This document shows, one piece after another, positions 1-64,000 of a stretch of 64,000 nt of DNA. Both the position numbers and the translations under genes were made by a program. The stretch lies in assembly GCA_029265355.1 (NCBI GenBank), contig JAJUJL010000001.1, forward strand, positions 62,001 through 126,000, written 5' to 3'. Below the pieces are notes generated by a model. It did not search any database. It saw only the letters and a program-made list of their open reading frames with translations, and was not told the origin of the DNA. Each line of letters starts with the position of its first letter. Positions within the stretch are counted from its first letter, which is position 1. This DNA comes from Chloroflexota bacterium. Its GTDB lineage: Bacteria; Chloroflexota; Anaerolineae; Anaerolineales; UBA4823.

Positions 1-1246
1 CACTCAAGGGCGGCGCCAAACGAATGACACTCTTGCCGCAACCCAATGTCAGCAAGCCCATGCGGAATGCGATGTCCACAACGTGATCGCGCAATTTCTC
101 CGCAGGCTCGCGTGTTCCTTGATCTTTGACGAATTCCACGCCGATCATCAAGCCTTTGCCACGCACATCACCGATGCTGGGATGGCGAGACTGAATATCC
201 TTGAGGGCGCTGAGCAGGTAAGCGCCCATGTTGGCTGCATTTTGCATGTAACCGTTCTCGATCAAATCGATGGTCGCCAACGCTGCCGCGCAAGCCAATG
301 GATTCCCGCCGTAAGTGTTGCCATGCGCGCCCTTCGGCCAATTCATGATGTGCTCACGGGCAAATGTTGCGCCCAGGGGAAAACCAGAAGCAATGCCTTT
401 CGCCGCGCAAACGATATCCGGCTCGACATCCCAATGCTCAATGGCCCACCATTTCCCGGTGCGTCCCATGCCCGACTGCACCTCATCAACAATCAATAAG
501 ATGCCATGGCGGTCACACAGCTCACGCAGAGCGGGGAAAAAGCCATCTGCCGGTATCACATAGCCGCCTTCACCCTGGATCGGTTCAACCAGTATGGCAG
601 CCACATTATCGGCTGGCAAGACATGTCCAAAAATTTGTTCTTCAATATAACGAACAACGGTTTGACCATAATCTTCATGCGCCTTTGGTAAGAGCACCGG
701 TCGATAAGGGTCCGGGAAAGGCACATGTACGACGCCGCTCATCAGGGGATAGAAATCGCGGTGATAGACAGGTTTACTGGCAGTGAACGCCACCGAGCCC
801 ATGGTGCGCCCGTGGAATGCCCCCAGAAAGCCGATGAATTCGGTGCGGCCGGTGTAGTGACGCGCCAGCTTAATGGCCGTTTCAACGGCTTCGGTTCCCG
901 AGTTGGTCATGAACGAGATGGCATTATCCATGAAAGGCGCAATGTCGTTGAGTTTCTCTCCCAGCTCGACCCATTTTTCATGATAGTAATCTGAAGAGAT
1001 GTGGATGAAGCGCTCTGCCTGCTCCTGAATGGCGCGCACAACCTGCGGGTGACTGTGACCGGTGGAGACCACCGCAATCCCAGCCGCAAAATCCAGGAAG
1101 CGATTCCCGTCTACATCCCACACTTCTGTGCCGCGACCGTGATCCATAACAAATGGATAACCGCGTGGGTATGAAGGCGAGATCACATCTTGATCGCGTT
1201 TAATGATTGCCTTCGCCTTAGGACCGGGGAGATTCATCATCGGCAT
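1..1246 (-). CDS. Class III (PLP) aminotransferase, acetylornithine/4-aminobutyrate type, 3' end cut by window
   Basis: Translating the minus strand gives an uninterrupted frame of 415 codons that runs off the window, so the C-terminus (perhaps 25-40 residues) is missing. It matches pyridoxal-phosphate fold-type I, class III aminotransferases: an early FLDFAAGIAV segment, the NSGTEAVETAIK phosphate-binding turn, GAFHGRT, the VDEVQSGMGRTG motif with the PLP-ring aspartate, and a Lys in the AAKGIASGFPLG region. The family moves an amino group from acetylornithine, GABA or a similar omega-amino acid to 2-oxoglutarate in the cytoplasm; the substrate cannot be set from sequence alone. ATG at 1246 is chosen because an AGGAG lies about 9 bases upstream; two further ATGs follow within four codons. 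The gene is divergent from tgt. Confidence 0.9.
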   Translation of the reverse strand, partial: MPMMNLPGPKAKAIIKRDQDVISPSYPRGYPFVMDHGRGTEVWDVDGNRFLDFAAGIAVVSTGHSHPQVVRAIQEQAERFIHISSDYYHEKWVELGEKLNDIAPFMDNAISFMTNSGTEAVETAIKLARHYTGRTEFIGFLGAFHGRTMGSVAFTASKPVYHRDFYPLMSGVVHVPFPDPYRPVLLPKAHEDYGQTVVRYIEEQIFGHVLPADNVAAILVEPIQGEGGYVIPADGFFPALRELCDRHGILLIVDEVQSGMGRTGKWWAIEHWDVEPDIVCAAKGIASGFPLGATFAREHIMNWPKGAHGNTYGGNPLACAAALATIDLIENGYMQNAANMGAYLLSALKDIQSRHPSIGDVRGKGLMIGVEFVKDQGTREPAEKLRDHVVDIAFRMGLLTLGCGKSVIRLAPPLS

Positions 1247-1405
1247 AAATTTCAACTCCTGAGCTATTTATCTAAAATCTATCCTGAGATAGAACCTTAG
1301 GGAAGTGGCGCGTGCAGCCGACCTCCCAACTCGACCTTCGGATAGAACCATGTGTGCTTATCCCCGCTGATCTTGGATAAGCCAAAGAATTATATCATTG
1401 CACAA

Positions 1406-1436
1406 TTGCCAGTAGTATGACAAACAAGGGTATAAT
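1406..1436 (+). promoter_or_regulatory. Putative sigma-70 promoter of tgt
   Basis: TTGCCA (1406-1411) and a perfect TATAAT (1431-1436) with a 19-base spacer, which is longer than ideal. If it is used, transcription starts near 1443, downstream of the ATG at 1417, which argues that translation of tgt begins further in. Confidence 0.45.
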
Positions 1437-1476
1437 CTGGGACTGCATTCCATCTGATAGGAAAACTGTCCACCGA

Positions 1477-2616
1477 TTGAGCCAAGACGCCTCCTTCAAG
1501 TTTGAGATTGTTGCTCGCCAGGGAAGAGCCAGGGCGGGTTGCTTCCACACCCCCCACGGCGCGCTTCTCACGCCAATCTTTGCGCCAGTTGGCACCCAGG
1601 CCACGGTGAAAGCCGTGACCCCAGCCCAATTGACCGACCTGGGCGCGCACCTGGTGCTTGCCAATACCTATCACCTGTACCTGAGACCCGGAGACGCATT
1701 GGTCGCTGAGATGGGTGGCTTACACCGCTTCATGGATTGGGAGAGACCCATCCTGACTGACTCCGGTGGTTACCAGGTCTTCTCCCTGGCAGGCACACGC
1801 AAAATTGATGATGAAGGCGTAACTTTCAAGAGCCATATCGATGGCTCCACCCATCGCTTCACCCCGGAAAAATCGATTGCCATCCAGGAGAATCTGGGCG
1901 CGGATATCATCATGGCATTCGATGAGTGCGCTCCACCCTACGACCGGGATTATAATGAGCGCGCTGTCGCCCGCACCCACGCCTGGCTCGAGCGTTGCGT
2001 GGCAGCCCACCAACGCACCGACCAGGCGTTGTTCGGTATTGTGCAGGGTGGCGTGTTTGCCGACCTGCGCCAGCGCTCGGCAGAGTTCGTCACTTCGCTG
2101 GACTTGCCCGGCAACGCCATTGGGGGATTGTCCGTCGGCGAAACAAAGGAAGAAATGCATCAGATGCTGGATGTGGTCGCTCCGCTGCTTCCCGAAGACC
2201 GCCCGCGCTACCTGATGGGAGTCGGCGCGCCGGAAGACCTGGTCAACGGCGTGCTGCGCGGCGTTGACATATTTGATTGCGTCTTGCCCACGCGCCTGGC
2301 GCGACACAATGCCGCCCTGACGCGTACCGGGCGGCTGAACCTGGTAAACGCCGGCTATGCGAATGACCCTGCGCCGATCGATAGCTCCTGCTCCTGTTAC
2401 ACCTGCCGCCGCTTCTCGCGCGCCTATCTTCGCCATCTCATCATCGCCCGTGAAATGCTGGCTGCGACCCTGCTCTCCATTCACAACCTGCACACGCTGG
2501 TGCAGCTCATGGCAGACCTGCGCAGCGCCATCCTCTCGGGCAGACTGGAACAATTTGCCGATGAATTCTTTGCCTCGCAACGAACCACATCCCAGGCTTT
2601 TGGCGCAGAGGCCTGA
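1477..2616 (+). CDS. tgt: tRNA-guanine transglycosylase (queuine tRNA-ribosyltransferase)
   Basis: Exchanges guanine-34 of GUN-anticodon tRNAs for preQ1 in queuosine synthesis. Visible family marks are the DSGGYQVFSL active-site segment, GGLSVGE, the FDCVLPTR loop with the nucleophilic Asp, and the C-terminal zinc site CSCYTC followed by a downstream His. The length (379 aa from the chosen start) is normal. The frame is open back to an ATG at 1417, but the family N-terminus begins at FKFEIVARQG and a TATAAT lies between the two starts, so TTG at 1477 is preferred although its ribosome-binding site is weak. It is followed after 21 bases by uppP, probably in one transcript. The start choice is inference; the function is firm. 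Confidence 0.95.
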   Translation: MSQDASFKFEIVARQGRARAGCFHTPHGALLTPIFAPVGTQATVKAVTPAQLTDLGAHLVLANTYHLYLRPGDALVAEMGGLHRFMDWERPILTDSGGYQVFSLAGTRKIDDEGVTFKSHIDGSTHRFTPEKSIAIQENLGADIIMAFDECAPPYDRDYNERAVARTHAWLERCVAAHQRTDQALFGIVQGGVFADLRQRSAEFVTSLDLPGNAIGGLSVGETKEEMHQMLDVVAPLLPEDRPRYLMGVGAPEDLVNGVLRGVDIFDCVLPTRLARHNAALTRTGRLNLVNAGYANDPAPIDSSCSCYTCRRFSRAYLRHLIIAREMLAATLLSIHNLHTLVQLMADLRSAILSGRLEQFADEFFASQRTTSQAFGAEA

Positions 2617-2637
2617 TCCCACTTCTGGATATCCCCA

Positions 2638-3462
2638 ATGACCATCTGGCAATCCGTTCTGCTGGGCATCATCCAAGGTCTGACCGAGTTTTTGCCCATC
2701 TCCAGTTCAGGGCACCTGGTCATCACACCCTTTCTCTTGGGCTGGGATTTGCCCGCCCCAGACGCGTTCGCTTTCGATGTGCTGGTGCAGGTCGCCACAT
2801 TGCTGGCAGTGTTTGCCTATTTCTGGAACGATTTTCGCTCCATTATCACCGGCTTATATCGTGGGTTATGGGAGCAGCCCCGCTTTCACAACTCTGCCGC
2901 ACGCCTGGGAATTCAAATCATTATCGCCAGCCTGCCTGCCGGTGTGATCGGTTTCCTTTTGAAAGATGTCGTGGAAAGCGCTTTTGATAGCCCCACTGCC
3001 ACTGGATTTTTCCTGCTCGTAACCGCGGGACTGCTCACTTACGCCGAGCGCGCCGGTCATCGCACTCGCAGCATGCAGCACATCACCTGGAAGGATGCCC
3101 TGCGGATCGGTTTTTTCCAGGCACTGGCTATCTTCCCAGGCATTTCCCGTTCCGGATCCACTATCGCTGGAGCCATGTCGGCCAATTTCGAGCGCCAATC
3201 TGCCGCGCGCTTCTCATTCTTGATGTCTGCGCCGATCATGCTGGCGGCAGGCGCTCTCACAACCCTGGACCTGCTCCAGATACCGAACCTGGCAGAGGTG
3301 TTGCCCACTTTTATCCCCGGATTTGTCGCTTCCGCGCTGGCGGGTTATTTATCCATCCGCTGGCTGTTATCTTTTCTGACGCGCCGCACCCTTTACCCTT
3401 TCGCCTTGTATTGCGCCCTGGTTGGCGCTCTGGTCGTCTTGCTCGGCGTTCTTAAGACCTGA
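2638..3462 (+). CDS. uppP: Undecaprenyl-diphosphate phosphatase (BacA/UppP)
   Basis: Integral membrane phosphatase of 274 aa that turns undecaprenyl diphosphate into the monophosphate carrier for cell-wall and polysaccharide synthesis; also linked to bacitracin resistance. Both catalytic signatures are present: EFLPISSSGH near residues 18-27 and PGISRSGST in the middle. About seven to eight hydrophobic segments fit the family. There is no clear Shine-Dalgarno sequence before ATG 2638, and the gene sits close behind tgt, so it may depend on tgt transcription. Confidence 0.96.
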   Translation: MTIWQSVLLGIIQGLTEFLPISSSGHLVITPFLLGWDLPAPDAFAFDVLVQVATLLAVFAYFWNDFRSIITGLYRGLWEQPRFHNSAARLGIQIIIASLPAGVIGFLLKDVVESAFDSPTATGFFLLVTAGLLTYAERAGHRTRSMQHITWKDALRIGFFQALAIFPGISRSGSTIAGAMSANFERQSAARFSFLMSAPIMLAAGALTTLDLLQIPNLAEVLPTFIPGFVASALAGYLSIRWLLSFLTRRTLYPFALYCALVGALVVLLGVLKT

Positions 3463-3481
3463 TCGATCTGCCCAGAGGCCG

Positions 3482-3844
3482 TTATGGTGAACGATCTTTC
3501 TTCCCCAATCCATAGGCACGCGTGACTGGCACAACGAACAGGAATCCGGTATGCCCCTCTTCCAGGTCGCCGATGATTTGTGTCGCCACTTCAACCATTC
3601 GATCCACAACTTCGTCGTCATCCACAACAGAGAGAAGCGTGCGGTGAGAAACTTCCTTGCCTTCGAATAAATCTCTCAAACTGGGGATCAACGGCAGGTC
3701 GTCTCTTAATCCCGCCCTGCGGTAGCGCCCCAAGCCAGAACTCTCCAGGATCGTCACACCAGAAACCCCTATCTGCTCCCAGGCCTCCAGGATGGCCGGG
3801 CAATCTTCCGGATCATCAACGATCAAAACAACCATGTGAGCCAT
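3482..3844 (-). CDS. PII-like signalling protein beside a CPA2 antiporter
   Basis: A 120-aa protein with the ferredoxin-like layout of the PII superfamily: a first strand (VVLIVDD), a helix, ILESSG before a variable T-loop-like stretch (about residues 38-65), then a second beta-alpha-beta unit ending in GFLFVVPVTRAYG. GGAGG lies just before ATG. It follows the CPA2 antiporter by about 40 bases in the same direction and converges on uppP. PII-like proteins encoded next to transporters usually bind a nucleotide and gate the partner, so regulation of the antiporter is the likely role. Assignment rests on pattern and context; ligand-binding residues cannot be confirmed by eye. Confidence 0.65.
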   Translation of the reverse strand: MAHMVVLIVDDPEDCPAILEAWEQIGVSGVTILESSGLGRYRRAGLRDDLPLIPSLRDLFEGKEVSHRTLLSVVDDDEVVDRMVEVATQIIGDLEEGHTGFLFVVPVTRAYGLGKKDRSP

Positions 3845-3884
3845 ATTTCCTCCACGAAAAGCATTCTCAGGCCGTCCAAACTCA

Positions 3885-5096
3885 TCACTCGCCAGCCAGC
3901 TCTGCAGGTTTACGCTGGCTGAACAGCAAGCGCAATGCAGGCGGTGTCAGCAGTGTCGTGACAATCACCACACCGACGACGGCGGAAAATGTTTCCTGGC
4001 GAATTAGACCTTGGAGTATCCCTACAGAAGCCACAATCAGACCCACCTCGCCGCGTGACATCATACCCGTACCAAGTTGAAGCGCTTCCAGTTTAGGGAA
4101 ACCCGCCAGGCGAGCGCCAAGCCCTGCCCCAAATACCTTTCCCACAATCGCTACAACCGCCATGACCAAGAACAATAGAGCAGTTTGAGAGGTCAGCTCA
4201 CGCGCGTTGGCTGATAGACCAACATTGACAAAGAAGATCGGCACGAATACTGCATAGGCCAGGGTAGTGATGCCTGACTCGATGCGCTCTTTGACTCGAC
4301 TGCGAGAAAACATCAACCCTGCCAGGAATGCCCCCGTAATTGCCGCCATGCTTCCGGCCACTTCAGCAAACCAGGCATACAACAGCGCAACAATGAATGC
4401 AAAAGCGATCAAGCTTTTGCTGATTGGCAAGCGGTCGACCACAGCGGAGGCTTTCGGCAGCAACCAGAAGCCCACCGCAATAGCCCCTGCTACATATAGC
4501 GCCATGCGGATGATAATCCAGACGATGCTGATCCATCCACGACCAGCGCCAGGATCTGAGAAGGCAATGAACATCGAGAGTCCCAACACCACCAACACAT
4601 CATCGAACACGGCTGCGCCCAGCAAGCTAACCCCGACACGGCTGCGCAGCACCTTCAGTTCCATCAATGTTTGGGCAGAGATGCTGACACTGGTGGCGGA
4701 TAAAATCAGGCCAATAAAAATTGCTGCTCCGATTTCCATTTTGAAGGCCATGCCGGTCATGGCGCCAAAAATCATTGGGAAAATCACGCCAAGTACACCA
4801 GCCAGTGCAGCTACTTTCCGGGATTTTGCCAGGTCATCCAGGTGGAGGCCCAAACCGGCGATAAACATCAACAGCAGCACCCCCACCTCTGCCAGGTGAG
4901 CAATGGTCTCTGCCAGATGCGAATCGGTGAAAACCGGCAGGTGAAACACATCCAGCGCTGATGGCCCTAAGAGGATACCCACAATCAGTTCACCTAAAAC
5001 GGAGGGTTGACCTAAACGGTAGCTAAGATATCCCCCAAGTTTGGCTGCCAGGATGATAATCACCAAAGCAATATCGAGTTGTAGAAATGGAGACAT
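3885..5096 (-). CDS. CPA2-family cation/proton antiporter (Kef/NapA type, membrane domain only)
   Basis: A 403-aa, almost wholly hydrophobic protein with about 12 membrane segments. It opens with LGGYLSYRLGQPSVLGELIVGILLGP, cut here only by position, which is the CPA2 N-terminal signature, and continues with the AEVGVLLLMFIAGL helix and a late MMSRGEVGLIVASVG segment. There is no TrkA-N (RCK) domain, unlike full KefB/C, so control may come from the PII-like protein encoded directly downstream. It likely exchanges Na+ or K+ for H+. The 163-base gap to mrpG upstream contains a GCAGCC/GGCTGC hairpin (5170-5190), so it may be a separate unit or read through from mrp. Confidence 0.88.
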   Translation of the reverse strand: MSPFLQLDIALVIIILAAKLGGYLSYRLGQPSVLGELIVGILLGPSALDVFHLPVFTDSHLAETIAHLAEVGVLLLMFIAGLGLHLDDLAKSRKVAALAGVLGVIFPMIFGAMTGMAFKMEIGAAIFIGLILSATSVSISAQTLMELKVLRSRVGVSLLGAAVFDDVLVVLGLSMFIAFSDPGAGRGWISIVWIIIRMALYVAGAIAVGFWLLPKASAVVDRLPISKSLIAFAFIVALLYAWFAEVAGSMAAITGAFLAGLMFSRSRVKERIESGITTLAYAVFVPIFFVNVGLSANARELTSQTALLFLVMAVVAIVGKVFGAGLGARLAGFPKLEALQLGTGMMSRGEVGLIVASVGILQGLIRQETFSAVVGVVIVTTLLTPPALRLLFSQRKPAELAGE

Positions 5097-5259
5097 TTAC
5101 CCTTTCCCAAGCAAAACGAAAGCCAGTGATCGATCCGAATCATAGCCTGGCGCAGTTAATCATCTTACTGCAGCCTTCACCAACGGCTGCATTATTCGAT
5201 CAATTCTACCATGCCCGTTGGGTCGACCTATTTGTTACTTATTCCCCCGAGCAATTGCA

Positions 5260-5601
5260 TCAACGATCAGATGCTTGGGCAAGGTCATCACGTATGGCGC
5301 TTTTCATGGGAATTCCAATGCGGTAAGCAGCAGCGCTGATGGCATGTGATGCCACCGGGCCAAAGATCATCAGCAAAACAATCAACACCAATCCCTTCCC
5401 GAACCCCAACAGCGATAAATCCACCGCCGCAAGCAGCAGCAGCACCACGCCAAAGACGCCAACTTTTCCAGTGGCATGCAAGCGCGTGTATACATCTGGT
5501 AATCGGAAATAGCCAAGTACGCCGACGATGGCAAAGAGCGTACCGATAATCACAGCCGCCAAAGCAATAATTTGTGTCACCAGGTCGATCATTTGCTCCA
5601 T
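5260..5601 (-). CDS. mrpG: Mrp antiporter subunit G
   Basis: Small membrane subunit (113 aa) of the multi-subunit Na+(K+)/H+ antiporter. It has three hydrophobic helices and the MrpG pattern GTLFAIVGVLGYFRLPDVYTRLHA, given as position about residues 17-40, followed by KVGVFGVVL. A TTG at 5616 keeps the frame open, but the ATG at 5601 has GGGAG about 8 bases upstream and begins at the usual family N-terminus. It is the last gene of the mrp run, 16 bases after mrpF. Confidence 0.92.
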   Translation of the reverse strand: MEQMIDLVTQIIALAAVIIGTLFAIVGVLGYFRLPDVYTRLHATGKVGVFGVVLLLLAAVDLSLLGFGKGLVLIVLLMIFGPVASHAISAAAYRIGIPMKSAIRDDLAQASDR

Positions 5602-5617
5602 GAAATTCACTCCCAAA

Positions 5618-5899
5618 TCAATACATCTGCTGATCGACGATGTATTTTGCCAGAGCCACTGTGCTGATGAAGCCTAGAGCAGCCATCACCAGACCAACAT
5701 CCAGGTAGATACTGTTGCGCAAGATCAGAGCAACCAGCACCAACGCACCCAGGATCAGTGTGCCGATCAAGTCAGCACCGATCAAGCGGTCAATCACATT
5801 TTCCCCCCGCCAAACCCGCCAAACGCACAGCGCAATCAAGGCGATGAAAACCGCCAGGGAGATTTGCAGGGCCATCGCTAAGATTTGTGTCATCATCAT
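5618..5899 (-). CDS. mrpF: Mrp antiporter subunit F
   Basis: 93-aa membrane subunit with three helices. The middle carries RVWRGENVIDRLIGADLIGT, typical of MrpF (R-G-x-x-x-x-D-R). Starts with three consecutive Met codons behind a GAGAG; the first was taken. Lies 12 bases after mrpE in the operon and is required with the other subunits for the assembled antiporter. Confidence 0.92.
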   Translation of the reverse strand: MMMTQILAMALQISLAVFIALIALCVWRVWRGENVIDRLIGADLIGTLILGALVLVALILRNSIYLDVGLVMAALGFISTVALAKYIVDQQMY

Positions 5900-5911
5900 G
5901 CTCTCTCGCAG

Positions 5912-6394
5912 CTATTCGACAATTTTTTCCAGCAGCTCGCGCCGCAAACGCTGCGCTTCCAGGATCACTTCTTGCCCATGAGTCGCGTCCAGGCAATGGG
6001 TGTACATCGTACCGTCTTCCCCGATCGCCACAACCATCTCGCCGGGTGTCACGGTCAGCGCGTGAGCGCTAAGCGCCTGGGCGAAATCGCTTTTACAATG
6101 GGTCGGAATCGCAATGATACCTGGGTTGATCGGCAGGGAGGGCGTCAGCACCACACGAGCAACCCCGACTCCACTCAAGATGATATCGCTCACCAGCAGC
6201 AGGATATAGCGCGCAAAGTACCAGGCGCGCCTGGGGAATGACTGCCAACTGACGCGCTCTTTACTGGGATGCACCAACCACGCCAGGCCAAAAGACAGCA
6301 AGACACCCACCAGCAAATTTCCCACGCTAAAATCGGCTGTCAATGCCAGGTAAAGAACGCTGATCAACAATAACCATCTCAAAGACACCATCAT
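5912..6394 (-). CDS. mrpE: Mrp antiporter subunit E
   Basis: 160-aa subunit with two N-terminal membrane helices and a soluble C-terminal part. Diagnostic segments are the SLPINPGIIAIPTHCKSD region and ALTVTPGEMVV, both common to MrpE/MnhE/PhaE proteins. AAGGAG precedes a double ATG. Follows mrpD by 14 bases. Confidence 0.93.
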   Translation of the reverse strand: MMVSLRWLLLISVLYLALTADFSVGNLLVGVLLSFGLAWLVHPSKERVSWQSFPRRAWYFARYILLLVSDIILSGVGVARVVLTPSLPINPGIIAIPTHCKSDFAQALSAHALTVTPGEMVVAIGEDGTMYTHCLDATHGQEVILEAQRLRRELLEKIVE

Positions 6395-6408
6395 TCAACT
6401 CCTTGAGT

Positions 6409-7908
6409 CTATCCCAGGCTCACAAGCACCCCCTGAATATACCCCTGAGCATCGCCCAGCCAGCTTGCCACTGCGCTTGCGAGCTGGAGCAGCGGCTCGC
6501 CCCACACCCCCAAGATCAGGCAAACCCCAATCAAAATACTTGGGGCAAGCAACGAATCGCCTGTTGGTTTTGGTTCGCTGCCCGGCGCCATGGGCTCCCA
6601 CCAGATTTTCTGAAAAGCTCGCCCGATATAGATTAAAGTAAACAGGCTTGCGAAACCAATGAGCGCCAAAGAAAAGTAAGCTTGCGCGTCAATACCGCTT
6701 TGAAAGAGGGTCATCTTGCTAATGAACCCATTCAGAGGCGGAATGCCGGCCAAGGCCAATCCCCCCAGGAGAAACAGCGCTCCGCCATAAGGCATACTTT
6801 TTCCTACCCCAACGACATTTTGAAATGCGGCGGATTTGACCGGCGCACGACTGGCGACAGCGCCCGCCAGCATCAGCAGAGCAGCTTTGATCAGACTGTG
6901 ATTGAAAACATACACGATTGCAGAAGCAAGCGCAAGCGGGGTACCCCAACCGATCGCCACCAGCATAAAGCCAACCTGCGCCAGTGTCGAGTAAGCCAAC
7001 ATACGCTTGGCATTGAAGGTGCCAATCGCTCCGAGTCCGCCAAAGACTACACCAATAACACCCAATATGATCAAAACAGTCCGCAGGATCTGCGCCTGCT
7101 CGACAAAAAGCAGCGTGGTCATCCGCAGAAAACCATAAACACCCAGTTTGACCACCACGGATGAGAGCAGCGCGCTGACCGCTGTCGGCGCTGCAGTATG
7201 AAAATCCGGCTGCCAAAAATGAAAGGGGATGATGGCGCTCTTGACCATGAAAAAGGCCAGTAAGAAAACCATCGCCACCGGCATGAGCGGCTGGTTCGGG
7301 TCGGCAGCGATGCGGGCCGACAGATCAGCCATGTTCAATGTTCCGTAGGCGACATACAGCAACCCCGAGGCAATCAGCAGGAATATCGAGGCGATGAGGC
7401 TGATATAGAAATATTTATATGCAGCCTCTACTCCATATTTATCATCTGATATGGCGGTCAACACTGTTCCTGAGACCACCAACAACTCAGCAAAAACAAA
7501 TAAGTTAAAAATATCGCCGGTTAAAAACGCGCCAGTCAGGCCTGTAGCCAGCGTCAAAAATAATGTGTAGAAAGCCGGAAAGCGCACACATTGGTCGCGG
7601 CTTCCCAGCGCATACAAAACACCCGCGCTGATAATCAGTTGGGACATCACCACCATAGTAGCCGAAAGCAAATCGGCCACGAAAGTGATACCAAAGGGAG
7701 CCTGCCAACCACCCAATTGGAAAACGATGGGGAAACCGTTATGCAAGACCTCCAACAGCAAGTAAACGCTGCTGGTCAGTGAGGCTGCCATAACCGTGAA
7801 GGCCAAATATCCACGCAGCCTGGGCATGTTGTACATCAGCAGGTTTAGGGCTGCGCCAAAAAGCGGCAAGAGTACAGGCAGGAGCACGATTTCAGCAGGC
7901 ATAAGCAT
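6409..7908 (-). CDS. mrpD: Mrp antiporter subunit D (NADH-quinone oxidoreductase ND4/NuoM-like)
   Basis: 499-aa proton-conducting membrane subunit homologous to complex I NuoM/N. It has about 14 helices and the Proton_antipo_M core: FVFAELLVVSGTVLTA with the conserved helix-5 Glu, the KSAIIPFHFWQPDFHTAAPTAVSALLS region with key Lys (given in part), and MLAYSTLAQVGFM. Start ATG overlaps the mrpC stop in the form TGATG, a sign of coupled translation. Works with the MrpA part as one of two ion channels of the antiporter. Confidence 0.95.
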   Translation of the reverse strand: MLMPAEIVLLPVLLPLFGAALNLLMYNMPRLRGYLAFTVMAASLTSSVYLLLEVLHNGFPIVFQLGGWQAPFGITFVADLLSATMVVMSQLIISAGVLYALGSRDQCVRFPAFYTLFLTLATGLTGAFLTGDIFNLFVFAELLVVSGTVLTAISDDKYGVEAAYKYFYISLIASIFLLIASGLLYVAYGTLNMADLSARIAADPNQPLMPVAMVFLLAFFMVKSAIIPFHFWQPDFHTAAPTAVSALLSSVVVKLGVYGFLRMTTLLFVEQAQILRTVLIILGVIGVVFGGLGAIGTFNAKRMLAYSTLAQVGFMLVAIGWGTPLALASAIVYVFNHSLIKAALLMLAGAVASRAPVKSAAFQNVVGVGKSMPYGGALFLLGGLALAGIPPLNGFISKMTLFQSGIDAQAYFSLALIGFASLFTLIYIGRAFQKIWWEPMAPGSEPKPTGDSLLAPSILIGVCLILGVWGEPLLQLASAVASWLGDAQGYIQGVLVSLG

Positions 7909-8243
7909 CAGTAGCGCAGTTTCTTGATTTTATCAGCGTCGCTGATTTTGTAACGGACCGACAGGATGTACACCAAGGAGAGCACCAGAGCCAAGCCTCC
8001 CATGCTGATCACAATAGCCGTCAGGATCAAGGCCTGCGGCAGGGCGTCACTGGCGGTCAGGCTCGACCCATTCACATACGCAGCGACCACACCCTGATAA
8101 GCTCCCGATGACAGGAGAAAGAGGTTCACTGCATTGGACAGGATAAACAACCCGATTACCGAACGGATCACATTCCGTCTTAAGACCTGGAAAATTCCGA
8201 TGGCAAACATGGCTCCCACTGCGATTGAAAACAACAAATCCAT
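7908..8243 (-). CDS. mrpC: Mrp antiporter subunit C (NuoK-like)
   Basis: 111-aa NuoK-like subunit with three helices; RSVIGLFILSNAVNLF and DALPQALILTAIVI are the family signatures, including the conserved buried Glu-free LTAIVI helix. The frame is open to 8396, but the ATG at 8243 has an excellent AAGGAGGT 7 bases upstream and gives the standard length; the upstream extension overlaps mrpAB and is charged, unlike the family. Start overlaps nothing upstream; end overlaps mrpD. Confidence 0.95.
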   Translation of the reverse strand: MDLLFSIAVGAMFAIGIFQVLRRNVIRSVIGLFILSNAVNLFLLSSGAYQGVVAAYVNGSSLTASDALPQALILTAIVISMGGLALVLSLVYILSVRYKISDADKIKKLRY

Positions 8244-8271
8244 TGATTGACCTCCTTCTGCCGACCCAGGC

Positions 8272-11187
8272 TCACTCGCCAGGTGGGATCTCCTGTAAGT
8301 GGCGGATCGCATCCACGTCATCATCCTTGGGATGCCCCAACGCATCCAATATAGCAGACACGCCCCCCACCACGCTGATGGCAATCGCCAGTTCAAAGAC
8401 GAGCGCGCTGGTCAGTTTCATACCAGCCGGCAGGCTGATGCCGAGCATAGCGCCATAATCCAGGGGTGAAAAAATTGGCTGCGCCAAGAGCAGCGGAACG
8501 CTGGCATTGAGCAAAGCCAGCAGCAAGCCGGCGCCGGTCAGGTACGGCGACTTGAACCAACGCAGGCGCTGGCGAGTAACATCATATCCGAAGATCACAT
8601 ACCAAAATGCAACCGCCAGGCTGGCAATCACCCCTGCAGTAAACCCATCCCCGGGCTGCATGTGCCCCAGCAGCAGGTGGGTGGCAGATATCACCAGCGC
8701 CAGCGGCAGTACCGCGCTGGCAACACTGCGAATGAATGGTGATGTGTTCAGTCCGCCAATCCCCAATGATTTCAAGGCCTGGCCTGCGGGCGCTGGTGAG
8801 CGTTCATCACGGTCGCCAGCTTTGCGCGAGGCATACCGCAGCAAGGTGTATACCCCAATGCCTGCCATCGCGAAGACACTGATTTCAATCATCGTATCGA
8901 AGCCTCGAAAATCGGCTACGATGGCGCCTACCACATCTTTTGCGCCAGTCAGGGGCAATGCGTTTTCGAAGTAATAGGGGGTGAGAATGGATTGGCGTGG
9001 CCGGCTGGTCAGCGCCTGGTAAGTGACTGCGGTCATGACGATTCCTGCACCGGCTGCCAGGATGATATCCCTCGCCAGGCTCAATCCCCCCTGGTGGAAA
9101 GTGTAATAGCGCGCCCGGTCGCGCTGCTCTCTCGGAATACGAGTCAATGCCAGCACCAAGATCACAACCAACAGCAGGTCAACGATGATTTGCACCATGG
9201 CAACGTCCGGCGCTGGTTCCAGGATCAGCAGCATGGCGATGCTCAACCCGGATGCGCTCAAAGCCAGGATGGCGAATAAATCTCTGTGAAGCAAGATGGT
9301 CGCTAAGGCAGCCGCAACAGCCAGCAGCAAGGAAAACAGCCGCAACACAGCCAGCTCGCCGCTCAGATCCAGGCGCGGCGCCTGGATAAATGGGGCAACA
9401 ACCGGTATTCGCCCCAGGAAAAGCAGCAGCAGACCCAAGGCGGAGATCATCACTGACAGATAACTGCGTAAGCGCCCGTGCTGCGTGCGTGTCACCAGGT
9501 AGGCAGCGCGATCAACACCGCTCAGCAAACCTTGATATGCCCGGTTGAAGGTGAAATCAGGCAAGATGGACATCAGCCGGTTTCGCACCCGGTTTCGAAA
9601 ATAAAATATGAGGCTCCCCAGGCTGACTGCGACGATGCTGAGCAGCAACGGGACGGTTAGCCCAGTCCACAGCGCCAGGGAGACTTTCACCTTGGCGCCA
9701 AAAGCGCTGGCGGCTGCCGAGGCCAGCAAACCGGCGATCGAAGCAGGTTCGGGTAGAGCGGAGATCAGTAAGGAGGCTACCGCAGGCACTGCTGGGGCAA
9801 GCCACATCGGCGCTGGCGCTTCGTGAGCGCTCAGCCCTTCGGGACGCTTTCCCAGGAAAGCGCCGGCAACCAGCAACCCGGATTGGGCAAGGAGCAGCGC
9901 CCCAGCCGTCACCACTGCCAGTGTGAAGATCCAATCCCATACGATGGGCACAGATGGGTGGGTTACAGTTGCCAGCAGCGTTTCCTTTGCCAGAAATCCA
10001 AAGAGCGGTGGCAAACCTGCCATCGACAGTGCTCCTACCAGCGCAATTGAAAATGTAGCTGGCATAGCGCGCCAAATGCCACCCAACTGGCGTAAATCGC
10101 GCGTGCCTGTCTCGTGATCGATAATACCAGCCACCATGAAAAGGGCGCTTTTATACAGCGCATGCGCCAGGATACCCACCACCAGCGCCTTGAACGCAAT
10201 CTCGGTATCCTGGCCAATCAACATGACCATTACACCCAACTGGGAAATTGTTGAGTATGCCAGCAGTGCCTTGAGATCGTTTTGTTTCAACCCCAGGTAT
10301 GCCCCGGTGAGCATCGTCAGCATTCCTACCAGACTCAGCATCCAGAACCACAGATCTGTGTTTCCCAAGGCTGGGTTGAAGCGCGCCAGCAAGTAAATGC
10401 CCGCTTTGACCATAGTTGCCGAGTGCAGGAAAGCGCTGGCAGGTGTGGGCGCGCTCATCGCGCCCGGGAGCCAGATGTGGGCAGGCGCCTGGGCGCTTTT
10501 CGTGAAGGCTCCAAAAGCGATCAAAGCCAAGGCAAGCGGATAAAGATCATTTCCACGTATCAGGGCACCGCTGTTTAGGATCACACGCCACTGGCTGCTA
10601 CCAGCGATGCTCTGCACCAACAGCAAACCTGCCAGCAGCGCGATCCCGCCCCCTCCCGTAATCAACAACGCTCGAAATGCGCCTTGCCGGGCGCTTTCGT
10701 CTTTGTATTTATATGCGACCAGCAGAAAGGACGTGATGCTGGTTGCTTCCCAAAAAATGAACAGGGTGATGGTATCGCCTGCCAGCACGAGGCCGAGCAT
10801 GGCAGCCATAAAAAGCAGTAAATATGCCAAAAATCGCCAGGCAGATGCATCGCCCTTGAAATAGTAGCCTGTGTAAACCAGGATCAAAACACCGATGCCG
10901 GAGATCAGCAATCCAAAGAGCAGGCTTAATCCGTCAAGATAGAAACTCAGATTGAGCCCAAGCGAGGGAAGCCAGGCAAAGCTCCATTCAAGCTGTGAAC
11001 CTCCAACCCCGGTTGCGATAACCTGTGGCGCTCTGCCAAGCAGCCAGATAAAGGTCCACCCCGGCGCCAATGCCAGAAACAAGCTGAGCGAGGTAATGGA
11101 GAATTTCCGTTCGAAGCTCCCCAACTTAAACAACAACGCCAGTAACGCACCTGCCAGGCAAGCGATCAATACAATAACTAGCGTCAT
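8272..11187 (-). CDS. mrpA: Mrp antiporter fused subunits A and B
   Basis: A 971-aa protein that joins MrpA and MrpB. Residues 1 to about 500 are the NuoL-like proton channel (FWEATSITSFLLVAYK, the KSAQAPAHIWLPGAMSAPTP loop, LLAYSTISQLGVM). Residues about 500-740 are the MrpA C-terminal helices with the DVAMVQIIVDLLLVVILVLAL (DUF4040) segment. From about 830 the MrpB domain follows (TSPFIRSVASAVLPLALVIS, HMQPGDGFTAGV). Fused AB is known from the Pha/group 2 Mrp systems. TTG at 11202 is possible, but ATG 11187 follows AAGGAGG directly. It starts 20 bases after the P-type ATPase stop, so both are probably co-transcribed. Confidence 0.93.
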   Translation of the reverse strand: MTLVIVLIACLAGALLALLFKLGSFERKFSITSLSLFLALAPGWTFIWLLGRAPQVIATGVGGSQLEWSFAWLPSLGLNLSFYLDGLSLLFGLLISGIGVLILVYTGYYFKGDASAWRFLAYLLLFMAAMLGLVLAGDTITLFIFWEATSITSFLLVAYKYKDESARQGAFRALLITGGGGIALLAGLLLVQSIAGSSQWRVILNSGALIRGNDLYPLALALIAFGAFTKSAQAPAHIWLPGAMSAPTPASAFLHSATMVKAGIYLLARFNPALGNTDLWFWMLSLVGMLTMLTGAYLGLKQNDLKALLAYSTISQLGVMVMLIGQDTEIAFKALVVGILAHALYKSALFMVAGIIDHETGTRDLRQLGGIWRAMPATFSIALVGALSMAGLPPLFGFLAKETLLATVTHPSVPIVWDWIFTLAVVTAGALLLAQSGLLVAGAFLGKRPEGLSAHEAPAPMWLAPAVPAVASLLISALPEPASIAGLLASAAASAFGAKVKVSLALWTGLTVPLLLSIVAVSLGSLIFYFRNRVRNRLMSILPDFTFNRAYQGLLSGVDRAAYLVTRTQHGRLRSYLSVMISALGLLLLFLGRIPVVAPFIQAPRLDLSGELAVLRLFSLLLAVAAALATILLHRDLFAILALSASGLSIAMLLILEPAPDVAMVQIIVDLLLVVILVLALTRIPREQRDRARYYTFHQGGLSLARDIILAAGAGIVMTAVTYQALTSRPRQSILTPYYFENALPLTGAKDVVGAIVADFRGFDTMIEISVFAMAGIGVYTLLRYASRKAGDRDERSPAPAGQALKSLGIGGLNTSPFIRSVASAVLPLALVISATHLLLGHMQPGDGFTAGVIASLAVAFWYVIFGYDVTRQRLRWFKSPYLTGAGLLLALLNASVPLLLAQPIFSPLDYGAMLGISLPAGMKLTSALVFELAIAISVVGGVSAILDALGHPKDDDVDAIRHLQEIPPGE

Positions 11188-11206
11188 CCATCCTCCTTCC
11201 AACCCA

Positions 11207-13954
11207 TCACCTGGCTTCGATGGTCGCCGTCATTTTACCCGAGGCGCTCTTAACCCGTCGGCGCAGCCATTTTTCGAATTCGATCACTACAAAACTGGTC
11301 AGCCCAACCACCAGGATGCGCAGCCAGGAATCCACCCCGATTGGCGCGCTGCTGAGCAGCCGGTTCAGGAAGGGCAAGTATGTGAACAGTGTTTGGAGCA
11401 GCGCCATGCCCCCCACACCAGCCCACAACCATGGATTCGAGAACCAACCAATCTGGAAGATGGATTGATCGAGCGAACGGCAATTGAACAGGTAAAAGAC
11501 TGCCACCATGATCACCGCGTTAACCGCAACAGTGCGCGCCTGCGCCAGGCTGCTTCCCCAGGCAAGTTCAAGCTCAAACAAGCTAAATGATCCGATCAAA
11601 ATGATGAACCCTACCAGAACAATGCGCCACAGCAGCTCTCGGGTGAGAATGGGCGCCTGAGTATCGCGTGGCGGGCGATTCATGATCCCCGGCTCACGCA
11701 GCTCGAGCGCCAGCACGATTCCGAGGACACCCACGGTGGTCATGTTAATCCATAGGATTTGGATCGGCAGTATCGGAAGAACCACACCGAGCACCAACGC
11801 CAGCAAGATGACCAGGCCTTCGCCAATATTGGTGGGCAGCGTCCAGGCGATAATCTTGGTAAGGTTATCGAACACACCTCGCCCTTCTTCCACCGCGGCC
11901 TGGATGGTAGAGAAGTTATCATCCGTCAGCACCATATCGGCGGCTTCCTTGGCTACATCGGTTCCTGTAATGCCCATCGCCACGCCGATATCCGCCTGCT
12001 TGAGAGCGGGACCATCATTCACGCCGTCTCCCGTCATGGCGACGATGTGCTGTCGCGATTGCAACGCCTCTACCAAACGCAGCTTCTGCTCAGGTGAAAC
12101 CCTGGCAAAGACCGAAATCTTTTCAGCCGTTCCGATGAGCTCGCTATCTGATAACGCTGCCATCTCTTTTCCGGTGATGACATTCGGGGTGCCGTCTTGT
12201 CTTGAAGCGCCATGGATGCCAATCTGGCGAGCGATCGCCGCTGCCGTCAAGGCATGATCGCCGGTGATCATTTTGACCTGGATGCCGGCACGTTGGCATG
12301 CTCGCACCGCATCGATGGCTTCGACGCGCGGCGGGTCGATCATCGCCTGCAGGCCCAGGAAAACCATGCCTGATTGCAAATCGCGGTGTGCAATCGAAGC
12401 GCTGCCAACCGGCCTCACACTGCGCGCAAATGCCAGCACGCGCATCCCCTGGGCTGCCAGGGTGTCCACTTGCTGAAACACCTTGCTGCGATCCAGTGGA
12501 ACCCTATTCCCAGCGGCATCTAAAGCCGCCTGGCATTTCTCGATGACGACCTCCACCGCCCCTTTCATGTATACCAGGCGCGTCTGCCCCTCCCCACCGT
12601 CGTGCAGAGTCGCCATATATTGGTGTTCAGATTCGAATGGGATCGCATCTAACCGCGGCAAAATCTTCTTCAGCATCTCTGCCTGTAAGCCCGCCTTGCG
12701 CGCTGATACCAACAAAGCGACCTCCGTGGGATCGCCCTGCGGCTGCCAGGTGCCATTGGACTGGACAAGCTCGCTGTCATTGCACAGCGCCCCTGCCTTC
12801 AAAACCTCGAGCATTGCGCTTGGATCTACAGCAAGTTGAGCATCGGTGAGGTGAATCTCACCCTCTGGGTTGTACCCGCCGCCGGTGATGGTGTATGCCG
12901 CGCCATGCAGCCAGACCTGCTGCACGGTCATTTGATTTTGCGTCAATGTGCCGGTCTTGTCGGTACAAATTACCGTGGTGCTGCCCAAAGCCTCCACTGC
13001 CGGGAGCTTGCGGATGATCGCTTTACGCTTTGCCATGCGCGAGACGCCAATCGCCAGGGTGATTGTCAGCGCCGCTGGCAGTCCTTCTGGGATCATCGCC
13101 ACAGCTAAGGCAATCGCTGCTGTAAAGGTGTCGACTGCCGAAGCCCCACGCCAGATCTCAATAGCAAAGGCGATCGCTGCCAGCACCAGGATAACATACA
13201 ATACCAGAGTGCTGAAGCGCGCGATTTTCCGCGTTAACGGGGTCGCCAGCTCATCGGCTGAGGAAATCAGGCTAGAGATGCGCCCAACTTCGGTGCCATC
13301 CCCGATAGCGATGACAACGCCCGTGCCTTGTCCATAGGTGACCAGTGTAGAGGCATACGCCATATTTTTACGGTCTGCCAGCGAAGTTTCTACGCCCAAG
13401 GCGGCATTGGCATCTTTGTGAACCGGCAAAGACTCGCCTGTCAGCGCGGCTTCGGCGATCTGTAAATCACGCCCGTTCAGCAAGCGCAAGTCGGCAGGCA
13501 CTTTATCCCCAGATTTGAGCAGCACAACATCTCCGGGTACCAGCTCTGCTGCCGGGATGCGCAGCACTTGACCAGACCGCCGCACCGTGGCTTCGGTCAC
13601 CATCGCCTTGGCGAGGGCCTCGATCGCTTGCTCAGCATTGTTTTCTTGAACAAAGCCGATGACAGCATTGACCAGCACAACTGCGAAGATGATCACCGCA
13701 TCCAGGGGATCTTTCAACACTGCGGTGATCACGCTGGAAGCCAGCAAGATGTAAATCAATGGGTTATTGAACTGCAGGAGAAAGCGTACGAAGGGACTCT
13801 TTCCTTTACGTGGAGTGAGTTCATTTCGTCCAAAGCGTTGCTGGCGGTGGCGAACCTCGAACAGGTCTAAACCTCGATCCAGATTCGTGTCAAGCAGTTC
13901 CAGCGCTTCATTGGCTGGAAGGTGATGCCAGTGTTTTGATAGCAGCGTTTGCAT
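11207..13954 (-). CDS. Cation-transporting P-type (P2) ATPase, CtpF/PMA1-like
   Basis: 915-aa ATP-driven cation pump with all P-type blocks: N-terminal cation-ATPase domain, actuator TGES at about 172-175, M4 AMIPEGLP (Glu290), phosphorylation site CTDKTGTLT (Asp332), nucleotide-binding domain, MTGDGVNDGPALK hinge, and six C-terminal helices. In M6 the sequence is LWINMTTVGVLG, where Ca2+ and Na+/K+ pumps carry an Asp after NxxT; here it is Val, a pattern I recall from mycobacterial CtpF-like pumps. The transported ion is therefore uncertain (Ca2+, Na+ or other). Its position just upstream of the mrp genes suggests a shared role in alkali-cation and pH homeostasis. Confidence 0.9.
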   Translation of the reverse strand: MQTLLSKHWHHLPANEALELLDTNLDRGLDLFEVRHRQQRFGRNELTPRKGKSPFVRFLLQFNNPLIYILLASSVITAVLKDPLDAVIIFAVVLVNAVIGFVQENNAEQAIEALAKAMVTEATVRRSGQVLRIPAAELVPGDVVLLKSGDKVPADLRLLNGRDLQIAEAALTGESLPVHKDANAALGVETSLADRKNMAYASTLVTYGQGTGVVIAIGDGTEVGRISSLISSADELATPLTRKIARFSTLVLYVILVLAAIAFAIEIWRGASAVDTFTAAIALAVAMIPEGLPAALTITLAIGVSRMAKRKAIIRKLPAVEALGSTTVICTDKTGTLTQNQMTVQQVWLHGAAYTITGGGYNPEGEIHLTDAQLAVDPSAMLEVLKAGALCNDSELVQSNGTWQPQGDPTEVALLVSARKAGLQAEMLKKILPRLDAIPFESEHQYMATLHDGGEGQTRLVYMKGAVEVVIEKCQAALDAAGNRVPLDRSKVFQQVDTLAAQGMRVLAFARSVRPVGSASIAHRDLQSGMVFLGLQAMIDPPRVEAIDAVRACQRAGIQVKMITGDHALTAAAIARQIGIHGASRQDGTPNVITGKEMAALSDSELIGTAEKISVFARVSPEQKLRLVEALQSRQHIVAMTGDGVNDGPALKQADIGVAMGITGTDVAKEAADMVLTDDNFSTIQAAVEEGRGVFDNLTKIIAWTLPTNIGEGLVILLALVLGVVLPILPIQILWINMTTVGVLGIVLALELREPGIMNRPPRDTQAPILTRELLWRIVLVGFIILIGSFSLFELELAWGSSLAQARTVAVNAVIMVAVFYLFNCRSLDQSIFQIGWFSNPWLWAGVGGMALLQTLFTYLPFLNRLLSSAPIGVDSWLRILVVGLTSFVVIEFEKWLRRRVKSASGKMTATIEAR

Positions 13955-14003
13955 TGCCGAGATTTGCTCCTGATGGCGCGTAGAGAATAAGATAGTTTTC
14001 GAT

Positions 14004-14055
14004 CAGGGCTGTCCAGTTTCCCCCACCGATTGGCAATGGATCATGGACAGCCCTG
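14004..14055. repeat. Perfect 12-bp inverted repeat between site-2 protease and P-type ATPase genes
   Basis: CAGGGCTGTCCA (14004-14015) and TGGACAGCCCTG (14044-14055) are exact reverse complements around a 28-base loop. No T-run follows on the minus strand, so a simple intrinsic terminator for the upstream minus-strand gene is doubtful; it may be an RNA hairpin or a protein site. Confidence 0.6.
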
Positions 14056-14068
14056 TTGCACACTGGGT

Positions 14069-15184
14069 TCAGATACCGAGTTCAGCCCGGCTGCGCAAGT
14101 AACGCACGATCTGCTCGCGAGAAAGCACGCCAACCAGCTCTCCCTCCACAATCACCGGTATCTGAGCGACATCGGCGTTGTCCATCGTCTGCAGAGCGGT
14201 CATCAGCTCCGTATCCGGGGTAACTGATACCAACCGGTTGGCGGGCACCATCGCTTGCCGGGTTGTCGTGAAGCGCCAGGAAGGCTGAGGCACCTTGCTG
14301 ATATCCTTGAGCGTCAGCATGCCTTCCAGCTTGCCATTATCCGCCACAAAGAAACAGCGCTCTCCGCCAGTCAGCACCCGCTCCTCCACCAAGGTACTGA
14401 TGGGGATCAAACTGCCCACCCGGGCGCAGTTGCGAGACATCACCTGACCAACTTTAATACCCCGCAGGTGCTGTTGGATATTTGCCTGGGCATGCGTGCT
14501 GGCAGCAGCATTCTGCAAAAACCACCCGATGAAGATCAGCCACACGCCATTGAAGAACTGTCCGCTAAAGATCGTGAAGATACCCAAGCCAATGAAACCA
14601 AACGCCACAGCCTGCCCACTGAGGCTGGCAATCTGAGTAGCGCGCTGAAAGCTGTTGGTAAAGCGCCAGACAATAGCCCTCAGCACACGACCGCCATCCA
14701 ATGGAAAGCCTGGAATCATATTGAACAACGCCAGGATCAGGTTGATGCGCATCAGGTACAAGCTTGGAGCAGCCAGATAAGGAATGGCCTGGTCCAGCAG
14801 AAAAGTCGCCCCGAATAATACCGCCAATCCCAGACTGACCAGCGGACCCGCAATGGCAATGCGAAACTCGACGCCAGGCGACTGCGGCTCCTGCCCGATC
14901 TGCGCCACGCCTCCAAAGATGAATAAGGTGATCGATTTGACCGGGATCTTATTGCGCAGCGCCAGGTAGGCATGACCCAGCTCATGCGCCAGCACAGAGG
15001 CGAAGAACAATATGCTGGTCACCACCCCCAACACGACATGGGTTATACCAGCCAGTTGCGGGTACTCGGTTGGAAAGTAACCGGTCGATAGCGACCAGGT
15101 GAGCAAGGCAAATATTAGAAACCAGCTCAGATGCAAGCTAATTGGAATTCCCCAGATGTACCCCAATTTCAAACCCGTCTCCAT
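14069..15184 (-). CDS. Site-2 protease (M50 family) with C-terminal CBS pair
   Basis: 371-aa intramembrane zinc metalloprotease. The zinc motif HELGH (His67, Glu68, His71) lies in a hydrophobic helix and the third ligand is in NMIPGFPLDGGR (Asp163). Around six membrane segments precede two CBS domains (about 240-371), which usually bind adenine nucleotides; this is the SpoIVFB/Rip3-like CBS-containing subfamily. Such proteases cut membrane-bound regulators or anti-sigma factors. The substrate is unknown; two single-pass sigma-like proteins are encoded about 7-12 kb away in the window. A good extended -10 element lies about 50 bases upstream. Confidence 0.93.
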   Translation of the reverse strand: METGLKLGYIWGIPISLHLSWFLIFALLTWSLSTGYFPTEYPQLAGITHVVLGVVTSILFFASVLAHELGHAYLALRNKIPVKSITLFIFGGVAQIGQEPQSPGVEFRIAIAGPLVSLGLAVLFGATFLLDQAIPYLAAPSLYLMRINLILALFNMIPGFPLDGGRVLRAIVWRFTNSFQRATQIASLSGQAVAFGFIGLGIFTIFSGQFFNGVWLIFIGWFLQNAAASTHAQANIQQHLRGIKVGQVMSRNCARVGSLIPISTLVEERVLTGGERCFFVADNGKLEGMLTLKDISKVPQPSWRFTTTRQAMVPANRLVSVTPDTELMTALQTMDNADVAQIPVIVEGELVGVLSREQIVRYLRSRAELGI

Positions 15185-15220
15185 CTTTGACTCCTTGTGA
15201 ACCTGCCTGAAAATTCACAC

Positions 15221-15248
15221 AATTTCTATGATGATTATAGCAGAAATT
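15221..15248 (-). promoter_or_regulatory. Extended -10 promoter of the site-2 protease gene flanked by an inverted repeat
   Basis: On the minus strand TGCTATAAT gives an extended -10 (TATAAT at 15234-15239), with only a weak -35 17 bases upstream. AATTTC (15221-15226) and GAAATT (15243-15248) flank the -10 as an inverted repeat, so a repressor could cover the start site. The leader would be about 43 bases. Confidence 0.45.
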
Positions 15249-15300
15249 CACCAGACGCAAAGACGATGTACAGGTATTGTTTAGCTTTCTAACACAATTC

Positions 15301-16632
15301 TTATGTGTTCGAGCAAGATTCCATCGCCGGCTCTGGTTCGCCAACTTCCGTCGCTGGAGCCAGGTGTTGCACAATCTCCTGGCGCTTCCACCAGGCAAAC
15401 AAGGCAAATCCAACGAAACGCAGTACCGCGCTGACCAGCAACGCTCCCGACAATCCAATGTAGGTCGCCAGCCACGTGCCCAGCAGCGGCGCAAAGATGG
15501 CTGACAGGTGCTGCAAACTTTGCGCCAGAGAGACAAACGTAGCGCTGTATTCGACCGGCACCGTTTTCATCAGCTCATCGAAAAACACCAAATCCAGGCC
15601 TGCCTGGAAGATGCCTGCCAGGCCAGCATACAGCACAATCAATTCGACCCGCCCGGTAATAGAAACCAGCGCTGGGTAAAGCGCCAGGCCGAAGGTGGTC
15701 CACAATAAGACGAACCGTGAGCCGCGCAGCCTCGACTCGCGCGTCCACAGGAAATACCCAACCAGCAGCACCGCTGATTGCGCCGTGTTGATGATTCCGA
15801 TCCAGGAATCGCTGGCCTGAACCTCGCGCACAAAATACAGTGGAAAAAGGGGGATCGCCAGCATCGTACCGCTTTGATAAACCAGCCGCTTCAGGGCAAA
15901 CAAGATAAAACCGCGTTCTCGCCCCACCAATCGCCAATAGGCTGCCCAGCGTTCAGCCCAAGAACCCCCACTTTCCATCGCCGGCGGTGTGGCGTCGGGC
16001 AGGCGGATATGACTGGAATAGTAGTAGCTGATCAAGCCTCCCAGGGAAAGCCCGATGAAGACCACCTGGTAATTCATCGGGAAGGGCATGCGCACCAATA
16101 TTTGTCCGACCAGTGTGGCAGTGAGCGCAGTAGTCACGCCTAAAATCGACCAGCGCCGGCTCATCAGCTCATAGCGGCGCATCGGTCCAGCCACCGCATT
16201 CATCACCACAGAGAAGGAGACGGTCAGCACACTTTGCGGTAAAGTTGCCCACGCCCAGATCGCCAGGACCCCATTGACTCGCATGGTCTCAGGGACAAGC
16301 CAAGTGACCAGGCCGGTCAGGGCATAGCATGCCACTACCAGTAAGCGCGCCAGGCTGAACCAGGGGACGATCTGGCGGCGAGACTGCAAAAAACGCCCAA
16401 CGGGTATCGCCAGCAGCAGGCCGGCGACGGCTGGCATAGAGGTCAATAAGCCCACCTGGAAATTGCTAGCGCCCAGGCGCGTCAGGAAAACTGGCAGGTA
16501 CTGCGCTGCAGTTGCTGATAGACCAATACCGATGGCATCGATTTGAACGTTGATAAAATTCTGGCGCTGCTCCGGCGTGACGCCCGGAGGGGCCGCCGAC
16601 CACCACAATTTCCTCACAACATACTTCTCCAA
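15301..16632 (-). CDS. Major facilitator superfamily transporter
   Basis: 443-aa protein with about 12 membrane helices. After a short cytoplasmic N-terminus it shows an MFS-type opening (LPVFLTRLGASNFQVGLLTS) and a basic loop after the second helix (IPVGRFLQSRRQ) that matches motif A loosely. The substrate cannot be predicted. TTGGAGAAGT stands right before ATG 16632. It lies 73 bases behind the 192-aa protein gene and has its C-terminal tail rich in Glu/Pro. Confidence 0.85.
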   Translation of the reverse strand: MEKYVVRKLWWSAAPPGVTPEQRQNFINVQIDAIGIGLSATAAQYLPVFLTRLGASNFQVGLLTSMPAVAGLLLAIPVGRFLQSRRQIVPWFSLARLLVVACYALTGLVTWLVPETMRVNGVLAIWAWATLPQSVLTVSFSVVMNAVAGPMRRYELMSRRWSILGVTTALTATLVGQILVRMPFPMNYQVVFIGLSLGGLISYYYSSHIRLPDATPPAMESGGSWAERWAAYWRLVGRERGFILFALKRLVYQSGTMLAIPLFPLYFVREVQASDSWIGIINTAQSAVLLVGYFLWTRESRLRGSRFVLLWTTFGLALYPALVSITGRVELIVLYAGLAGIFQAGLDLVFFDELMKTVPVEYSATFVSLAQSLQHLSAIFAPLLGTWLATYIGLSGALLVSAVLRFVGFALFAWWKRQEIVQHLAPATEVGEPEPAMESCSNT

Positions 16633-16705
16633 TCAACACGCGCCAATGCCCTGTCCGGCTACGAACAGCAGGTTCTTGACGGGTTTGACCTTGGTACTGC
16701 GATGG

Positions 16706-17284
16706 TTATGGAGAAAGGATTTGCACGCCGCCGTATAAAAACCAGTATTCCTCCGCGGGGAAACCACGCTGCAGGTCTGTTTCCCAGATGAAGTCCCCTG
16801 GCATAAATATGGCGCGCAGCAAGCCATCCAGACCGCTCAGCAGCTCTCTTTCTGCTGGTGGAATCTGGCTGGTTTCATTGACCAGCAAATTCAGGATCAC
16901 GCGCCGCCCGACCTCGTATGCGTAACGGTCGGCATGACGGGAGGGTTCCTCGCGCAGTTCCTCCAGGAAGTCGCGCCACAGCCTCAAGCGCGCGGTGAAC
17001 TCACGCCCGGCCTTGTTTTCCCAGGCAACGCGCCACCGGTTGCGGATAAGATCCACTTCGGTCTGCAGCCTGGCAGCTTCAGCCTGCTCCGCTGTTGGCA
17101 TCCGGCGAGCGCCCAGGCGCCTCAGCGATAACAAGAGATTCCCCAGGGTAAACTGGGGAAAGGGCGGTTCACCTCTGCGTGCAGCGCTGCGCACCGGCCA
17201 ATAAATTTCATTGACCAGTAAATAATCGTGCAAATCGGGCAGCACTGCCTCCACGTAACGCCTGTCATAATCAGGGGCAGGCAT
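16706..17284 (-). CDS. Uncharacterised 192-aa soluble protein
   Basis: I do not recognise a family. The protein is soluble, rich in Arg, Leu and Glu, and predicted mostly helical: a DYLLVNEIYWPV segment near the N-terminus, a central helical Glu/Arg-rich stretch (about 75-130), and an aromatic C-terminus (EEYWFLYGG). The open frame extends to 17440, but ATG 17284 has GGGAGGAAGT immediately upstream. It sits between the pdh operon and an MFS gene and may be transcribed from a -10 element at 17343-17348. Confidence 0.7.
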   Translation of the reverse strand: MPAPDYDRRYVEAVLPDLHDYLLVNEIYWPVRSAARRGEPPFPQFTLGNLLLSLRRLGARRMPTAEQAEAARLQTEVDLIRNRWRVAWENKAGREFTARLRLWRDFLEELREEPSRHADRYAYEVGRRVILNLLVNETSQIPPAERELLSGLDGLLRAIFMPGDFIWETDLQRGFPAEEYWFLYGGVQILSP

Positions 17285-17312
17285 ACTTCCTCCCGGGCTC
17301 TCTCCCTCGCAT

Positions 17313-17348
17313 CTGCCCCACAGAAATGCCTGGGGCAGTTGAATTATA
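17313..17348 (-). promoter_or_regulatory. Candidate -10 element and 5' hairpin upstream of the 192-aa protein gene
   Basis: Minus-strand TATAAT at 17343-17348 without a convincing -35, followed at once by an 8-bp stem (CTGCCCCA/TGGGGCAG, 17313-17320 with 17331-17338). If transcription starts near 17336, the message begins inside this hairpin, which could protect the 5' end. Confidence 0.3.
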
Positions 17349-17398
17349 CCCTCATGGTTGCCTGGCAGCGGGAATCCAGATTCTCCAGAATCAACAAG

Positions 17399-17417
17399 CC
17401 CGGCCAGCTTCGCCGGG
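17399..17417 (-). terminator. Weak hairpin downstream of the E2 gene
   Basis: On the minus strand CCCGGC-GAAGCTG-GCCGGG is followed by CTTGTTGATTCT, so the stem is strong but the U-tract is poor. It may end or thin out pdh transcription before the 192-aa protein gene. Confidence 0.35.
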
Positions 17418-17465
17418 AGGCGGCGGATCTGACCGGGCAAACGGAGTCGAGCTGAGCTGCAGGCT

Positions 17466-18746
17466 CTAGACCAGCAGCAGCAGCGGCTGTTCGATGTAGC
17501 GCGCCAGCGCCTGCAAGAATCGCGCCGCTTCAGCGCCGTCGCTGACCCGGTGGTCTACAGAGATCGTCGCATTCATGCGCATACCGGGCACAATTTGTCC
17601 GTCCTTGACCACCGGTATTTCCCGGGCGGAACCAACCGCCAGTATGGCTGCTTCGGGCGGATTGATGATGGCTATAAAGGACTCGACATCGAACATCCCC
17701 AGGTTGCTCACCGAGAAAGTCGACCCTTCGATCTCGTCTGGGCGAACCTTTCCATCTCGCGCCCGGGCTGCCATGCTGCGCACTTCCGCCGAGATTTGGC
17801 GCACAGACTTTCGATCGGTATCGCGGCACACCACCGTGAGCAAGCCGCCCTCGACGGCAACCGCAACGCCCACGTTGACCGCGCCATGGCGAATGATCTG
17901 GTCGCCTTTCAAGGTCGCGTTCAGGTTGGGAAACTCACGCAGCGCCAGGGCCACCGCCTTGAGCAGGTAATCGTTCACCGAGGTCTTCTCACCCTCGGGC
18001 AGCAGGGCATTGACCTCCTGGCGCAAGGCCATCACAGGCGCCATATCATACTGGTGCGTGACATAAAAATGGGGAGTCTGCTGCTTGGATTCAGTCATAC
18101 GCCGGCCAATGGCAGCCCGCAAGCGATTGACCTGTACGACCTGGTCCTCAGCGACCGGCCCAGGGGCAGCGGTCACCAGGGGCGGCGCAGCAGGGGCGGC
18201 TGGCTTCGCCGGAGCGGGTGCAGCGGCCTCGGCAACTGCGGCTGGCTGGTAGGTTTCGACATCTTTTTTGGTGATCCTGCCCCCCGGACCGCTTCCCTTG
18301 ATACGGCGCAAATCGAAGCCGCGCTCCTGCGCCATGCGCCGCGCCAGGGGTGAGGCTTTCACACCGCCTGGAAGCCCAATCTCAGGCTCAGCCTCGACCA
18401 CCGCGACAGTTTCCACCGCCGGGGCGTGCTCTGCAACCGACTCATCTAAAGCGGGTTTGGTTTCGCCGACTGAGTCGCCGGGCATGCTGCTCAAGTCGAC
18501 CTTTTCACCCGGCGCGCCCACCACCGCGATCGGATCATTCACGGGGACGATATCGCCTTCTTTCACCAGGTGGCGCAAAACAACGCCGTCATAAGCCGAC
18601 TCGACTTCGACGGTGGCTTTATCGGTTTCAATTTCGGCCAATACGCTTCCTTTTGCAACCGCCTCGCCTTCGGCAATCACCCAGCGCACCAGCGTACCCT
18701 CTGCCATGTCGAAGCCGAGCTTCGGCATGGTGACGATTTCTGCCAT
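17466..18746 (-). CDS. pdhC: Dihydrolipoamide acyltransferase (E2) of a pyruvate/2-oxoacid dehydrogenase complex
   Basis: 426-aa E2 with one lipoyl domain (residues 1-76; lipoylated Lys43 in ETDKATVE), a Pro/Ala-rich linker, a peripheral subunit-binding domain (about 129-166, SPLARRMA to GRITKKDV), a second Ala/Pro linker and the catalytic domain with SVDHRVSDG (His399, Asp403). It passes the acyl group from E1 to CoA. The start overlaps the E1-beta stop as TAATG, behind GGAGG. Pyruvate is the likeliest substrate, but branched-chain or acetoin use cannot be excluded by eye. No E3 gene is in the window. Confidence 0.93.
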   Translation of the reverse strand: MAEIVTMPKLGFDMAEGTLVRWVIAEGEAVAKGSVLAEIETDKATVEVESAYDGVVLRHLVKEGDIVPVNDPIAVVGAPGEKVDLSSMPGDSVGETKPALDESVAEHAPAVETVAVVEAEPEIGLPGGVKASPLARRMAQERGFDLRRIKGSGPGGRITKKDVETYQPAAVAEAAAPAPAKPAAPAAPPLVTAAPGPVAEDQVVQVNRLRAAIGRRMTESKQQTPHFYVTHQYDMAPVMALRQEVNALLPEGEKTSVNDYLLKAVALALREFPNLNATLKGDQIIRHGAVNVGVAVAVEGGLLTVVCRDTDRKSVRQISAEVRSMAARARDGKVRPDEIEGSTFSVSNLGMFDVESFIAIINPPEAAILAVGSAREIPVVKDGQIVPGMRMNATISVDHRVSDGAEAARFLQALARYIEQPLLLLV

Positions 18747-19717
18747 TAGAGCACCTCCTTGACTGCCTTCACAATGTCCTCGATCTGAGGCAGCGCCATT
18801 TGTTCCAGGGTGCGGTTATAAGGCAGTGGAACTTCTTTTTGCGCCACCCGCTGTATCGGAGCATCGACATAGTCGAAGGCTTCCTCGTAGATGCGCGCCG
18901 CCACTTCCGAGCCCACCCCATAGGAGCGCCAACCCTCTTCCACGATCACGGCGCGGTTGGTCTTCTTGAACGATTCCAGCACCGGTCCCATATCCAACGG
19001 GCGCAGGCTGCGCAGGTCAACGATTTCTGCCTCGATGCCTTCTTTTGCCAGTTGATCGGCCGCCTTGGTGGACAGCTCCAGCATCTTGCTGTAGGTGATG
19101 ATGGTGACATCCTTGCCTGGGCGCTGCACCTTGGATTTACCCAACGGGATCACGTAATCGCCCTCTGGAACTTCACCGCGCACCTGGTAGAGGGTAGCAT
19201 GCTCAATGAACAAGACCGGATCGTTGGAGCGGATCGCAGCCTTCAGCAGCCCCTTGGCGTCTTCTGGTGTGCCCGGAGCGACCACCTTCAGGCCCGGAAA
19301 ATGTGCAAACACGGCATCCGGCGTCTGCGAGTGGGTAGCGCCCAACTGGCGACCGCCGCCGCCAACCGCGCGGATCACCATCGGCAGCACAAACTGCCCT
19401 CCAAACATATAGTGCAGCTTGGCAGCTTCGTTGACAATATGATCCATGGCCGAGAAAGCGAAATTGATGGTCATCAATTCAGCCACCGGGCGAGTGCCGG
19501 TCAAGGCCGCACCGATTGCGCCGCCGATGATCGCTGCCTCAGCAATCGGGGTATCTCGAACGCGCTCTGGACCGAAGTGGTCATAGAACCCTTTGGTCAC
19601 CGCGTAGGTTCCACCCCAAACTCCGACTTCTTCCCCCAGGATAAATACACTTGGATCGCGCTCCATTTCCTCCCATAAGGCCTGGGAAATGGCTTCGCGC
19701 ATGGTAATTCGGGCCAT
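18746..19717 (-). CDS. pdhB: 2-oxoacid (pyruvate) dehydrogenase E1 beta subunit
   Basis: 323-aa beta subunit of the thiamine-diphosphate E1 heterotetramer. Typical segments are FILGEEVGVWGGTY, PIAEAAIIGGAIGAAL, and the C-terminal VIVEEGWRSYGVG. TGAGGA lies before the ATG. It partners the E1-alpha encoded 75 bases upstream and is translationally coupled to E2. Confidence 0.94.
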   Translation of the reverse strand: MARITMREAISQALWEEMERDPSVFILGEEVGVWGGTYAVTKGFYDHFGPERVRDTPIAEAAIIGGAIGAALTGTRPVAELMTINFAFSAMDHIVNEAAKLHYMFGGQFVLPMVIRAVGGGGRQLGATHSQTPDAVFAHFPGLKVVAPGTPEDAKGLLKAAIRSNDPVLFIEHATLYQVRGEVPEGDYVIPLGKSKVQRPGKDVTIITYSKMLELSTKAADQLAKEGIEAEIVDLRSLRPLDMGPVLESFKKTNRAVIVEEGWRSYGVGSEVAARIYEEAFDYVDAPIQRVAQKEVPLPYNRTLEQMALPQIEDIVKAVKEVL

Positions 19718-19792
19718 AATTTTTCCTCAGTTGATAATCACTTTGATCTGAATCGCATGTTTTATCCAGCCGGCAGTGAGACTGCGATGCCA

Positions 19793-20755
19793 TCAATCAG
19801 CATCGACATAAATGTGCTGGAACAACATCTCCGCTGGCGGTTCGGGGCTGCTTTCGGCAAACTGCACTGCATCCAACGTGGTTTCATTTGCCCGTTGGTC
19901 AACCTCGTTCAGCTCGCTCTCGGTTGCGATGGCGTGATCAACCAGGTAGCGCCGGTAGATGCCGATCGGGTCATTCTCCTGCCATTGACGCACTTCCTCT
20001 GCCTTGCGGTAGCGTTCTGGGTCGCCCATGGAATGCCCACGGAAACGGTAGGTGACGATTTCCAGAAAATACGGCCCTTTGCCGCTGCGCACATAAGCGA
20101 TGGCTTCCTCAGAAGCCTTGCGCACCGCCAACACATCCATACCATCGACCCTGCTGCTGGGGATCGAGTAGCCTTCGGCTTTTTGGCGGATCTCGGAGAC
20201 CGCAGAAGCGCGTTCAACAGCAGTTCCCATACCGTACTGGTTGTTTTCGCACACCCACAACACCGGTAAATTCCACACCTTGGAGAGGTTGAGCGCCTCG
20301 TGGAAATAACCAATGTTGGTTGCGCCATCGCCAAACATACAGATGGTCACTCCGTCGTTCTTTTGGTATTGATCACCCAATGCCAGTCCTGCCGCGATGG
20401 GCAGGTGCGCGCCGACAATGGCATGGCCACCCCAAAAGTTTTTATTCACGTCCGCCATGTGCATCGAACCGCCCTTGCCCTTGCTGGAACCGGTCACCTT
20501 ACCTAGCAGCTCAGCAACCACTTCGCGGGCGCTCAAGCCGCAGTTGATCGCCACACCGTGGTCCCGGTAGGCGGTGATCACGCGATCTTGCGGTTGGCGC
20601 GCAGAGATCAGCCCAGTGCTGACCGCTTCCTGGCCGATGTAAAGATGCAAGAAACCGCCAATTTTACCCTGCTGGTAAAGCTGAGCTGCTTGCTCTTCAA
20701 CCAGGCGGATCAGCACCATCTGATAATACAATTCGAGGTGCTCCTCTTTTTTCAT
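19793..20755 (-). CDS. pdhA: 2-oxoacid (pyruvate) dehydrogenase E1 alpha subunit
   Basis: 320-aa subunit that binds thiamine diphosphate through GDGATNIGYFHEALN and ends the motif with ENNQYGMGT; the HSMGDPERYR phosphorylation-loop region is also present. The reading frame is open to 20953, but the family starts at the EEHLELYYQMVLIR helix, and the extension would run through the structured leader, so ATG 20755 (with AAGGTTAGC upstream) is chosen. First gene of the E1-alpha/E1-beta/E2 operon. Confidence 0.94.
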   Translation of the reverse strand: MKKEEHLELYYQMVLIRLVEEQAAQLYQQGKIGGFLHLYIGQEAVSTGLISARQPQDRVITAYRDHGVAINCGLSAREVVAELLGKVTGSSKGKGGSMHMADVNKNFWGGHAIVGAHLPIAAGLALGDQYQKNDGVTICMFGDGATNIGYFHEALNLSKVWNLPVLWVCENNQYGMGTAVERASAVSEIRQKAEGYSIPSSRVDGMDVLAVRKASEEAIAYVRSGKGPYFLEIVTYRFRGHSMGDPERYRKAEEVRQWQENDPIGIYRRYLVDHAIATESELNEVDQRANETTLDAVQFAESSPEPPAEMLFQHIYVDAD

Positions 20756-20797
20756 TTTGCTAACCTTTCGTTTCTCAATAATTTCCCGCGTAATAAC

Positions 20798-20879
20798 GCC
20801 GGCTAAAAGCCGGCATTTTTTATAGTCACGCGCTTGCAGAGAGCAGTGACATCCCCTGATGGATGCTAAGGTGCTCTGC
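20798..20879 (-). ncRNA. Structured 5' leader of the pdh operon (two hairpins)
   Basis: Between a likely transcription start near 20905 and the pdhA start lie two hairpins. The first is nested: GCAGAGCA pairs with TGCTCTCTGC (20872-20879 with 20836-20845, a 2-base bulge), enclosing CATCC/GGATG (20861-20865 with 20850-20854). The second is GCCGGC-TTTTA-GCCGGC (20798-20814). On the minus strand no T-run follows the second hairpin; the T-run is on its other side. I do not recognise a known riboswitch. Confidence 0.4.
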
Positions 20880-20911
20880 CCCACAATTAGCTTGGCAAAA
20901 TCTCGACCAAA

Positions 20912-20917
20912 ATTATA
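20912..20917 (-). promoter_or_regulatory. Extended -10 promoter element of the pdh operon
   Basis: Minus-strand TGGTATAAT: TATAAT at 20912-20917 with the upstream TG of an extended -10. No good -35 is seen. It gives a leader of about 150 bases before pdhA. Confidence 0.5.
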
Positions 20918-20987
20918 CCAGATATCCAGATTTGATCGTCTGAAATTCCCCACCCAGCGCTGAGGCAGGATGCGGAAAGCGACTGCT

Positions 20988-21392
20988 TTAACCTGTGGTT
21001 CCCCACCCGATCTCTTCAGCGGCGCGGAAAATATCAGTGACTGAGATCAATCCGATCAGGTTGCCATCCGAGTCTGCCACAGGCATGTGATGAATGCCGC
21101 GTTTTGCCATCTCGATTGAGCACGTTTTCAAATCCCATTCAGGGTCGGCGGTCGCCACTGGGGCCGTCATGATTTCACCGGTGGTGATTTCAGCCGGGTT
21201 GCGCTCGGCGGCGATAATTTTGTCGCGAATATCGGTCGTCGTGATAATCCCAAAGGTATTTTGCCCCGGACGGTTGACCACCAGGCTATGAATATTGCGC
21301 CGCCGCATCAGTGTCAGTGCATAAGACACGCTGCTGTCCGCGTCCACCACCACCACAGGGCTGCTCATCCAATCGCGCACTTTTTTCGGCAT
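20988..21392 (-). CDS. CBS-domain pair protein
   Basis: 134-aa stand-alone Bateman module: two CBS domains (about residues 8-60 and 73-128) with the recurring pattern HSLVV..FGIITTTDIRDK and HHMPVAD..LIGLISVTDIF. Such proteins sense AMP, ATP or SAM-type ligands and often act on a partner. GGAGGTGGTT precedes the ATG. It lies 68 bases behind the sigma-like membrane protein gene and upstream of the pdh promoter, so it may belong with either neighbour. Confidence 0.88.
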   Translation of the reverse strand: MPKKVRDWMSSPVVVVDADSSVSYALTLMRRRNIHSLVVNRPGQNTFGIITTTDIRDKIIAAERNPAEITTGEIMTAPVATADPEWDLKTCSIEMAKRGIHHMPVADSDGNLIGLISVTDIFRAAEEIGWGTTG

Positions 21393-21460
21393 ATAACCAC
21401 CTCCAATCGATCATTCACCGCACTCGGTGGTGCAAATTATACTGCAAACGTCCAGATTGG

Positions 21461-24034
21461 TTATTGCTCATCGCCCACCGGCGGCAGCACGCAACCATCC
21501 AGGCCGGTCATCAGCGGGGGGTATTTGATTCCCCAGGCATAGGTCGGTGAATCGGGCGGGATGGCGCGCATTTCCCGGTCATACACCCCTTTATAGGTGA
21601 TCTCCCCATCGCTCAGGCGGACAATGAAAAACGAGTCATTCGCTCCCAGCAAGCCGAGCTCTGCGCCATCTGGGCTCCAAACAAAATTGGATGCCCCCTG
21701 GGAAAGCGCGATAACTTTCCGGTTCTCGGCGGTGCGTGTGTTGTGGAGGTAAAGTCCACAATCCGTTCGCTGCGCAGGGCAAGCCCAGAAGGCAATTTGC
21801 TCGCCATCTGGCGAGATGGCAAACATGGAAGAAATCTGGCTGGGTTCGGGCATCGGGCGCCGGAGTTCGCTGGGCTGTGACAATCGCAGGTAATGCGCGC
21901 CGTAACTCGCTGCTGGGGCGTCTTCCAGATGGGTGAGCGCCTGGCTGAAGACCACCAGGTCGCCATCCGCCGAGCGCTGGCACCACAGATCCCAGGGCAT
22001 GCCCAGGTGGAGGGTGGTGAGAAGGGTATCCTCAAGATAAAGCAGGGTGCCAAAGGAAGCAGAGCTCTGCAGCGCAGCGTGCGGCGCAGGAAAGCGAAAG
22101 CTGAGTCGGTTGTTTTTCGACGCCGCCTGGGCTAAAGGCGAGGCAGCCAACAGCGAGGATGAATTTTCTGCCAGCCCTGTTCCCCAGGCCGGGAAGATAG
22201 CGCCATCCAGCTCTGGCATACCACGGTGATCGCGGGCGAAGTTGCCTCGCCAGGGCAGCGCCGTGTCGAACAATTCCTGCGGAAAATCCACATCCACGGC
22301 CATATTCATCACGATAGCATCATTGGGGAGAGGCACATCCAGCGCTTCGGCAACCGTCTCGCTATTGAGACGCCGCTGCCGCAGCAGCAATCCGGTTTGC
22401 TGGTCAATCCACAAGAATGATCGCCGGCCACCCAGGTCGCTTGTTTGAGAGACGACCCAGGATGAGCGCCCGGCAATCTCACCCTCGCCCAGCAGTTCAT
22501 AGCGCATGCCGCGCAAATGCTCCGTCTCGCTGAACAGCAACGAAAGGCCAAACAGAAAGGTAATATCGATCGGCTCTTCAAAAGCTCGCACGGAAACTCG
22601 CTCGAACCAGCGATTGCCCTTGCCGGGGCGGGCGACATACACGCCGCCGCCGTTGTTGAGCATAATCTCCGTTGGCCAGCCGCCAGCAGGACCCGTAATC
22701 AGCAAGTACTGGCTGCGGCTGAACCAGAGCTGCATACGCGAGAGTTTTATCGGCGCCTGAGGTTGCTCAGATGATCCAGTGACCAATAACACATCCATCC
22801 AGATCGTGTTCGCCGGTTGATGGATCAGTTGCAGCATGTGTCGCACCTGGTCCGAGGTGACCGGCGGCGCCAGCGTCGCCTGGGATGGGAGTGGGGTGAC
22901 CGGCGTGGCTTTTGGGGGTTGTGAGCGCAGGACGCCCGGAATGATCAGACGCTGCCACCTTGCCAGGCGATCTTCTGGCGCGATCCGATTCAGGCTGCGC
23001 AGCTCTTCAACGCTGACCTCAAACTGCGCCGCCACGTCCTCCAACGTTTCACCCAGCGTGGCCAGGTAAAAGACCCCGCTGGGAGTCGGCGTGGGGGTTG
23101 GTGCCTGGGTGGGCGAAGGGGATGGCTGGTGGGTGCGCGTGGGCATGGGCTTCAGCGCACGCTCTTCCAAGATCTCCGTTGGCTGGCTGGGAAATGCAGG
23201 AAGCTGAGATGGTTCGGGGATCTGCAGCGGGCCAGATCCCAGGAAAAATCTGCTCCCGCCCCAAACCAACAGGCCAATCAATACCAGGCCGATGAGCAGC
23301 ACCCCAACCTCTTTGAGGCTGGCGTATGCCTGGCGAAACAATTTTGCCCGCCGGGCATGCATCTCCAACTTGCCCAAGAGAAAGGGTTCATCGTATTCAG
23401 GGGGTGGATCGCTGGCCCATAGCTGATGGATCACCTGAGTGGTGCGCGAGTGTGTCTTTTCGAAGCTCTCATCGTTGCTGCTCTGCTGAATGCGTTCCAG
23501 GCCGCGGGTAACTGCCGCTTGAACAGCCGGCGCGGGAAGATTGAGCAATTGCGCAGCCCGCTCGATGCCCCAACCGGGCAGGCTCGCAAGAAGAATAGCC
23601 CGCCGTTCGGGAGCCAGCAGCGCCTGGAGACGTTCACAGATCAAACGATCTTCCTCAATAAATTGCGACCAGGCTGGCGCGCCAGTGAACTGCCCCGGCA
23701 TACGCAGCGCAATCTCTAAATTTTTCCAGCGTCGCTCACTCTCTTCCATCTGCTGGAGCTGGTTCCAGGCATGACGGTACAGCCAGGCATCGACGCCCAT
23801 CTCACTCCGGTAGGTGTGCAAATAGCTGGCGAGTCGCAGAAATATGCGCTGCACAGCTAAAAGGGCAGCCTCGCGGCTGCCCAAAATGACCAGCGATAGC
23901 TGGTACACCGGCTCATAATAGGCTTTTGCCAGGTTCTGCATCAGGTAGTTCAGGCTCACCTGTCCGGACTGCAGCATCCATTCCAGGTCTGGTGATAATT
24001 CTGGGAGGGGATCAGGATCTTGTAAATAACGCAT
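21461..24034 (-). CDS. Single-pass membrane protein: sigma-70-like N-domain, LysM, sensor-like C-domain (paralogue 2)
   Basis: 857 aa. Residues 25-110 look like sigma-70 region 2 and 125-185 like region 4 (a helix-turn-helix around GWGIERAAQLLNLPAPAVQAA). A membrane helix lies at about 243-260, then a Pro/Thr/Ser linker (271-319), a LysM-like module (322-367, LGETLEDVAAQFEVSVEELRSLN in part) and a large extracytoplasmic part. The latter has a LolA/RseB-like feel (FSRSQYLLITGPAGG) and WD40/TolB-like SPDG repeats near the end. Its C-terminus ends LDGC-LPPV like its neighbour. GGAG precedes the ATG. I infer a one-chain ECF sigma/sensor; the sigma part may be degenerate. Not matched to a named family. 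Confidence 0.7.
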   Translation of the reverse strand: MRYLQDPDPLPELSPDLEWMLQSGQVSLNYLMQNLAKAYYEPVYQLSLVILGSREAALLAVQRIFLRLASYLHTYRSEMGVDAWLYRHAWNQLQQMEESERRWKNLEIALRMPGQFTGAPAWSQFIEEDRLICERLQALLAPERRAILLASLPGWGIERAAQLLNLPAPAVQAAVTRGLERIQQSSNDESFEKTHSRTTQVIHQLWASDPPPEYDEPFLLGKLEMHARRAKLFRQAYASLKEVGVLLIGLVLIGLLVWGGSRFFLGSGPLQIPEPSQLPAFPSQPTEILEERALKPMPTRTHQPSPSPTQAPTPTPTPSGVFYLATLGETLEDVAAQFEVSVEELRSLNRIAPEDRLARWQRLIIPGVLRSQPPKATPVTPLPSQATLAPPVTSDQVRHMLQLIHQPANTIWMDVLLVTGSSEQPQAPIKLSRMQLWFSRSQYLLITGPAGGWPTEIMLNNGGGVYVARPGKGNRWFERVSVRAFEEPIDITFLFGLSLLFSETEHLRGMRYELLGEGEIAGRSSWVVSQTSDLGGRRSFLWIDQQTGLLLRQRRLNSETVAEALDVPLPNDAIVMNMAVDVDFPQELFDTALPWRGNFARDHRGMPELDGAIFPAWGTGLAENSSSLLAASPLAQAASKNNRLSFRFPAPHAALQSSASFGTLLYLEDTLLTTLHLGMPWDLWCQRSADGDLVVFSQALTHLEDAPAASYGAHYLRLSQPSELRRPMPEPSQISSMFAISPDGEQIAFWACPAQRTDCGLYLHNTRTAENRKVIALSQGASNFVWSPDGAELGLLGANDSFFIVRLSDGEITYKGVYDREMRAIPPDSPTYAWGIKYPPLMTGLDGCVLPPVGDEQ

Positions 24035-24092
24035 GGATTTGCTCCACCAATAAAAAGCGCCCTATCGAATTCCCCCCAATCTTATCACTATT

Positions 24093-26339
24093 TCAGGGTA
24101 GAACTGGCGGCAACCGGCAGCTTTCCAGGCCGCCTGCCTCCACAACCGGTTCTGACAACCAGGCGAACTCTTCGGGTCTCAGCGCTTCTCTGTCTTCCTG
24201 CTGCAGGTTCTCTGTGTAGCGGATCACAAAGTTGGTCAGGTCGAGCACCACCTGCTCATTGTAAAACCAACGAATAAAACCGAGGGCTGTGCCATCCGGA
24301 CTCCACCGAAAAGATGTGGCGTAATCCGAATACCACAATACAGGCGCTCCACGCCTTGCCAGGTCGGCAATATAAATACCACACTGTGGTTTGTCCTCCC
24401 AACAGCCCCAAAATGCCAGGTAATTCCCATCGGGGGAGAAAGCAAAGTCTCTACCCACTTCTCGGTGTTCAGGTAGCAATGCCAGGGGTTGATACACCCC
24501 ATCCACAGGCTGCGTCAGGTCCAGCCAACGCAACCTGCCAGAAGGATACGGCGCTGCCTGCGGCATTTCCAACAGAGCCAATTTGCTGCCATCCGGCGAG
24601 CGCTGGCAGAGCAAATTCCAGGGGTTGGCAAGCACAGCCTCGCCAAGGAAATTTTTTCCGGCAAAGATCTCGACTGGAACGAATCTCACATCCCTGAAAC
24701 TGACACCCTCAGAGATCATCTCACCCTGGCTGCGCCATTGAAAGTTGAGCTCGCTTTTCGAAAAATCGATCTCTTGCTGTGTGGTGATACGTTCCAGCGC
24801 CTGGCGCGTGGGTGAAAGCTCGACTGCCGGCAGCAGTTCTACCTCATCCGGGAGCAGCGGCAGTCCGCTGTAATCGCGCACAAAATTGGTCGGCAGCATG
24901 CCCGACTCAAAGATCGATAACATGGGCTTCGGTTCGTAAGCGACCTGGGTAAAAACCCCTTCACGAAAGACAAGGCCAGTCTCAGGATCATATTCCCGCA
25001 GCCCCAGGATCACGCCTTTGACGCGATCCAGCGCGAGGCGGTATGCCATACCATCGTCGATGACCGATACCCATACCACCGGCTGCCCCGCGATCAGCCC
25101 AATTTGGAGCGGGGAGATCTCATCAGGACCGTTGATCCAGGTCTTTGGCTGGAGCAACCGCGCCAGGATGGAGAAATCGCTCAACGGCTGTCCTCCCAAC
25201 TGGTGGACAGTCCCCTCTTCCAGGTTCCGCAGATAGCGGACGCCACCCTCCTGAAAGAATACACGCGTGACACGCTTACCGGCTGGACCGCTCAAGATCA
25301 CGATGCGATCCGGTTGGTTGAACCAGATCTGCTCGCGCTGAATTTCGGGCGGTCCGACATACCCAACCGGCCCGTAGTCGTAGATCAAGGCTTCAGCCCA
25401 CAGGTTCTGCCAGGTATCCTGGCTGCCCATCAAGCGAGCGCGCACCTGGGCATCTGAAGATGCGAGGCCTAATGGCACGGGGGTCTTCACCGGCCTGGGC
25501 GTGGGTGTGATGTACACCAGGCGAGTGACGACAACCGTCTGGGCGATGAAGGGATTCGGGGTTTGCCGTGTAGCGTAACGCCCGCTGATCCAGATGATGC
25601 CGGCTGCGAGCGCAATCATCCCCACCACGGCTGCCAATTGTTGGAGCAAGCGCATCGCATCCTGCTGGCGCTGCTGCTGCTCGAGGCGATTCAGCACGGT
25701 GCTCACCAGTCGCGTCTGCTCATCGGGCGTGAGCTCGATCTTCGGCCACAGCTCCGCCAACGCTTTACCAATTCGCCCACCGCCGCCGCCTTCTATTTCC
25801 ACAGCGACATCCATCACCCTGTGCGTGCGCATCAAACGATGACGGATAGGTTCCAAGCTGGTCTGAAGCAGCTCTGCCAGGTCCTCGTCTGGCAGCTCAA
25901 AAAGCTCTGAAAGCAGCAAGATTTCCAGGTCGCTGGAGGTCAGGGTTCTTAATGCTCGTCGAAACTTCATCCGCTCAGGATCCACCCGGATTGGAGGAGT
26001 GCGGTTCGTTTGCCAGACGGTCTGCCTCCGAGAAGGGCGCCTGAGCTGGCGGCGGCAGTTCTGCAGTGTCAGATTCGCCAACCAGGCCTGGGCGCTGGCA
26101 TGCTGGCGGCATTCGTGTCTCTGTGTTGCCGCCTGGAAGATGGTATCCAAAGCCGCCTGCTCCGCAAGCTCAGGATCCCCTAACAAAATCAGGCAGCGAT
26201 GATGAAGTGTGACGTAAAATTCTTTGACCAGGAAGTCGACGATCATCTCTGGCGTGGATTGGGAGCTGCGCAGTACCCATTCCAGGTCTGATTCGAATTC
26301 GTCCTCTGGATCGAACAAGAGAACATCCTCTCGGTCCAT
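24093..26339 (-). CDS. Single-pass membrane protein: sigma-70-like N-domain and sensor-like C-domain (paralogue 1)
   Basis: 748 aa from the start that aligns with its neighbour (DLEWVLRSSQ against DLEWMLQSGQ). Region 2-like residues 20-100 and region 4-like 125-175, an acidic/glycine stretch, a basic helix, then a membrane helix at about 234-252. The outside part repeats blocks of the next gene: QIWFNQPDRIVILSGPAG, NPWNLLCQRSPDG, FAFSPDGNYLAFWGC, FRWSPDGTALGF and a final SCRLPPV. It has no LysM. The frame is open to a GTG at 26423 without a ribosome-binding site there; 26339 has only a weak one. Followed after 58 bases by the paralogue, probably one operon. Confidence 0.68.
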   Translation of the reverse strand: MDREDVLLFDPEDEFESDLEWVLRSSQSTPEMIVDFLVKEFYVTLHHRCLILLGDPELAEQAALDTIFQAATQRHECRQHASAQAWLANLTLQNCRRQLRRPSRRQTVWQTNRTPPIRVDPERMKFRRALRTLTSSDLEILLLSELFELPDEDLAELLQTSLEPIRHRLMRTHRVMDVAVEIEGGGGGRIGKALAELWPKIELTPDEQTRLVSTVLNRLEQQQRQQDAMRLLQQLAAVVGMIALAAGIIWISGRYATRQTPNPFIAQTVVVTRLVYITPTPRPVKTPVPLGLASSDAQVRARLMGSQDTWQNLWAEALIYDYGPVGYVGPPEIQREQIWFNQPDRIVILSGPAGKRVTRVFFQEGGVRYLRNLEEGTVHQLGGQPLSDFSILARLLQPKTWINGPDEISPLQIGLIAGQPVVWVSVIDDGMAYRLALDRVKGVILGLREYDPETGLVFREGVFTQVAYEPKPMLSIFESGMLPTNFVRDYSGLPLLPDEVELLPAVELSPTRQALERITTQQEIDFSKSELNFQWRSQGEMISEGVSFRDVRFVPVEIFAGKNFLGEAVLANPWNLLCQRSPDGSKLALLEMPQAAPYPSGRLRWLDLTQPVDGVYQPLALLPEHREVGRDFAFSPDGNYLAFWGCWEDKPQCGIYIADLARRGAPVLWYSDYATSFRWSPDGTALGFIRWFYNEQVVLDLTNFVIRYTENLQQEDREALRPEEFAWLSEPVVEAGGLESCRLPPVLP

Positions 26340-26506
26340 AATATCGATTCTACCCAAATAATCTTCCACCTTCACCACAAAACCGGTTCGGATTTTCCCT
26401 TCTGCCCTCCTATGCAAACTCACCCGATCCAGGCATTATAACGAAACTTATCGCCTCAAAGCACGTAGATCTGATTGTGCCTGTTTTCACCAGGCGCTGA
26501 CCGCAC

Positions 26507-26534
26507 TTGAACGGCCTCAATAATGGGATATACT
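26507..26534 (+). promoter_or_regulatory. Sigma-70 promoter placed for leaderless expression of the YhfC-type protease gene
   Basis: TTGAAC (26507-26512), 16-base spacer, TATACT (26529-26534). Only 7 bases separate the -10 from ATG 26542, so transcription should begin at or next to the start codon; no Shine-Dalgarno is present. Confidence 0.6.
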
Positions 26535-26541
26535 TTCCAAT

Positions 26542-27411
26542 ATGGACGTGCGCTACATCCTTTTTTCGTTGAATGGTTTGCTGATGCTGGCTGTGCCGGT
26601 TGGGCTGGGCTTGTACCTGACGCGTCGCTTTCAGATGGGCTGGCGCTTGTGGTGGATCGGCGCGGCGACCTTTGTGCTCTCACAGGTGGGGCACATCCCA
26701 TTCAATGCCATGCTCACCCAGCTCTTCCAGCGCGGCCTGTTGCCCACGCCAGCGCCAGAATGGGGATTGATATTCAACGCAGTCGTGCTGGGCCTGAGCG
26801 CAGGTCTGTGGGAAGAAACCGCGCGCTATGCCGCCTACCGCTGGTGGGCGCGCGAGGCTCGCACCTGGAAGAGAGGTTTACTGCTCGGCGCAGGTCATGG
26901 CGGCATCGAAGCCATCCTGCTGGGCGTGCTGGTCTTGGTCAATTTCGTCATCCTGGCCGCGCTGCGCACAAGCAATTTGTCCGGCCTGGTACCCTCCGAA
27001 CAGCTCGAACTGGCTAACCAGCAGATCCAGGCATACTGGTCAACGCCCCTGCCTCTGACACTGCTGGGAGCTGTGGAACGCGTTTTCGCGATCATTTTAC
27101 ATCTCACCCTCTCACTGCTGGTGCTGCAGGTATTCATTCGCCGGCGCTTCTACTGGCTGGCAGCCTCCATCGCGTGGCACGCCCTGGCCAATGCAGTGGC
27201 AGTCTACACCGCGGCAACTTATGGCCCGCTCGCTGCCGAGGGTGCCCTGGCAGTCAATGCGTTGCTGTGCCTGGTTGTGATTGCCAAACTCTACACGCCG
27301 GAGCCTGTCCAGCTCGGCCAGGAGAGTGGGCCTGAACCGGAGCTGCTGGATGTCGCCTCGCTCGAACCAACCGACACGCCAGAAAGCCTGGATCGTTCAC
27401 GCTACCAATAG
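26542..27411 (+). CDS. YhfC-family intramembrane protease (putative glutamic-type)
   Basis: 289-aa protein with about seven to eight membrane helices. It carries the paired motifs of the YhfC group, related to CPBP/PrsW proteases: EETARYAAYRWW, then GAGHGGIEAI, and a later WHALANA. The Glu and His residues in these helices form the presumed active site. It is divergent from the two sigma-like membrane proteins, with 202 bases between. PrsW-type relatives cleave anti-sigma factors, so a regulatory partner next door is plausible but unproven. C-terminal 35 residues are hydrophilic. An ABC exporter follows after 9 bases. Confidence 0.78.
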   Translation: MDVRYILFSLNGLLMLAVPVGLGLYLTRRFQMGWRLWWIGAATFVLSQVGHIPFNAMLTQLFQRGLLPTPAPEWGLIFNAVVLGLSAGLWEETARYAAYRWWAREARTWKRGLLLGAGHGGIEAILLGVLVLVNFVILAALRTSNLSGLVPSEQLELANQQIQAYWSTPLPLTLLGAVERVFAIILHLTLSLLVLQVFIRRRFYWLAASIAWHALANAVAVYTAATYGPLAAEGALAVNALLCLVVIAKLYTPEPVQLGQESGPEPELLDVASLEPTDTPESLDRSRYQ

Positions 27412-27420
27412 GAAAATCAG

Positions 27421-28329
27421 ATGATACAAACCGAGAGCCTGACCAAGAAATTTGGAGATATCCTGGCAGTCGATCGCCTGACGCTGGAAGTCGCCGAGGG
27501 GGAGGTGTTCGGCTTCCTGGGGCCAAACGGCGCCGGCAAGACCACCACGGTGCGCATGCTCACCAGCTTGATCGCGCCGACCAGCGGCAGTGCGGTGGTC
27601 AATGGCTTCAAAGTTGGCGTTCAGGACCAGGAAATCCGCCGTACGGTGGGCATCCTGACCGAAACACCCGGCATGTATGATAATCTGAGCGCCGAGTTCA
27701 ACTTGCTCGTTTACGCCAACCTGTACGAGGTGGAAGATCCCAAGCGCCAGGTTGAAAAATATCTCAAGTTGTTGGGCCTGTGGGAGCGGCGCATGGATGA
27801 AGCCGGTTCCTTTTCGAAAGGCATGCGCCAAAAACTGGCCATCGCTCGCGCCCTGCTGCACGAGCCGCGCCTCCTGTTCCTGGATGAACCCACCGCTGGC
27901 CTGGATCCAGAAGCAGCCCGCCTGGTGCGGGACGCCATCGAAGAGCTGCGCAAACAAGGTCGCACCATCTTTCTGTGTACGCACAACCTGGATGAAGCCG
28001 ACCGGCTGTGCGACCGCATTGGCGTTTTCAAGACACGCCTGCTGGTGGTGGATTCGCCCGCCAACCTGCGCACACGCCTGTTTGGGCGCAAGGTCGTATT
28101 TCACCTGGCATCCGTAGATGAGTCGCTGGCGGAAATTGTCCGCCAGATGCCTTTTGTCAAGCAAGCCCAGGTGGTCGATAATAAGCTGGTCGTTTCCGTG
28201 GATGAGCCTGAAGCCCACAACCCCGACCTCGTGCGCGCCCTGGTTGGCGCCGGCGCGCAAATCCAGTTTGTCGGTGAGCTGCGCCGCTCATTGGAAGATG
28301 TTTACCTGCAGCTCGTCAAGAGCAATTGA
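27421..28329 (+). CDS. ABC transporter ATP-binding protein (ABC-2 export type)
   Basis: 302-aa ATPase with Walker A GPNGAGKTTT (about 38-47), signature FSKGMRQKL, Walker B LLFLDEPTAGLD and a switch His in CTHNLDEAD. The extra C-terminal domain (about 215-302) is common in CcmA/NatA-like and DrrA-like exporters. It pairs with the permease encoded next. AGGA stands before the ATG. Cargo unknown. Confidence 0.94.
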   Translation: MIQTESLTKKFGDILAVDRLTLEVAEGEVFGFLGPNGAGKTTTVRMLTSLIAPTSGSAVVNGFKVGVQDQEIRRTVGILTETPGMYDNLSAEFNLLVYANLYEVEDPKRQVEKYLKLLGLWERRMDEAGSFSKGMRQKLAIARALLHEPRLLFLDEPTAGLDPEAARLVRDAIEELRKQGRTIFLCTHNLDEADRLCDRIGVFKTRLLVVDSPANLRTRLFGRKVVFHLASVDESLAEIVRQMPFVKQAQVVDNKLVVSVDEPEAHNPDLVRALVGAGAQIQFVGELRRSLEDVYLQLVKSN

Positions 28330-28343
28330 TCGGATTGCACGCC

Positions 28344-29141
28344 ATGAAAAAAATACGCATCATCATCCAGAAAGAATGGGCGGAAGTTTTCAAGAATCGC
28401 CTGATCATTTCCACGATCATCTTCATGCCGCTCTTGTTTTCAGCCTTGCCCTTGATCATCCTCGGGTTCATGCCCGGCGATGACGGCAGCGTCGACGCAC
28501 AGTTAACCACAGAGCTGCCCGATCAATTCGCCCAATACTGCGGCGAGGAATTGACTGCCAGCGAGTGCTACAAAGTTTTTATGGTCAACCAGTTTATGCT
28601 GCTTTTCATGATGACACCGCTGATCATCCCCGTCAACATCGCCGCCTATTCCATTGTTGGCGAGAAGACTACCCGCAGCCTGGAGCCGTTGCTGGCAACC
28701 CCGATCACCACCGCGGAATTGCTGGCGGGCAAGAACTTAGCCGCTGCTATCCCCGCCGTATTGGGCTCATGGCTGGGCTTTTTCGTCTTCCTGGGCGGCA
28801 CTTTGATCCTGTCTGGCTCGCCGCAAGTCGTGCGCGCTTTGATGGACCCCATGTGGTGGCTGGCGATCTTCGTCGCCGGGCCTTTGCTGGCTATCTTGTC
28901 GGTCAACTTCTCGATCATGGTCTCTTCGCGGGTGAACGACCCGCGCGTGGCAGAACAGCTCTCAGCGGTGGTGATTTTGCCCATCCTGGGGCTGTTCTTT
29001 GGGCAAATTTCCGGCTTGCTGTTGATCAACAGCCGTTTGATATTGATCATGGCGCTGCTGCTGGCGCTGGTGGACATCGCTCTGATTTATGTGGCAGTGC
29101 GCATTTTCCAACGTGAAGTCATCCTGACGCGTTGGAAATGA
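28344..29141 (+). CDS. ABC-2 type permease
   Basis: 265-aa membrane subunit with about six helices and a large outside loop after the first helix (about 45-80). The N-terminal KKIRIIIQKEWAEVFKNR is typical for ABC-2 permeases (NatB-like). The frame is open from TTG 28326, overlapping the ATPase gene, but ATG 28344 fits the family start. Works with the upstream ATPase; an exported substrate or Na+ is possible. Confidence 0.88.
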   Translation: MKKIRIIIQKEWAEVFKNRLIISTIIFMPLLFSALPLIILGFMPGDDGSVDAQLTTELPDQFAQYCGEELTASECYKVFMVNQFMLLFMMTPLIIPVNIAAYSIVGEKTTRSLEPLLATPITTAELLAGKNLAAAIPAVLGSWLGFFVFLGGTLILSGSPQVVRALMDPMWWLAIFVAGPLLAILSVNFSIMVSSRVNDPRVAEQLSAVVILPILGLFFGQISGLLLINSRLILIMALLLALVDIALIYVAVRIFQREVILTRWK

Positions 29142-29166
29142 GCCTGCAATGCTCAAGGTGAAGGCT

Positions 29167-29952
29167 ATGAACTCGCACAAAAGATCTTATTCGCGCACCG
29201 CAAGCCTGCTCATACTGGCAGTGCTGCTGCTTCTCCCCATCCGGGCTCTGGCTCAAGATGAGCCAGAATTGAGGCTGCGCATGAGTCGCGACATGGGTTA
29301 CTCTTCCGGCACAGGGCGGATCGAAGGCACCTTCAGCTTGAAAGCGAGCGGGCCAGATGATCTCCTGAAAGTCGTTTTCCTGATCGATGGGCAAACCATG
29401 GGCGAAGACGGTGAAGCGCCCTTCTCGCTGCGCTTTAACACGGGCAGCTATGCCCTGGGTGTGCACACGCTGAGCGCAACCGGCACCACCCGAGATGGGC
29501 GCGTGCTGAATTCACAGGAGATCCGCGTCGAGTTCGTGCCTGCTGAAGAGGGGCTAAAGACCGCCGGTCGCATCGCCATACCTATACTCGGTATCACTTT
29601 TGGCATCATGCTGCTTGGATACGTTTTGCCGATGATCATCGGTCGCGGCAAGAAAAGCAGCCTGCCATTGGGCGTGCCGCGCCGCTACGGGATCATGGGC
29701 GGCGCCATTTGTCCCAAATGCGGGCGGCCCTTCAGCATGACCTTGCTGGGTCTGAACCTGGTGGCAGGCAGGTTGGAGCGCTGCCCCCACTGCGGCAAAT
29801 TCAGCCTGGTGCGCCGCGCCTCCCCGCAAATGCTGCGCCAGGCAGAGCTGGATGAGCTGCAGATGGCGACCGCACAACCCGCTGTCTCCGAGCTGAGCGA
29901 ACAAGAACACCTGCGAAAAGAACTGGAGAATTCCCGCTACGATGAGCTGTGA
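29167..29952 (+). CDS. Membrane protein with Ig-like ectodomain and cytoplasmic zinc ribbon
   Basis: 261 aa from ATG 29167, which follows AAGGTGAAGG (the in-frame ATG at 29149 has none). A signal peptide ends at LAQDE (about residue 30). A beta-rich domain (about 30-130, VVFLIDGQTMG, GVHTLSATGTT) resembles an Ig-like or chaperone-like fold. A membrane helix lies at about 138-160, followed inside the cell by a zinc ribbon (CPKCGRPF, then CPHCGKF 27 residues later). It closes the ABC exporter run, 25 bases behind the permease, so may assist or sense the exporter. Function unknown. Confidence 0.75.
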   Translation: MNSHKRSYSRTASLLILAVLLLLPIRALAQDEPELRLRMSRDMGYSSGTGRIEGTFSLKASGPDDLLKVVFLIDGQTMGEDGEAPFSLRFNTGSYALGVHTLSATGTTRDGRVLNSQEIRVEFVPAEEGLKTAGRIAIPILGITFGIMLLGYVLPMIIGRGKKSSLPLGVPRRYGIMGGAICPKCGRPFSMTLLGLNLVAGRLERCPHCGKFSLVRRASPQMLRQAELDELQMATAQPAVSELSEQEHLRKELENSRYDEL

Positions 29953-29970
29953 GTGCGTCTCGCGATCACC

Positions 29971-30840
29971 TCAATCGCGTTGATCGGTGGCGACCGGTCT
30001 GCTGGGGTCAGTGATCCATTCACTCCACGAGCCAACGTACAGGCGTGCATCCCCCAGACCTGCGTGAGCCAAGGCCAGCAAGTTGTGGGCAGCCGAAACG
30101 CCCGACCCGCAGTAGAAGGTTGAATTCTCCGGCGGCACCCCATCCAGCAGCTTCGTGAAACGGTCCCGCAGCACCGGCGCGGGCAGGAATTTTCCATCTG
30201 CAGCCATGTTGTCGGCAAACGGCGCAGACCACGCCCCCGGCACATGCCCGGCAACCGGATCGATGGTTTCATTCAAACCGCGGTAACGTTCGGCAGCGCG
30301 CGAGTCAAATACTTTAAAATTCGCATCCAGGCGCATTATTTCGACATCCGCGGTCGTCGCCAACAGTTCAGGATGCACAACAGCCTGGAAATTCCGCGCC
30401 ATGCGGCCCTGCTCCTCGCCCGCTGTCACCGGTTTACCTTCAGCCAACCAGGCGTCCCACCCGCCGTCCAGCACCGCCACGGCTGTGTGTCCCAACCAAC
30501 GCAGCGACCACCACAAGCGGGCTGCCACGGCGCCGGCCGCTCCAGGCCAATCATCGTACGCCACTACCTGGACGGTCGCATCGATCCCCCAGCGCGAAAA
30601 GCGTTCGACCAACATCTCCACCGCTGGCAGGGGGTGGCGGCCGGTTCTCCCAGGCACCACCGGGCTGCATAGATCCTCATCCAGGTGAGCATACAGCGCC
30701 CCCGGGATGTGGCCCTCCAGGTAGGCTCGCCTGCCGCGGCTGGTATCCGCCAATGAAAAACGGCAGTCGATGACCACCCAATTGGGTTGGTGAAGGTTTT
30801 TGGAGAGTGTCTCGACATCGATTAAGGTCGTATAGGTCAT
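29971..30840 (-). CDS. Sulfurtransferase (thiosulfate/3-mercaptopyruvate type)
   Basis: 289-aa tandem rhodanese protein: inactive N-terminal repeat (about 1-140) and catalytic C-terminal repeat with the loop CGSGVSA (Cys244). The CG[ST]GV[ST]A loop is nearer to 3-mercaptopyruvate sulfurtransferases than to the CRKGVTA of rhodaneses. The reaction moves sulfane sulfur to cyanide or thiols. ATG 30840 is used; the frame continues upstream to a non-ATG codon. Convergent with the zinc-ribbon membrane protein gene. Confidence 0.93.
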   Translation of the reverse strand: MTYTTLIDVETLSKNLHQPNWVVIDCRFSLADTSRGRRAYLEGHIPGALYAHLDEDLCSPVVPGRTGRHPLPAVEMLVERFSRWGIDATVQVVAYDDWPGAAGAVAARLWWSLRWLGHTAVAVLDGGWDAWLAEGKPVTAGEEQGRMARNFQAVVHPELLATTADVEIMRLDANFKVFDSRAAERYRGLNETIDPVAGHVPGAWSAPFADNMAADGKFLPAPVLRDRFTKLLDGVPPENSTFYCGSGVSAAHNLLALAHAGLGDARLYVGSWSEWITDPSRPVATDQRD

Positions 30841-31192
30841 ACGCCCATTGTACCCCAACAATCTGTTCAGTCACAACACCTGCTGATCTTCGCACAAGAG
30901 TCCGGGCGACATCCATTTCACGGGTTTTTGCCAGCCCAGCAGAGGTGTGGCGATCTCCGAAATGATCTTAGAGATCTCTTCATTTCCGCTGGCGATGATA
31001 GCCTTATCGTAACAAGTGCACTGGTTCCTCAGGTGGGTATCATCCGCTCAGGGCTGAACTTGGCGCGCCCCAAACTCGATCCTGGTAAGAGCCCTTTCCA
31101 TCAACCGCAGAAGTCTTGGTGATGTTCGAAGTGGAGCGAGTATAATAACTACAATAGCCACGCCCCAATCCAAATATTCCCTGGGAGGGAAA
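30841..31192. other. Intergenic region between sulfurtransferase and GH13 genes
   Basis: 352 bases without a convincing gene or tRNA. It holds an inverted repeat GAAATGA/TCATTTC (30959-30965 with 30980-30986) enclosing the palindrome AGAGATCTCT, and near its right end the GH13 promoter. Confidence 0.5.
31116..31146 (+). promoter_or_regulatory. Putative promoter of the giant GH13 gene
   Basis: TTGGTG (31116-31121) and perfect TATAAT (31141-31146), 19-base spacer. The start would be near 31153; GGGAGG precedes the ATG at 31193. Confidence 0.5.
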
Positions 31193-34100
31193 ATGCCCAC
31201 CAATCAACCCCTTTTCGAATTCCATGTCTCCCGCTGGGCGAGAGATCGCTACCAGTTCGATCTCTCGCTGTATTCATTCACCGGCAATGTGATTTTTGCC
31301 AATTTTCACGCTGCCCGCCTTTTTGCTCAAAAAATGAATGAAAAACGGGATCTACTCAACCATCCTGACCAGGCGGTGCGCGCCGGGCAGATCAATGCCA
31401 TGGGGTTGATCGATGAAATCCTGCACCTGGTGGTCGCCAATTACCGCAAACAGGTCAACCCGGGCATCATGCGCGGCGCCCTGGATTGGCTGGAAGAAAA
31501 GTTAGGGCAAAGCGTGGTGGAACATGCGTTGGTACGTTTCTGCGAGCAATTTCCTCCCCTGGCAATCTATCGCAAAGAGACCAGCGTGGCAGATTACCTG
31601 TCAGGCAGCAGCGAGGGATTTTCTCACCGTGAGCTGGCGCTGGAAGAGATGTTGATGCTGTGGATCGCCAATGGCAATCCAGCCTTTACCCCTTACAATG
31701 AACTGTTCGACGATGTAGCGCTGCAAAAGGAAACCGTTTACGCTTCCATGATGAGCGGGCTTTATGAATATTTCGGCGCTCAGGCGCCCTTCGGGCCGGA
31801 GAAACAGAACCTGATCGATATGCTGCGCGCTCCAGCGCGCACCCATCCCGACTCGCTGACCGCGCAGCTCGAATTTATCCGCACTCGTTGGGGTGGCTTG
31901 CTGGGAAATTTCCTCTACCGGCTGTTGAGCAGCCTGGACCTGGTCAAAGAAGAAGAGAAAGCGATCTTTTTCGGTCCTGGACCCGCCCAGGTATTGGAAT
32001 TCCAGGCCCTGGAACACGAACCGGAAGCATTCTCACTCGATCGCGATTGGATGCCACGCCTGGTGCTGATTGCCAAGAATGCCTTCGTGTGGTTGGATCA
32101 GCTCTCCAAAAAATACCGCCAACCCATCAGCCACCTGGACCAGATTCCGGATCAAGAACTGGAAAGGCTGGCAAAACAAGGCATCACCGGGCTCTGGCTG
32201 ATTGGCTTATGGGAGCGCAGTGCAGCTTCCCAACGCATCAAGCAACTGCGTGGCAACCCCGATGCCGTGGCCTCCGCATACTCGCTGTTTGGCTATGAAA
32301 TCGCTAAGGATCTCGGCGGCGAACCCGCCTACCAGGCCCTGCGCGATCGCGCCTGGCGATATGGTATTCGCCTTGCCTCCGACATGGTGCCCAACCACAT
32401 GGGCATTGACTCGCGCTGGGTGATCGAGCACCCGGACTGGTTCATCCAACTGAACTACAGCCCATTTCCATCGTACACCTTCAATGGTCCGAACCTGTCG
32501 TGGGATGCGCGCGTCGGGCTGTTCATCGAAGATCATTACTACGACAGCAGCGATGCAGCCGTGGTTTTCAAACGCGTTGATTACTGGACGGGCGATACGC
32601 GTTACATCTATCACGGCAACGATGGCACCTCCATGCCCTGGAACGATACCGCTCAACTGGATTACTTGAAAAGCGAAGTGCGCGAAGCGGTCATCCAGAC
32701 CATTTTGGAAGTGGCGCGCAAATTCCCCATCATCCGCTTTGATGCTGCCATGACCCTGGCGAAAAAACATTACCAGCGTCTCTGGTACCCTGAGCCAGGC
32801 AGCGGCGGAGATATTCCCAGCCGGGCTGAGCACGGCATGACTCGCGAACAGTTTGATCAAGCGATGCCAGTGGAATTCTGGCGCGAAGTGGTAGACCGAG
32901 TCGCAGCCGAGGTGCCGGATACGCTGTTGCTCGCCGAAGCCTTCTGGTTGATGGAAGGCTATTTCGTGCGCACCCTGGGCATGCACCGTGTCTACAATTC
33001 CGCTTTCATGAATATGCTGCGCGACGAGAAAAACCAGGAATACCGCCTGGTGATCAAGAATACGTTGGAATTCGACCCCGAAATTCTCAAGCGCTATGTG
33101 AACTTTATGAACAACCCGGACGAACGCACCGCTGTCGACCAGTTTGGCAAGGGCGACAAATATTTCGGCGTGTGCACCCTGATGGCCACCCTGCCAGGCC
33201 TGCCCATGCTGGGACACGGTCAAATCGAGGGCTTTACCGAGAAATACGGCATGGAATACCGCCGGGCGTATTGGGACGAGCAACCCGACCCATATTTGAT
33301 CGATCGCCATGAGCGGGAAATCTTCCCCCTGCTGCGACGGCGCTACCTGTTTGCGGAGGCGCACAATTTCCGCCTGTATGATTTCTACACACCAGAGGGT
33401 TATGTCAACGAGGATGTGTACGCCTATTCCAATCGCGCCGGCGAGGAACGCGCCCTGGTGGTGTATCACAACAAGTTTGCCAATACCCGTGGTTGGATCC
33501 GCACCTCGGCAGCTTTTCCAATCAAACACGGAGAAGGAGAGCGTGAGCTGGTGCAGGTCTCTCTAGCCGATGGGCTGGCGCTTCCACACGATCCCGGCGT
33601 ATACATCACCTTCCGAGATCATATCACGGGGTTGGAGTATCTCCGCAACGCCCAAGAACTCAGCGAGCAGGGGCTGTACCTCGAGCTTGAAGCGTACAGC
33701 TATCACGTGTTTTGGGATTTCAAGGTGATCCCCGATAATGCCTGGCGTCAGTACGCCCAACTAGCCGGTTACCTGAACGGCCGCGGCGTGCCCAGCATCG
33801 ATGAAGCGCTGAAAGAAATATTCCTGCAATCGATCCATGATCCGTATCGCGAAATGGTCAATTCCGGTCAAATCTCCTGGCTGATCGATCACCGAATGGC
33901 AACGGATCAGCCCGCGCCGGATTTAGAGGCCTTGCTCGGCGAAATACAAGAGAAAGCCTTGCGATTGATGCAATCGGTGGAAACCTACCTGGGCACCAGC
34001 GGGAACGCTGAAAGCTATGCGCAGCGCACACGGCAGCAAGTGGAACGCCTGCTGGAGTTGCCCGCGCTTGCCGAAATGGTGCCGCTGCCGCGCTCGCGCA

Positions 34101-34723
34101 AATACCGCCAGGCGCTGAAGTTCCTGCAAGCTGGCCCGCAGGGATCGGCAGGACTCGCTGCGCCGGAGGCGAAGATTTGGGGGCCGCTGTTTGCCTGGTG
34201 CTTTACCCATGACCTTGCTGAGGCTGCTCCTCCACAGGTGTTGAGCGGATCGACTGCCCAGGAAGTGAGCCGTACCTGGTTGGATGAGTGGCTGTTGGGC
34301 AAGATGATCGCCGCCTGCCTGCAAGATCTCGGGTTAGCAGAGGTGCAAAGCTGGCGGGGTGTATCCGCTGTGCGCCTGCTGATTAGCCATGCTGCCTGGT
34401 TCGAACACCTGGGCAAAACCAAACTACCAGCCTACCAAACTTTACAAGCCTGGCTCAAGGATCAGGATGTGCAGCGCTTCATTGGCGCAAATCGCTTCCA
34501 GGATGTGCTGTGGTTCAATCGCGAAGCTTTTGATGAATTTTTGTGGTGGATGTTTGCCGGCAGCGTTGCCTGGTTGCTCTTCGGTGTTGAAAAACCGGCT
34601 GGGAACCCGCAAGCAACCGCTGTTGCGATACTGGCCCGTTGGGATGTGATCGACCGTTTGCGAAAAGCTGCGGCAGGCTCCGGATACCAGCTAGAGCGGC
34701 TGGCTTCCCTCATAAAGGGCTAA
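31193..34723 (+). CDS. Giant GH13 alpha-amylase-family enzyme
   Basis: 1176 aa, about twice a usual alpha-amylase. Residues 1 to about 330 form an unknown mostly helical domain. The catalytic barrel (about 330-760) shows region I DMVPNHMG (about 396), region II IRFDAA with nucleophile Asp517, region III LLLAEAF with acid/base Glu582, and region IV MNNPDE with Asp643. Region IV usually reads NHD; the His is missing here. From about 860 on a further helical domain without known motifs follows. No signal peptide, so action on internal glucans is likely. It faces a GH57 gene tail to tail with a 4-base overlap. Product specificity unknown. Confidence 0.9.
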   Translation: MPTNQPLFEFHVSRWARDRYQFDLSLYSFTGNVIFANFHAARLFAQKMNEKRDLLNHPDQAVRAGQINAMGLIDEILHLVVANYRKQVNPGIMRGALDWLEEKLGQSVVEHALVRFCEQFPPLAIYRKETSVADYLSGSSEGFSHRELALEEMLMLWIANGNPAFTPYNELFDDVALQKETVYASMMSGLYEYFGAQAPFGPEKQNLIDMLRAPARTHPDSLTAQLEFIRTRWGGLLGNFLYRLLSSLDLVKEEEKAIFFGPGPAQVLEFQALEHEPEAFSLDRDWMPRLVLIAKNAFVWLDQLSKKYRQPISHLDQIPDQELERLAKQGITGLWLIGLWERSAASQRIKQLRGNPDAVASAYSLFGYEIAKDLGGEPAYQALRDRAWRYGIRLASDMVPNHMGIDSRWVIEHPDWFIQLNYSPFPSYTFNGPNLSWDARVGLFIEDHYYDSSDAAVVFKRVDYWTGDTRYIYHGNDGTSMPWNDTAQLDYLKSEVREAVIQTILEVARKFPIIRFDAAMTLAKKHYQRLWYPEPGSGGDIPSRAEHGMTREQFDQAMPVEFWREVVDRVAAEVPDTLLLAEAFWLMEGYFVRTLGMHRVYNSAFMNMLRDEKNQEYRLVIKNTLEFDPEILKRYVNFMNNPDERTAVDQFGKGDKYFGVCTLMATLPGLPMLGHGQIEGFTEKYGMEYRRAYWDEQPDPYLIDRHEREIFPLLRRRYLFAEAHNFRLYDFYTPEGYVNEDVYAYSNRAGEERALVVYHNKFANTRGWIRTSAAFPIKHGEGERELVQVSLADGLALPHDPGVYITFRDHITGLEYLRNAQELSEQGLYLELEAYSYHVFWDFKVIPDNAWRQYAQLAGYLNGRGVPSIDEALKEIFLQSIHDPYREMVNSGQISWLIDHRMATDQPAPDLEALLGEIQEKALRLMQSVETYLGTSGNAESYAQRTRQQVERLLELPALAEMVPLPRSRKYRQALKFLQAGPQGSAGLAAPEAKIWGPLFAWCFTHDLAEAAPPQVLSGSTAQEVSRTWLDEWLLGKMIAACLQDLGLAEVQSWRGVSAVRLLISHAAWFEHLGKTKLPAYQTLQAWLKDQDVQRFIGANRFQDVLWFNREAFDEFLWWMFAGSVAWLLFGVEKPAGNPQATAVAILARWDVIDRLRKAAAGSGYQLERLASLIKG

Positions 34724-36147
34724 CCGGCGATGATGCGCCCATCTTTGATGGCGCGCTGCATGTGCTGATAGAAAATCAAATCGGCGCGCAGTCCATTGCG
34801 TTGACTGACAACGCGCCGCAAATTGTTCATCGCCTCGCCGGAGATATCCACACCGGTTGCCATGCGCAGCAGCCGCACTGCCTGGGCAGCATAGGCGACA
34901 TTGTTCTTCGGCTCAATGCGGTCAAAATCCTCGAAGAACCAGCCGCAAGAAGTAAACATGCGCTGGCGCTCGCGCTGCGATTCGAGCAGCATGTGGCAGC
35001 GCGTCACTGCCTCTGCAGGCAGCCTGGCACCAGCCGCATCGTTCACCAATTGCTCGACGCTCACCTGGCCGAGCAGGACATGAATATAACGATTGCGCAG
35101 CTCCCAGGGATCGCCTACCACCGAGCTCAAAGCATGCTCGTACACCTGGTCCAGCGATGCCGCGATGCGTTCGAAGGCATAGCGGAGCTGCGCTTTCCAA
35201 TGACCGTCGCCGGGGGTGCATGGGCAATTGCCGAGCCAGCGTTTCACACCATGGTGGCAACTCCAGGAAGTGTTTTCCCGCAGGTGGGCTGTTCTCAGCA
35301 CGGGATAACGTTGCAGCCAAAGACCCGGATAGGTCACTTCCAGGCCCAGGCGGCTCACCGCTCCATCTACCAGGCGAGCCAGGAAGTAATTGCGCAAAGG
35401 TTGGTGATGTCCGTAAAGCTCACCATCTGAAGCCAACATCACCAACTGCGGCTCGCCGTTGCGCGCTTTCGCACTGGAGAAAAATGGCTGCAAATTATGC
35501 TGAGCGAATTGATCTGCATTCAGCGTGAGGCTGGGATTAAAGCTGATGCCGCCGCTCAAGTCCTGGTGGTAGGTGAAAGCCACAATGTTGCGCCCGTCCG
35601 GCAGGGGTATGCGATAGGGTTGGGAGACATCCAAAGGCTGCTCGACAAACTGCCACGGTGCCAGGATGGTGAATTGAATACCATGATCGACCAGTACCTG
35701 CAAGGTCTCCAGGTCTGCCGCCGTCTCTGGCAACCACATGCCTGCCGGGCGATGTCCAAAGCGATGCTCAAAATCAGCGATTCCCCAATAAACTTGCGTG
35801 ATTTTGTCGCGCAGCGAATCCAGCGGCAGGATGGTGTGGTTGTATGCCTGCGCCATGGCGTTGCCCACGCCATACCGCACATAATTGGCTCGCTCCTGGG
35901 CGACGATTTTCGAACTGGTCTCTGGATCATAACCCTGCATCCAGCTCATCAGGGTGGGACCAACGTTAAAACTGACCTGCTCGAAATTGCCAAGTTCCGC
36001 GTTGGGACGGTAACATTCAGCGTGAATGCGCTCATTCCAGTTTGGATAGGGAGCTGATCCAGATTCGGGGGGAATGATACCGGTAAGCGGATCTTCGCGC
36101 GGGGGTTGATAAAAGTGGGCGTGAACGCAAATTGAGCGAAGAGTCAT
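34720..36147 (-). CDS. GH57-family glycoside hydrolase with DUF3536-type C-terminus
   Basis: 475 aa. HAHFYQPPRED at the N-terminus is the GH57 region 1. GMWLPE gives the nucleophile (Glu141) and ASDGELYGHH the acid/base (Asp241). From about 300 on a DUF3536-like helical part follows. Members are thought to act on alpha-glucans, as amylases or branching-like enzymes, in the cytoplasm; there is no signal peptide. It is divergent from glgC, so both may share control signals in the 288-base gap. Confidence 0.9.
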   Translation of the reverse strand: MTLRSICVHAHFYQPPREDPLTGIIPPESGSAPYPNWNERIHAECYRPNAELGNFEQVSFNVGPTLMSWMQGYDPETSSKIVAQERANYVRYGVGNAMAQAYNHTILPLDSLRDKITQVYWGIADFEHRFGHRPAGMWLPETAADLETLQVLVDHGIQFTILAPWQFVEQPLDVSQPYRIPLPDGRNIVAFTYHQDLSGGISFNPSLTLNADQFAQHNLQPFFSSAKARNGEPQLVMLASDGELYGHHQPLRNYFLARLVDGAVSRLGLEVTYPGLWLQRYPVLRTAHLRENTSWSCHHGVKRWLGNCPCTPGDGHWKAQLRYAFERIAASLDQVYEHALSSVVGDPWELRNRYIHVLLGQVSVEQLVNDAAGARLPAEAVTRCHMLLESQRERQRMFTSCGWFFEDFDRIEPKNNVAYAAQAVRLLRMATGVDISGEAMNNLRRVVSQRNGLRADLIFYQHMQRAIKDGRIIAG

Positions 36148-36209
36148 AAAATCTCACAAATTCATTTGAATTTGCCTCAAAGATACCATCTTTTGTCCAC
36201 TTAGACAAG

Positions 36210-36261
36210 TAAGAATAATCTTATTTTGGCGTAAATTCGATGTAAGAGAATCGAGTACAAT
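36210..36261 (+). promoter_or_regulatory. Candidate control region of glgC: inverted repeats and -10 element
   Basis: TACAAT at 36256-36261 can serve as a -10 for glgC, without a good -35. Just upstream lie TAAGA-ATAA-TCTTA (36210-36223) and TCGAT/ATCGA flanking 8 bases (36238-36255), both possible operator half-site pairs. They sit between the divergent GH57 and glgC genes. Confidence 0.3.
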
Positions 36262-36435
36262 AAGAGAAACGGTGTGGCAAAATTCTGACCGGCAAGTGCG
36301 CCTTAATTTGCCGCCAAACATGGTTAACCCCATAACAGACCAATCGTTACCGATAGCGGCGCAAAACCGGCCATTTGTCAGGTAAGATTGTTCCCATTCA
36401 TTCGCGCTGAGACTTGCTTTCAGGAGGGTATTGGG

Positions 36436-37698
36436 ATGAAGACACGAGCAGTAATTCTGGCAGGCGGCGAAGGATCCCGTCTGGGAATCCTGACCGCCAA
36501 GCGCACCAAGCCTGCTGTGCCATTTGCAGGCAAGTACCGTATCATCGATTTTACCTTGTCCAACTGCGTCAACTCAGGCATCTTTGATGTGATGATCCTG
36601 GCGCAGTACCGACCGCACTCGCTCATCGAGCACATCGGCGCAGGCGGCCCCTGGGATTTGAACCGGGACTTCACCGGCGGCGTGCGTATGTACACACCTT
36701 ACAAGGCGCGCGGCGCCTCCGATTGGTACCTGGGAACTGCGGATGCCGTGCAGCAGAATTTCCGCTTCATCAAAAATGGACACCCAGACCTGGTTTTAAT
36801 CCTCTCAGGCGACCACATCTACGAAATGAATTACTCGAAAATGATCGAATCTCACCTGCGTACGAACGCAGACCTGACTATGGCGACCATCAGCGTACCG
36901 ATGGAAGAAGCGCCACGGTTCGGCATTGTCGGCGTGGATCAAGAACAGCGCGTGACTTCATTCATAGAGAAACCCGCCCAACCGCCATCCACTCTGGCCA
37001 ATATGGGTGTGTATTTATTCAGTACGCCCGTTCTCGATAAATTGCTGTGGGAAGACCACGAGAATCACCTCTCCACTCATGATTTTGGCAAAGACATCCT
37101 GCCGCGCATGATTTCCCTGGGGTATAAAGTGCAGGCTTATCCATTCAAAGGGTATTGGGTGGATGTCGGCACCGTCGATTCGTATTGGCAAGCGCACATG
37201 GATCTGCTCGCAGAAACGCCGAGCATCGATTTAAACGACCGTTCCTGGATCATCCATACCCGAACGGAAGAGCGCCCTCCAGTGCGCATTTCTCGCGGGG
37301 CTGAAATTATTGACAGCATGATCACGGATGGCTGCGTGATCGCCTCTGGAGCGACGGTGGAGAAGAGCGTGCTTGCTCCAGGAGTGCGAGTGGAAAGCGG
37401 AGCAGTCATCCGTGAGTCGGTGTTGTTGACCGATGTCGTCGTCGAAGCTGGCGCGCAAATTTATCGCTCGATCATCGATAAGAAAGCCCGCATCGGAAGC
37501 CAGGCGCGCGTCGGCGAAGTGCCGGAAGGCGAGGCGCCCGGCTTCAGCATGGTTGGCAAGCACAGCGTGGTCACGCCAGGGCTGGTCATTCAATCCGGGG
37601 CGATCGTGGCTACGGATGTCATCCCGTCGGATTATCCGGGGCAGGTGATCCGGAAAGCCGACTATATCCAAACCAAGAGGTCAGCTCATGAAGTTTGA
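36436..37698 (+). CDS. glgC: Glucose-1-phosphate adenylyltransferase
   Basis: 420 aa. Makes ADP-glucose for glycogen synthesis. The N-terminal nucleotidyltransferase domain has [10 protein letters not shown] and [15 protein letters not shown]-type sequence, then the [13 protein letters not shown] metal site and the [11 protein letters not shown] region; the C-terminal third is a left-handed beta-helix of hexapeptide repeats. ATG 36436 follows AGGAGGG and is preferred over the in-frame ATG at 36388. Its last 11 bases overlap malQ, so the two are co-translated. Usually allosterically controlled by sugar phosphates. Confidence 0.95.
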
Positions 37699-39226
37699 AC
37701 GTTCTTCTGGAATCTTGCTTCACCCCACCAGCCTGCCCAGCCCTTATGGCATCGGGGATCTGGGTAAGGAGGCCTACCGCTGGTTGGACTTCCTGGCAGA
37801 AACAGGCTGCCGCCTCTGGCAGGTGCTTCCCCTGGGTCCTACCGGTTATGGCGATTCGCCCTACCAGTGCTTCTCCGCATTTGCTGGCAACCCGTACCTG
37901 ATCAGCCCTGCAGCCCTGGTGGAGGATGGATTGCTCACACAGGCAGAGATCGACAGCGGCAGGCGCTTCCCTACCAGCTATGTGGATTTCGGAGAAGTGA
38001 TCCCCTGGAAGCTGGACATCTTGGGGCGCGCCTACCAGCGATTTACACAATCCGCCAGCGCTGCGCTGCGCCAGGCTTTCGAAGAATTTCAACACCAGCA
38101 AGCCGCCTGGTTGCCGGACTTTGCCTTTTTTATGGCACTGAAAGAGTACCACGGTGGCGGCTCTTGGGTCTCCTGGTCGCCAGACCTGCGCAAACGGAAA
38201 AAGAAAGCCCTGAAAGAGGCCGCCGCATTGCTGGCAGACGCCATCCAACAGCAAGTCTTCCGCCAATTCATTTTCTTCCGCCAATGGAACGCACTGCGCG
38301 ATTATGCCCACTCCTTAAACATTCAAATCATCGGTGATATCCCGTACGTCATCGCTCACGACAGCGCCGACGTTTGGGCTCATCCGGAACTGTTCTACCT
38401 GGACAAGAATGGCAACCCCACCGTGGTGGCTGGCGTGCCCCCCGATTACTTCTCGGCCACCGGGCAGCTATGGGGCAACCCGCTGTACAATTGGAGCGTT
38501 CACAAGGAGAACGGCTACGCCTGGTGGGTAGCGCGTTTCCGCGCCATCCTGGACATGGTGGATATCGTACGCCTGGATCATTTTCGCGGCTTTGCGGGCT
38601 ATTGGGAGGTGCCGGCTGGCATGCCCACCGCCGAAAAAGGCCGTTGGGCGCCGGGTCCAGGCGCAGATTTATTTCACACACTGGAAAAGGAACTTGGCGA
38701 CTTGCCCATCATTGCTGAAGACCTGGGGGTGATTACCGAAGACGTAGTTGCCCTGCGAGAAAAATTCAACTTGCCCGGTATGCGCATCGTTCAATTTGCC
38801 TTCGCTGGTGGGCCACGAGACCCCTTCCTGCCGCACAACCACGAAAAAAACAGCGTGGTCTACACTGGCACCCACGATAACGACACCGTCTTGGGTTGGT
38901 ACCAGCGCGTCGATGAAAATGAACGCTCATTTTACCGCCGCTACATGGGCCGGGATGGCAGCGACGTCTCCTGGGATCTGATCCGCGCTACCTGGTCATC
39001 CGTGGCTGTCTTTGCCCTGGCGCCAATGCAAGATTTCCTCAGCCTGGATAACCAGGCGCGCATGAATTACCCGGGCCGGCAGAGCGGCAACTGGTCCTGG
39101 CGCATGCCTGCGCATGCTATGAACTCATCCCTGGCAGGACGCATCCGTGAGTTCAATTACCTTTACGACCGAGAAAAACCCAAAAGCGAGCCGGAAAACG
39201 CGCAAGCGGCAAAAGAAGCTCAATGA
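37688..39226 (+). CDS. malQ: 4-alpha-glucanotransferase (amylomaltase, GH77)
   Basis: 512 aa. Disproportionates maltodextrins in the cytoplasm. It shows SSGILLHPTSLPSPYGIGDLG, FGEVIPW, the nucleophile in IVRLDHFRGF, the acid/base in IIAEDLGVIT, and THDNDT near the third carboxylate. Start overlaps glgC by 11 bases behind AGAGG. Together with GH13, GH57 and glgC it forms an alpha-glucan storage and use island. C-terminal 15 residues are a charged tail. Confidence 0.96.
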   Translation: MKFERSSGILLHPTSLPSPYGIGDLGKEAYRWLDFLAETGCRLWQVLPLGPTGYGDSPYQCFSAFAGNPYLISPAALVEDGLLTQAEIDSGRRFPTSYVDFGEVIPWKLDILGRAYQRFTQSASAALRQAFEEFQHQQAAWLPDFAFFMALKEYHGGGSWVSWSPDLRKRKKKALKEAAALLADAIQQQVFRQFIFFRQWNALRDYAHSLNIQIIGDIPYVIAHDSADVWAHPELFYLDKNGNPTVVAGVPPDYFSATGQLWGNPLYNWSVHKENGYAWWVARFRAILDMVDIVRLDHFRGFAGYWEVPAGMPTAEKGRWAPGPGADLFHTLEKELGDLPIIAEDLGVITEDVVALREKFNLPGMRIVQFAFAGGPRDPFLPHNHEKNSVVYTGTHDNDTVLGWYQRVDENERSFYRRYMGRDGSDVSWDLIRATWSSVAVFALAPMQDFLSLDNQARMNYPGRQSGNWSWRMPAHAMNSSLAGRIREFNYLYDREKPKSEPENAQAAKEAQ

Positions 39227-39245
39227 CCCCAGATCCAGCACTGCC

Positions 39246-39300
39246 GAACTGTCCCGACTGGCTGTGAGGATTTTCTGCCTGTCGGGGCAGTTCAGCTTTT
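39246..39300. terminator. Hairpin terminator between malQ and the convergent lipoprotein gene
   Basis: GAACTGTCCCGAC (39246-39258) pairs with GTCGGGGCAGTTC (39281-39293), one G-U, 22-base loop, then AGCTTTT on the plus strand. The arrangement fits a terminator for malQ; its right end touches the lipoprotein stop codon. Confidence 0.55.
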
Positions 39301-39913
39301 ATGGTCGGACGCTGATCAAAATATCACCCGCCGCCATACCGCTCATCGAATAAGCCCCATCCTGTAAACGCACTTCGCCGGTTGCCTGGATGCTCAGGGT
39401 AGTCATCCCAGGCGCCTTTGCGCGCAAGACAATCACCACCTGGCTCATATCTGCCTGCACCGACACCAGTTCCAAAACCTGGCTGGCACCCTCGCCTGCA
39501 ATGAACTGGTTTTCGTAGGTCACTTGAGCCAGGAAAGGCGCATCTTGCACGCCTTCATCCCGCAAGTAAAGGTAGTAGTAGGGAAGACCTAGCTGGATGG
39601 GCTTGCCAGTCACCGTAATCTGTTCACCCACTTGCAAATCGCTATGCGCAGCGCCAATCTCAATGTAAGGGTCAATCTCTTCTGGAGTCAGGGCGACTTG
39701 TGGGGTCTCTGTGGGAGGCGGTGGTGCAACCGTATCGGGCGCGGCGACCGGAAACGTTGCTGTCTCGATGAGCTGCACAGTCGCCGTGGCCGCCCAGGCA
39801 GGTGTCGGAGCGGCCGGCGAGGGTTGGAGCGAGCACGCTGTCACCAGGGCTAGTTCTAGCATCAGCAGCGCCCCGGTCATGAGACGCACAGCAGTTTCTA
39901 GCGTCTTTGCCAT
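39299..39913 (-). CDS. Putative lipoprotein with beta-rich C-domain
   Basis: 204 aa from ATG 39913 (GAGGTG upstream); the longer frame to 40210 overlaps the preceding gene and is out of character. Signal peptide ends in a lipobox-like VTAC (Cys about 27). Then a Pro/Ala/Thr linker (about 30-75) and a beta-rich domain (DLQVGEQITVTG, MTTLSIQATGEV). Overlaps the VPS62-like gene by 16 bases, so it is the last member of that operon. Function unknown; likely an anchored adhesion or binding domain. Confidence 0.7.
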   Translation of the reverse strand: MAKTLETAVRLMTGALLMLELALVTACSLQPSPAAPTPAWAATATVQLIETATFPVAAPDTVAPPPPTETPQVALTPEEIDPYIEIGAAHSDLQVGEQITVTGKPIQLGLPYYYLYLRDEGVQDAPFLAQVTYENQFIAGEGASQVLELVSVQADMSQVVIVLRAKAPGMTTLSIQATGEVRLQDGAYSMSGMAAGDILISVRP

Positions 39914-41805
39914 CGCAGCACCTCGCGCAAGTTCTCCCAGAGCAGGTAAACGCCGGTGAGAAATACGCTTATGGCGATAATCTGCCAGAAAAACTGGTAC
40001 AGCAAGACCAGCAGAGCAGCCAAAGCCAGGCCAATGGCGAGAGAGTTGATCAGCCAAAACAGGCGGCCGCGAAATCCAGCTTCGAAGAAGATAAACACGC
40101 CAACGATCAACCCCAGGCCAACCAGGGCGTACTGCCGGGCAAAGACAATCAGCAGCACCGTCGCCACCATAACTGTGCCAATGCTGGCAGCCGCAAGAAA
40201 TTCCGCCCATCCCAGCAGAGGCATATTCAAATCGGTGGTAGGCAATGCAGGGTTGTGCAAGTGCGCACCGGCTGGAGGTTCTTCGCCTGCTTTCATCTGC
40301 GCGGTATAAAGATCATAGGCCTGCAGCCGGGCTTCGAGGGTGGCTCTTTCCTGGCGTAAACGAAATATTTCTTCCGATAAGGTTTCGATCGCCTCTTGCT
40401 GACGGGCATACTCCTCAGCCAAATGGGCGTGCCCTTGAAGCGCCTGCAAGCCGATGCCATTTTGAACCAATTGAGCGCTTTTTGATTGGATCAACTGCTT
40501 CACCTCGCCCAACCTGGCGCGCGTCTGCACCTGTTGAAAAGCCAGCGCCTGCTGGCTTTGGGCTGGCGTAGGCACATGATCCAGTCCACACCACCCCAAA
40601 GGGTCGCACCAACTGCGGCGCACACTCCCATCTCGCTGATACACTGGACCGGCGGGCGCGTTCTCACCTGCAATTGGATCTTGAGCATACCAACCCCATA
40701 AACCGCGATAACCAACAGCCCAATCGGTATGCTCGTCCAACAAGGAGAGCTGCCAGGCTTTTTCTTGCCCAGGACCAATTATGGCGCCATCGCCGCGGGC
40801 ATAATCGATGAAGGGCGCCCGCAATACGTTCAGCGCTCGTTCGGTCGCCTGGCCTAACCGGATGCCAAAGCGATCCTTTACGAACACCTGGGCGCGGCGG
40901 ATAATCGATGCCAATGGCGAGAGGAAGGGGACTTCGATTTCCGTCATATACTCGCCCGGTAGAAAATAACTGGCATGGCTGCCAGCGCCAACATAGACCA
41001 CCGGATGTTGGAAACCGTCTTCGTCCTGGATTTTCGTCAGATGAGGATCATCCCAGCGACGGCGTAGATCAGCGCCGTGATGGTCATGGGAGGCGTAAGC
41101 CACCCACTTCGGTACCAGGCGGTTGGGGCACGGTGTGCTTTCAACCACATCCCCGGCTTCATAGCAGTACACCGAAACCATCTCCCAATCGGCTTCGTGA
41201 TCGTTGACGCCGCCGTAACCGGAACGCCAGTTATTGAATGGATAGAAATACCAATACTGCAGCACCCACCACTCATTTTCGCGCAGCACCCGTCCATAAT
41301 AGACATAGCGTTCGTCTTTTTGTTGCAATTCCCGGTAGGTGAGCGCAGCCGCAATTGCCGTATCGCCAGGTACCCGGCCTCGCAGTAACAACGATATCGA
41401 GAAGATTGCATCCACCAGGCGCGAGGCAAAGCCAACCCGCGCCAGGCGGCTGCGCCCTGGTCGAAACCCGTCCTCGGTTCTCCTCTTGCGCAGCGTGTCC
41501 ATGGCTTCGTCGATCGACAGGCGCGCCATCTTCAGCAAGTCTGGAGGTTCGATAAACTGCATGAAATAGAATGAGCCAAAAGCATCAGCGCGGTGCTGCA
41601 CCAGAGTCTCCAGGCTCAGCTTACCCTCGGGTACCACCTGGACTGCTGGTCTGTCAGGCATCTGCAGCCATAAGCTGCTTTGCCTCACATAGCGCTCCAC
41701 ATCCATTGGAAAGAAGCGTTCCCCGCGTGTGTAGCTTAGAACTGGCTCGAAACGCCGCAATAAGCAGCGCTTCTCATCATCAGTCAGGACACTGCCATCA
41801 ACCAC
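39898..41805 (-). CDS. VPS62/DUF946-like protein with coiled coil and C-terminal membrane helices
   Basis: 635 aa. The central part (about 160-390) has the VPS62-like pattern: QYWYFYPFNNW, NDHEADWEMVSVY, WVAYASHDHHGA and VVYVGAGSHASYF, rich in His and Asp and suggestive of a metal site. Residues about 420-510 form a Gln/Glu-rich coiled coil, and about 535-625 four membrane helices. There is no signal peptide. In eukaryotes VPS62 is linked to vacuolar sorting; bacterial roles are unknown to me. It lies between a 4-TM protein and a lipoprotein gene, downstream of MoxR/VWA genes. Confidence 0.65.
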   Translation of the reverse strand: MVDGSVLTDDEKRCLLRRFEPVLSYTRGERFFPMDVERYVRQSSLWLQMPDRPAVQVVPEGKLSLETLVQHRADAFGSFYFMQFIEPPDLLKMARLSIDEAMDTLRKRRTEDGFRPGRSRLARVGFASRLVDAIFSISLLLRGRVPGDTAIAAALTYRELQQKDERYVYYGRVLRENEWWVLQYWYFYPFNNWRSGYGGVNDHEADWEMVSVYCYEAGDVVESTPCPNRLVPKWVAYASHDHHGADLRRRWDDPHLTKIQDEDGFQHPVVYVGAGSHASYFLPGEYMTEIEVPFLSPLASIIRRAQVFVKDRFGIRLGQATERALNVLRAPFIDYARGDGAIIGPGQEKAWQLSLLDEHTDWAVGYRGLWGWYAQDPIAGENAPAGPVYQRDGSVRRSWCDPLGWCGLDHVPTPAQSQQALAFQQVQTRARLGEVKQLIQSKSAQLVQNGIGLQALQGHAHLAEEYARQQEAIETLSEEIFRLRQERATLEARLQAYDLYTAQMKAGEEPPAGAHLHNPALPTTDLNMPLLGWAEFLAAASIGTVMVATVLLIVFARQYALVGLGLIVGVFIFFEAGFRGRLFWLINSLAIGLALAALLVLLYQFFWQIIAISVFLTGVYLLWENLREVLRWQRR

Positions 41806-41811
41806 GCCAAC

Positions 41812-42276
41812 TTACCTCTGCCCGAAAGCTGACTGGACATCATCCAGGTTTAAATAGAGCACCAGGATAATGCCCATCACCATGCCGATGTAATTGGGCT
41901 GGCCGCGCAGGTAACCGATCAGGGCAGTCATCAGACCTATACCTTGTAGAGTGATAGCTGCTTTCCAGGCCCAGACGCGCATCTGGAAAAGTGCCACCGC
42001 CACTACCAGGAATAGTATGGAAAGTAGGATAAAAAACCAACCCGAGGATATCCCTTCAAACAGAGCAAAAGGGGTGAAGCGGAGAAAATATTCACCCAAC
42101 CAACGCTCTGGATCGCCGCTCATCATCCGGTACAATCCGTAAGACAGAATAGCGAGGCTCTGCAGGATCTGCAGCAAGGCGACGATCACCAGGCTGCGCG
42201 TTCGTTCACCCCTGGTTCCGACGATAGGTCGATAGGCTCTCGGTCGTTTGCCGCTACGGGTATCTTCGCGTGGCAT
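41812..42276 (-). CDS. Small four-helix membrane protein
   Basis: 154 aa: a basic N-terminus (about 25 residues rich in Arg) then four hydrophobic segments. Layout resembles DUF2127-like membrane proteins, but I cannot assign it firmly. The stop lies 6 bases before the VPS62-like start, so they are co-transcribed. Weak ribosome-binding site. Confidence 0.7.
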   Translation of the reverse strand: MPREDTRSGKRPRAYRPIVGTRGERTRSLVIVALLQILQSLAILSYGLYRMMSGDPERWLGEYFLRFTPFALFEGISSGWFFILLSILFLVVAVALFQMRVWAWKAAITLQGIGLMTALIGYLRGQPNYIGMVMGIILVLYLNLDDVQSAFGQR

Positions 42277-42330
42277 TCTGAGCGTGAGTTCTCCTGGATC
42301 ACTCTTGAGCAGACAGCCCCGGCAATGCGC

Positions 42331-43710
42331 TCAACCTGTTACCAGCAGTTTATCCACCGCCCGCGCCAATTCTGCCAGGTTATTGGCGTGTAAAACAATG
42401 TCGCAAACCGGCGCATATCTCAACATATCGCTATCGCCAGTTCCCCATAAGCTCGGGCCCTCTGGCGTGAGCCAAATGGTGCGCCGGCTGCGGCGCGCCA
42501 GGGGCGTAAACAGATCCAGCCGGGGATCGTTGTAATTATTGCGTCCATCGCCAACCACCAGAAACGTGGTTCGACTGTCGATCGAGCTGAGATAATTGTC
42601 CCAAAAATTCTGCAAGCTATAACCCAGATCGGTATTGTAGTGACCGGATGGCATACGCTCCAAAACCTGGCGCACCGCCTGGCGGCCATCTCTGTTCTCG
42701 AGATCTGCTGAAATGCTTTCCAGGTGGTCAATGAAGGCGAAAGCGCTGGTCTTATTAATCTGATCTTGCAGTTCATAGAGCAGCGAGAGCATAAACTCTG
42801 AGCAAGAGCGCATTGAAGTGCTGACATCGCAGATCACTACCAACTTGGGTTTCAAGGCGCGGTGACGGAACTTGATCTCTACAGGCACACTGCCGTGCTT
42901 CAGATTGGCGCGCAGGGTGGCTTTGGCATCCAATTGTCCACTTTTTGCCCGGCGCTGGCGTAATGCCGCTCGTGTTCGCAGCACTGCAGCCAGGCGCCGC
43001 ACTTCTTTGCGCAGCAAGTCGAGTTCATGATCGGTGAGCGTATTGAACGGTCTGTTCATCAGTTGATCGATGCGCTCAGCTGGAGGCTCATGCCGCATAT
43101 TCTGGATAATGCGCTGTCCAGCATACTGGCTGAGCTGCTCTTCGATGGCCTGCATATTGGCCTGCAGGAGCTGCTGCAACTGGTTCACCCGCTGGCGGTT
43201 CATCCCCATCTGTTGAAGCATCTGCGCAAGCTCTTCGAGCGCCTCGCGCACTTCTCGAAAGCGCAGGGCGCGCTGCATGCGTTGAGTCATCCATTGGCGG
43301 TACCGCAGATCATCGATTTGGGAAAGCCCAACCATCTTTGCCAGGCGCTCCAGTTCATCCGGCTTCAACTTTTCGCCACTCAGCAGGCGTTCGATCATCT
43401 GGCGTATTTGATCCTTGAAATGACGCAGCGCTTCGGCGATCTGGCGCGCCTCATCCGGGCTTAAGTCTTCATCCAGGTTGGAACTCGGCGCAAACGGAGA
43501 GCCGCCAAAGAAGAGAGGAAACAGTTCCTCGAACGCTGGAATCGATTCCGCATCCTTAATGAGGGTAGCGCGCAGGCTGGTGCGGAAGGCGGCCTTATCC
43601 TGGATGCCCAATTTATCCACCGCCTGGAAGGCATCCACACTCTCAGCCAGGCTGATGCGCACGCCAGCCGCCCGCAAAGCGTTGATGAACTTAACAATGC
43701 GCTCTTCCAT
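42331..43710 (-). CDS. VWA-domain protein, CoxE-like
   Basis: 459 aa. The C-terminal third is a von Willebrand A domain with MIDAS DVSTSMRSCSEF (Asp about 296) and a later GDGRNNYND, close to the CoxE family. The N-terminal part is helical (LRAAGVRISLAESVDAF) with a Gln/Met/Arg-rich middle. GAGAGG precedes ATG 43710; the frame opens further up to 43815 inside the MoxR gene. With MoxR ATPases these proteins act as metal-centre or complex assembly chaperones, for example for CO dehydrogenase. No such enzyme is encoded in the window. Confidence 0.88.
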   Translation of the reverse strand: MEERIVKFINALRAAGVRISLAESVDAFQAVDKLGIQDKAAFRTSLRATLIKDAESIPAFEELFPLFFGGSPFAPSSNLDEDLSPDEARQIAEALRHFKDQIRQMIERLLSGEKLKPDELERLAKMVGLSQIDDLRYRQWMTQRMQRALRFREVREALEELAQMLQQMGMNRQRVNQLQQLLQANMQAIEEQLSQYAGQRIIQNMRHEPPAERIDQLMNRPFNTLTDHELDLLRKEVRRLAAVLRTRAALRQRRAKSGQLDAKATLRANLKHGSVPVEIKFRHRALKPKLVVICDVSTSMRSCSEFMLSLLYELQDQINKTSAFAFIDHLESISADLENRDGRQAVRQVLERMPSGHYNTDLGYSLQNFWDNYLSSIDSRTTFLVVGDGRNNYNDPRLDLFTPLARRSRRTIWLTPEGPSLWGTGDSDMLRYAPVCDIVLHANNLAELARAVDKLLVTG

Positions 43711-43720
43711 CGCCAGCCTC

Positions 43721-44689
43721 TCAATTCCGCCAACGATTGCCAAGCGAGTCGTCCAGCTCGTCTCTCCGGTTACCCGGTGGCCGTTGTAGATATCGCCTGG
43801 CGCGTTGTAAATCACCCTCGTGCTTCAACAGAACGCTCAGCGTATTTTCCAAAGTGCTTTGGTCCAACCCGCTGGAATTCAGCGTGACCAGGGCATGCGC
43901 CCAATCCAGGGTTTCGCTGATGCTGGGGGATTTTCTCAATTCCATGTTGCGCAGGTTATGGACAAATTCAACCGCCTGGCGCGCCAGCTTGGGAGCCAGC
44001 TTTGGAACTTTTAAACGCACGATATCTAATTCCTGCTCGATGGTGGGATATCCGATGAAAAGATACAGGCAGCGACGTTTTAACGCCTCGCTCAGCTCGC
44101 GAGTGTTGTTGCTGGTCAGAATCACCAGTGGGCGGTGTGTTGCGGAAAGTGTGCCAATTTCTGGCACACTCACCTGGTAGTCGCTGAGCACTTCCAGGAG
44201 AAAGGCCTCGAACTCGGCATCGGCGCGATCGATTTCATCGATCAAAAGCACAACGGGTTGAGGGTTCAGTATGGCGCGCAAGAGCGGGCGTTGCAGCAAG
44301 AAGCGCATCGAGAAGAATACATCCTCCTCAGCCGCCAAACGGTCGGCAGCTTCGCTCAACGAGGCAGCTTCAGCAAGTGTATCTTTCAATTTATCGCGCA
44401 AAAGCTGCGTGTACAGGAGCTGCTTGGAGTATTCCCATTCATACAGCGCTTTGGTCTCATCCAACCCCTCATAGCACTGCAGGCGAATCAACTCTCGCCC
44501 GGTAGCGCCTGCCAGCGCTTTTGCCAGCTCCGTTTTACCCACTCCTGCTGGCCCCTCAGCCAGCACGGGTTTCCCCAACTGCTGAGCCAGAAACAAAATC
44601 GTCGCAATCTCATCGCTGGCGATATACGCCTGCTGACCCAATGCCTGGCGCAGTTCCTTCGCATCTCGAAATTCGTCACTCGCATTCAT
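43721..44689 (-). CDS. MoxR-type AAA+ ATPase
   Basis: 322 aa from ATG 44689 (AGAGG 8 bases upstream); the frame opens to 44770 but the extension lacks a site. Walker A GPAGVGKT at 46-53, Walker B VVLLIDEIDRAD, sensor 1 LTSNNTRELS, and arginine-rich RRCLYLFIGYP. The protein is CoxD-like: its insert before Walker B (about 80-135) is long. Adjacent to the VWA partner by 10 bases. Likely remodels a target protein with the VWA protein as adaptor. Confidence 0.92.
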   Translation of the reverse strand: MNASDEFRDAKELRQALGQQAYIASDEIATILFLAQQLGKPVLAEGPAGVGKTELAKALAGATGRELIRLQCYEGLDETKALYEWEYSKQLLYTQLLRDKLKDTLAEAASLSEAADRLAAEEDVFFSMRFLLQRPLLRAILNPQPVVLLIDEIDRADAEFEAFLLEVLSDYQVSVPEIGTLSATHRPLVILTSNNTRELSEALKRRCLYLFIGYPTIEQELDIVRLKVPKLAPKLARQAVEFVHNLRNMELRKSPSISETLDWAHALVTLNSSGLDQSTLENTLSVLLKHEGDLQRARRYLQRPPGNRRDELDDSLGNRWRN

Positions 44690-44711
44690 TATAAATACCT
44701 CTAAACTACGA

Positions 44712-44834
44712 TCATTTGGGTGGGATGATGCGCGGGATCGGTAAACGAAACGCCATCCAAAGATCCGCAAATAAATAGATCAACCAGGCGGCCATACTGA
44801 CCAAGGTCGCCGCTGGTAAGCCAATAACAAGCAG
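44712..44834 (-). CDS. Possible small one-helix membrane protein in the zinc-ribbon/MoxR gap
   Basis: An open frame of about 40 codons exactly fills the gap between the zinc-ribbon stop and the MoxR start. It reads as one hydrophobic helix (LLVIGLPAATLVSMAAWL) with a basic, proline-rich end (RLPIPRIIPPK). There is no ATG, GTG or TTG at its beginning, only CTG at 44834; an internal ATG would leave 27 residues. No good ribosome-binding site. May be chance. Confidence 0.22.
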   Translation of the reverse strand: MLVIGLPAATLVSMAAWLIYLFADLWMAFRLPIPRIIPPK

Positions 44835-44835
44835 A

Positions 44836-45048
44836 TTATTCTGATTTTTCAGGTGTGTTGGTTGCCGGCTGCCAATCCGGAGCGGCGCGATGTAACTCAG
44901 CCTTGGACACCCGGTTTACCCGGCGACAGTGCGGGCAAGGCACGTTGTAATGGCTCAATCCCTGCTCTTCGATTACATCCAGCGCAGTGTGCACTGCCTC
45001 TCGCGTGAGCGCAAACGGCCTGTGACACTGGTAGCATCGGATTTGCAT
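44836..45048 (-). CDS. Small zinc-ribbon protein
   Basis: 70 aa with two cysteine pairs, CYQC at the N-terminus and CPHC about 31 residues later, a zinc-ribbon pattern. An ATG at 45057 is in frame but sits directly on GGGAG; ATG 45048 has proper 9-base spacing from it. First gene of the MoxR/VWA run. The role is unknown; similar small ribbons often bind nucleic acid or protein. Confidence 0.7.
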   Translation of the reverse strand: MQIRCYQCHRPFALTREAVHTALDVIEEQGLSHYNVPCPHCRRVNRVSKAELHRAAPDWQPATNTPEKSE

Positions 45049-45190
45049 TCTGGTCATCTCCCTTCATGAGCCTGCCACCGGCAGGCAAACGAAACTACCC
45101 ATACTCAAATCCAGAATTATTCCCTCCCCCAAGCCTGGTGAACATAGTATACAACAACACTCCAATTCGGTATAGACTTGATAAACCGGT

Positions 45191-45196
45191 TATAAT
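45191..45196 (+). promoter_or_regulatory. -10 element for leaderless pduO-type gene
   Basis: Perfect TATAAT at 45191-45196; ATG 45205 is only 8 bases beyond its end. A palindrome AACCGGTT (45184-45191) abuts it. No clear -35 and no Shine-Dalgarno. Transcription should begin at the start codon. Confidence 0.55.
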
Positions 45197-45204
45197 TTAT
45201 CATC

Positions 45205-45750
45205 ATGAAATTCTATAGTTCTACAGGTGATGACGGTTTCACCAGCTTGCTCGGCGAAGGCCGTGTGCCCAAATACCACCCCCGTCCCGACACCGTCGGC
45301 ACGATCGATGAAGCCACGGCGGCCCTGGGAGCTGCGCGCGCCTTCTGTCGCTCGGAGCACAGCATTGCCACCCTGCTACAGGTTCAGAGAGATCTCTATC
45401 AGATGATGGCTGAAGTAGCGGCAACCCCCACGGCAGCGCCTCGCTTTCGCAAGATAAATGCGCAACGGGTGAGCTGGGTGGAAGAGCAAACCGACGCGAT
45501 CAGCGCCTCTGTTCCCATCCCCACGGATTTCATACTGCCTGGCGATACCCCCGCCTCCGGTCTGCTCTCTCTGGCGCGCACCATCGTGCGCCGGGCAGAG
45601 CGCAAAGTGGCTGAACTGCTGCACAGCGGAGAGATCGAAAACGATGAAATCCTGCGCTATCTGAACCGGCTGAGTTCACTGTGTTTTGCGCTCGAACTCG
45701 TCGAAGTCCAGGCTTCAGGGCGCAGCTCCCCAACGCTGGCAAAAGAATAA
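45205..45750 (+). CDS. Cob(I)alamin adenosyltransferase, PduO type
   Basis: 181 aa. Adenosylates cobalamin with ATP. The N-terminal STGDDGFTSLLGEGRVPK loop and DTVGTIDEATAALGAARA bind ATP; RTIVRRAERKV and EILRYLNRLSSLCFAL are the C-terminal signature. Usual length. Appears leaderless (see promoter). An adjacent gene for a B12-dependent enzyme is not seen. Ends at a strong bidirectional terminator. Confidence 0.94.
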   Translation: MKFYSSTGDDGFTSLLGEGRVPKYHPRPDTVGTIDEATAALGAARAFCRSEHSIATLLQVQRDLYQMMAEVAATPTAAPRFRKINAQRVSWVEEQTDAISASVPIPTDFILPGDTPASGLLSLARTIVRRAERKVAELLHSGEIENDEILRYLNRLSSLCFALELVEVQASGRSSPTLAKE

Positions 45751-45753
45751 AAC

Positions 45754-45797
45754 CAGCCCCCAAAAGTCTTGGTGACCTTTGGGGGCTGTGATTTTTC
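45754..45797. terminator. Strong bidirectional terminator between pduO-type and DsbA-like genes
   Basis: CAGCCCCCAAA (45754-45764) pairs perfectly with TTTGGGGGCTG (45778-45788) around 13 bases. T-rich runs follow on both strands (TGATTTTT on plus; GGTTTTATTC on minus), fitting the convergent genes. Confidence 0.9.
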
Positions 45798-45815
45798 CAT
45801 AAAGCCTGGCTGTGG

Positions 45816-46565
45816 TTATTGCCCTGCCGCGGCAGCCTGGACTGCTGCTAAGATATCCTCATAACTGGGGACAAAACCCGGCCGAACGATTTGGCCATTG
45901 ACGACCACGCTGGGGGTTCCGGTCACACCCACCGCGTCGCCATCTGCAAGGTCTTGATTGATATCCGCCTGGTAGCGATTCTCACGGAAGCAGGCATTGA
46001 AATCATCCATGTTCAGCCCCATCGCTTCGGCGAAAGCGATCAACCGCTTATCACTCAGGTTGCCGGCGTTCTCACCGTTCCAATTGGCATAAATCATGGC
46101 ATGATAGTTCCAGAACTCGCCCTGCTCTGCGGCGCACATGCTAGCGTTGGCGGCCTGATCAGACTCTTTGGTGGGGGCGCGATCGTCGAGGAAAGGATAC
46201 TGCCGAAACACGTAATACGCCTGGCCGGTAGCCACCAGGTTGTCGATCACCAACGGTTCAATACTCTCGGTGTACGACTGGCATGCGGGACATTGGAAAT
46301 CTTCCCACACTTCGATTTTCACGGGGGCATTTGGATCCCCCAGGGCAGTTCCTTGAGGTTGGGGATAACTCTTGGGTGTGATTTTTACAATCTCTCCAAC
46401 CGGCGCCATAGCATTGCGCAGGGAGGGTGCGATCAGCAACCCCGCCACCAATAAGACAACCGCGCTGATAGCGACAATGACCACGACGCGCTCCTGGCGC
46501 TGTTTACGTTGGCGCTGCTCACGAAACACCTGTCGTTTACTCTTCGATTCTTGTTTGCTCTTCAC
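45816..46565 (-). CDS. DsbA-family thioredoxin-like protein, membrane anchored
   Basis: 249 aa. A strongly basic N-terminus (residues 1-26) and one helix (27-47) anchor it, with the thioredoxin domain outside. Active site CPAC (Cys92, Cys95) and cis-Pro in GVTGTPSVVV. Acts on disulfides of exported proteins as oxidant or isomerase. GTG start at 46565 with GAGGAG upstream. Two further Cys (about 149 and 188) may form a second disulfide, as in DsbA relatives of Gram-positive type. Confidence 0.92.
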   Translation of the reverse strand: MKSKQESKSKRQVFREQRQRKQRQERVVVIVAISAVVLLVAGLLIAPSLRNAMAPVGEIVKITPKSYPQPQGTALGDPNAPVKIEVWEDFQCPACQSYTESIEPLVIDNLVATGQAYYVFRQYPFLDDRAPTKESDQAANASMCAAEQGEFWNYHAMIYANWNGENAGNLSDKRLIAFAEAMGLNMDDFNACFRENRYQADINQDLADGDAVGVTGTPSVVVNGQIVRPGFVPSYEDILAAVQAAAAGQ

Positions 46566-46578
46566 AACACGGACTCCT

Positions 46579-47436
46579 CTAAGCTATAGATAGGCTAGAA
46601 TTTTGCCATGAGGATACCATTTTGTCCAGCCAATTCTGCAGAAATGCGAACACCTGTCCTTGCTCAGGCTCATTGTGGATTTCGTGATAAAACCCTTCCC
46701 AGATTTTCAACGTGCAAATTGCGCCAGCCCGATCAGCAAATTCCTGGCTGGCGCCGACGCTTGTCAGGCGATCAGCGCTGCCATGCATCAGCAAGAGCGG
46801 TATTTTCAGCTCTGCAGCATGCACTAAAGCCCAGTAACCCGCATCCAGCGTATCTACGAAAAGCCGCGCTGAAATCCGATCGTGCACCAGGGGATCATTG
46901 ACATAAGCCTGGACAACGCTCGCCTGCCGAGATAACGCCTCCACCTCCAGGCCGGTTGCCTGGGAAAATTTTGGCAAAAGGTTGTTCATGAACCGGCCCA
47001 GGGCAACTTTGGCAGGCGGCGGCTCGAAAGCAATGCGCAAGGCAGGCGCGGTGGCCACTGCGCCTGCCAGCGCGGGCCTGCGCCGCAACAAATAATTGAT
47101 CACCAGATTTCCCCCCAGGCTATGACCGTACAAAAAGATTGGCTGTTCCGGATACAATTGGCGAGCCCAATCCAGCATTAAATCGATATCATCCATGAAC
47201 GATTCGAATCCTGGGATATGGCCGCGCTGCCCACCCGATCGCCCATGCCCTCGCAAATCAAACCCGACCAAGGGGTAACCAACCCGGTTCAGAAAGGCTG
47301 CCAGGTGAGCATACCGCCCCGTGTGCTCCCCAATGCCATGCACCAGGCAGATCACACCCTGCGGTTGATCCACACGCCAATGGCAGGCGAACAGGCCAAT
47401 GCCATCTCGACTGCGTAAATTCGTCGTTGCGTACAT
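46579..47436 (-). CDS. Alpha/beta hydrolase, monoacylglycerol-lipase-like
   Basis: About 285 aa. Nucleophile elbow GHSLGG (Ser106 from ATG 47436), LVHGIGEHTGRY oxyanion region, GFDLRGHGRSGG, Asp in HGSADRLT and His in GFYHEIHNE. This is the serine-aminopeptidase-S33/lysophospholipase group. Start 47436 has GAGGACG; a GTG at 47475 is possible. Lies 13 bases before the DsbA-like gene. Confidence 0.92.
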   Translation of the reverse strand: MYATTNLRSRDGIGLFACHWRVDQPQGVICLVHGIGEHTGRYAHLAAFLNRVGYPLVGFDLRGHGRSGGQRGHIPGFESFMDDIDLMLDWARQLYPEQPIFLYGHSLGGNLVINYLLRRRPALAGAVATAPALRIAFEPPPAKVALGRFMNNLLPKFSQATGLEVEALSRQASVVQAYVNDPLVHDRISARLFVDTLDAGYWALVHAAELKIPLLLMHGSADRLTSVGASQEFADRAGAICTLKIWEGFYHEIHNEPEQGQVFAFLQNWLDKMVSSWQNSSLSIA

Positions 47437-47481
47437 CTCGTCCTCGCTGCCAGCAAAATCAGATTCTCTGTTCACCTGATT

Positions 47482-48141
47482 TCACCCCAGGCTGTGAATT
47501 CGAAACTTGCACGCATCTCCACCGGAGGCGCGGCAGACAATTTCTTCCACGGCGTGCTCGCTGCCCGTGGCCCAGGCAAATATTGCCTGAATCAGGCCGA
47601 CTGTGTACCAGCAAACCGGTTCATCAGCTTTTTGCTCAACGGTCGGGTCGCTGGCGCGATCTACCAGGATCAAATCGTGATCTGCAGGGTGCAGGCTGAA
47701 TTGTCCCTTGGGCAAACCAAGCAACCTCTCCAACAAGCGGATGGCGCCGTGCCGGCGCATATCCGAGCTGGCAAAGGGCCAAAACAATATTTTGAGCTTA
47801 TCCAGCCCACCCACACCGGATTCCAGGTAGCGCCAGACATCACGCCCGATGCGGTTTAAGACGCCTCGCCCTCCATCGCCATAATAATGACGCACCGCTT
47901 GCATCATGCGGCTGATATCGGAAGCGCGCGCGGTGCGCTTGCTCTCGGCCAGGTTTGGCGAGAACTCTGCGATGCCCGCATTATCCAGGAGCATTTCCAG
48001 GCTGTACAAGCCGGCCTCTTGCTGGGTCGCTTTGAGGATTGCCTCGAAGTAGGCCGGCGGAATCAACCTTCCTGATGAAGGTTTCAGGTGAGTGGCTCCC
48101 GGTGAATTGCCCGATGCAAAGGCAGGCTCATCTGAGTACAT
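47482..48141 (-). CDS. V4R-domain protein
   Basis: 219 aa. The C-terminal half shows the 4-vinyl-reductase (V4R) fold marks: a beta-stretch, then CWYTVGLIQAIFAWATG and EIVCRASGGDACKFRI, where Cys residues may bind a metal. The N-terminal part (about 30-110) is helical. V4R domains often act as small-molecule or metal sensors in signalling. Followed by the alpha/beta hydrolase and 12 bases behind the GNAT gene. Ribosome-binding site weak. Confidence 0.75.
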   Translation of the reverse strand: MYSDEPAFASGNSPGATHLKPSSGRLIPPAYFEAILKATQQEAGLYSLEMLLDNAGIAEFSPNLAESKRTARASDISRMMQAVRHYYGDGGRGVLNRIGRDVWRYLESGVGGLDKLKILFWPFASSDMRRHGAIRLLERLLGLPKGQFSLHPADHDLILVDRASDPTVEQKADEPVCWYTVGLIQAIFAWATGSEHAVEEIVCRASGGDACKFRIHSLG

Positions 48142-48153
48142 GGGTTTGCAAGT

Positions 48154-49035
48154 TCAAGCTGTGTTGCCGATGTTCCACTGGTAAACAGGATACTCTTCTC
48201 CAGTGCGCTCGAATCCCAGCTTGGTGTACAACGATAGGGAGACAACGTTGTTTTGCTGAGTATTCACCGTCACCTGGGTGGCGCCCCGGCGCTCAAATTG
48301 GGAGAGCATATCGCGCAGCAGGTTATACCCGATGCTCTGACCTTGAAATCCTGGATGAACGGCCAGCCGCGCCAGGTGACCACCGACCGGCGTAGCGGTG
48401 CTGATCTGATAGCCAACGATCTGCCCGTGTAACTCCGCCACGGTTGCACTTGCCGATTGTCGAAACGCCACTTCCAGGCAGGAACGCGAGTTTTGCCACA
48501 CACCGCCAAAAGCGGCAGCATCCACCATCTCGACAGTCGGCAGGTCATCGAACAGCATCGGACGAAGCACCAATCCGGGTCTCTCGCGCCCCATGGGAAT
48601 TGGCTTTCGTTTCCATGAGAGCACGATCACCTGGTGCGAGTGCACAAAATCGCTCAGCTCCACCAGCCGACGGAACCAACTCTGCAAGGGTATGACAGCC
48701 ACACTCACCGTTCCATTTAACGCGCGCAGTTTATCATGCGCCACCGTCCACAAGCTGTCCCATACTTGCTCCGTTGTGGCGCTCTGAGAAACAGCAAAGA
48801 GCCTGATCCAGGCGACATTGGGCGGGTCGGGGGGACAGGCGAGAGCGCCCTGAATTTCACCATTGAGCTCCGCCAATTCGAAAGGTTGGTAACCGATCCA
48901 GTCCAGTGGTTGACGCCAGTCTAAATGCCTGTGCACGTAGGAACCAAAATGGATCAGGTTGGCCAGCCGGCGTTGATCTTCCTGGGTTGCCTCGCGGATA
49001 ACAAGCTGTTTTTGTTTAAGTAACATCATCATCAC
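48154..49035 (-). CDS. GNAT acetyltransferase
   Basis: 293 aa. The GNAT core is in the C-terminal half: RLAVHPGFQGQSIGYNLL is motif A (acetyl-CoA pyrophosphate loop Q-x-x-G-x-G/S) and VNTQQNNVVSLSLYTKLGF motif B. The N-terminal half may be a second degenerate GNAT unit. Starts with four ATG codons overlapping the TPR stop by 4 bases. Substrate unknown. Confidence 0.86.
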   Translation of the reverse strand: MMMMLLKQKQLVIREATQEDQRRLANLIHFGSYVHRHLDWRQPLDWIGYQPFELAELNGEIQGALACPPDPPNVAWIRLFAVSQSATTEQVWDSLWTVAHDKLRALNGTVSVAVIPLQSWFRRLVELSDFVHSHQVIVLSWKRKPIPMGRERPGLVLRPMLFDDLPTVEMVDAAAFGGVWQNSRSCLEVAFRQSASATVAELHGQIVGYQISTATPVGGHLARLAVHPGFQGQSIGYNLLRDMLSQFERRGATQVTVNTQQNNVVSLSLYTKLGFERTGEEYPVYQWNIGNTA

Positions 49036-49574
49036 CGGTCTAACATCTTAAACGGAATATCGAGGATCTTCTTCAACACACGTTGCTGGACATTAAGCCT
49101 TTCCACACCGGTTAAACCAGCCTGCATGGTAGCCAATGCCTGGAGTTGCCGCCCGGTGCGAAGCTGAAGCGCAGACAGCGATTGTAGCACATGCAGCCGC
49201 ATTTGTATTTCTCCAGCGTCACGCAGAGCCTCTGCAGATTGCTGGTAGGCTTGCGCCGCCTCTTCCAGCCTGCCCACCGCCTCCAGGGCTGAGCCAAGAT
49301 TGCCCAACGCTAATCCCCGCCGGCGAACGTCCCCAGCCTCAGCGAAGACTTCCACAGTGCCCTCGACCACGGCAACAGCCGTTTGCGGTTCACCTGCCTG
49401 CAAGAAGGCGACACAAGCGTTGTTCTGCTGCTCCGCGGCATCCAGCACATTTCCCTGGGCGGCCAATGCATTGGCCGCCGCTTCAAACGTGCGCGCCGCG
49501 TGCAGGTAATCTCCGCCTTGATAGGCGCGCTGCGCCTCCTTAACCAGCTCTTTTACCGACAAGATTTCACTCAT
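49032..49574 (-). CDS. TPR-repeat protein
   Basis: 180 aa, entirely helical with four tetratricopeptide-like repeats (A-x-x-x-Y-x-x-G-D-Y-x-x-A at about 12-27, then about 50-130). ATG overlaps the stop of the upstream HTH gene (ATGA), indicating co-translation. Probably a protein-binding scaffold working with the HTH regulator or GNAT. Confidence 0.85.
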   Translation of the reverse strand: MSEILSVKELVKEAQRAYQGGDYLHAARTFEAAANALAAQGNVLDAAEQQNNACVAFLQAGEPQTAVAVVEGTVEVFAEAGDVRRRGLALGNLGSALEAVGRLEEAAQAYQQSAEALRDAGEIQMRLHVLQSLSALQLRTGRQLQALATMQAGLTGVERLNVQQRVLKKILDIPFKMLDR

Positions 49575-50245
49575 AACGTAATCTCTAGCAGCCCTTCGGC
49601 CACCGCCCGCAAGCGGTCTACCGACATTTCGCTGAGCCGCTGCGCCAGCTCGAGGTAGGGGCGATTGACGGGCTTGGACACGAAAGCTTGCAATTCAGGT
49701 TTTAATTGGGAGAAGCCCTTGACTGCTCGCTGCTGCGCATTCCAGGCGCCGACCGGACCATGCTGGTCTATAAAATCACGCACCGGGCGTCCAAACAACT
49801 CGCTCAAGCTCTCCAATACGGGCAGCGGGATGGGTTCTTTTCCCAATTCAAAGGCAGCCAACTGCTCTTCTCGCACGCCGACTTTCTCGGCAATTGCCTG
49901 CAGGCTCAAGTTTTTTTCCAGGCGCAAACTGCGCAGTTGTGCGCCAATGATCCGCTGCCGCAAGGTCAGCAGGCGAGTACGATCCACCGTCTCTGCCGGA
50001 GAACGTCTCTCCGATCTGGAAATATCACCCCAGAAATGATCTATGGGCACATCCAAATGCAAGGCCATCAGTTCGAGCTCGGGTAGAGATGGAGATGTTT
50101 CCCCGCGCTCGTAGGATGCGTACACTTCAGCGCTCACGCCCATGACGCGTGCGCATTCCTCAGGATTTTTACAAGCCGCCAGGCGTGCATCGCGCATTAA
50201 CGCGCCTAACTTCTTATTACGGATTTTCAGCGCTGTTGTATTCAT
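49571..50245 (-). CDS. Double helix-turn-helix XRE-type regulator
   Basis: 224 aa with two XRE-like HTH domains: residues about 12-70 (NPEECARVMGVSAEVYASYERG) in shortened form, and about 99-155 (SLQAIAEKVGVREEQLAAFELG). The C-terminal 60 residues are helical with no known motif. AAGGAG before ATG. Two HTHs in one chain could bind a direct repeat as a monomer. Co-translated with the TPR gene; may control this run. Confidence 0.87.
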   Translation of the reverse strand: MNTTALKIRNKKLGALMRDARLAACKNPEECARVMGVSAEVYASYERGETSPSLPELELMALHLDVPIDHFWGDISRSERRSPAETVDRTRLLTLRQRIIGAQLRSLRLEKNLSLQAIAEKVGVREEQLAAFELGKEPIPLPVLESLSELFGRPVRDFIDQHGPVGAWNAQQRAVKGFSQLKPELQAFVSKPVNRPYLELAQRLSEMSVDRLRAVAEGLLEITL

Positions 50246-50298
50246 TTAGACCCATTCTCCTTCCGGCGAGTTATTCATGAAATCCGCAAAATCCTGGC

Positions 50299-51636
50299 TC
50301 ACCAATTCCTGCGCGGCTGCCGTCGATTGGCCGACAGCATGTCTGCCACATTCACGCCAAAAATTTCACCGCTCAGCTTAAACCCACACGCCTCCAGCCT
50401 GCTTTCGAACATCGGACGAATGCCAGTTGGTTTCATTTGCCCCAGTATAACCCCATTGTCACCAACTCCAGTCTGCTCGAATTTGAAAAGATCGCTCATC
50501 ACCACCGTATCGCCTTCCATGCCCAAAACCTCGGTAATTTGGGTAATCCGGCGAGTTCCATCTCTCAAACGGGTTTGTTGCACAATCAAGTCGATTGCGG
50601 CAGCGATTTGTTCGCGAACGACCTTTACCGGCAAGTCCAAACCGGACATCAAAGTGAGTGTCTCGAGGCGAGAAAGAGCATCACGCGGGGAATTGGCGTG
50701 GACCGTGGTGAGTGAACCATCATGCCCCGTGTTCATTGCCTGGAGCATATCCAACGCCTCTCCGCCGCGGCATTCACCCACAACGATGCGGTCCGGGCGC
50801 ATGCGCAAGGCATTACGCACCAGGTCACGAATGCTCACGACACCGCCCCCATCCAGATTGGCATGCTTGGTTTCCAGGCGCACCACGTGCTCCTGGTGCA
50901 ACTGGAGTTCCGCTGCATCCTCGATCGTGACAATGCGTTCATCTTCCGGGATATAGCCGGATAATACATTCAACAAGGTGGTTTTACCAGAGCCGGTGCC
51001 TCCTGAAATGACAATGTTCAGCCGAGATACCACACAAGCCTTCAGCAGCTCCGCCATTTGAGGTGTCATTGTGCCAAACTCGATGAGCTGCTTAACGTTC
51101 AATCGTTCTCGCGCAAACTTGCGGATGGTTAATGATGGACCATCGATCGCGACCGGAGGGATCACAGCATTGACGCGCGAGCCGTCTGGCAAACGGGCAT
51201 CTACCATCGGCGAGTCGGCATCGATCCGGCGGCCCAGAGGCAAGACAATCCGCTCAATCACGCGAATTAAGTGTTCATTATTCTCGAAGACCACGTTTGT
51301 GCGCACCAGCTTCCCCTGGCGTTCCACATAAACGCGCTTCGGGCCATTCACCATCACTTCCGTGATATAGGGATCGTCCAATAGTAGCTGGATTGGCCCA
51401 TAACCAATTAAATCATCGAACACATCCCGGAAAAGCTGCTGGCGCAGTGTCTCAGATAACTGGACACCGGTTTTATTGTAGATCTGAATAATTCGTTGGT
51501 AAGCTTCTTCGCGGTACTTTTCCGGAGAAGGAGGGGTGGATTCCAGATCGCGGGCAACAGCATTCACCAGGTAAGACTTGATCTTTGCCACTTCTGGCAT
51601 TTTCAGGGCCGACGCTTTTCCAACGGGTGAAGACAT
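50299..51636 (-). CDS. CpaF/TadA-family secretion ATPase
   Basis: 445 aa. Walker A GGTGSGKTTLLN (about 225-236), Asp box, Walker B VVGECRGGEALDML and a His-box region: the type II/IV pilus ATPase family. It has the VNGPKRVYVERQGKL N-domain. AGGGGAGGGGG precedes ATG 51636; start overlaps the upstream stop (TGATG). No tadB/C or pilin is encoded next to it, which is unusual. Rides with a response regulator and two kinases, so it may drive a Tad-like pilus elsewhere or act as a signalling ATPase. Confidence 0.93.
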   Translation of the reverse strand: MSSPVGKASALKMPEVAKIKSYLVNAVARDLESTPPSPEKYREEAYQRIIQIYNKTGVQLSETLRQQLFRDVFDDLIGYGPIQLLLDDPYITEVMVNGPKRVYVERQGKLVRTNVVFENNEHLIRVIERIVLPLGRRIDADSPMVDARLPDGSRVNAVIPPVAIDGPSLTIRKFARERLNVKQLIEFGTMTPQMAELLKACVVSRLNIVISGGTGSGKTTLLNVLSGYIPEDERIVTIEDAAELQLHQEHVVRLETKHANLDGGGVVSIRDLVRNALRMRPDRIVVGECRGGEALDMLQAMNTGHDGSLTTVHANSPRDALSRLETLTLMSGLDLPVKVVREQIAAAIDLIVQQTRLRDGTRRITQITEVLGMEGDTVVMSDLFKFEQTGVGDNGVILGQMKPTGIRPMFESRLEACGFKLSGEIFGVNVADMLSANRRQPRRNW

Positions 51637-51941
51637 CAGTCCCCCTCCCCTTCCGCTTGCTCGTCCGTATCCCCTTCCGGGATGATCCATTCGATATGAT
51701 CCCGATTGAGAGCAACAAAATCTCTTCGGTAAAGCAGTTCACCATTCGGGGCGTAGATCTCAACATCCGTTAGTGCGAGGAATTTCTCCGAATTATTCAG
51801 ATCATCCACCAAACGCTCACCCACCTTTACATGAATCGTGGCATGAAGGCGGTGGCTATTGATTTGAATCACCGCTCGTAAGCGGTCTTTTGAAACGAAT
51901 TTCGTAAAAAATTTTCTCTTATCGCTGTAATGTTCTTGCAT
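51636..51941 (-). CDS. Small beta-rich protein coupled to CpaF
   Basis: 101 aa from ATG 51941; a TTG at 51956 is possible. Alternating polar/hydrophobic strands (ATIHVKVGERLVDDL, FLALTDVEIYAPNGELLYRR) suggest a small beta-barrel; the end is acidic (Glu/Asp/Gly). Resembles small Chloroflexota companion proteins of CpaF-type genes but I do not assign a family. Coupled to cpaF and 7 bases after the response regulator. Confidence 0.7.
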   Translation of the reverse strand: MQEHYSDKRKFFTKFVSKDRLRAVIQINSHRLHATIHVKVGERLVDDLNNSEKFLALTDVEIYAPNGELLYRRDFVALNRDHIEWIIPEGDTDEQAEGEGD

Positions 51942-51948
51942 GGCTGGA

Positions 51949-52641
51949 TCATTCAACCATGGGGGGCATTGTGTAGCCCAGCCCCGAGCGAGTCACGATA
52001 TGAACCGGATTCTTGGGGTCATCTTCCAACTTCTGGCGCAAGCGCGAAATGCTCACCCACAAGATTTCTTTATCATCACCGTACTCTGTTCCCCACACAT
52101 TGGTCAAGAGCTGTTCTGAGGTGAGCACTTGTCCAATATTATGTGCAAATTGCAGCAAAAGGCGATACTCGGTAGCCGAAAGGAATACGATCTTGTCATT
52201 GCGGAAGACCTCAGCACGTGCAAAGTCGATGCGCAAACTGCCGTGGGTGAAAACCGCTTGCTGTGTGCCGCCAGAAGTTTTCACACGGCGCAGCACCGCC
52301 CGCACACGCGCCAGGAGCTCAGTCGCTGAAAACGGCTTCACGATGTAATCATCAGCCCCCAGGTCCAGGCCGCGTACGCGGGCATTCTCCTCCCCACGCG
52401 CCGTGACCATGATGATCGGAACGCTCGAAAATTCGCGAATTCGCTCGCAGGCGCCAAAACCATCCAAAACCGGCATCATCACATCCAGCAAAACCAGATC
52501 TGGCTGGTGTTGAGCAACCATATCGACAGCCTCTTGTCCATTGGAAGCCTTGATCACGGTGTAGTTATCTGTCATCAAGTTGGCTTCCACCAGGCGCAAG
52601 TACCTGGGTTCATCGTCTACGATCAAGATTTTCGCGCTCAT
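51949..52641 (-). CDS. OmpR/PhoB-family response regulator
   Basis: 230 aa. Receiver domain (1-120) with phospho-Asp in VLLDVMMPVLDGF, Lys in DDYIVKPFS, and C-terminal winged helix (about 130-228, LLTNVWGTEYGDDKEILWVSISRLRQKL in part). GGAGAG before ATG. Start overlaps the kinase stop (ATGA). Cognate regulator of the kinase directly upstream. Confidence 0.95.
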   Translation of the reverse strand: MSAKILIVDDEPRYLRLVEANLMTDNYTVIKASNGQEAVDMVAQHQPDLVLLDVMMPVLDGFGACERIREFSSVPIIMVTARGEENARVRGLDLGADDYIVKPFSATELLARVRAVLRRVKTSGGTQQAVFTHGSLRIDFARAEVFRNDKIVFLSATEYRLLLQFAHNIGQVLTSEQLLTNVWGTEYGDDKEILWVSISRLRQKLEDDPKNPVHIVTRSGLGYTMPPMVE

Positions 52642-53894
52642 AATGCACTCTCCCTGAATGATATCGACTCCCGATTGATGGTACGTTCGAGGGGCAGGTT
52701 GATCTGGAACACAGTTCCAACCCCTGGTTCTGATTCGGCGGTGATTTCACCACCGTGGGCCTGGATAATCCGACGGCAGATAAATAATCCGAGACCAGTG
52801 CCGCGCACCGTCACATTGTTGCTCGGTGCACGATAAAAACGCTTGAAAAGATTCTTCAGATGTTCCGGGGCTATTCCCGGCCCACTGTCGCGCACTGCGA
52901 TCAGCGCCTGGCGATCTTTCTTATCCAAAGATACCTGGATCGGTGAGCCGGGGGCGTATTTCACAGCATTCGAGATCAGGTTATCAAAAACCTGGGCCAG
53001 GCGAGTGGGATCAGCCTGTATTTGAATGCCAGGGTGGCGCACATCCAGGCTAATTTGCAGGTTTTCCTGCCGGGCGGCAGCGCGCAGCGTCATGTCTTTG
53101 AGAAATGTATCCAGGCGAATAGGCTGAAAGCTCATGCGCAGCGTTCCTGCTTGCAATCGAGAAGAGTCCATCAGATTCTCGATCAACTCGCGCAGTCGGT
53201 CGGCTTCTTCATCGATAATGGAAAGAAATTCGTTGCGTGTATTTGGATCCCAATTAATATCCTCGCGCAGCAACGTGGTGGCATATCCCTTGATAAATCC
53301 CAAGGGTGTGAGCAGCTCATGCGACACAGTGGCAATGAAGTCCTCTTGCAAGCGATCCAGGCGGCGCTCTGCCTCCAGGTTAGCAATGCGCTGCACCAGC
53401 GTATCATGTCCCAGCAGTTGCGCGACATGCAAAGCAATGAACTCTGACAGGCGAATCTGGTCGGCCTGGAAAGAGGGTCCTCCAAAACGGATAAAAACCA
53501 GCGCACCCATTTGGTCGCCTCCCCAGCGTAGCGGCAAGCCGAGCTGGTATTGGATGCGCATCCGCTCTTCTTCGTAATTATCGGTGTGCTCTACCCGAAT
53601 CACCACCTGATCGCTTTGTAAAGCATCCTGAGCAGTTGCTTCCCCCCAGGCAAGATCAGCGCCCTGCGAACGGCCACGCCCAATGGCCCGGGCATAGGCG
53701 GGTTCCAACAAATCGGCGCCGCGCCGCAGATACAGCACAATATTATCAAAGATGAAAACCGGGCGAGTCAGGCGAATGATCTCATCCAGCACAACATCCA
53801 TGTTCACTGCGGTGGAAACTGCCCGGCTGATGGCATAGACCGCCTCTAATTCTTCTGGTTTCAATGATCCGGGGTCGGAAATAAATTCAAACAT
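52638..53894 (-). CDS. GAF-domain sensor histidine kinase
   Basis: 418 aa, no membrane helix. GAF domain at about 15-165, HisKA with ATVSHELLTPLGF (phospho-His) at about 190-260, and HATPase with N-box DNLISNAVKYAPG, GPGIAPEHL and GTGLGLFICRRI. Cytoplasmic sensor, input unknown. GGGAAGGGG in front. Pairs with the OmpR regulator and follows a second kinase. Confidence 0.94.
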   Translation of the reverse strand: MFEFISDPGSLKPEELEAVYAISRAVSTAVNMDVVLDEIIRLTRPVFIFDNIVLYLRRGADLLEPAYARAIGRGRSQGADLAWGEATAQDALQSDQVVIRVEHTDNYEEERMRIQYQLGLPLRWGGDQMGALVFIRFGGPSFQADQIRLSEFIALHVAQLLGHDTLVQRIANLEAERRLDRLQEDFIATVSHELLTPLGFIKGYATTLLREDINWDPNTRNEFLSIIDEEADRLRELIENLMDSSRLQAGTLRMSFQPIRLDTFLKDMTLRAAARQENLQISLDVRHPGIQIQADPTRLAQVFDNLISNAVKYAPGSPIQVSLDKKDRQALIAVRDSGPGIAPEHLKNLFKRFYRAPSNNVTVRGTGLGLFICRRIIQAHGGEITAESEPGVGTVFQINLPLERTINRESISFRESAL

Positions 53895-53912
53895 TGTGAT
53901 CCCCTTCCCTTT

Positions 53913-55061
53913 TCAATCATCCATGATCTCCAAGGAAAATTCAAAACGCGAGCCTCGCCCTTCAACAGACTCAACACTCACATTCGAGTTGTGGGCTTGT
54001 AAGATTTGCTGGCATAATGCCAGGCCAAGCCCCGTACCTGCATAGCGTCGAGTTGGAGCACTATCGAGCTGGTGAAATGGCTCGAACAGCTCATCCAGGC
54101 GCTGTTTTGGTATGCCAATGCCGGTATCCACAACCCTGAGCTTGAGCGCGTGATCCTGCTGATAGACTTCAACCTGCACCTTACCGCCTGCAGGTGTGAA
54201 CTTGATCGCATTGTCCAACAATTGGGAAATAACCCAAGTGATTTTTTCACGATCACAGTATACCAGAGGTAACCGTTCGGGGATACGCGAGCTGAGAGAT
54301 AGGCGAGCATTCTCGGCCTTGGATCGAGAGGCTTGCAGCGCCTCGACAGCCAACTTTGCCAGATCAACACGCTCGAGCTTCAAATCCAGCTTGCCGCGTG
54401 AAGCGAGGGAGAACTGGATCAAGTCTTCAATCAGCCGCTCAAGGCGCAGCTCGGCGCGCTGGATCACATTCAGCGCATTGGATTGCGCAGCGTTTATTTC
54501 ACCCAGCTCGCCAGCAGCCAGGAGCTCCAGGTAGCCTTTGATGTGCGTCAGAGGCGTGCGCAGCTCATGTGAAATCGTGGCGATAAAATTCGCTTTTAAT
54601 TGGTTCAATTCCTGCAGTTTTTGCAGAGCTCGTTGCAGCTCTTGTGTGCGCTGCTGCACCCTCTGCTCCAAGGTATTGTTGGCCTGCTGGAGAGCAGATT
54701 GGAGCAGGTAAATCTGCTCGGTTATCGCTTGATCCAACACTTCGTCTTGCACCAGTCCCAATTCGCGCAGCGCCTGGCCCAGCAACAACGAACGCCCCTC
54801 TTCCAACACGTTGCGTTGGTAGGCCAGAGCAGACTCCAGCTCTGATGGCGTCAATAAGCCTTTCTCGACGAGATATTCGCCCAGGCGCGGCACCAGTATC
54901 TCGGGGGTGATGGGCAATCCAACCGGCAAATCGAGCGCGATCTCCACCTTGCGCTCTGCAAATGCGGCTGCCATAGCAACATCCATTCCGCAATGGGGGC
55001 AGCGGCGTTCGCGCCAGTCCAGAGGATGATTGCATTTTGGGCACAAAAATGGCTCATCCAT
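53913..55061 (-). CDS. Histidine kinase with zinc ribbon and MshEN-like domain
   Basis: 382 aa from ATG 55061 (weak site; TTG 55091 is possible). Residues 1-30 form a zinc ribbon (CPKC, CPHC). Residues about 55-125 (LGEYLVEKGLLTPSELESAL, LGQALRELGLV) resemble the N-terminal domain of MshE/GspE ATPases that bind c-di-GMP. A coiled coil (about 115-160) leads to HisKA with ATISHELRTPLTH and HATPase (N-box DNAIKFTPAG, GTGLGLALCQ). No membrane helix. Encoded in the CpaF run, so it may sense c-di-GMP or a partner of the secretion ATPase. Confidence 0.88.
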   Translation of the reverse strand: MDEPFLCPKCNHPLDWRERRCPHCGMDVAMAAAFAERKVEIALDLPVGLPITPEILVPRLGEYLVEKGLLTPSELESALAYQRNVLEEGRSLLLGQALRELGLVQDEVLDQAITEQIYLLQSALQQANNTLEQRVQQRTQELQRALQKLQELNQLKANFIATISHELRTPLTHIKGYLELLAAGELGEINAAQSNALNVIQRAELRLERLIEDLIQFSLASRGKLDLKLERVDLAKLAVEALQASRSKAENARLSLSSRIPERLPLVYCDREKITWVISQLLDNAIKFTPAGGKVQVEVYQQDHALKLRVVDTGIGIPKQRLDELFEPFHQLDSAPTRRYAGTGLGLALCQQILQAHNSNVSVESVEGRGSRFEFSLEIMDD

Positions 55062-55249
55062 ACGCAATAAATCATAACCTTTTCCTACCAATGTTGAAAG
55101 GCTTTAACCCTCACCTGTTAAGTGTTTGTAAGGTAACTCTATTGGCTTTTCAGGCATAATTGAAACGCGGATGGTCTGCACGGCTAAATATCCAAACCTT
55201 ACACACAGGGATGTAACGGCTCTAGAAAGGACAGTCGAGGAAATACACG

Positions 55250-55678
55250 GTGAATAAGACCACGGTGACAAGGGTACTCATCATCGACAATGACGTTGCA
55301 ATGACCGACATGCTGCGGCAAGTGCTTGAGCCAAACTCATTCGAGGTCTTTGAAGCGCGAAACGGGCGCGAGGGTATCGAAGCCGCCCGAAAGCTCAACC
55401 CGCAAGTGGTTGTGCTGGACTTAATGTTGCCGGAAATGGATGGATGGGAAGTTTGCAAAGCGATACGCTCCTTCAGTGAGGCATCGCTGCTGATCTTATC
55501 AGCGTTCAGTAAACCTGCAATTGTGGCGCGCGCCTTAGACGAAGGTGCAGATGACTACCTGCTCAAACCTGCCCAAAGCAATGTTCTCATCGCCCACATC
55601 AAAAAGCTCGCCCGCCGTGCTCAGGCAGAGAATGGCAATGGCAATCATCTTGGCAGGATAAGCTCGCAGCAAGCATAA
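55250..55678 (+). CDS. Single-domain response regulator
   Basis: 142 aa, a receiver only: VLIIDND acidic pocket, phospho-Asp in VVVLDLMLPEMDGWEV, Ser switch, Lys in YLLKPAQ, then an Ala/Asn tail. GTG start with GAGGAAA upstream. Divergent from the kinases and ends at a clear terminator. Likely a phospho-relay node or protein-binding regulator. Confidence 0.93.
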   Translation: MNKTTVTRVLIIDNDVAMTDMLRQVLEPNSFEVFEARNGREGIEAARKLNPQVVVLDLMLPEMDGWEVCKAIRSFSEASLLILSAFSKPAIVARALDEGADDYLLKPAQSNVLIAHIKKLARRAQAENGNGNHLGRISSQQA

Positions 55679-55708
55679 ACCAACAGGATCTTTTGGCGGG
55701 CGAGAATT

Positions 55709-55738
55709 GCAGGATACAAGGTGTATCCTGCTTTTTTT
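55709..55738 (+). terminator. Intrinsic terminator of the receiver gene
   Basis: GCAGGATACA (55709-55718) and TGTATCCTGC (55722-55731) pair fully, 3-base loop, followed by seven Ts. Confidence 0.93.
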
Positions 55739-55803
55739 CCTTTACCGCACAGGTTTGAGAATTTCGGTTACAATACGCGAAATATTTCACGGAGGCAAAT
55801 GCT

Positions 55804-56100
55804 GTGCGAACTTGCTCAAAATGCCACAATACATCCCCCGACAATGCAGCAAAGTGTGTCGTTTGCCAGGCTGATCTGGAGGAGTTTTCCACTACGGCTG
55901 TGGCGCTAAAAAAATTCCAGGCCAATCCCCGAGTGAAGAATATTCGCCTGGTGGTCGCAACCAATTGCTGCCCGGCGTGCCGGGAAGTGGAAGGCACCTA
56001 CGATAAAGCCAACCCGCCGCGTTTGCCAGTAGAAGGTTGCTCTCATGCGCTTGGCTGCCGCTGCTTTTACGAGCCAATGCTCAATGATATCTATCCGTAA
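55804..56100 (+). CDS. Small cysteine-rich protein with zinc ribbon
   Basis: 98 aa, GTG start behind GGAGG. Two cysteine clusters: CSKC and CVVC near the N-terminus (zinc ribbon), and at the C-terminus CCPAC, later GCSHALGCRCFYEP. The latter loosely recalls the C-x-x-C ... H-x-x-CRC pattern in the C-terminal part of phage MuF proteins. A TACAAT at 55769-55774 may be its -10. Unknown function. Confidence 0.7.
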   Translation: MRTCSKCHNTSPDNAAKCVVCQADLEEFSTTAVALKKFQANPRVKNIRLVVATNCCPACREVEGTYDKANPPRLPVEGCSHALGCRCFYEPMLNDIYP

Positions 56101-56127
56101 CAGTTATCCGCAAATGATTGGGGTGGA

Positions 56128-56141
56128 GGTGTTGCAACACC
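56128..56141. terminator. 14-bp perfect palindrome after the Cys-rich gene, possible terminator
   Basis: GGTGTTGCAACACC at 56128-56141 with flanking GGAG and CCTC. The U-tract is poor (CGTTCTCGAATTTT), so only a weak terminator for either convergent gene. Confidence 0.35.
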
Positions 56142-56185
56142 CCTCGTTCTCGAATTTTCGGGCCCGTTCCTAGGGAGTATCCTGT

Positions 56186-57700
56186 TCAAGGGATGAGCCC
56201 GCTGCGCTTTTCATGGCGCAGCTCTGCGCGGGCAAAATCGAGCGCCCCCTCTCGGTCAACGATTGCGCCCTCAGCTTGGGCTTCACGAATGGCGTCCAAT
56301 AACTCCCCCACTTTCGGCCCGGGCTTCAGCCCAAGCGCCTGGATTAAGTCAGTTCCATTGATCAACGGGGGGGGTGATACGATGTGGCTGTTTTGCTCCC
56401 ACCAGGCATCCATAAGGAGGCGCACTGCATCCAGGTGTTTACGCCACACGCCCTGCGGCAGGGTATGCCCATAGGTCGCCCACACATCTCCCAATGACAA
56501 CAAACAAACATCAATTCCCGTCGCGCCCGTATCGCGGTAGAAGCGGTGGATGGCGCGGGGCTGGATCGGCGCTGTACCAGTCGCCAGCCACAACGGGCGC
56601 ATGTGATGCAGAATAATCGTTCGGATACGCTCGATCTCGTGCGTGCTCAAACGTAACGCCTGGGCTCGGGCGGTGAAGAGCTCTGCGCTGACCTTCTCGT
56701 GTTCGTAGAAATGCACCCGACCGTCGGGTTCTTCTCTGCGGGTCTGGGGCTTACCAGCATCGTGATACAGGGCAGCAAAATTGAGCAAGCTGCGCAAAGA
56801 GCGTTCAGCGCTGACCGAGGCTTGGAGATGTTCCTGCACTTGTTGGCGAAAGCGCCCCAATCGAACCGTCAATAATCCCGCAGCCAGGTTACCGCTGGCA
56901 TCTGGATCATAGCGCGCAGAGAGCAGGTTCAACACTGTCGTCAAGCGCTGCACAACCGCCAATGTGTGCTCCCAAACATCCATCACATGCGGAACAGGCT
57001 GCTTGACTCCCGGCAGGGCTGCCAACTCGGGCAACACCTGTTCCAGCGCCTTGAAATGCGCCAATAAGCGCAGGGCGACCTCTGGGTGAATGCCATCCAA
57101 GATCCGAAAAATTTCATCGCGCACGCGTTCTGGCGTGACTTGAGATAATCGCGGCGCTGCCTGGCGCAGTAAGGTTTTCGTTTCGGGAGAAATCTTCAAG
57201 GTAAAATCCACGACCAGGCGAAATGCCCGCAGCACGCGCACCGGGTCATCTTCCAGGCTGGTGGGCGAACATACCCGCAAAATTTTGCTGCGCAGGTCCT
57301 GCAAGCCTCCCAGAGGATCGATCAGCGCCTCGGGTTGGCGCAGTTCGACAGCCATCGCATTGATGGTGAAATCTCGGGCGCGCAGGTCTGCATCCAGGTC
57401 TTCACCGCGCAACAGGGCAACGTCGATCACCGTGCGCCGCTTATCCGGGCGAGTCCAGACCACACGCCCGGTTTTACGGACTTCATCGAGTGGATAAAAC
57501 GCCGCTCCCAAAGCGTCTGCCAGGCGGCGAGCAAGTTGCAGCGACCCCTGTGACACAGCAAGATCAAAATCGTGCACTTCGCGCTGCAGCAGCGCATCCC
57601 GCACTGAACCCCCCACCAGGTAGGCAGGCTGTCCTGCAGGGAGCACATCCAGTGTCGCCTGGTGCAGGATAGGATCACTGAATAGACCGGGTTCGGGCAT
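56186..57700 (-). CDS. CCA tRNA nucleotidyltransferase/poly(A) polymerase-type enzyme with HD domain
   Basis: 504 aa. Class II nucleotidyltransferase head: VGGSVRDALL, then HDFDLAV (two catalytic Asp), RDFTINAMA and ALIDPLGGLQDL. The neck and an HD domain (LYHDAGKPQTRR) follow, with a C-terminal helical tail. Such enzymes add CCA to tRNA 3' ends; an A-adding role cannot be excluded by eye. Weak ribosome-binding site. Followed upstream by hpt in the same direction. Confidence 0.92.
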   Translation of the reverse strand: MPEPGLFSDPILHQATLDVLPAGQPAYLVGGSVRDALLQREVHDFDLAVSQGSLQLARRLADALGAAFYPLDEVRKTGRVVWTRPDKRRTVIDVALLRGEDLDADLRARDFTINAMAVELRQPEALIDPLGGLQDLRSKILRVCSPTSLEDDPVRVLRAFRLVVDFTLKISPETKTLLRQAAPRLSQVTPERVRDEIFRILDGIHPEVALRLLAHFKALEQVLPELAALPGVKQPVPHVMDVWEHTLAVVQRLTTVLNLLSARYDPDASGNLAAGLLTVRLGRFRQQVQEHLQASVSAERSLRSLLNFAALYHDAGKPQTRREEPDGRVHFYEHEKVSAELFTARAQALRLSTHEIERIRTIILHHMRPLWLATGTAPIQPRAIHRFYRDTGATGIDVCLLSLGDVWATYGHTLPQGVWRKHLDAVRLLMDAWWEQNSHIVSPPPLINGTDLIQALGLKPGPKVGELLDAIREAQAEGAIVDREGALDFARAELRHEKRSGLIP

Positions 57701-57716
57701 CTTTCAACTGCAAAGC

Positions 57717-58274
57717 TTAGGCATCGGGGTGATAAAGAGCCGCATTGACGCAGCCAATGAACGGCAAATTGCGGTACAGTTCATCCAAATCCAAACCATA
57801 ACCAAAAACAAATTTATCCGGAATTTGGAATCCACAGTAATGTATGGGCACATTGGTCTGGCGGCGCTCGAATTTGTCCAGCAGCGTGCAAACCTTCAGG
57901 CTGCGCGGGCGGCGGGTCTCCAAGAATTCCAGCACAGTTGCGATGGTAAAACCACTGTCGACGATATCTTCCACCAGGATGACATCTCGATTGCTGATAT
58001 CCTCTTTGAGGTCATACGTGATGCGCACCTGCCCGGTTGATTGGCGTGCACCCGCCCCGTAGGAAGACACTGCCATGAAGTCGATCGTATTGGGCACTGT
58101 AATCTTGCGCATCAGATCGGTCAGGAAGACCACGCCGCCGCGCAATATGCAAACCAGGTGAGGGATCTTCCCTTCGTAATCCCGGCTGATCTCAGCCCCC
58201 AGCTCCGCCACTCGCTCCCGGAGCTGGTCTTCGGTAATCAGAATTTCTTCCAGGAATTCATGGTAATCTTGCAT
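57717..58274 (-). CDS. hpt: Hypoxanthine phosphoribosyltransferase
   Basis: 185 aa. The PRPP-binding loop VILVEDIVDSGFT is typical. Salvages hypoxanthine and guanine to IMP and GMP. AAAGGAG is 9 bases before ATG and overlaps the end of tdk. Part of a nucleotide salvage and translation cluster (tdk, L31, L27, L21). Confidence 0.94.
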   Translation of the reverse strand: MQDYHEFLEEILITEDQLRERVAELGAEISRDYEGKIPHLVCILRGGVVFLTDLMRKITVPNTIDFMAVSSYGAGARQSTGQVRITYDLKEDISNRDVILVEDIVDSGFTIATVLEFLETRRPRSLKVCTLLDKFERRQTNVPIHYCGFQIPDKFVFGYGLDLDELYRNLPFIGCVNAALYHPDA

Positions 58275-58280
58275 CGTCGC

Positions 58281-58853
58281 TCACTCCTTTGGAACCAAAT
58301 GGTGCTTGCGGCAACGGGCTTCATACAATTCCGATGCGCCGACAAGCACAACTGGCTCGTCATAGCGCGCGGGGCGTCCATCGATCAGGCGTTGGGTGCG
58401 AGAAGCCGCCTCGCCGCACACCATGCAAATGGCGTGCAGCTTATCGACACGCTCTGCCTGGGCCATGAGCACCGGCATCGAACCAAACGGCTCGCCGCGA
58501 AAATCGGTATCCAACCCCGCAATTATCACCCGAATCCCACGATCCGCCAATTGGTGCGCCACCCGAACAATATGGGCGTCGAAGAACTGGGCCTCATCAA
58601 TCCCCACCACAGTGGTGCCTTTCTCCAGGCGCGTGAGGATTTCCTGCGCTGATGCAACCGGATAAGCCGCGTACTCGCTGCCAGCATGAGAGGTGACTTT
58701 CTCGGCATGGTAACGAGTATCGATGACTGGCTTGAATACCTGCACTTTCTGGCGTGCAATCGTCGCCCGGCGTAAACGCCGGATCAATTCGTCCGTTTTT
58801 CCACAGAACATAGAGCCGGTGATGACCTCGATCGAGCCTGAGTGGTGCTTCAT
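58281..58853 (-). CDS. tdk: Thymidine kinase
   Basis: 190 aa. P-loop GSMFCGKT, magnesium-binding [10 protein letters not shown], and a zinc site CMVCG ... CRKHH near the C-terminus: type II thymidine kinase. AGAGGAG before ATG 58853. The open frame upstream (to 58964) runs through the hairpin and is discounted. Salvages thymidine to dTMP. Confidence 0.95.
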
Positions 58854-58870
58854 ATACTCCTCTTTGCGAA

Positions 58871-58897
58871 AGGCCGCTTCCAGGTTGGAAGCGGCCT
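58871..58897 (-). repeat. GC-rich hairpin between the L31-fusion gene and tdk
   Basis: AGGCCGCTTCC (58871-58881) and GGAAGCGGCCT (58887-58897) are exact complements, 5-base loop. On the minus strand only TTT follows before the tdk ribosome-binding site, so it may separate tdk from the ribosomal transcript (attenuator or processing site). Confidence 0.55.
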
Positions 58898-58970
58898 CGA
58901 TTTTCACTATTTTACCAGACAAGCCGAGCGGTGGCGACTGCGCTCGCAGGTCGCTGCCCGCCAATCCAGG

Positions 58971-59444
58971 CTATACGGTGATCTCTTCGCCAGCTTCGGG
59001 AAGTGTGTAACCGAACTGGCGCAGGCGTTTCTTCAAATCTGCCAAAGATTTGCGCCCAAAACCGTCGATGCTGAGCACAGCTTCTTCGCCCAGCTCCAGC
59101 TTCGCCAGCACCTGTCCAACATTGGTGATGCCAGCTTTGGCGAGCGCTTCGGTAGCGCGGCTGCCCAGTTCGAGCTCGGCAATCGGCCGCTCGGGTGAAA
59201 CGCGCGCTGAGGCGCGCGCATCCTGCTCGTCGAGATATTGCTGGCGGGCCTGCAGCTTGCGGTAGAAGCGGTCCACCTGCCCTTCGGTGTCGACGATGCG
59301 CTGCTCGCCGGTGTAGAATGGGTGGCATTTAGAGCAGACATCGGTGTTAATCACCTTGCGCGTTGAACCAGTCGTCCAGGTATTTCCGCAGGCGCAGATG
59401 ACCTTGGCATCTGGGTAATAGGTTGGATGAATATTAGGTTTCAT
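58971..59444 (-). CDS. rpmE: Ribosomal protein L31 fused to an RNA-polymerase alpha-CTD-like domain
   Basis: 157 aa against about 65-80 for normal L31. Residues 1-68 are zinc-type L31: HPTYY, CAC (Cys17, Cys19), [10 protein letters not shown] (Cys37, Cys40), [11 protein letters not shown]. After a linker, residues 86-148 match the alpha C-terminal helix-hairpin-helix domain: [15 protein letters not shown] (Arg96 aligns with DNA-contact Arg265 of E. coli alpha), [10 protein letters not shown], and [11 protein letters not shown] (Gly130, Lys132, Ser133 align with 296, 298, 299). Asn268 is replaced by Glu99. One continuous frame, no frameshift. It may link the ribosome with nucleic acid or polymerase; unproven. 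Confidence 0.9.
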
Positions 59445-59461
59445 ACTGATCTTCCTTGAAG

Positions 59462-59749
59462 CTAAGCCTGAGCTTCTGGCTGGGCTTCGCTCTGCTCAAC
59501 CGGTAAGACGTTGACACGTTTGCGATCATCACGGATGGTTTCATAGACTACGACGCCGTCGATGGTTGCAAAAAGCGTATCATCCTTGCCGACATCCACG
59601 TTTAAGCCTGGCTTGATGCGAGTGCCGCGCTGGCGCACCAGGATATTGCCAGAGCGAACCTGCTGACCACTAAACACCTTAACACCCAGGCGCTGCGCTT
59701 GGCTATCACGACCATTGCGGCTGGAGCCGCCGCCCTTTTTATGTGCCAT
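59462..59749 (-). CDS. rpmA: Ribosomal protein L27
   Basis: 95 aa. Starts directly as [16 protein letters not shown], so it lacks the cleaved N-terminal extension found in Firmicutes and presents its basic end to the peptidyl-transferase centre. [10 protein letters not shown] follows. Tail is Gln/Glu/Ala-rich. Lies 20 bases after L21 in the usual order. Confidence 0.97.
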
Positions 59750-59768
59750 TTCTGCTTACCTCTTCTTC

Positions 59769-60086
59769 CTATTTCGCTTCGATCGAATCGATCTTCAGGC
59801 GAGTGTACTTTTGGCGATGACCGGTCTTCACGCGAATGCGTTTCTTGGGCTTGTACTTGAAAACAGTCAGCTTCGGTCCCTTGACTTGCTCCACTACGGT
59901 GGCCAGAACTTTTGCGCCGGCAACCATGGGAGTGCCTATCTGAATGTCTTCACCATTCACAACCAGCAGCACATGTTCCAGATCGATCTGCTCGCCGATC
60001 TCTGCTGGAAACCGGTCGACATCGATCGTTGCGCCTTCGACGGCTTTATACTGCTTGCCGCCATCTTCAACAATAGCATACTTCAT
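59769..60086 (-). CDS. rplU: Ribosomal protein L21
   Basis: 105 aa. MKYAIVEDGGKQYKAVEG start and GHRQKYTRLKI end are the L21 signatures. GGAGG with 7-base spacing before ATG 60086; the longer frame (to 60176) lies in the leader and is dropped. First gene of L21-L27, with L31-fusion next, behind a consensus promoter. Confidence 0.97.
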   Translation of the reverse strand: MKYAIVEDGGKQYKAVEGATIDVDRFPAEIGEQIDLEHVLLVVNGEDIQIGTPMVAGAKVLATVVEQVKGPKLTVFKYKPKKRIRVKTGHRQKYTRLKIDSIEAK

Positions 60087-60109
60087 TTGCTTTCCTCCAA
60101 GCTTCACTT

Positions 60110-60207
60110 CGCCGCCAGTCTCGCGCAGCCTGCGCCAGACGGCGGGGAAGATGGGGATAGGTTTGGCCACACACATAAATTGAGCCCCAGCAGTCCCAAG
60201 CCGGGGC
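60110..60207 (-). ncRNA. Structured leader of the L21 transcript
   Basis: Two stems between promoter and rplU: GCCCCGGC/GCTGGGGC (60200-60207 with 60184-60191, 8-base loop) and a second GC-rich stem-loop around 60110-60145 (CGCCG/CGGCG with inner GCGC pairs). Position matches known ribosomal leader elements for L21, but I cannot show homology to that RNA family by eye. Confidence 0.45.
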
Positions 60208-60220
60208 GTGGCGAAGGAAA

Positions 60221-60249
60221 ATTATACCGGGATTTGCAAAGCATGTCAA
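60221..60249 (-). promoter_or_regulatory. Consensus sigma-70 promoter of the L21-L27-L31 operon
   Basis: TTGACA (60244-60249), exact 17-base spacer, TATAAT (60221-60226): the best promoter in the window. Start near 60214 gives a leader of about 130 bases. Confidence 0.9.
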
Positions 60250-60334
60250 ATAGATTTTTTCTTGATGTGATTTTTCCTCCATAGTAGGTGATATGCAATG
60301 TGGTAAACTATCACTTTAGTGCTCTTAGAACTCA

Positions 60335-60387
60335 TCCGAAAATTCGGAAGAGGCTGGGAACACCCCCACACCCCAATAATATTCGGA
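60335..60387 (+). promoter_or_regulatory. Repeated TTCGGA motif upstream of ppdK
   Basis: An inverted pair TCCGAA-AA-TTCGGA (60335-60348) and another TTCGGA at 60382-60387 lie in the ppdK upstream region, possibly operator sites. A TGATACAAA at 60396-60403 could be the -10; no good -35 is seen. Confidence 0.3.
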
Positions 60388-60429
60388 TAGATACTGATAC
60401 AAATTCATTCCAAAAATGGAGGTAAAAAA

Positions 60430-63180
<2,751 letters not shown>

Positions 63181-63230
63181 CCATTGGCGCGCGATCAGCG
63201 CCTCGCTATTTCAGATCGCGCCACAATCAA

Positions 63231-63269
63231 AGACACACCCCGGCAATTGTCGGGGTGTGTCTTCTTTTT
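63231..63269 (+). terminator. Intrinsic terminator of ppdK
   Basis: AGACACACCCCG (63231-63242) pairs fully with CGGGGTGTGTCT (63251-63262), 8-base loop, then TCTTTTT. Convergent lipoprotein gene lies 20 bases beyond. Confidence 0.93.
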
Positions 63270-63287
63270 ACCCTCGTCGTTAGAGCC

Positions 63288-63995
63288 TCACTCGTTGCCC
63301 GCCAGGATATCTCCCAACAGGTTGCCATTCAGCAGAATATCGATCGTCTTGATACCTGAAAACTGCCGAATAGTGCTCCACACCTGCTCGCGCACCCGGC
63401 GGTCGTCACAGCGGTCGCCAGAACGCACATAGGTGCCGCTCAGGCGAATCGAGAGAATGCCCTGGAACGCCTTGAAGTCAACACTGTCCACCTGGATATT
63501 CGATAGATAAGCAGGGTTAATCAAACCAGCGATGTACTGCTGCTTAACGAACAAACGCTGCAATGCAGTGCGCACGTCGCTCTCCACATCCCCCGTGCGC
63601 CAAACGCCCGTATTGATCGGCACAACGCTATCGCCGCAGGCAATTGGGCCGCCATCGCCGATTCGGATCGCGTAAATGTAAATGGCATCCTCGCCAGTCG
63701 GCGTCGGCGGCGCGGCAGTGATGGTCGGTGTGTCTGTCGGTGTGCTGGTTTCGCTCGGCGCCACGCTGGCCGTCAGCGTGGGGGTGGCGCTGGGTTCCTG
63801 CGTTGCGGTCGGTGTCGGGGTGCTCGCCTGGGTGGGAGACGGGGTGCCTGTCGGCTCCGCCGGCGCAACGGTTGCGGTGGCTGCTGCTATCACGCTCGGT
63901 GATGGTATTACAGCTTGCGGTGAGGCCGCCGTGGAAGTGCAGGCGCCCAAGATCAGTGACGCGATCACCAGGAAAAGAAGAACGTGGGCCTTCAT
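63288..63995 (-). CDS. Lipoprotein with Pro/Thr/Ser linker and GerMN-like domain
   Basis: 235 aa. Lipobox LILGAC (Cys19), a low-complexity Thr/Pro/Ser/Ala linker (about 20-100), then a domain (about 105-235) with IQVDSVDFKAFQGILSIRL, VREQVWSTIRQFSGIKTIDIL that matches the GerMN fold in outline (strand, helix, paired strands). Anchored outside the cell. GerMN proteins in non-spore-formers are of unknown role. Two Cys (about 119 and 196) may pair. The start is only 5 bases from the window end, so an upstream partner cannot be seen. Confidence 0.75.
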   Translation of the reverse strand: MKAHVLLFLVIASLILGACTSTAASPQAVIPSPSVIAAATATVAPAEPTGTPSPTQASTPTPTATQEPSATPTLTASVAPSETSTPTDTPTITAAPPTPTGEDAIYIYAIRIGDGGPIACGDSVVPINTGVWRTGDVESDVRTALQRLFVKQQYIAGLINPAYLSNIQVDSVDFKAFQGILSIRLSGTYVRSGDRCDDRRVREQVWSTIRQFSGIKTIDILLNGNLLGDILAGNE

Positions 63996-64000
63996 GCTCA

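Follow-up and report, generated by a model that had tools for sequence, protein, structure and literature searches.

Tandem single-chain membrane receptors of an Anaerolineales bacterium carry a degenerate ECF sigma-like domain

Membrane-spanning ECF sigma factors made of a single chain are on record as ECF48, ECF52, ECF53 and IutY (PMC5826349, PMC8999054). In the ECF52 protein SCO4117, a zinc finger, a transmembrane (TM) helix and a carbohydrate-binding domain stand in one chain, and release by proteolysis has been suggested for ECF52 and demonstrated for IutY (PMC5826349, PMC8999054). Another use of the sigma fold is known from PhyR, which is soluble, mimics a sigma factor and binds an anti-sigma factor (PMC4598750). 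Anti-sigma factors of class I place helix 4 over sigma regions 2.1/2.2 and touch sigma4 with helix 1 (PMC7406223). An earlier note on the locus analyzed here had presented its combination of sigma factor and sensor in one chain as not known to be described, which is too strong in view of ECF48/52/53 and IutY (PMC5826349, PMC8999054). Within this lineage, we found no membrane-anchored or pseudo-sigma protein in the literature searched, which was largely open-access.

The window, which is the whole 64,000-nucleotide stretch of DNA that was analyzed, contains two adjacent open reading frames on the minus strand, P0001 and P0002, as the earlier note had claimed. The spacing between them is about 60 bases. 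Both encode about 235 cytoplasmic residues followed by one predicted TM helix and a large ectodomain, in agreement with the single membrane helix proposed earlier. LysM occurs in one of the two, again as proposed: it exceeds the Pfam cut-off in P0001 and is absent from P0002. The features are as follows.

24096..26339, minus strand: P0002, fused receptor, 748 aa, without LysM
26025..26294, minus strand: P0002 sigma2-like domain, residues 16-105 (AF2 and VIA ranges; Pfam weak)
25788..25997, minus strand: P0002 sigma4-like domain, residues 115-184 (Pfam, AF2, VIA)
25635..25775, minus strand: P0002 juxtamembrane helices, residues 189-235 (W-P motif in common with neighbouring anti-sigma factors)
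25578..25649, minus strand: P0002 single TM helix, residues 231-254 (TM prediction)
24897..25457, minus strand: P0002 RseB/MucB-like (LolA fold) domain, residues 295-481 (AlphaFold, Foldseek, VIA)
24153..24803, minus strand: P0002 beta-propeller, residues 513-729 (AlphaFold, Foldseek, VIA)
21464..24034, minus strand: P0001, second fused receptor, 857 aa, with LysM
23735..23998, minus strand: P0001 sigma2-like domain, residues 13-100 (Pfam, NCBIfam, alignment)
23465..23653, minus strand: P0001 sigma4-like domain, residues 128-190 (Sigma70_r4_2, E 1.7e-5)
23237..23329, minus strand: P0001 TM segment, residues 236-266 (TM prediction)
22937..23053, minus strand: P0001 LysM, residues 328-366 (Pfam, over cut-off)
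22259..22888, minus strand: P0001 RseB/MucB-like domain, residues 383-592 (Pfam MucB_RseB, E 0.004; aligns with the P0002 ectodomain)
21464..22237, minus strand: P0001 beta-propeller region (Pfam, alignment)
26542..27411, plus strand: YhfC-family intramembrane metalloprotease (PF10086, E 1.3e-37), divergent from the fused pair
20988..21392, minus strand: CBS-domain protein, adjoining the fused pair downstream
17466..20953, minus strand: 2-oxo-acid dehydrogenase E1alpha-E1beta-E2 genes

An in-frame GTG upstream, at 26423, is a possible alternative start of P0002. A promoter and terminator scan of the operon gave no signal clearly above that of shuffled sequences. About 11 loci have fused genes near an E1alpha-E1beta-E2 dehydrogenase operon or upstream of it, and the YhfC gene cluster recurs at three related loci (L027, L054 and L071).

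Searched singly, P0001 and P0002 give weak Pfam matches to sigma regions 2 and 4, under the curated cut-offs, and several ECF NCBIfam models match at E-values of 1e-6 to 1e-9. A profile built from the fused N-termini only retrieves soluble ECF sigma factors in 38/38 genomes of the GTDB family, usually with E-values between 1e-16 and 1e-36, and a whole-family profile retrieves soluble ECFs class-wide, so that the sigma homology is real and not due to chance. The AlphaFold model of P0002 residues 1-257, computed from 25 fused sequences and zero soluble ECFs, reached a pLDDT of 88.2 and a pTM of 0.83; Foldseek places ECF sigma factors, sigma complexes and PhyR highest, with no E-value below 0.001, and the fold matches include SigW and AlgU. 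By VIA, SigW-RsiW aligned over 153 residues at Z 13.0, a value by itself not decisive for helical proteins, with which the sequence profiles agree independently. RpoE-NepR and CnrH-CnrY follow within a few rows, the highest-ranking VIA matches being closed, anti-sigma-bound forms. A sigma2 plus sigma4 ECF fold is thus found by predicted structure in P0002, and by Pfam and NCBIfam in P0001. The region 2 and region 4 layout read into both proteins by the earlier note is therefore borne out by profile search and by the predicted SigW-like fold, and the comparison with sigma structures that it had suggested places ECF sigma factors at the top. Across the family the match is uneven: Pfam region 2 is recognized in 27/27 soluble proteins vs 6/25 fused ones, and region 4 in 27/27 vs 9/25. 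Region 4 is missing altogether from L051, L061 and L070, which represent three related genomes of one genus.

On the other side of the membrane, the AlphaFold model of the P0002 ectodomain (pLDDT 85.5, pTM 0.84) has as its best Foldseek match MucB in complex with the periplasmic part of MucA (E 1.9e-8); LolA and RseB are among the matches too. VIA aligned RseB to model residues 11-196 (Z 15.2) and WD-type propellers to model residues 229-445 (Z 10-11), and Pfam MucB_RseB matches at E 0.004 in P0001, 0.007 in L064 and 0.01 in L046. The related ectodomain blocks noticed earlier are real: in a 25-member alignment, QxW, CxRSxDG and a Cys at the C-terminus show no variation or are conserved to 90% or more, and PD40 propeller repeats account for the “SPDG” pattern. 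LysM is optional (9/25 members). Two further sequences depart from this layout. L053:7594-9636 (copy 1, genome G031) has a deleted RseB-like half and retains LysM and propeller, and L134:8268-8858 (G026) is a C-terminal propeller piece adjoining E1 genes, partly N-masked and hence either a remnant or an effect of masking.

For the juxtamembrane and TM part of the fused proteins, matches were obtained to zinc-finger anti-sigma factors whose genes, in the same bacteria, immediately follow soluble ECF genes (L081, 8e-15; L082, 1.6e-14; L076, 1.2e-18 and extending through the ectodomain; E-values for an 11-protein set). Several of these anti-sigma factors share an R-W-P motif with fused proteins. 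An HX3CX2C zinc finger between sigma4 and the TM helix is retained in the source-genome paralogue (L011/L077), in L046 and in L180, and is absent from P0001, P0002 and most other fused members. The source genome also encodes a split version (L076, on contig C35), consisting of an ECF and a zinc finger-TM-RseB-like-propeller protein. In the tree, a branch separates the fused proteins from the soluble ECFs (SH-aLRT 98), although long branches weaken this tree. Together, the anti-sigma matches, the retained zinc fingers, the split versions and the tree branch support the conclusion that the fused receptors arose from an ECF sigma gene and a membrane anti-sigma gene, by one or several fusions. The stages found across relatives, namely split pair, fusion with zinc finger, fusion without it, loss of region 4 and swap of the ectodomain, outline a route that can be tested. 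The proposal that a single chain crossing the membrane unites sigma and sensor stands, each reading frame encoding a sigma fold, one TM helix and an ectodomain.

A search of Anaerolineae genomes for this architecture, suggested earlier, found the RseB-like/propeller type in 17/38 genomes of the GTDB family to which the source genome belongs (Anaerolineales). Named relatives are Anaerolineales MAGs such as RBG_16_57_11, UTCFX2 and DeMMO6_43. No full-length member was seen outside that family among 396 class and 301 phylum genomes, with 2-3 candidates scored per genome. P0002 alone as query retrieved no relatives from genome contigs, the whole-family alignment is too diverse for pattern search, and the L180 N-terminus gave no match in 298 genomes, in a search without a positive control. 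Long reading frames with ECF matches elsewhere (L068, L069 and L181-L184) do not look like members of the fused family. The source genome encodes three fused proteins, P0001, P0002 and a paralogue elsewhere (L011/L077). The pair in the window, which the earlier note had read as a duplicated sensor, is not the product of a recent tandem duplication, since P0001 and P0002 belong to different old subclades in the tree; their ectodomains are about 27% identical.

Several relatives have layouts of their own. L071:5934-7772 (G003; same locus as L164) joins the same pseudo-sigma N-terminus and TM helix to a C39-peptidase-like/TPR ectodomain, also upstream of an E1-E2 operon. L180:1190-5779 (G014) encodes a single chain of 1530 aa with a degenerate ECF-like domain, intact HX3CX2C zinc finger, RWP, TM helix, propeller and LysM, and resembles an intermediate stage or an independent fusion. 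At L054:2939-10409 (G006), a partly masked soluble ECF gene, a zinc-finger anti-sigma gene with propeller and two consecutive fused receptor genes lie in one orientation. In a sister family (L064, L065, L066), RseB-like and propeller domains form predicted lipoproteins without a sigma domain, and the L064 and L065 genes immediately follow a soluble ECF gene.

Holoenzyme formation requires the DAED motif to contact the beta' clamp (PMC8103513). We compared such positions between 29 fused proteins (25 for region 4) and 29 soluble ECFs, the latter mostly from the same family and otherwise from the same order or class. The mean charge of the tetrad is -2.69 in soluble vs +0.34 in fused proteins; a charge of -2 is reached by 27/29 soluble proteins and 0/29 fused ones, and the last acidic residue (D) is present in 29/29 vs 3/29. 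In place of the tetrad, P0002 has LAEQ and P0001 has AALL. The region 2.2 Gln (29/29 soluble vs 8/29 fused) and the acid (E) after it (29/29 vs 12/29) are lost from most fused proteins. In the columns that, from established knowledge of ECF structures, we take to be promoter contacts, the region 2.4 Asn/His of the -10 contact falls from 29/29 to 2/29, and the region 4 Ser and Arg of the -35 contact from 28/29 each to 6/25 and 7/25. Sigma2 retains its structural Trp (29/29 soluble vs 26/29 fused) and many buried hydrophobic residues. Since the residues for core RNA polymerase, -10 and -35 contacts are lost, the N-terminus appears to be a pseudo-sigma domain, not a working sigma factor; with the selection and the newly conserved positions described below also in view, we conclude that the sigma fold was kept for another use. 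Partial motifs persist in single members, P0001 retaining Q and N with the region 4 S/R lost, P0002 retaining the region 4 R with N and S lost, and L061 having AQE; such members may have residual sigma activity.

These losses bear directly on the earlier proposal of a sigma factor freed by proteolysis, in which signal-triggered cleavage, for example by the YhfC-family protease, would let the released domain direct RNA polymerase. The order sigma-(anti-sigma)-TM-ectodomain is indeed that of ECF48/52/53 (PMC8999054, PMC5826349), an ECF fold is predicted, and the YhfC gene adjoins the pair here, its cluster recurring in the three related loci, which makes this protein a candidate processing enzyme and a proteolytic step possible. 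However, DAED, the 2.2 Gln/Glu, Asn/His and Ser/Arg are lost in nearly all fused proteins and intact in soluble ECFs of the same bacteria, and one genus lacks region 4. An EcfP-like phospho-switch is unlikely, since Ser/Thr never occur at the final DAED residue and only three times in the rest of the motif. We therefore regard an active membrane-anchored sigma factor as unlikely; loss of contact residues in homologues, which the earlier note itself had named as evidence against its proposal, is seen in nearly all members.

If the domain does not act as a sigma factor, it could be a mere cytoplasmic anchor or relic of a protein with a purely extracytoplasmic function, such as a lipid or lipoprotein carrier or a cell-wall scaffold. 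The RseB/LolA fold with propeller and LysM would suit such a role, the sister-family lipoproteins have the same ectodomain without the sigma domain, and between L059 and L060 the N-terminus is 50% and the ectodomain 75% identical. Selection argues against it: in four pairs, N-terminal dN/dS is 0.10-0.24, a rough estimate as dS is near or above 1, and saturated, in all of them, and these values are nearly as low as those of the ectodomain, which they resemble or exceed up to about twofold. Moreover, the N-terminal motif L-x-P-D-L-E-W-M-L-Q-S, like a juxtamembrane W, is conserved mainly in fused proteins, and the pairing of the same N-terminus with a different, C39/TPR-like ectodomain in L071 indicates a module in its own right. 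An inert anchor is thus improbable.

We favor, with a probability of roughly 0.6, the reading that these proteins are single-chain receptors derived from a sigma/anti-sigma fusion, with a pseudo-sigma output domain that has lost the polymerase and promoter residues and signals through a partner. Their architecture, origin, fold, residue loss and selection follow from the computational results above. For ligand, switch and partner, we infer a chain of events in which the ectodomain would sense an envelope ligand, perhaps a hydrophobic or lipidated molecule, or wall glycan in the LysM form. Its state would pass through the TM helix to the juxtamembrane helix derived from an anti-sigma factor; in the AlphaFold model of P0002, a helix that runs on into the TM segment occupies the place in the chain that corresponds to the anti-sigma helices described above. 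A shift of this helix would alter the exposure of the pseudo-sigma surface, which could then bind another protein, the most plausible candidate being an anti-sigma factor that belongs to a soluble ECF. By analogy with PhyR, sigma mimicry is probably the output mode. More tentatively, the receptor might act as a transmembrane sigma mimic, a ligand outside causing the pseudo-sigma domain to capture an anti-sigma factor and so free a soluble ECF. The converse is also conceivable: the pseudo-sigma domain could plug the protein's own anti-sigma helix until a signal arrives, whereupon a soluble ECF would be inhibited in trans. The juxtamembrane helix is anti-sigma derived, helix 4 of class I factors binds sigma2 (PMC7406223), and closed, anti-sigma-bound folds top the VIA ranking, but most members have lost the zinc-finger motif and most loci have no linked cognate soluble ECF, which makes inhibition in trans very unlikely.

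If the transmembrane mimic is true, partner switching would operate straight across the membrane and would have emerged from the decay of a fused sigma/anti-sigma/RseB pathway. Sigma factor, anti-sigma factor and RseB-type sensor are here contained in one protein, whose sigma fold is under selection after the loss of polymerase contacts. Confirmation would mean that sigma mimicry is open to transmembrane receptors and that genome annotation miscounts such proteins as sigma factors.

Compared with known systems, the AlgU-MucA-MucB and sigmaE-RseA-RseB pathways share with the fused family an ECF sigma, a membrane anti-sigma part and a LolA-fold RseB/MucB sensor. The family differs in having one chain, a degenerate sigma and an added propeller or LysM; the LolA-like N-terminal fold is found here with MucB/RseB as top match (Z 15.2), but RseB/MucB is a separate periplasmic protein, whereas its counterpart in P0001 and P0002 is a domain of a membrane protein. 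PhyR of Alphaproteobacteria resembles the family in having sigma2/sigma4-like regions that do not act as a sigma factor, with a closed fold (VIA Z 9.4), and some fused members have PhyR Pfam matches. PhyR, however, resides in the cytoplasm, where a phosphorylated receiver domain gates it, while the fused proteins are membrane bound with an outside sensor, no receiver domain is found in them, and their binding of an anti-sigma factor is presumed. IutY (ECF243, Pseudomonas putida) is likewise an ECF sigma fused with a membrane anti-sigma, but one that is active, proteolytically released and devoted to siderophore (aerobactin) signalling. ECF57 has propeller-type repeats (WD40) in a C-terminal extension; as reviewed, no RseB-like domain is described for it and its sigma is regarded as functional (PMC8999054). 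Closest are ECF48/52/53 of Actinobacteria, which also combine ECF sigma, anti-sigma part, TM helix and extracytoplasmic domain in one chain. These are regarded as active sigma factors and have a zinc finger, whereas the present family has mostly lost both the zinc finger and the polymerase and promoter contacts, has an RseB-like plus propeller ectodomain and was seen only in one Anaerolineales family. Relative to the single-chain membrane ECFs, what is new is the loss of sigma function, in a layout like that of ECF48/52/53 with a possible new output mode.
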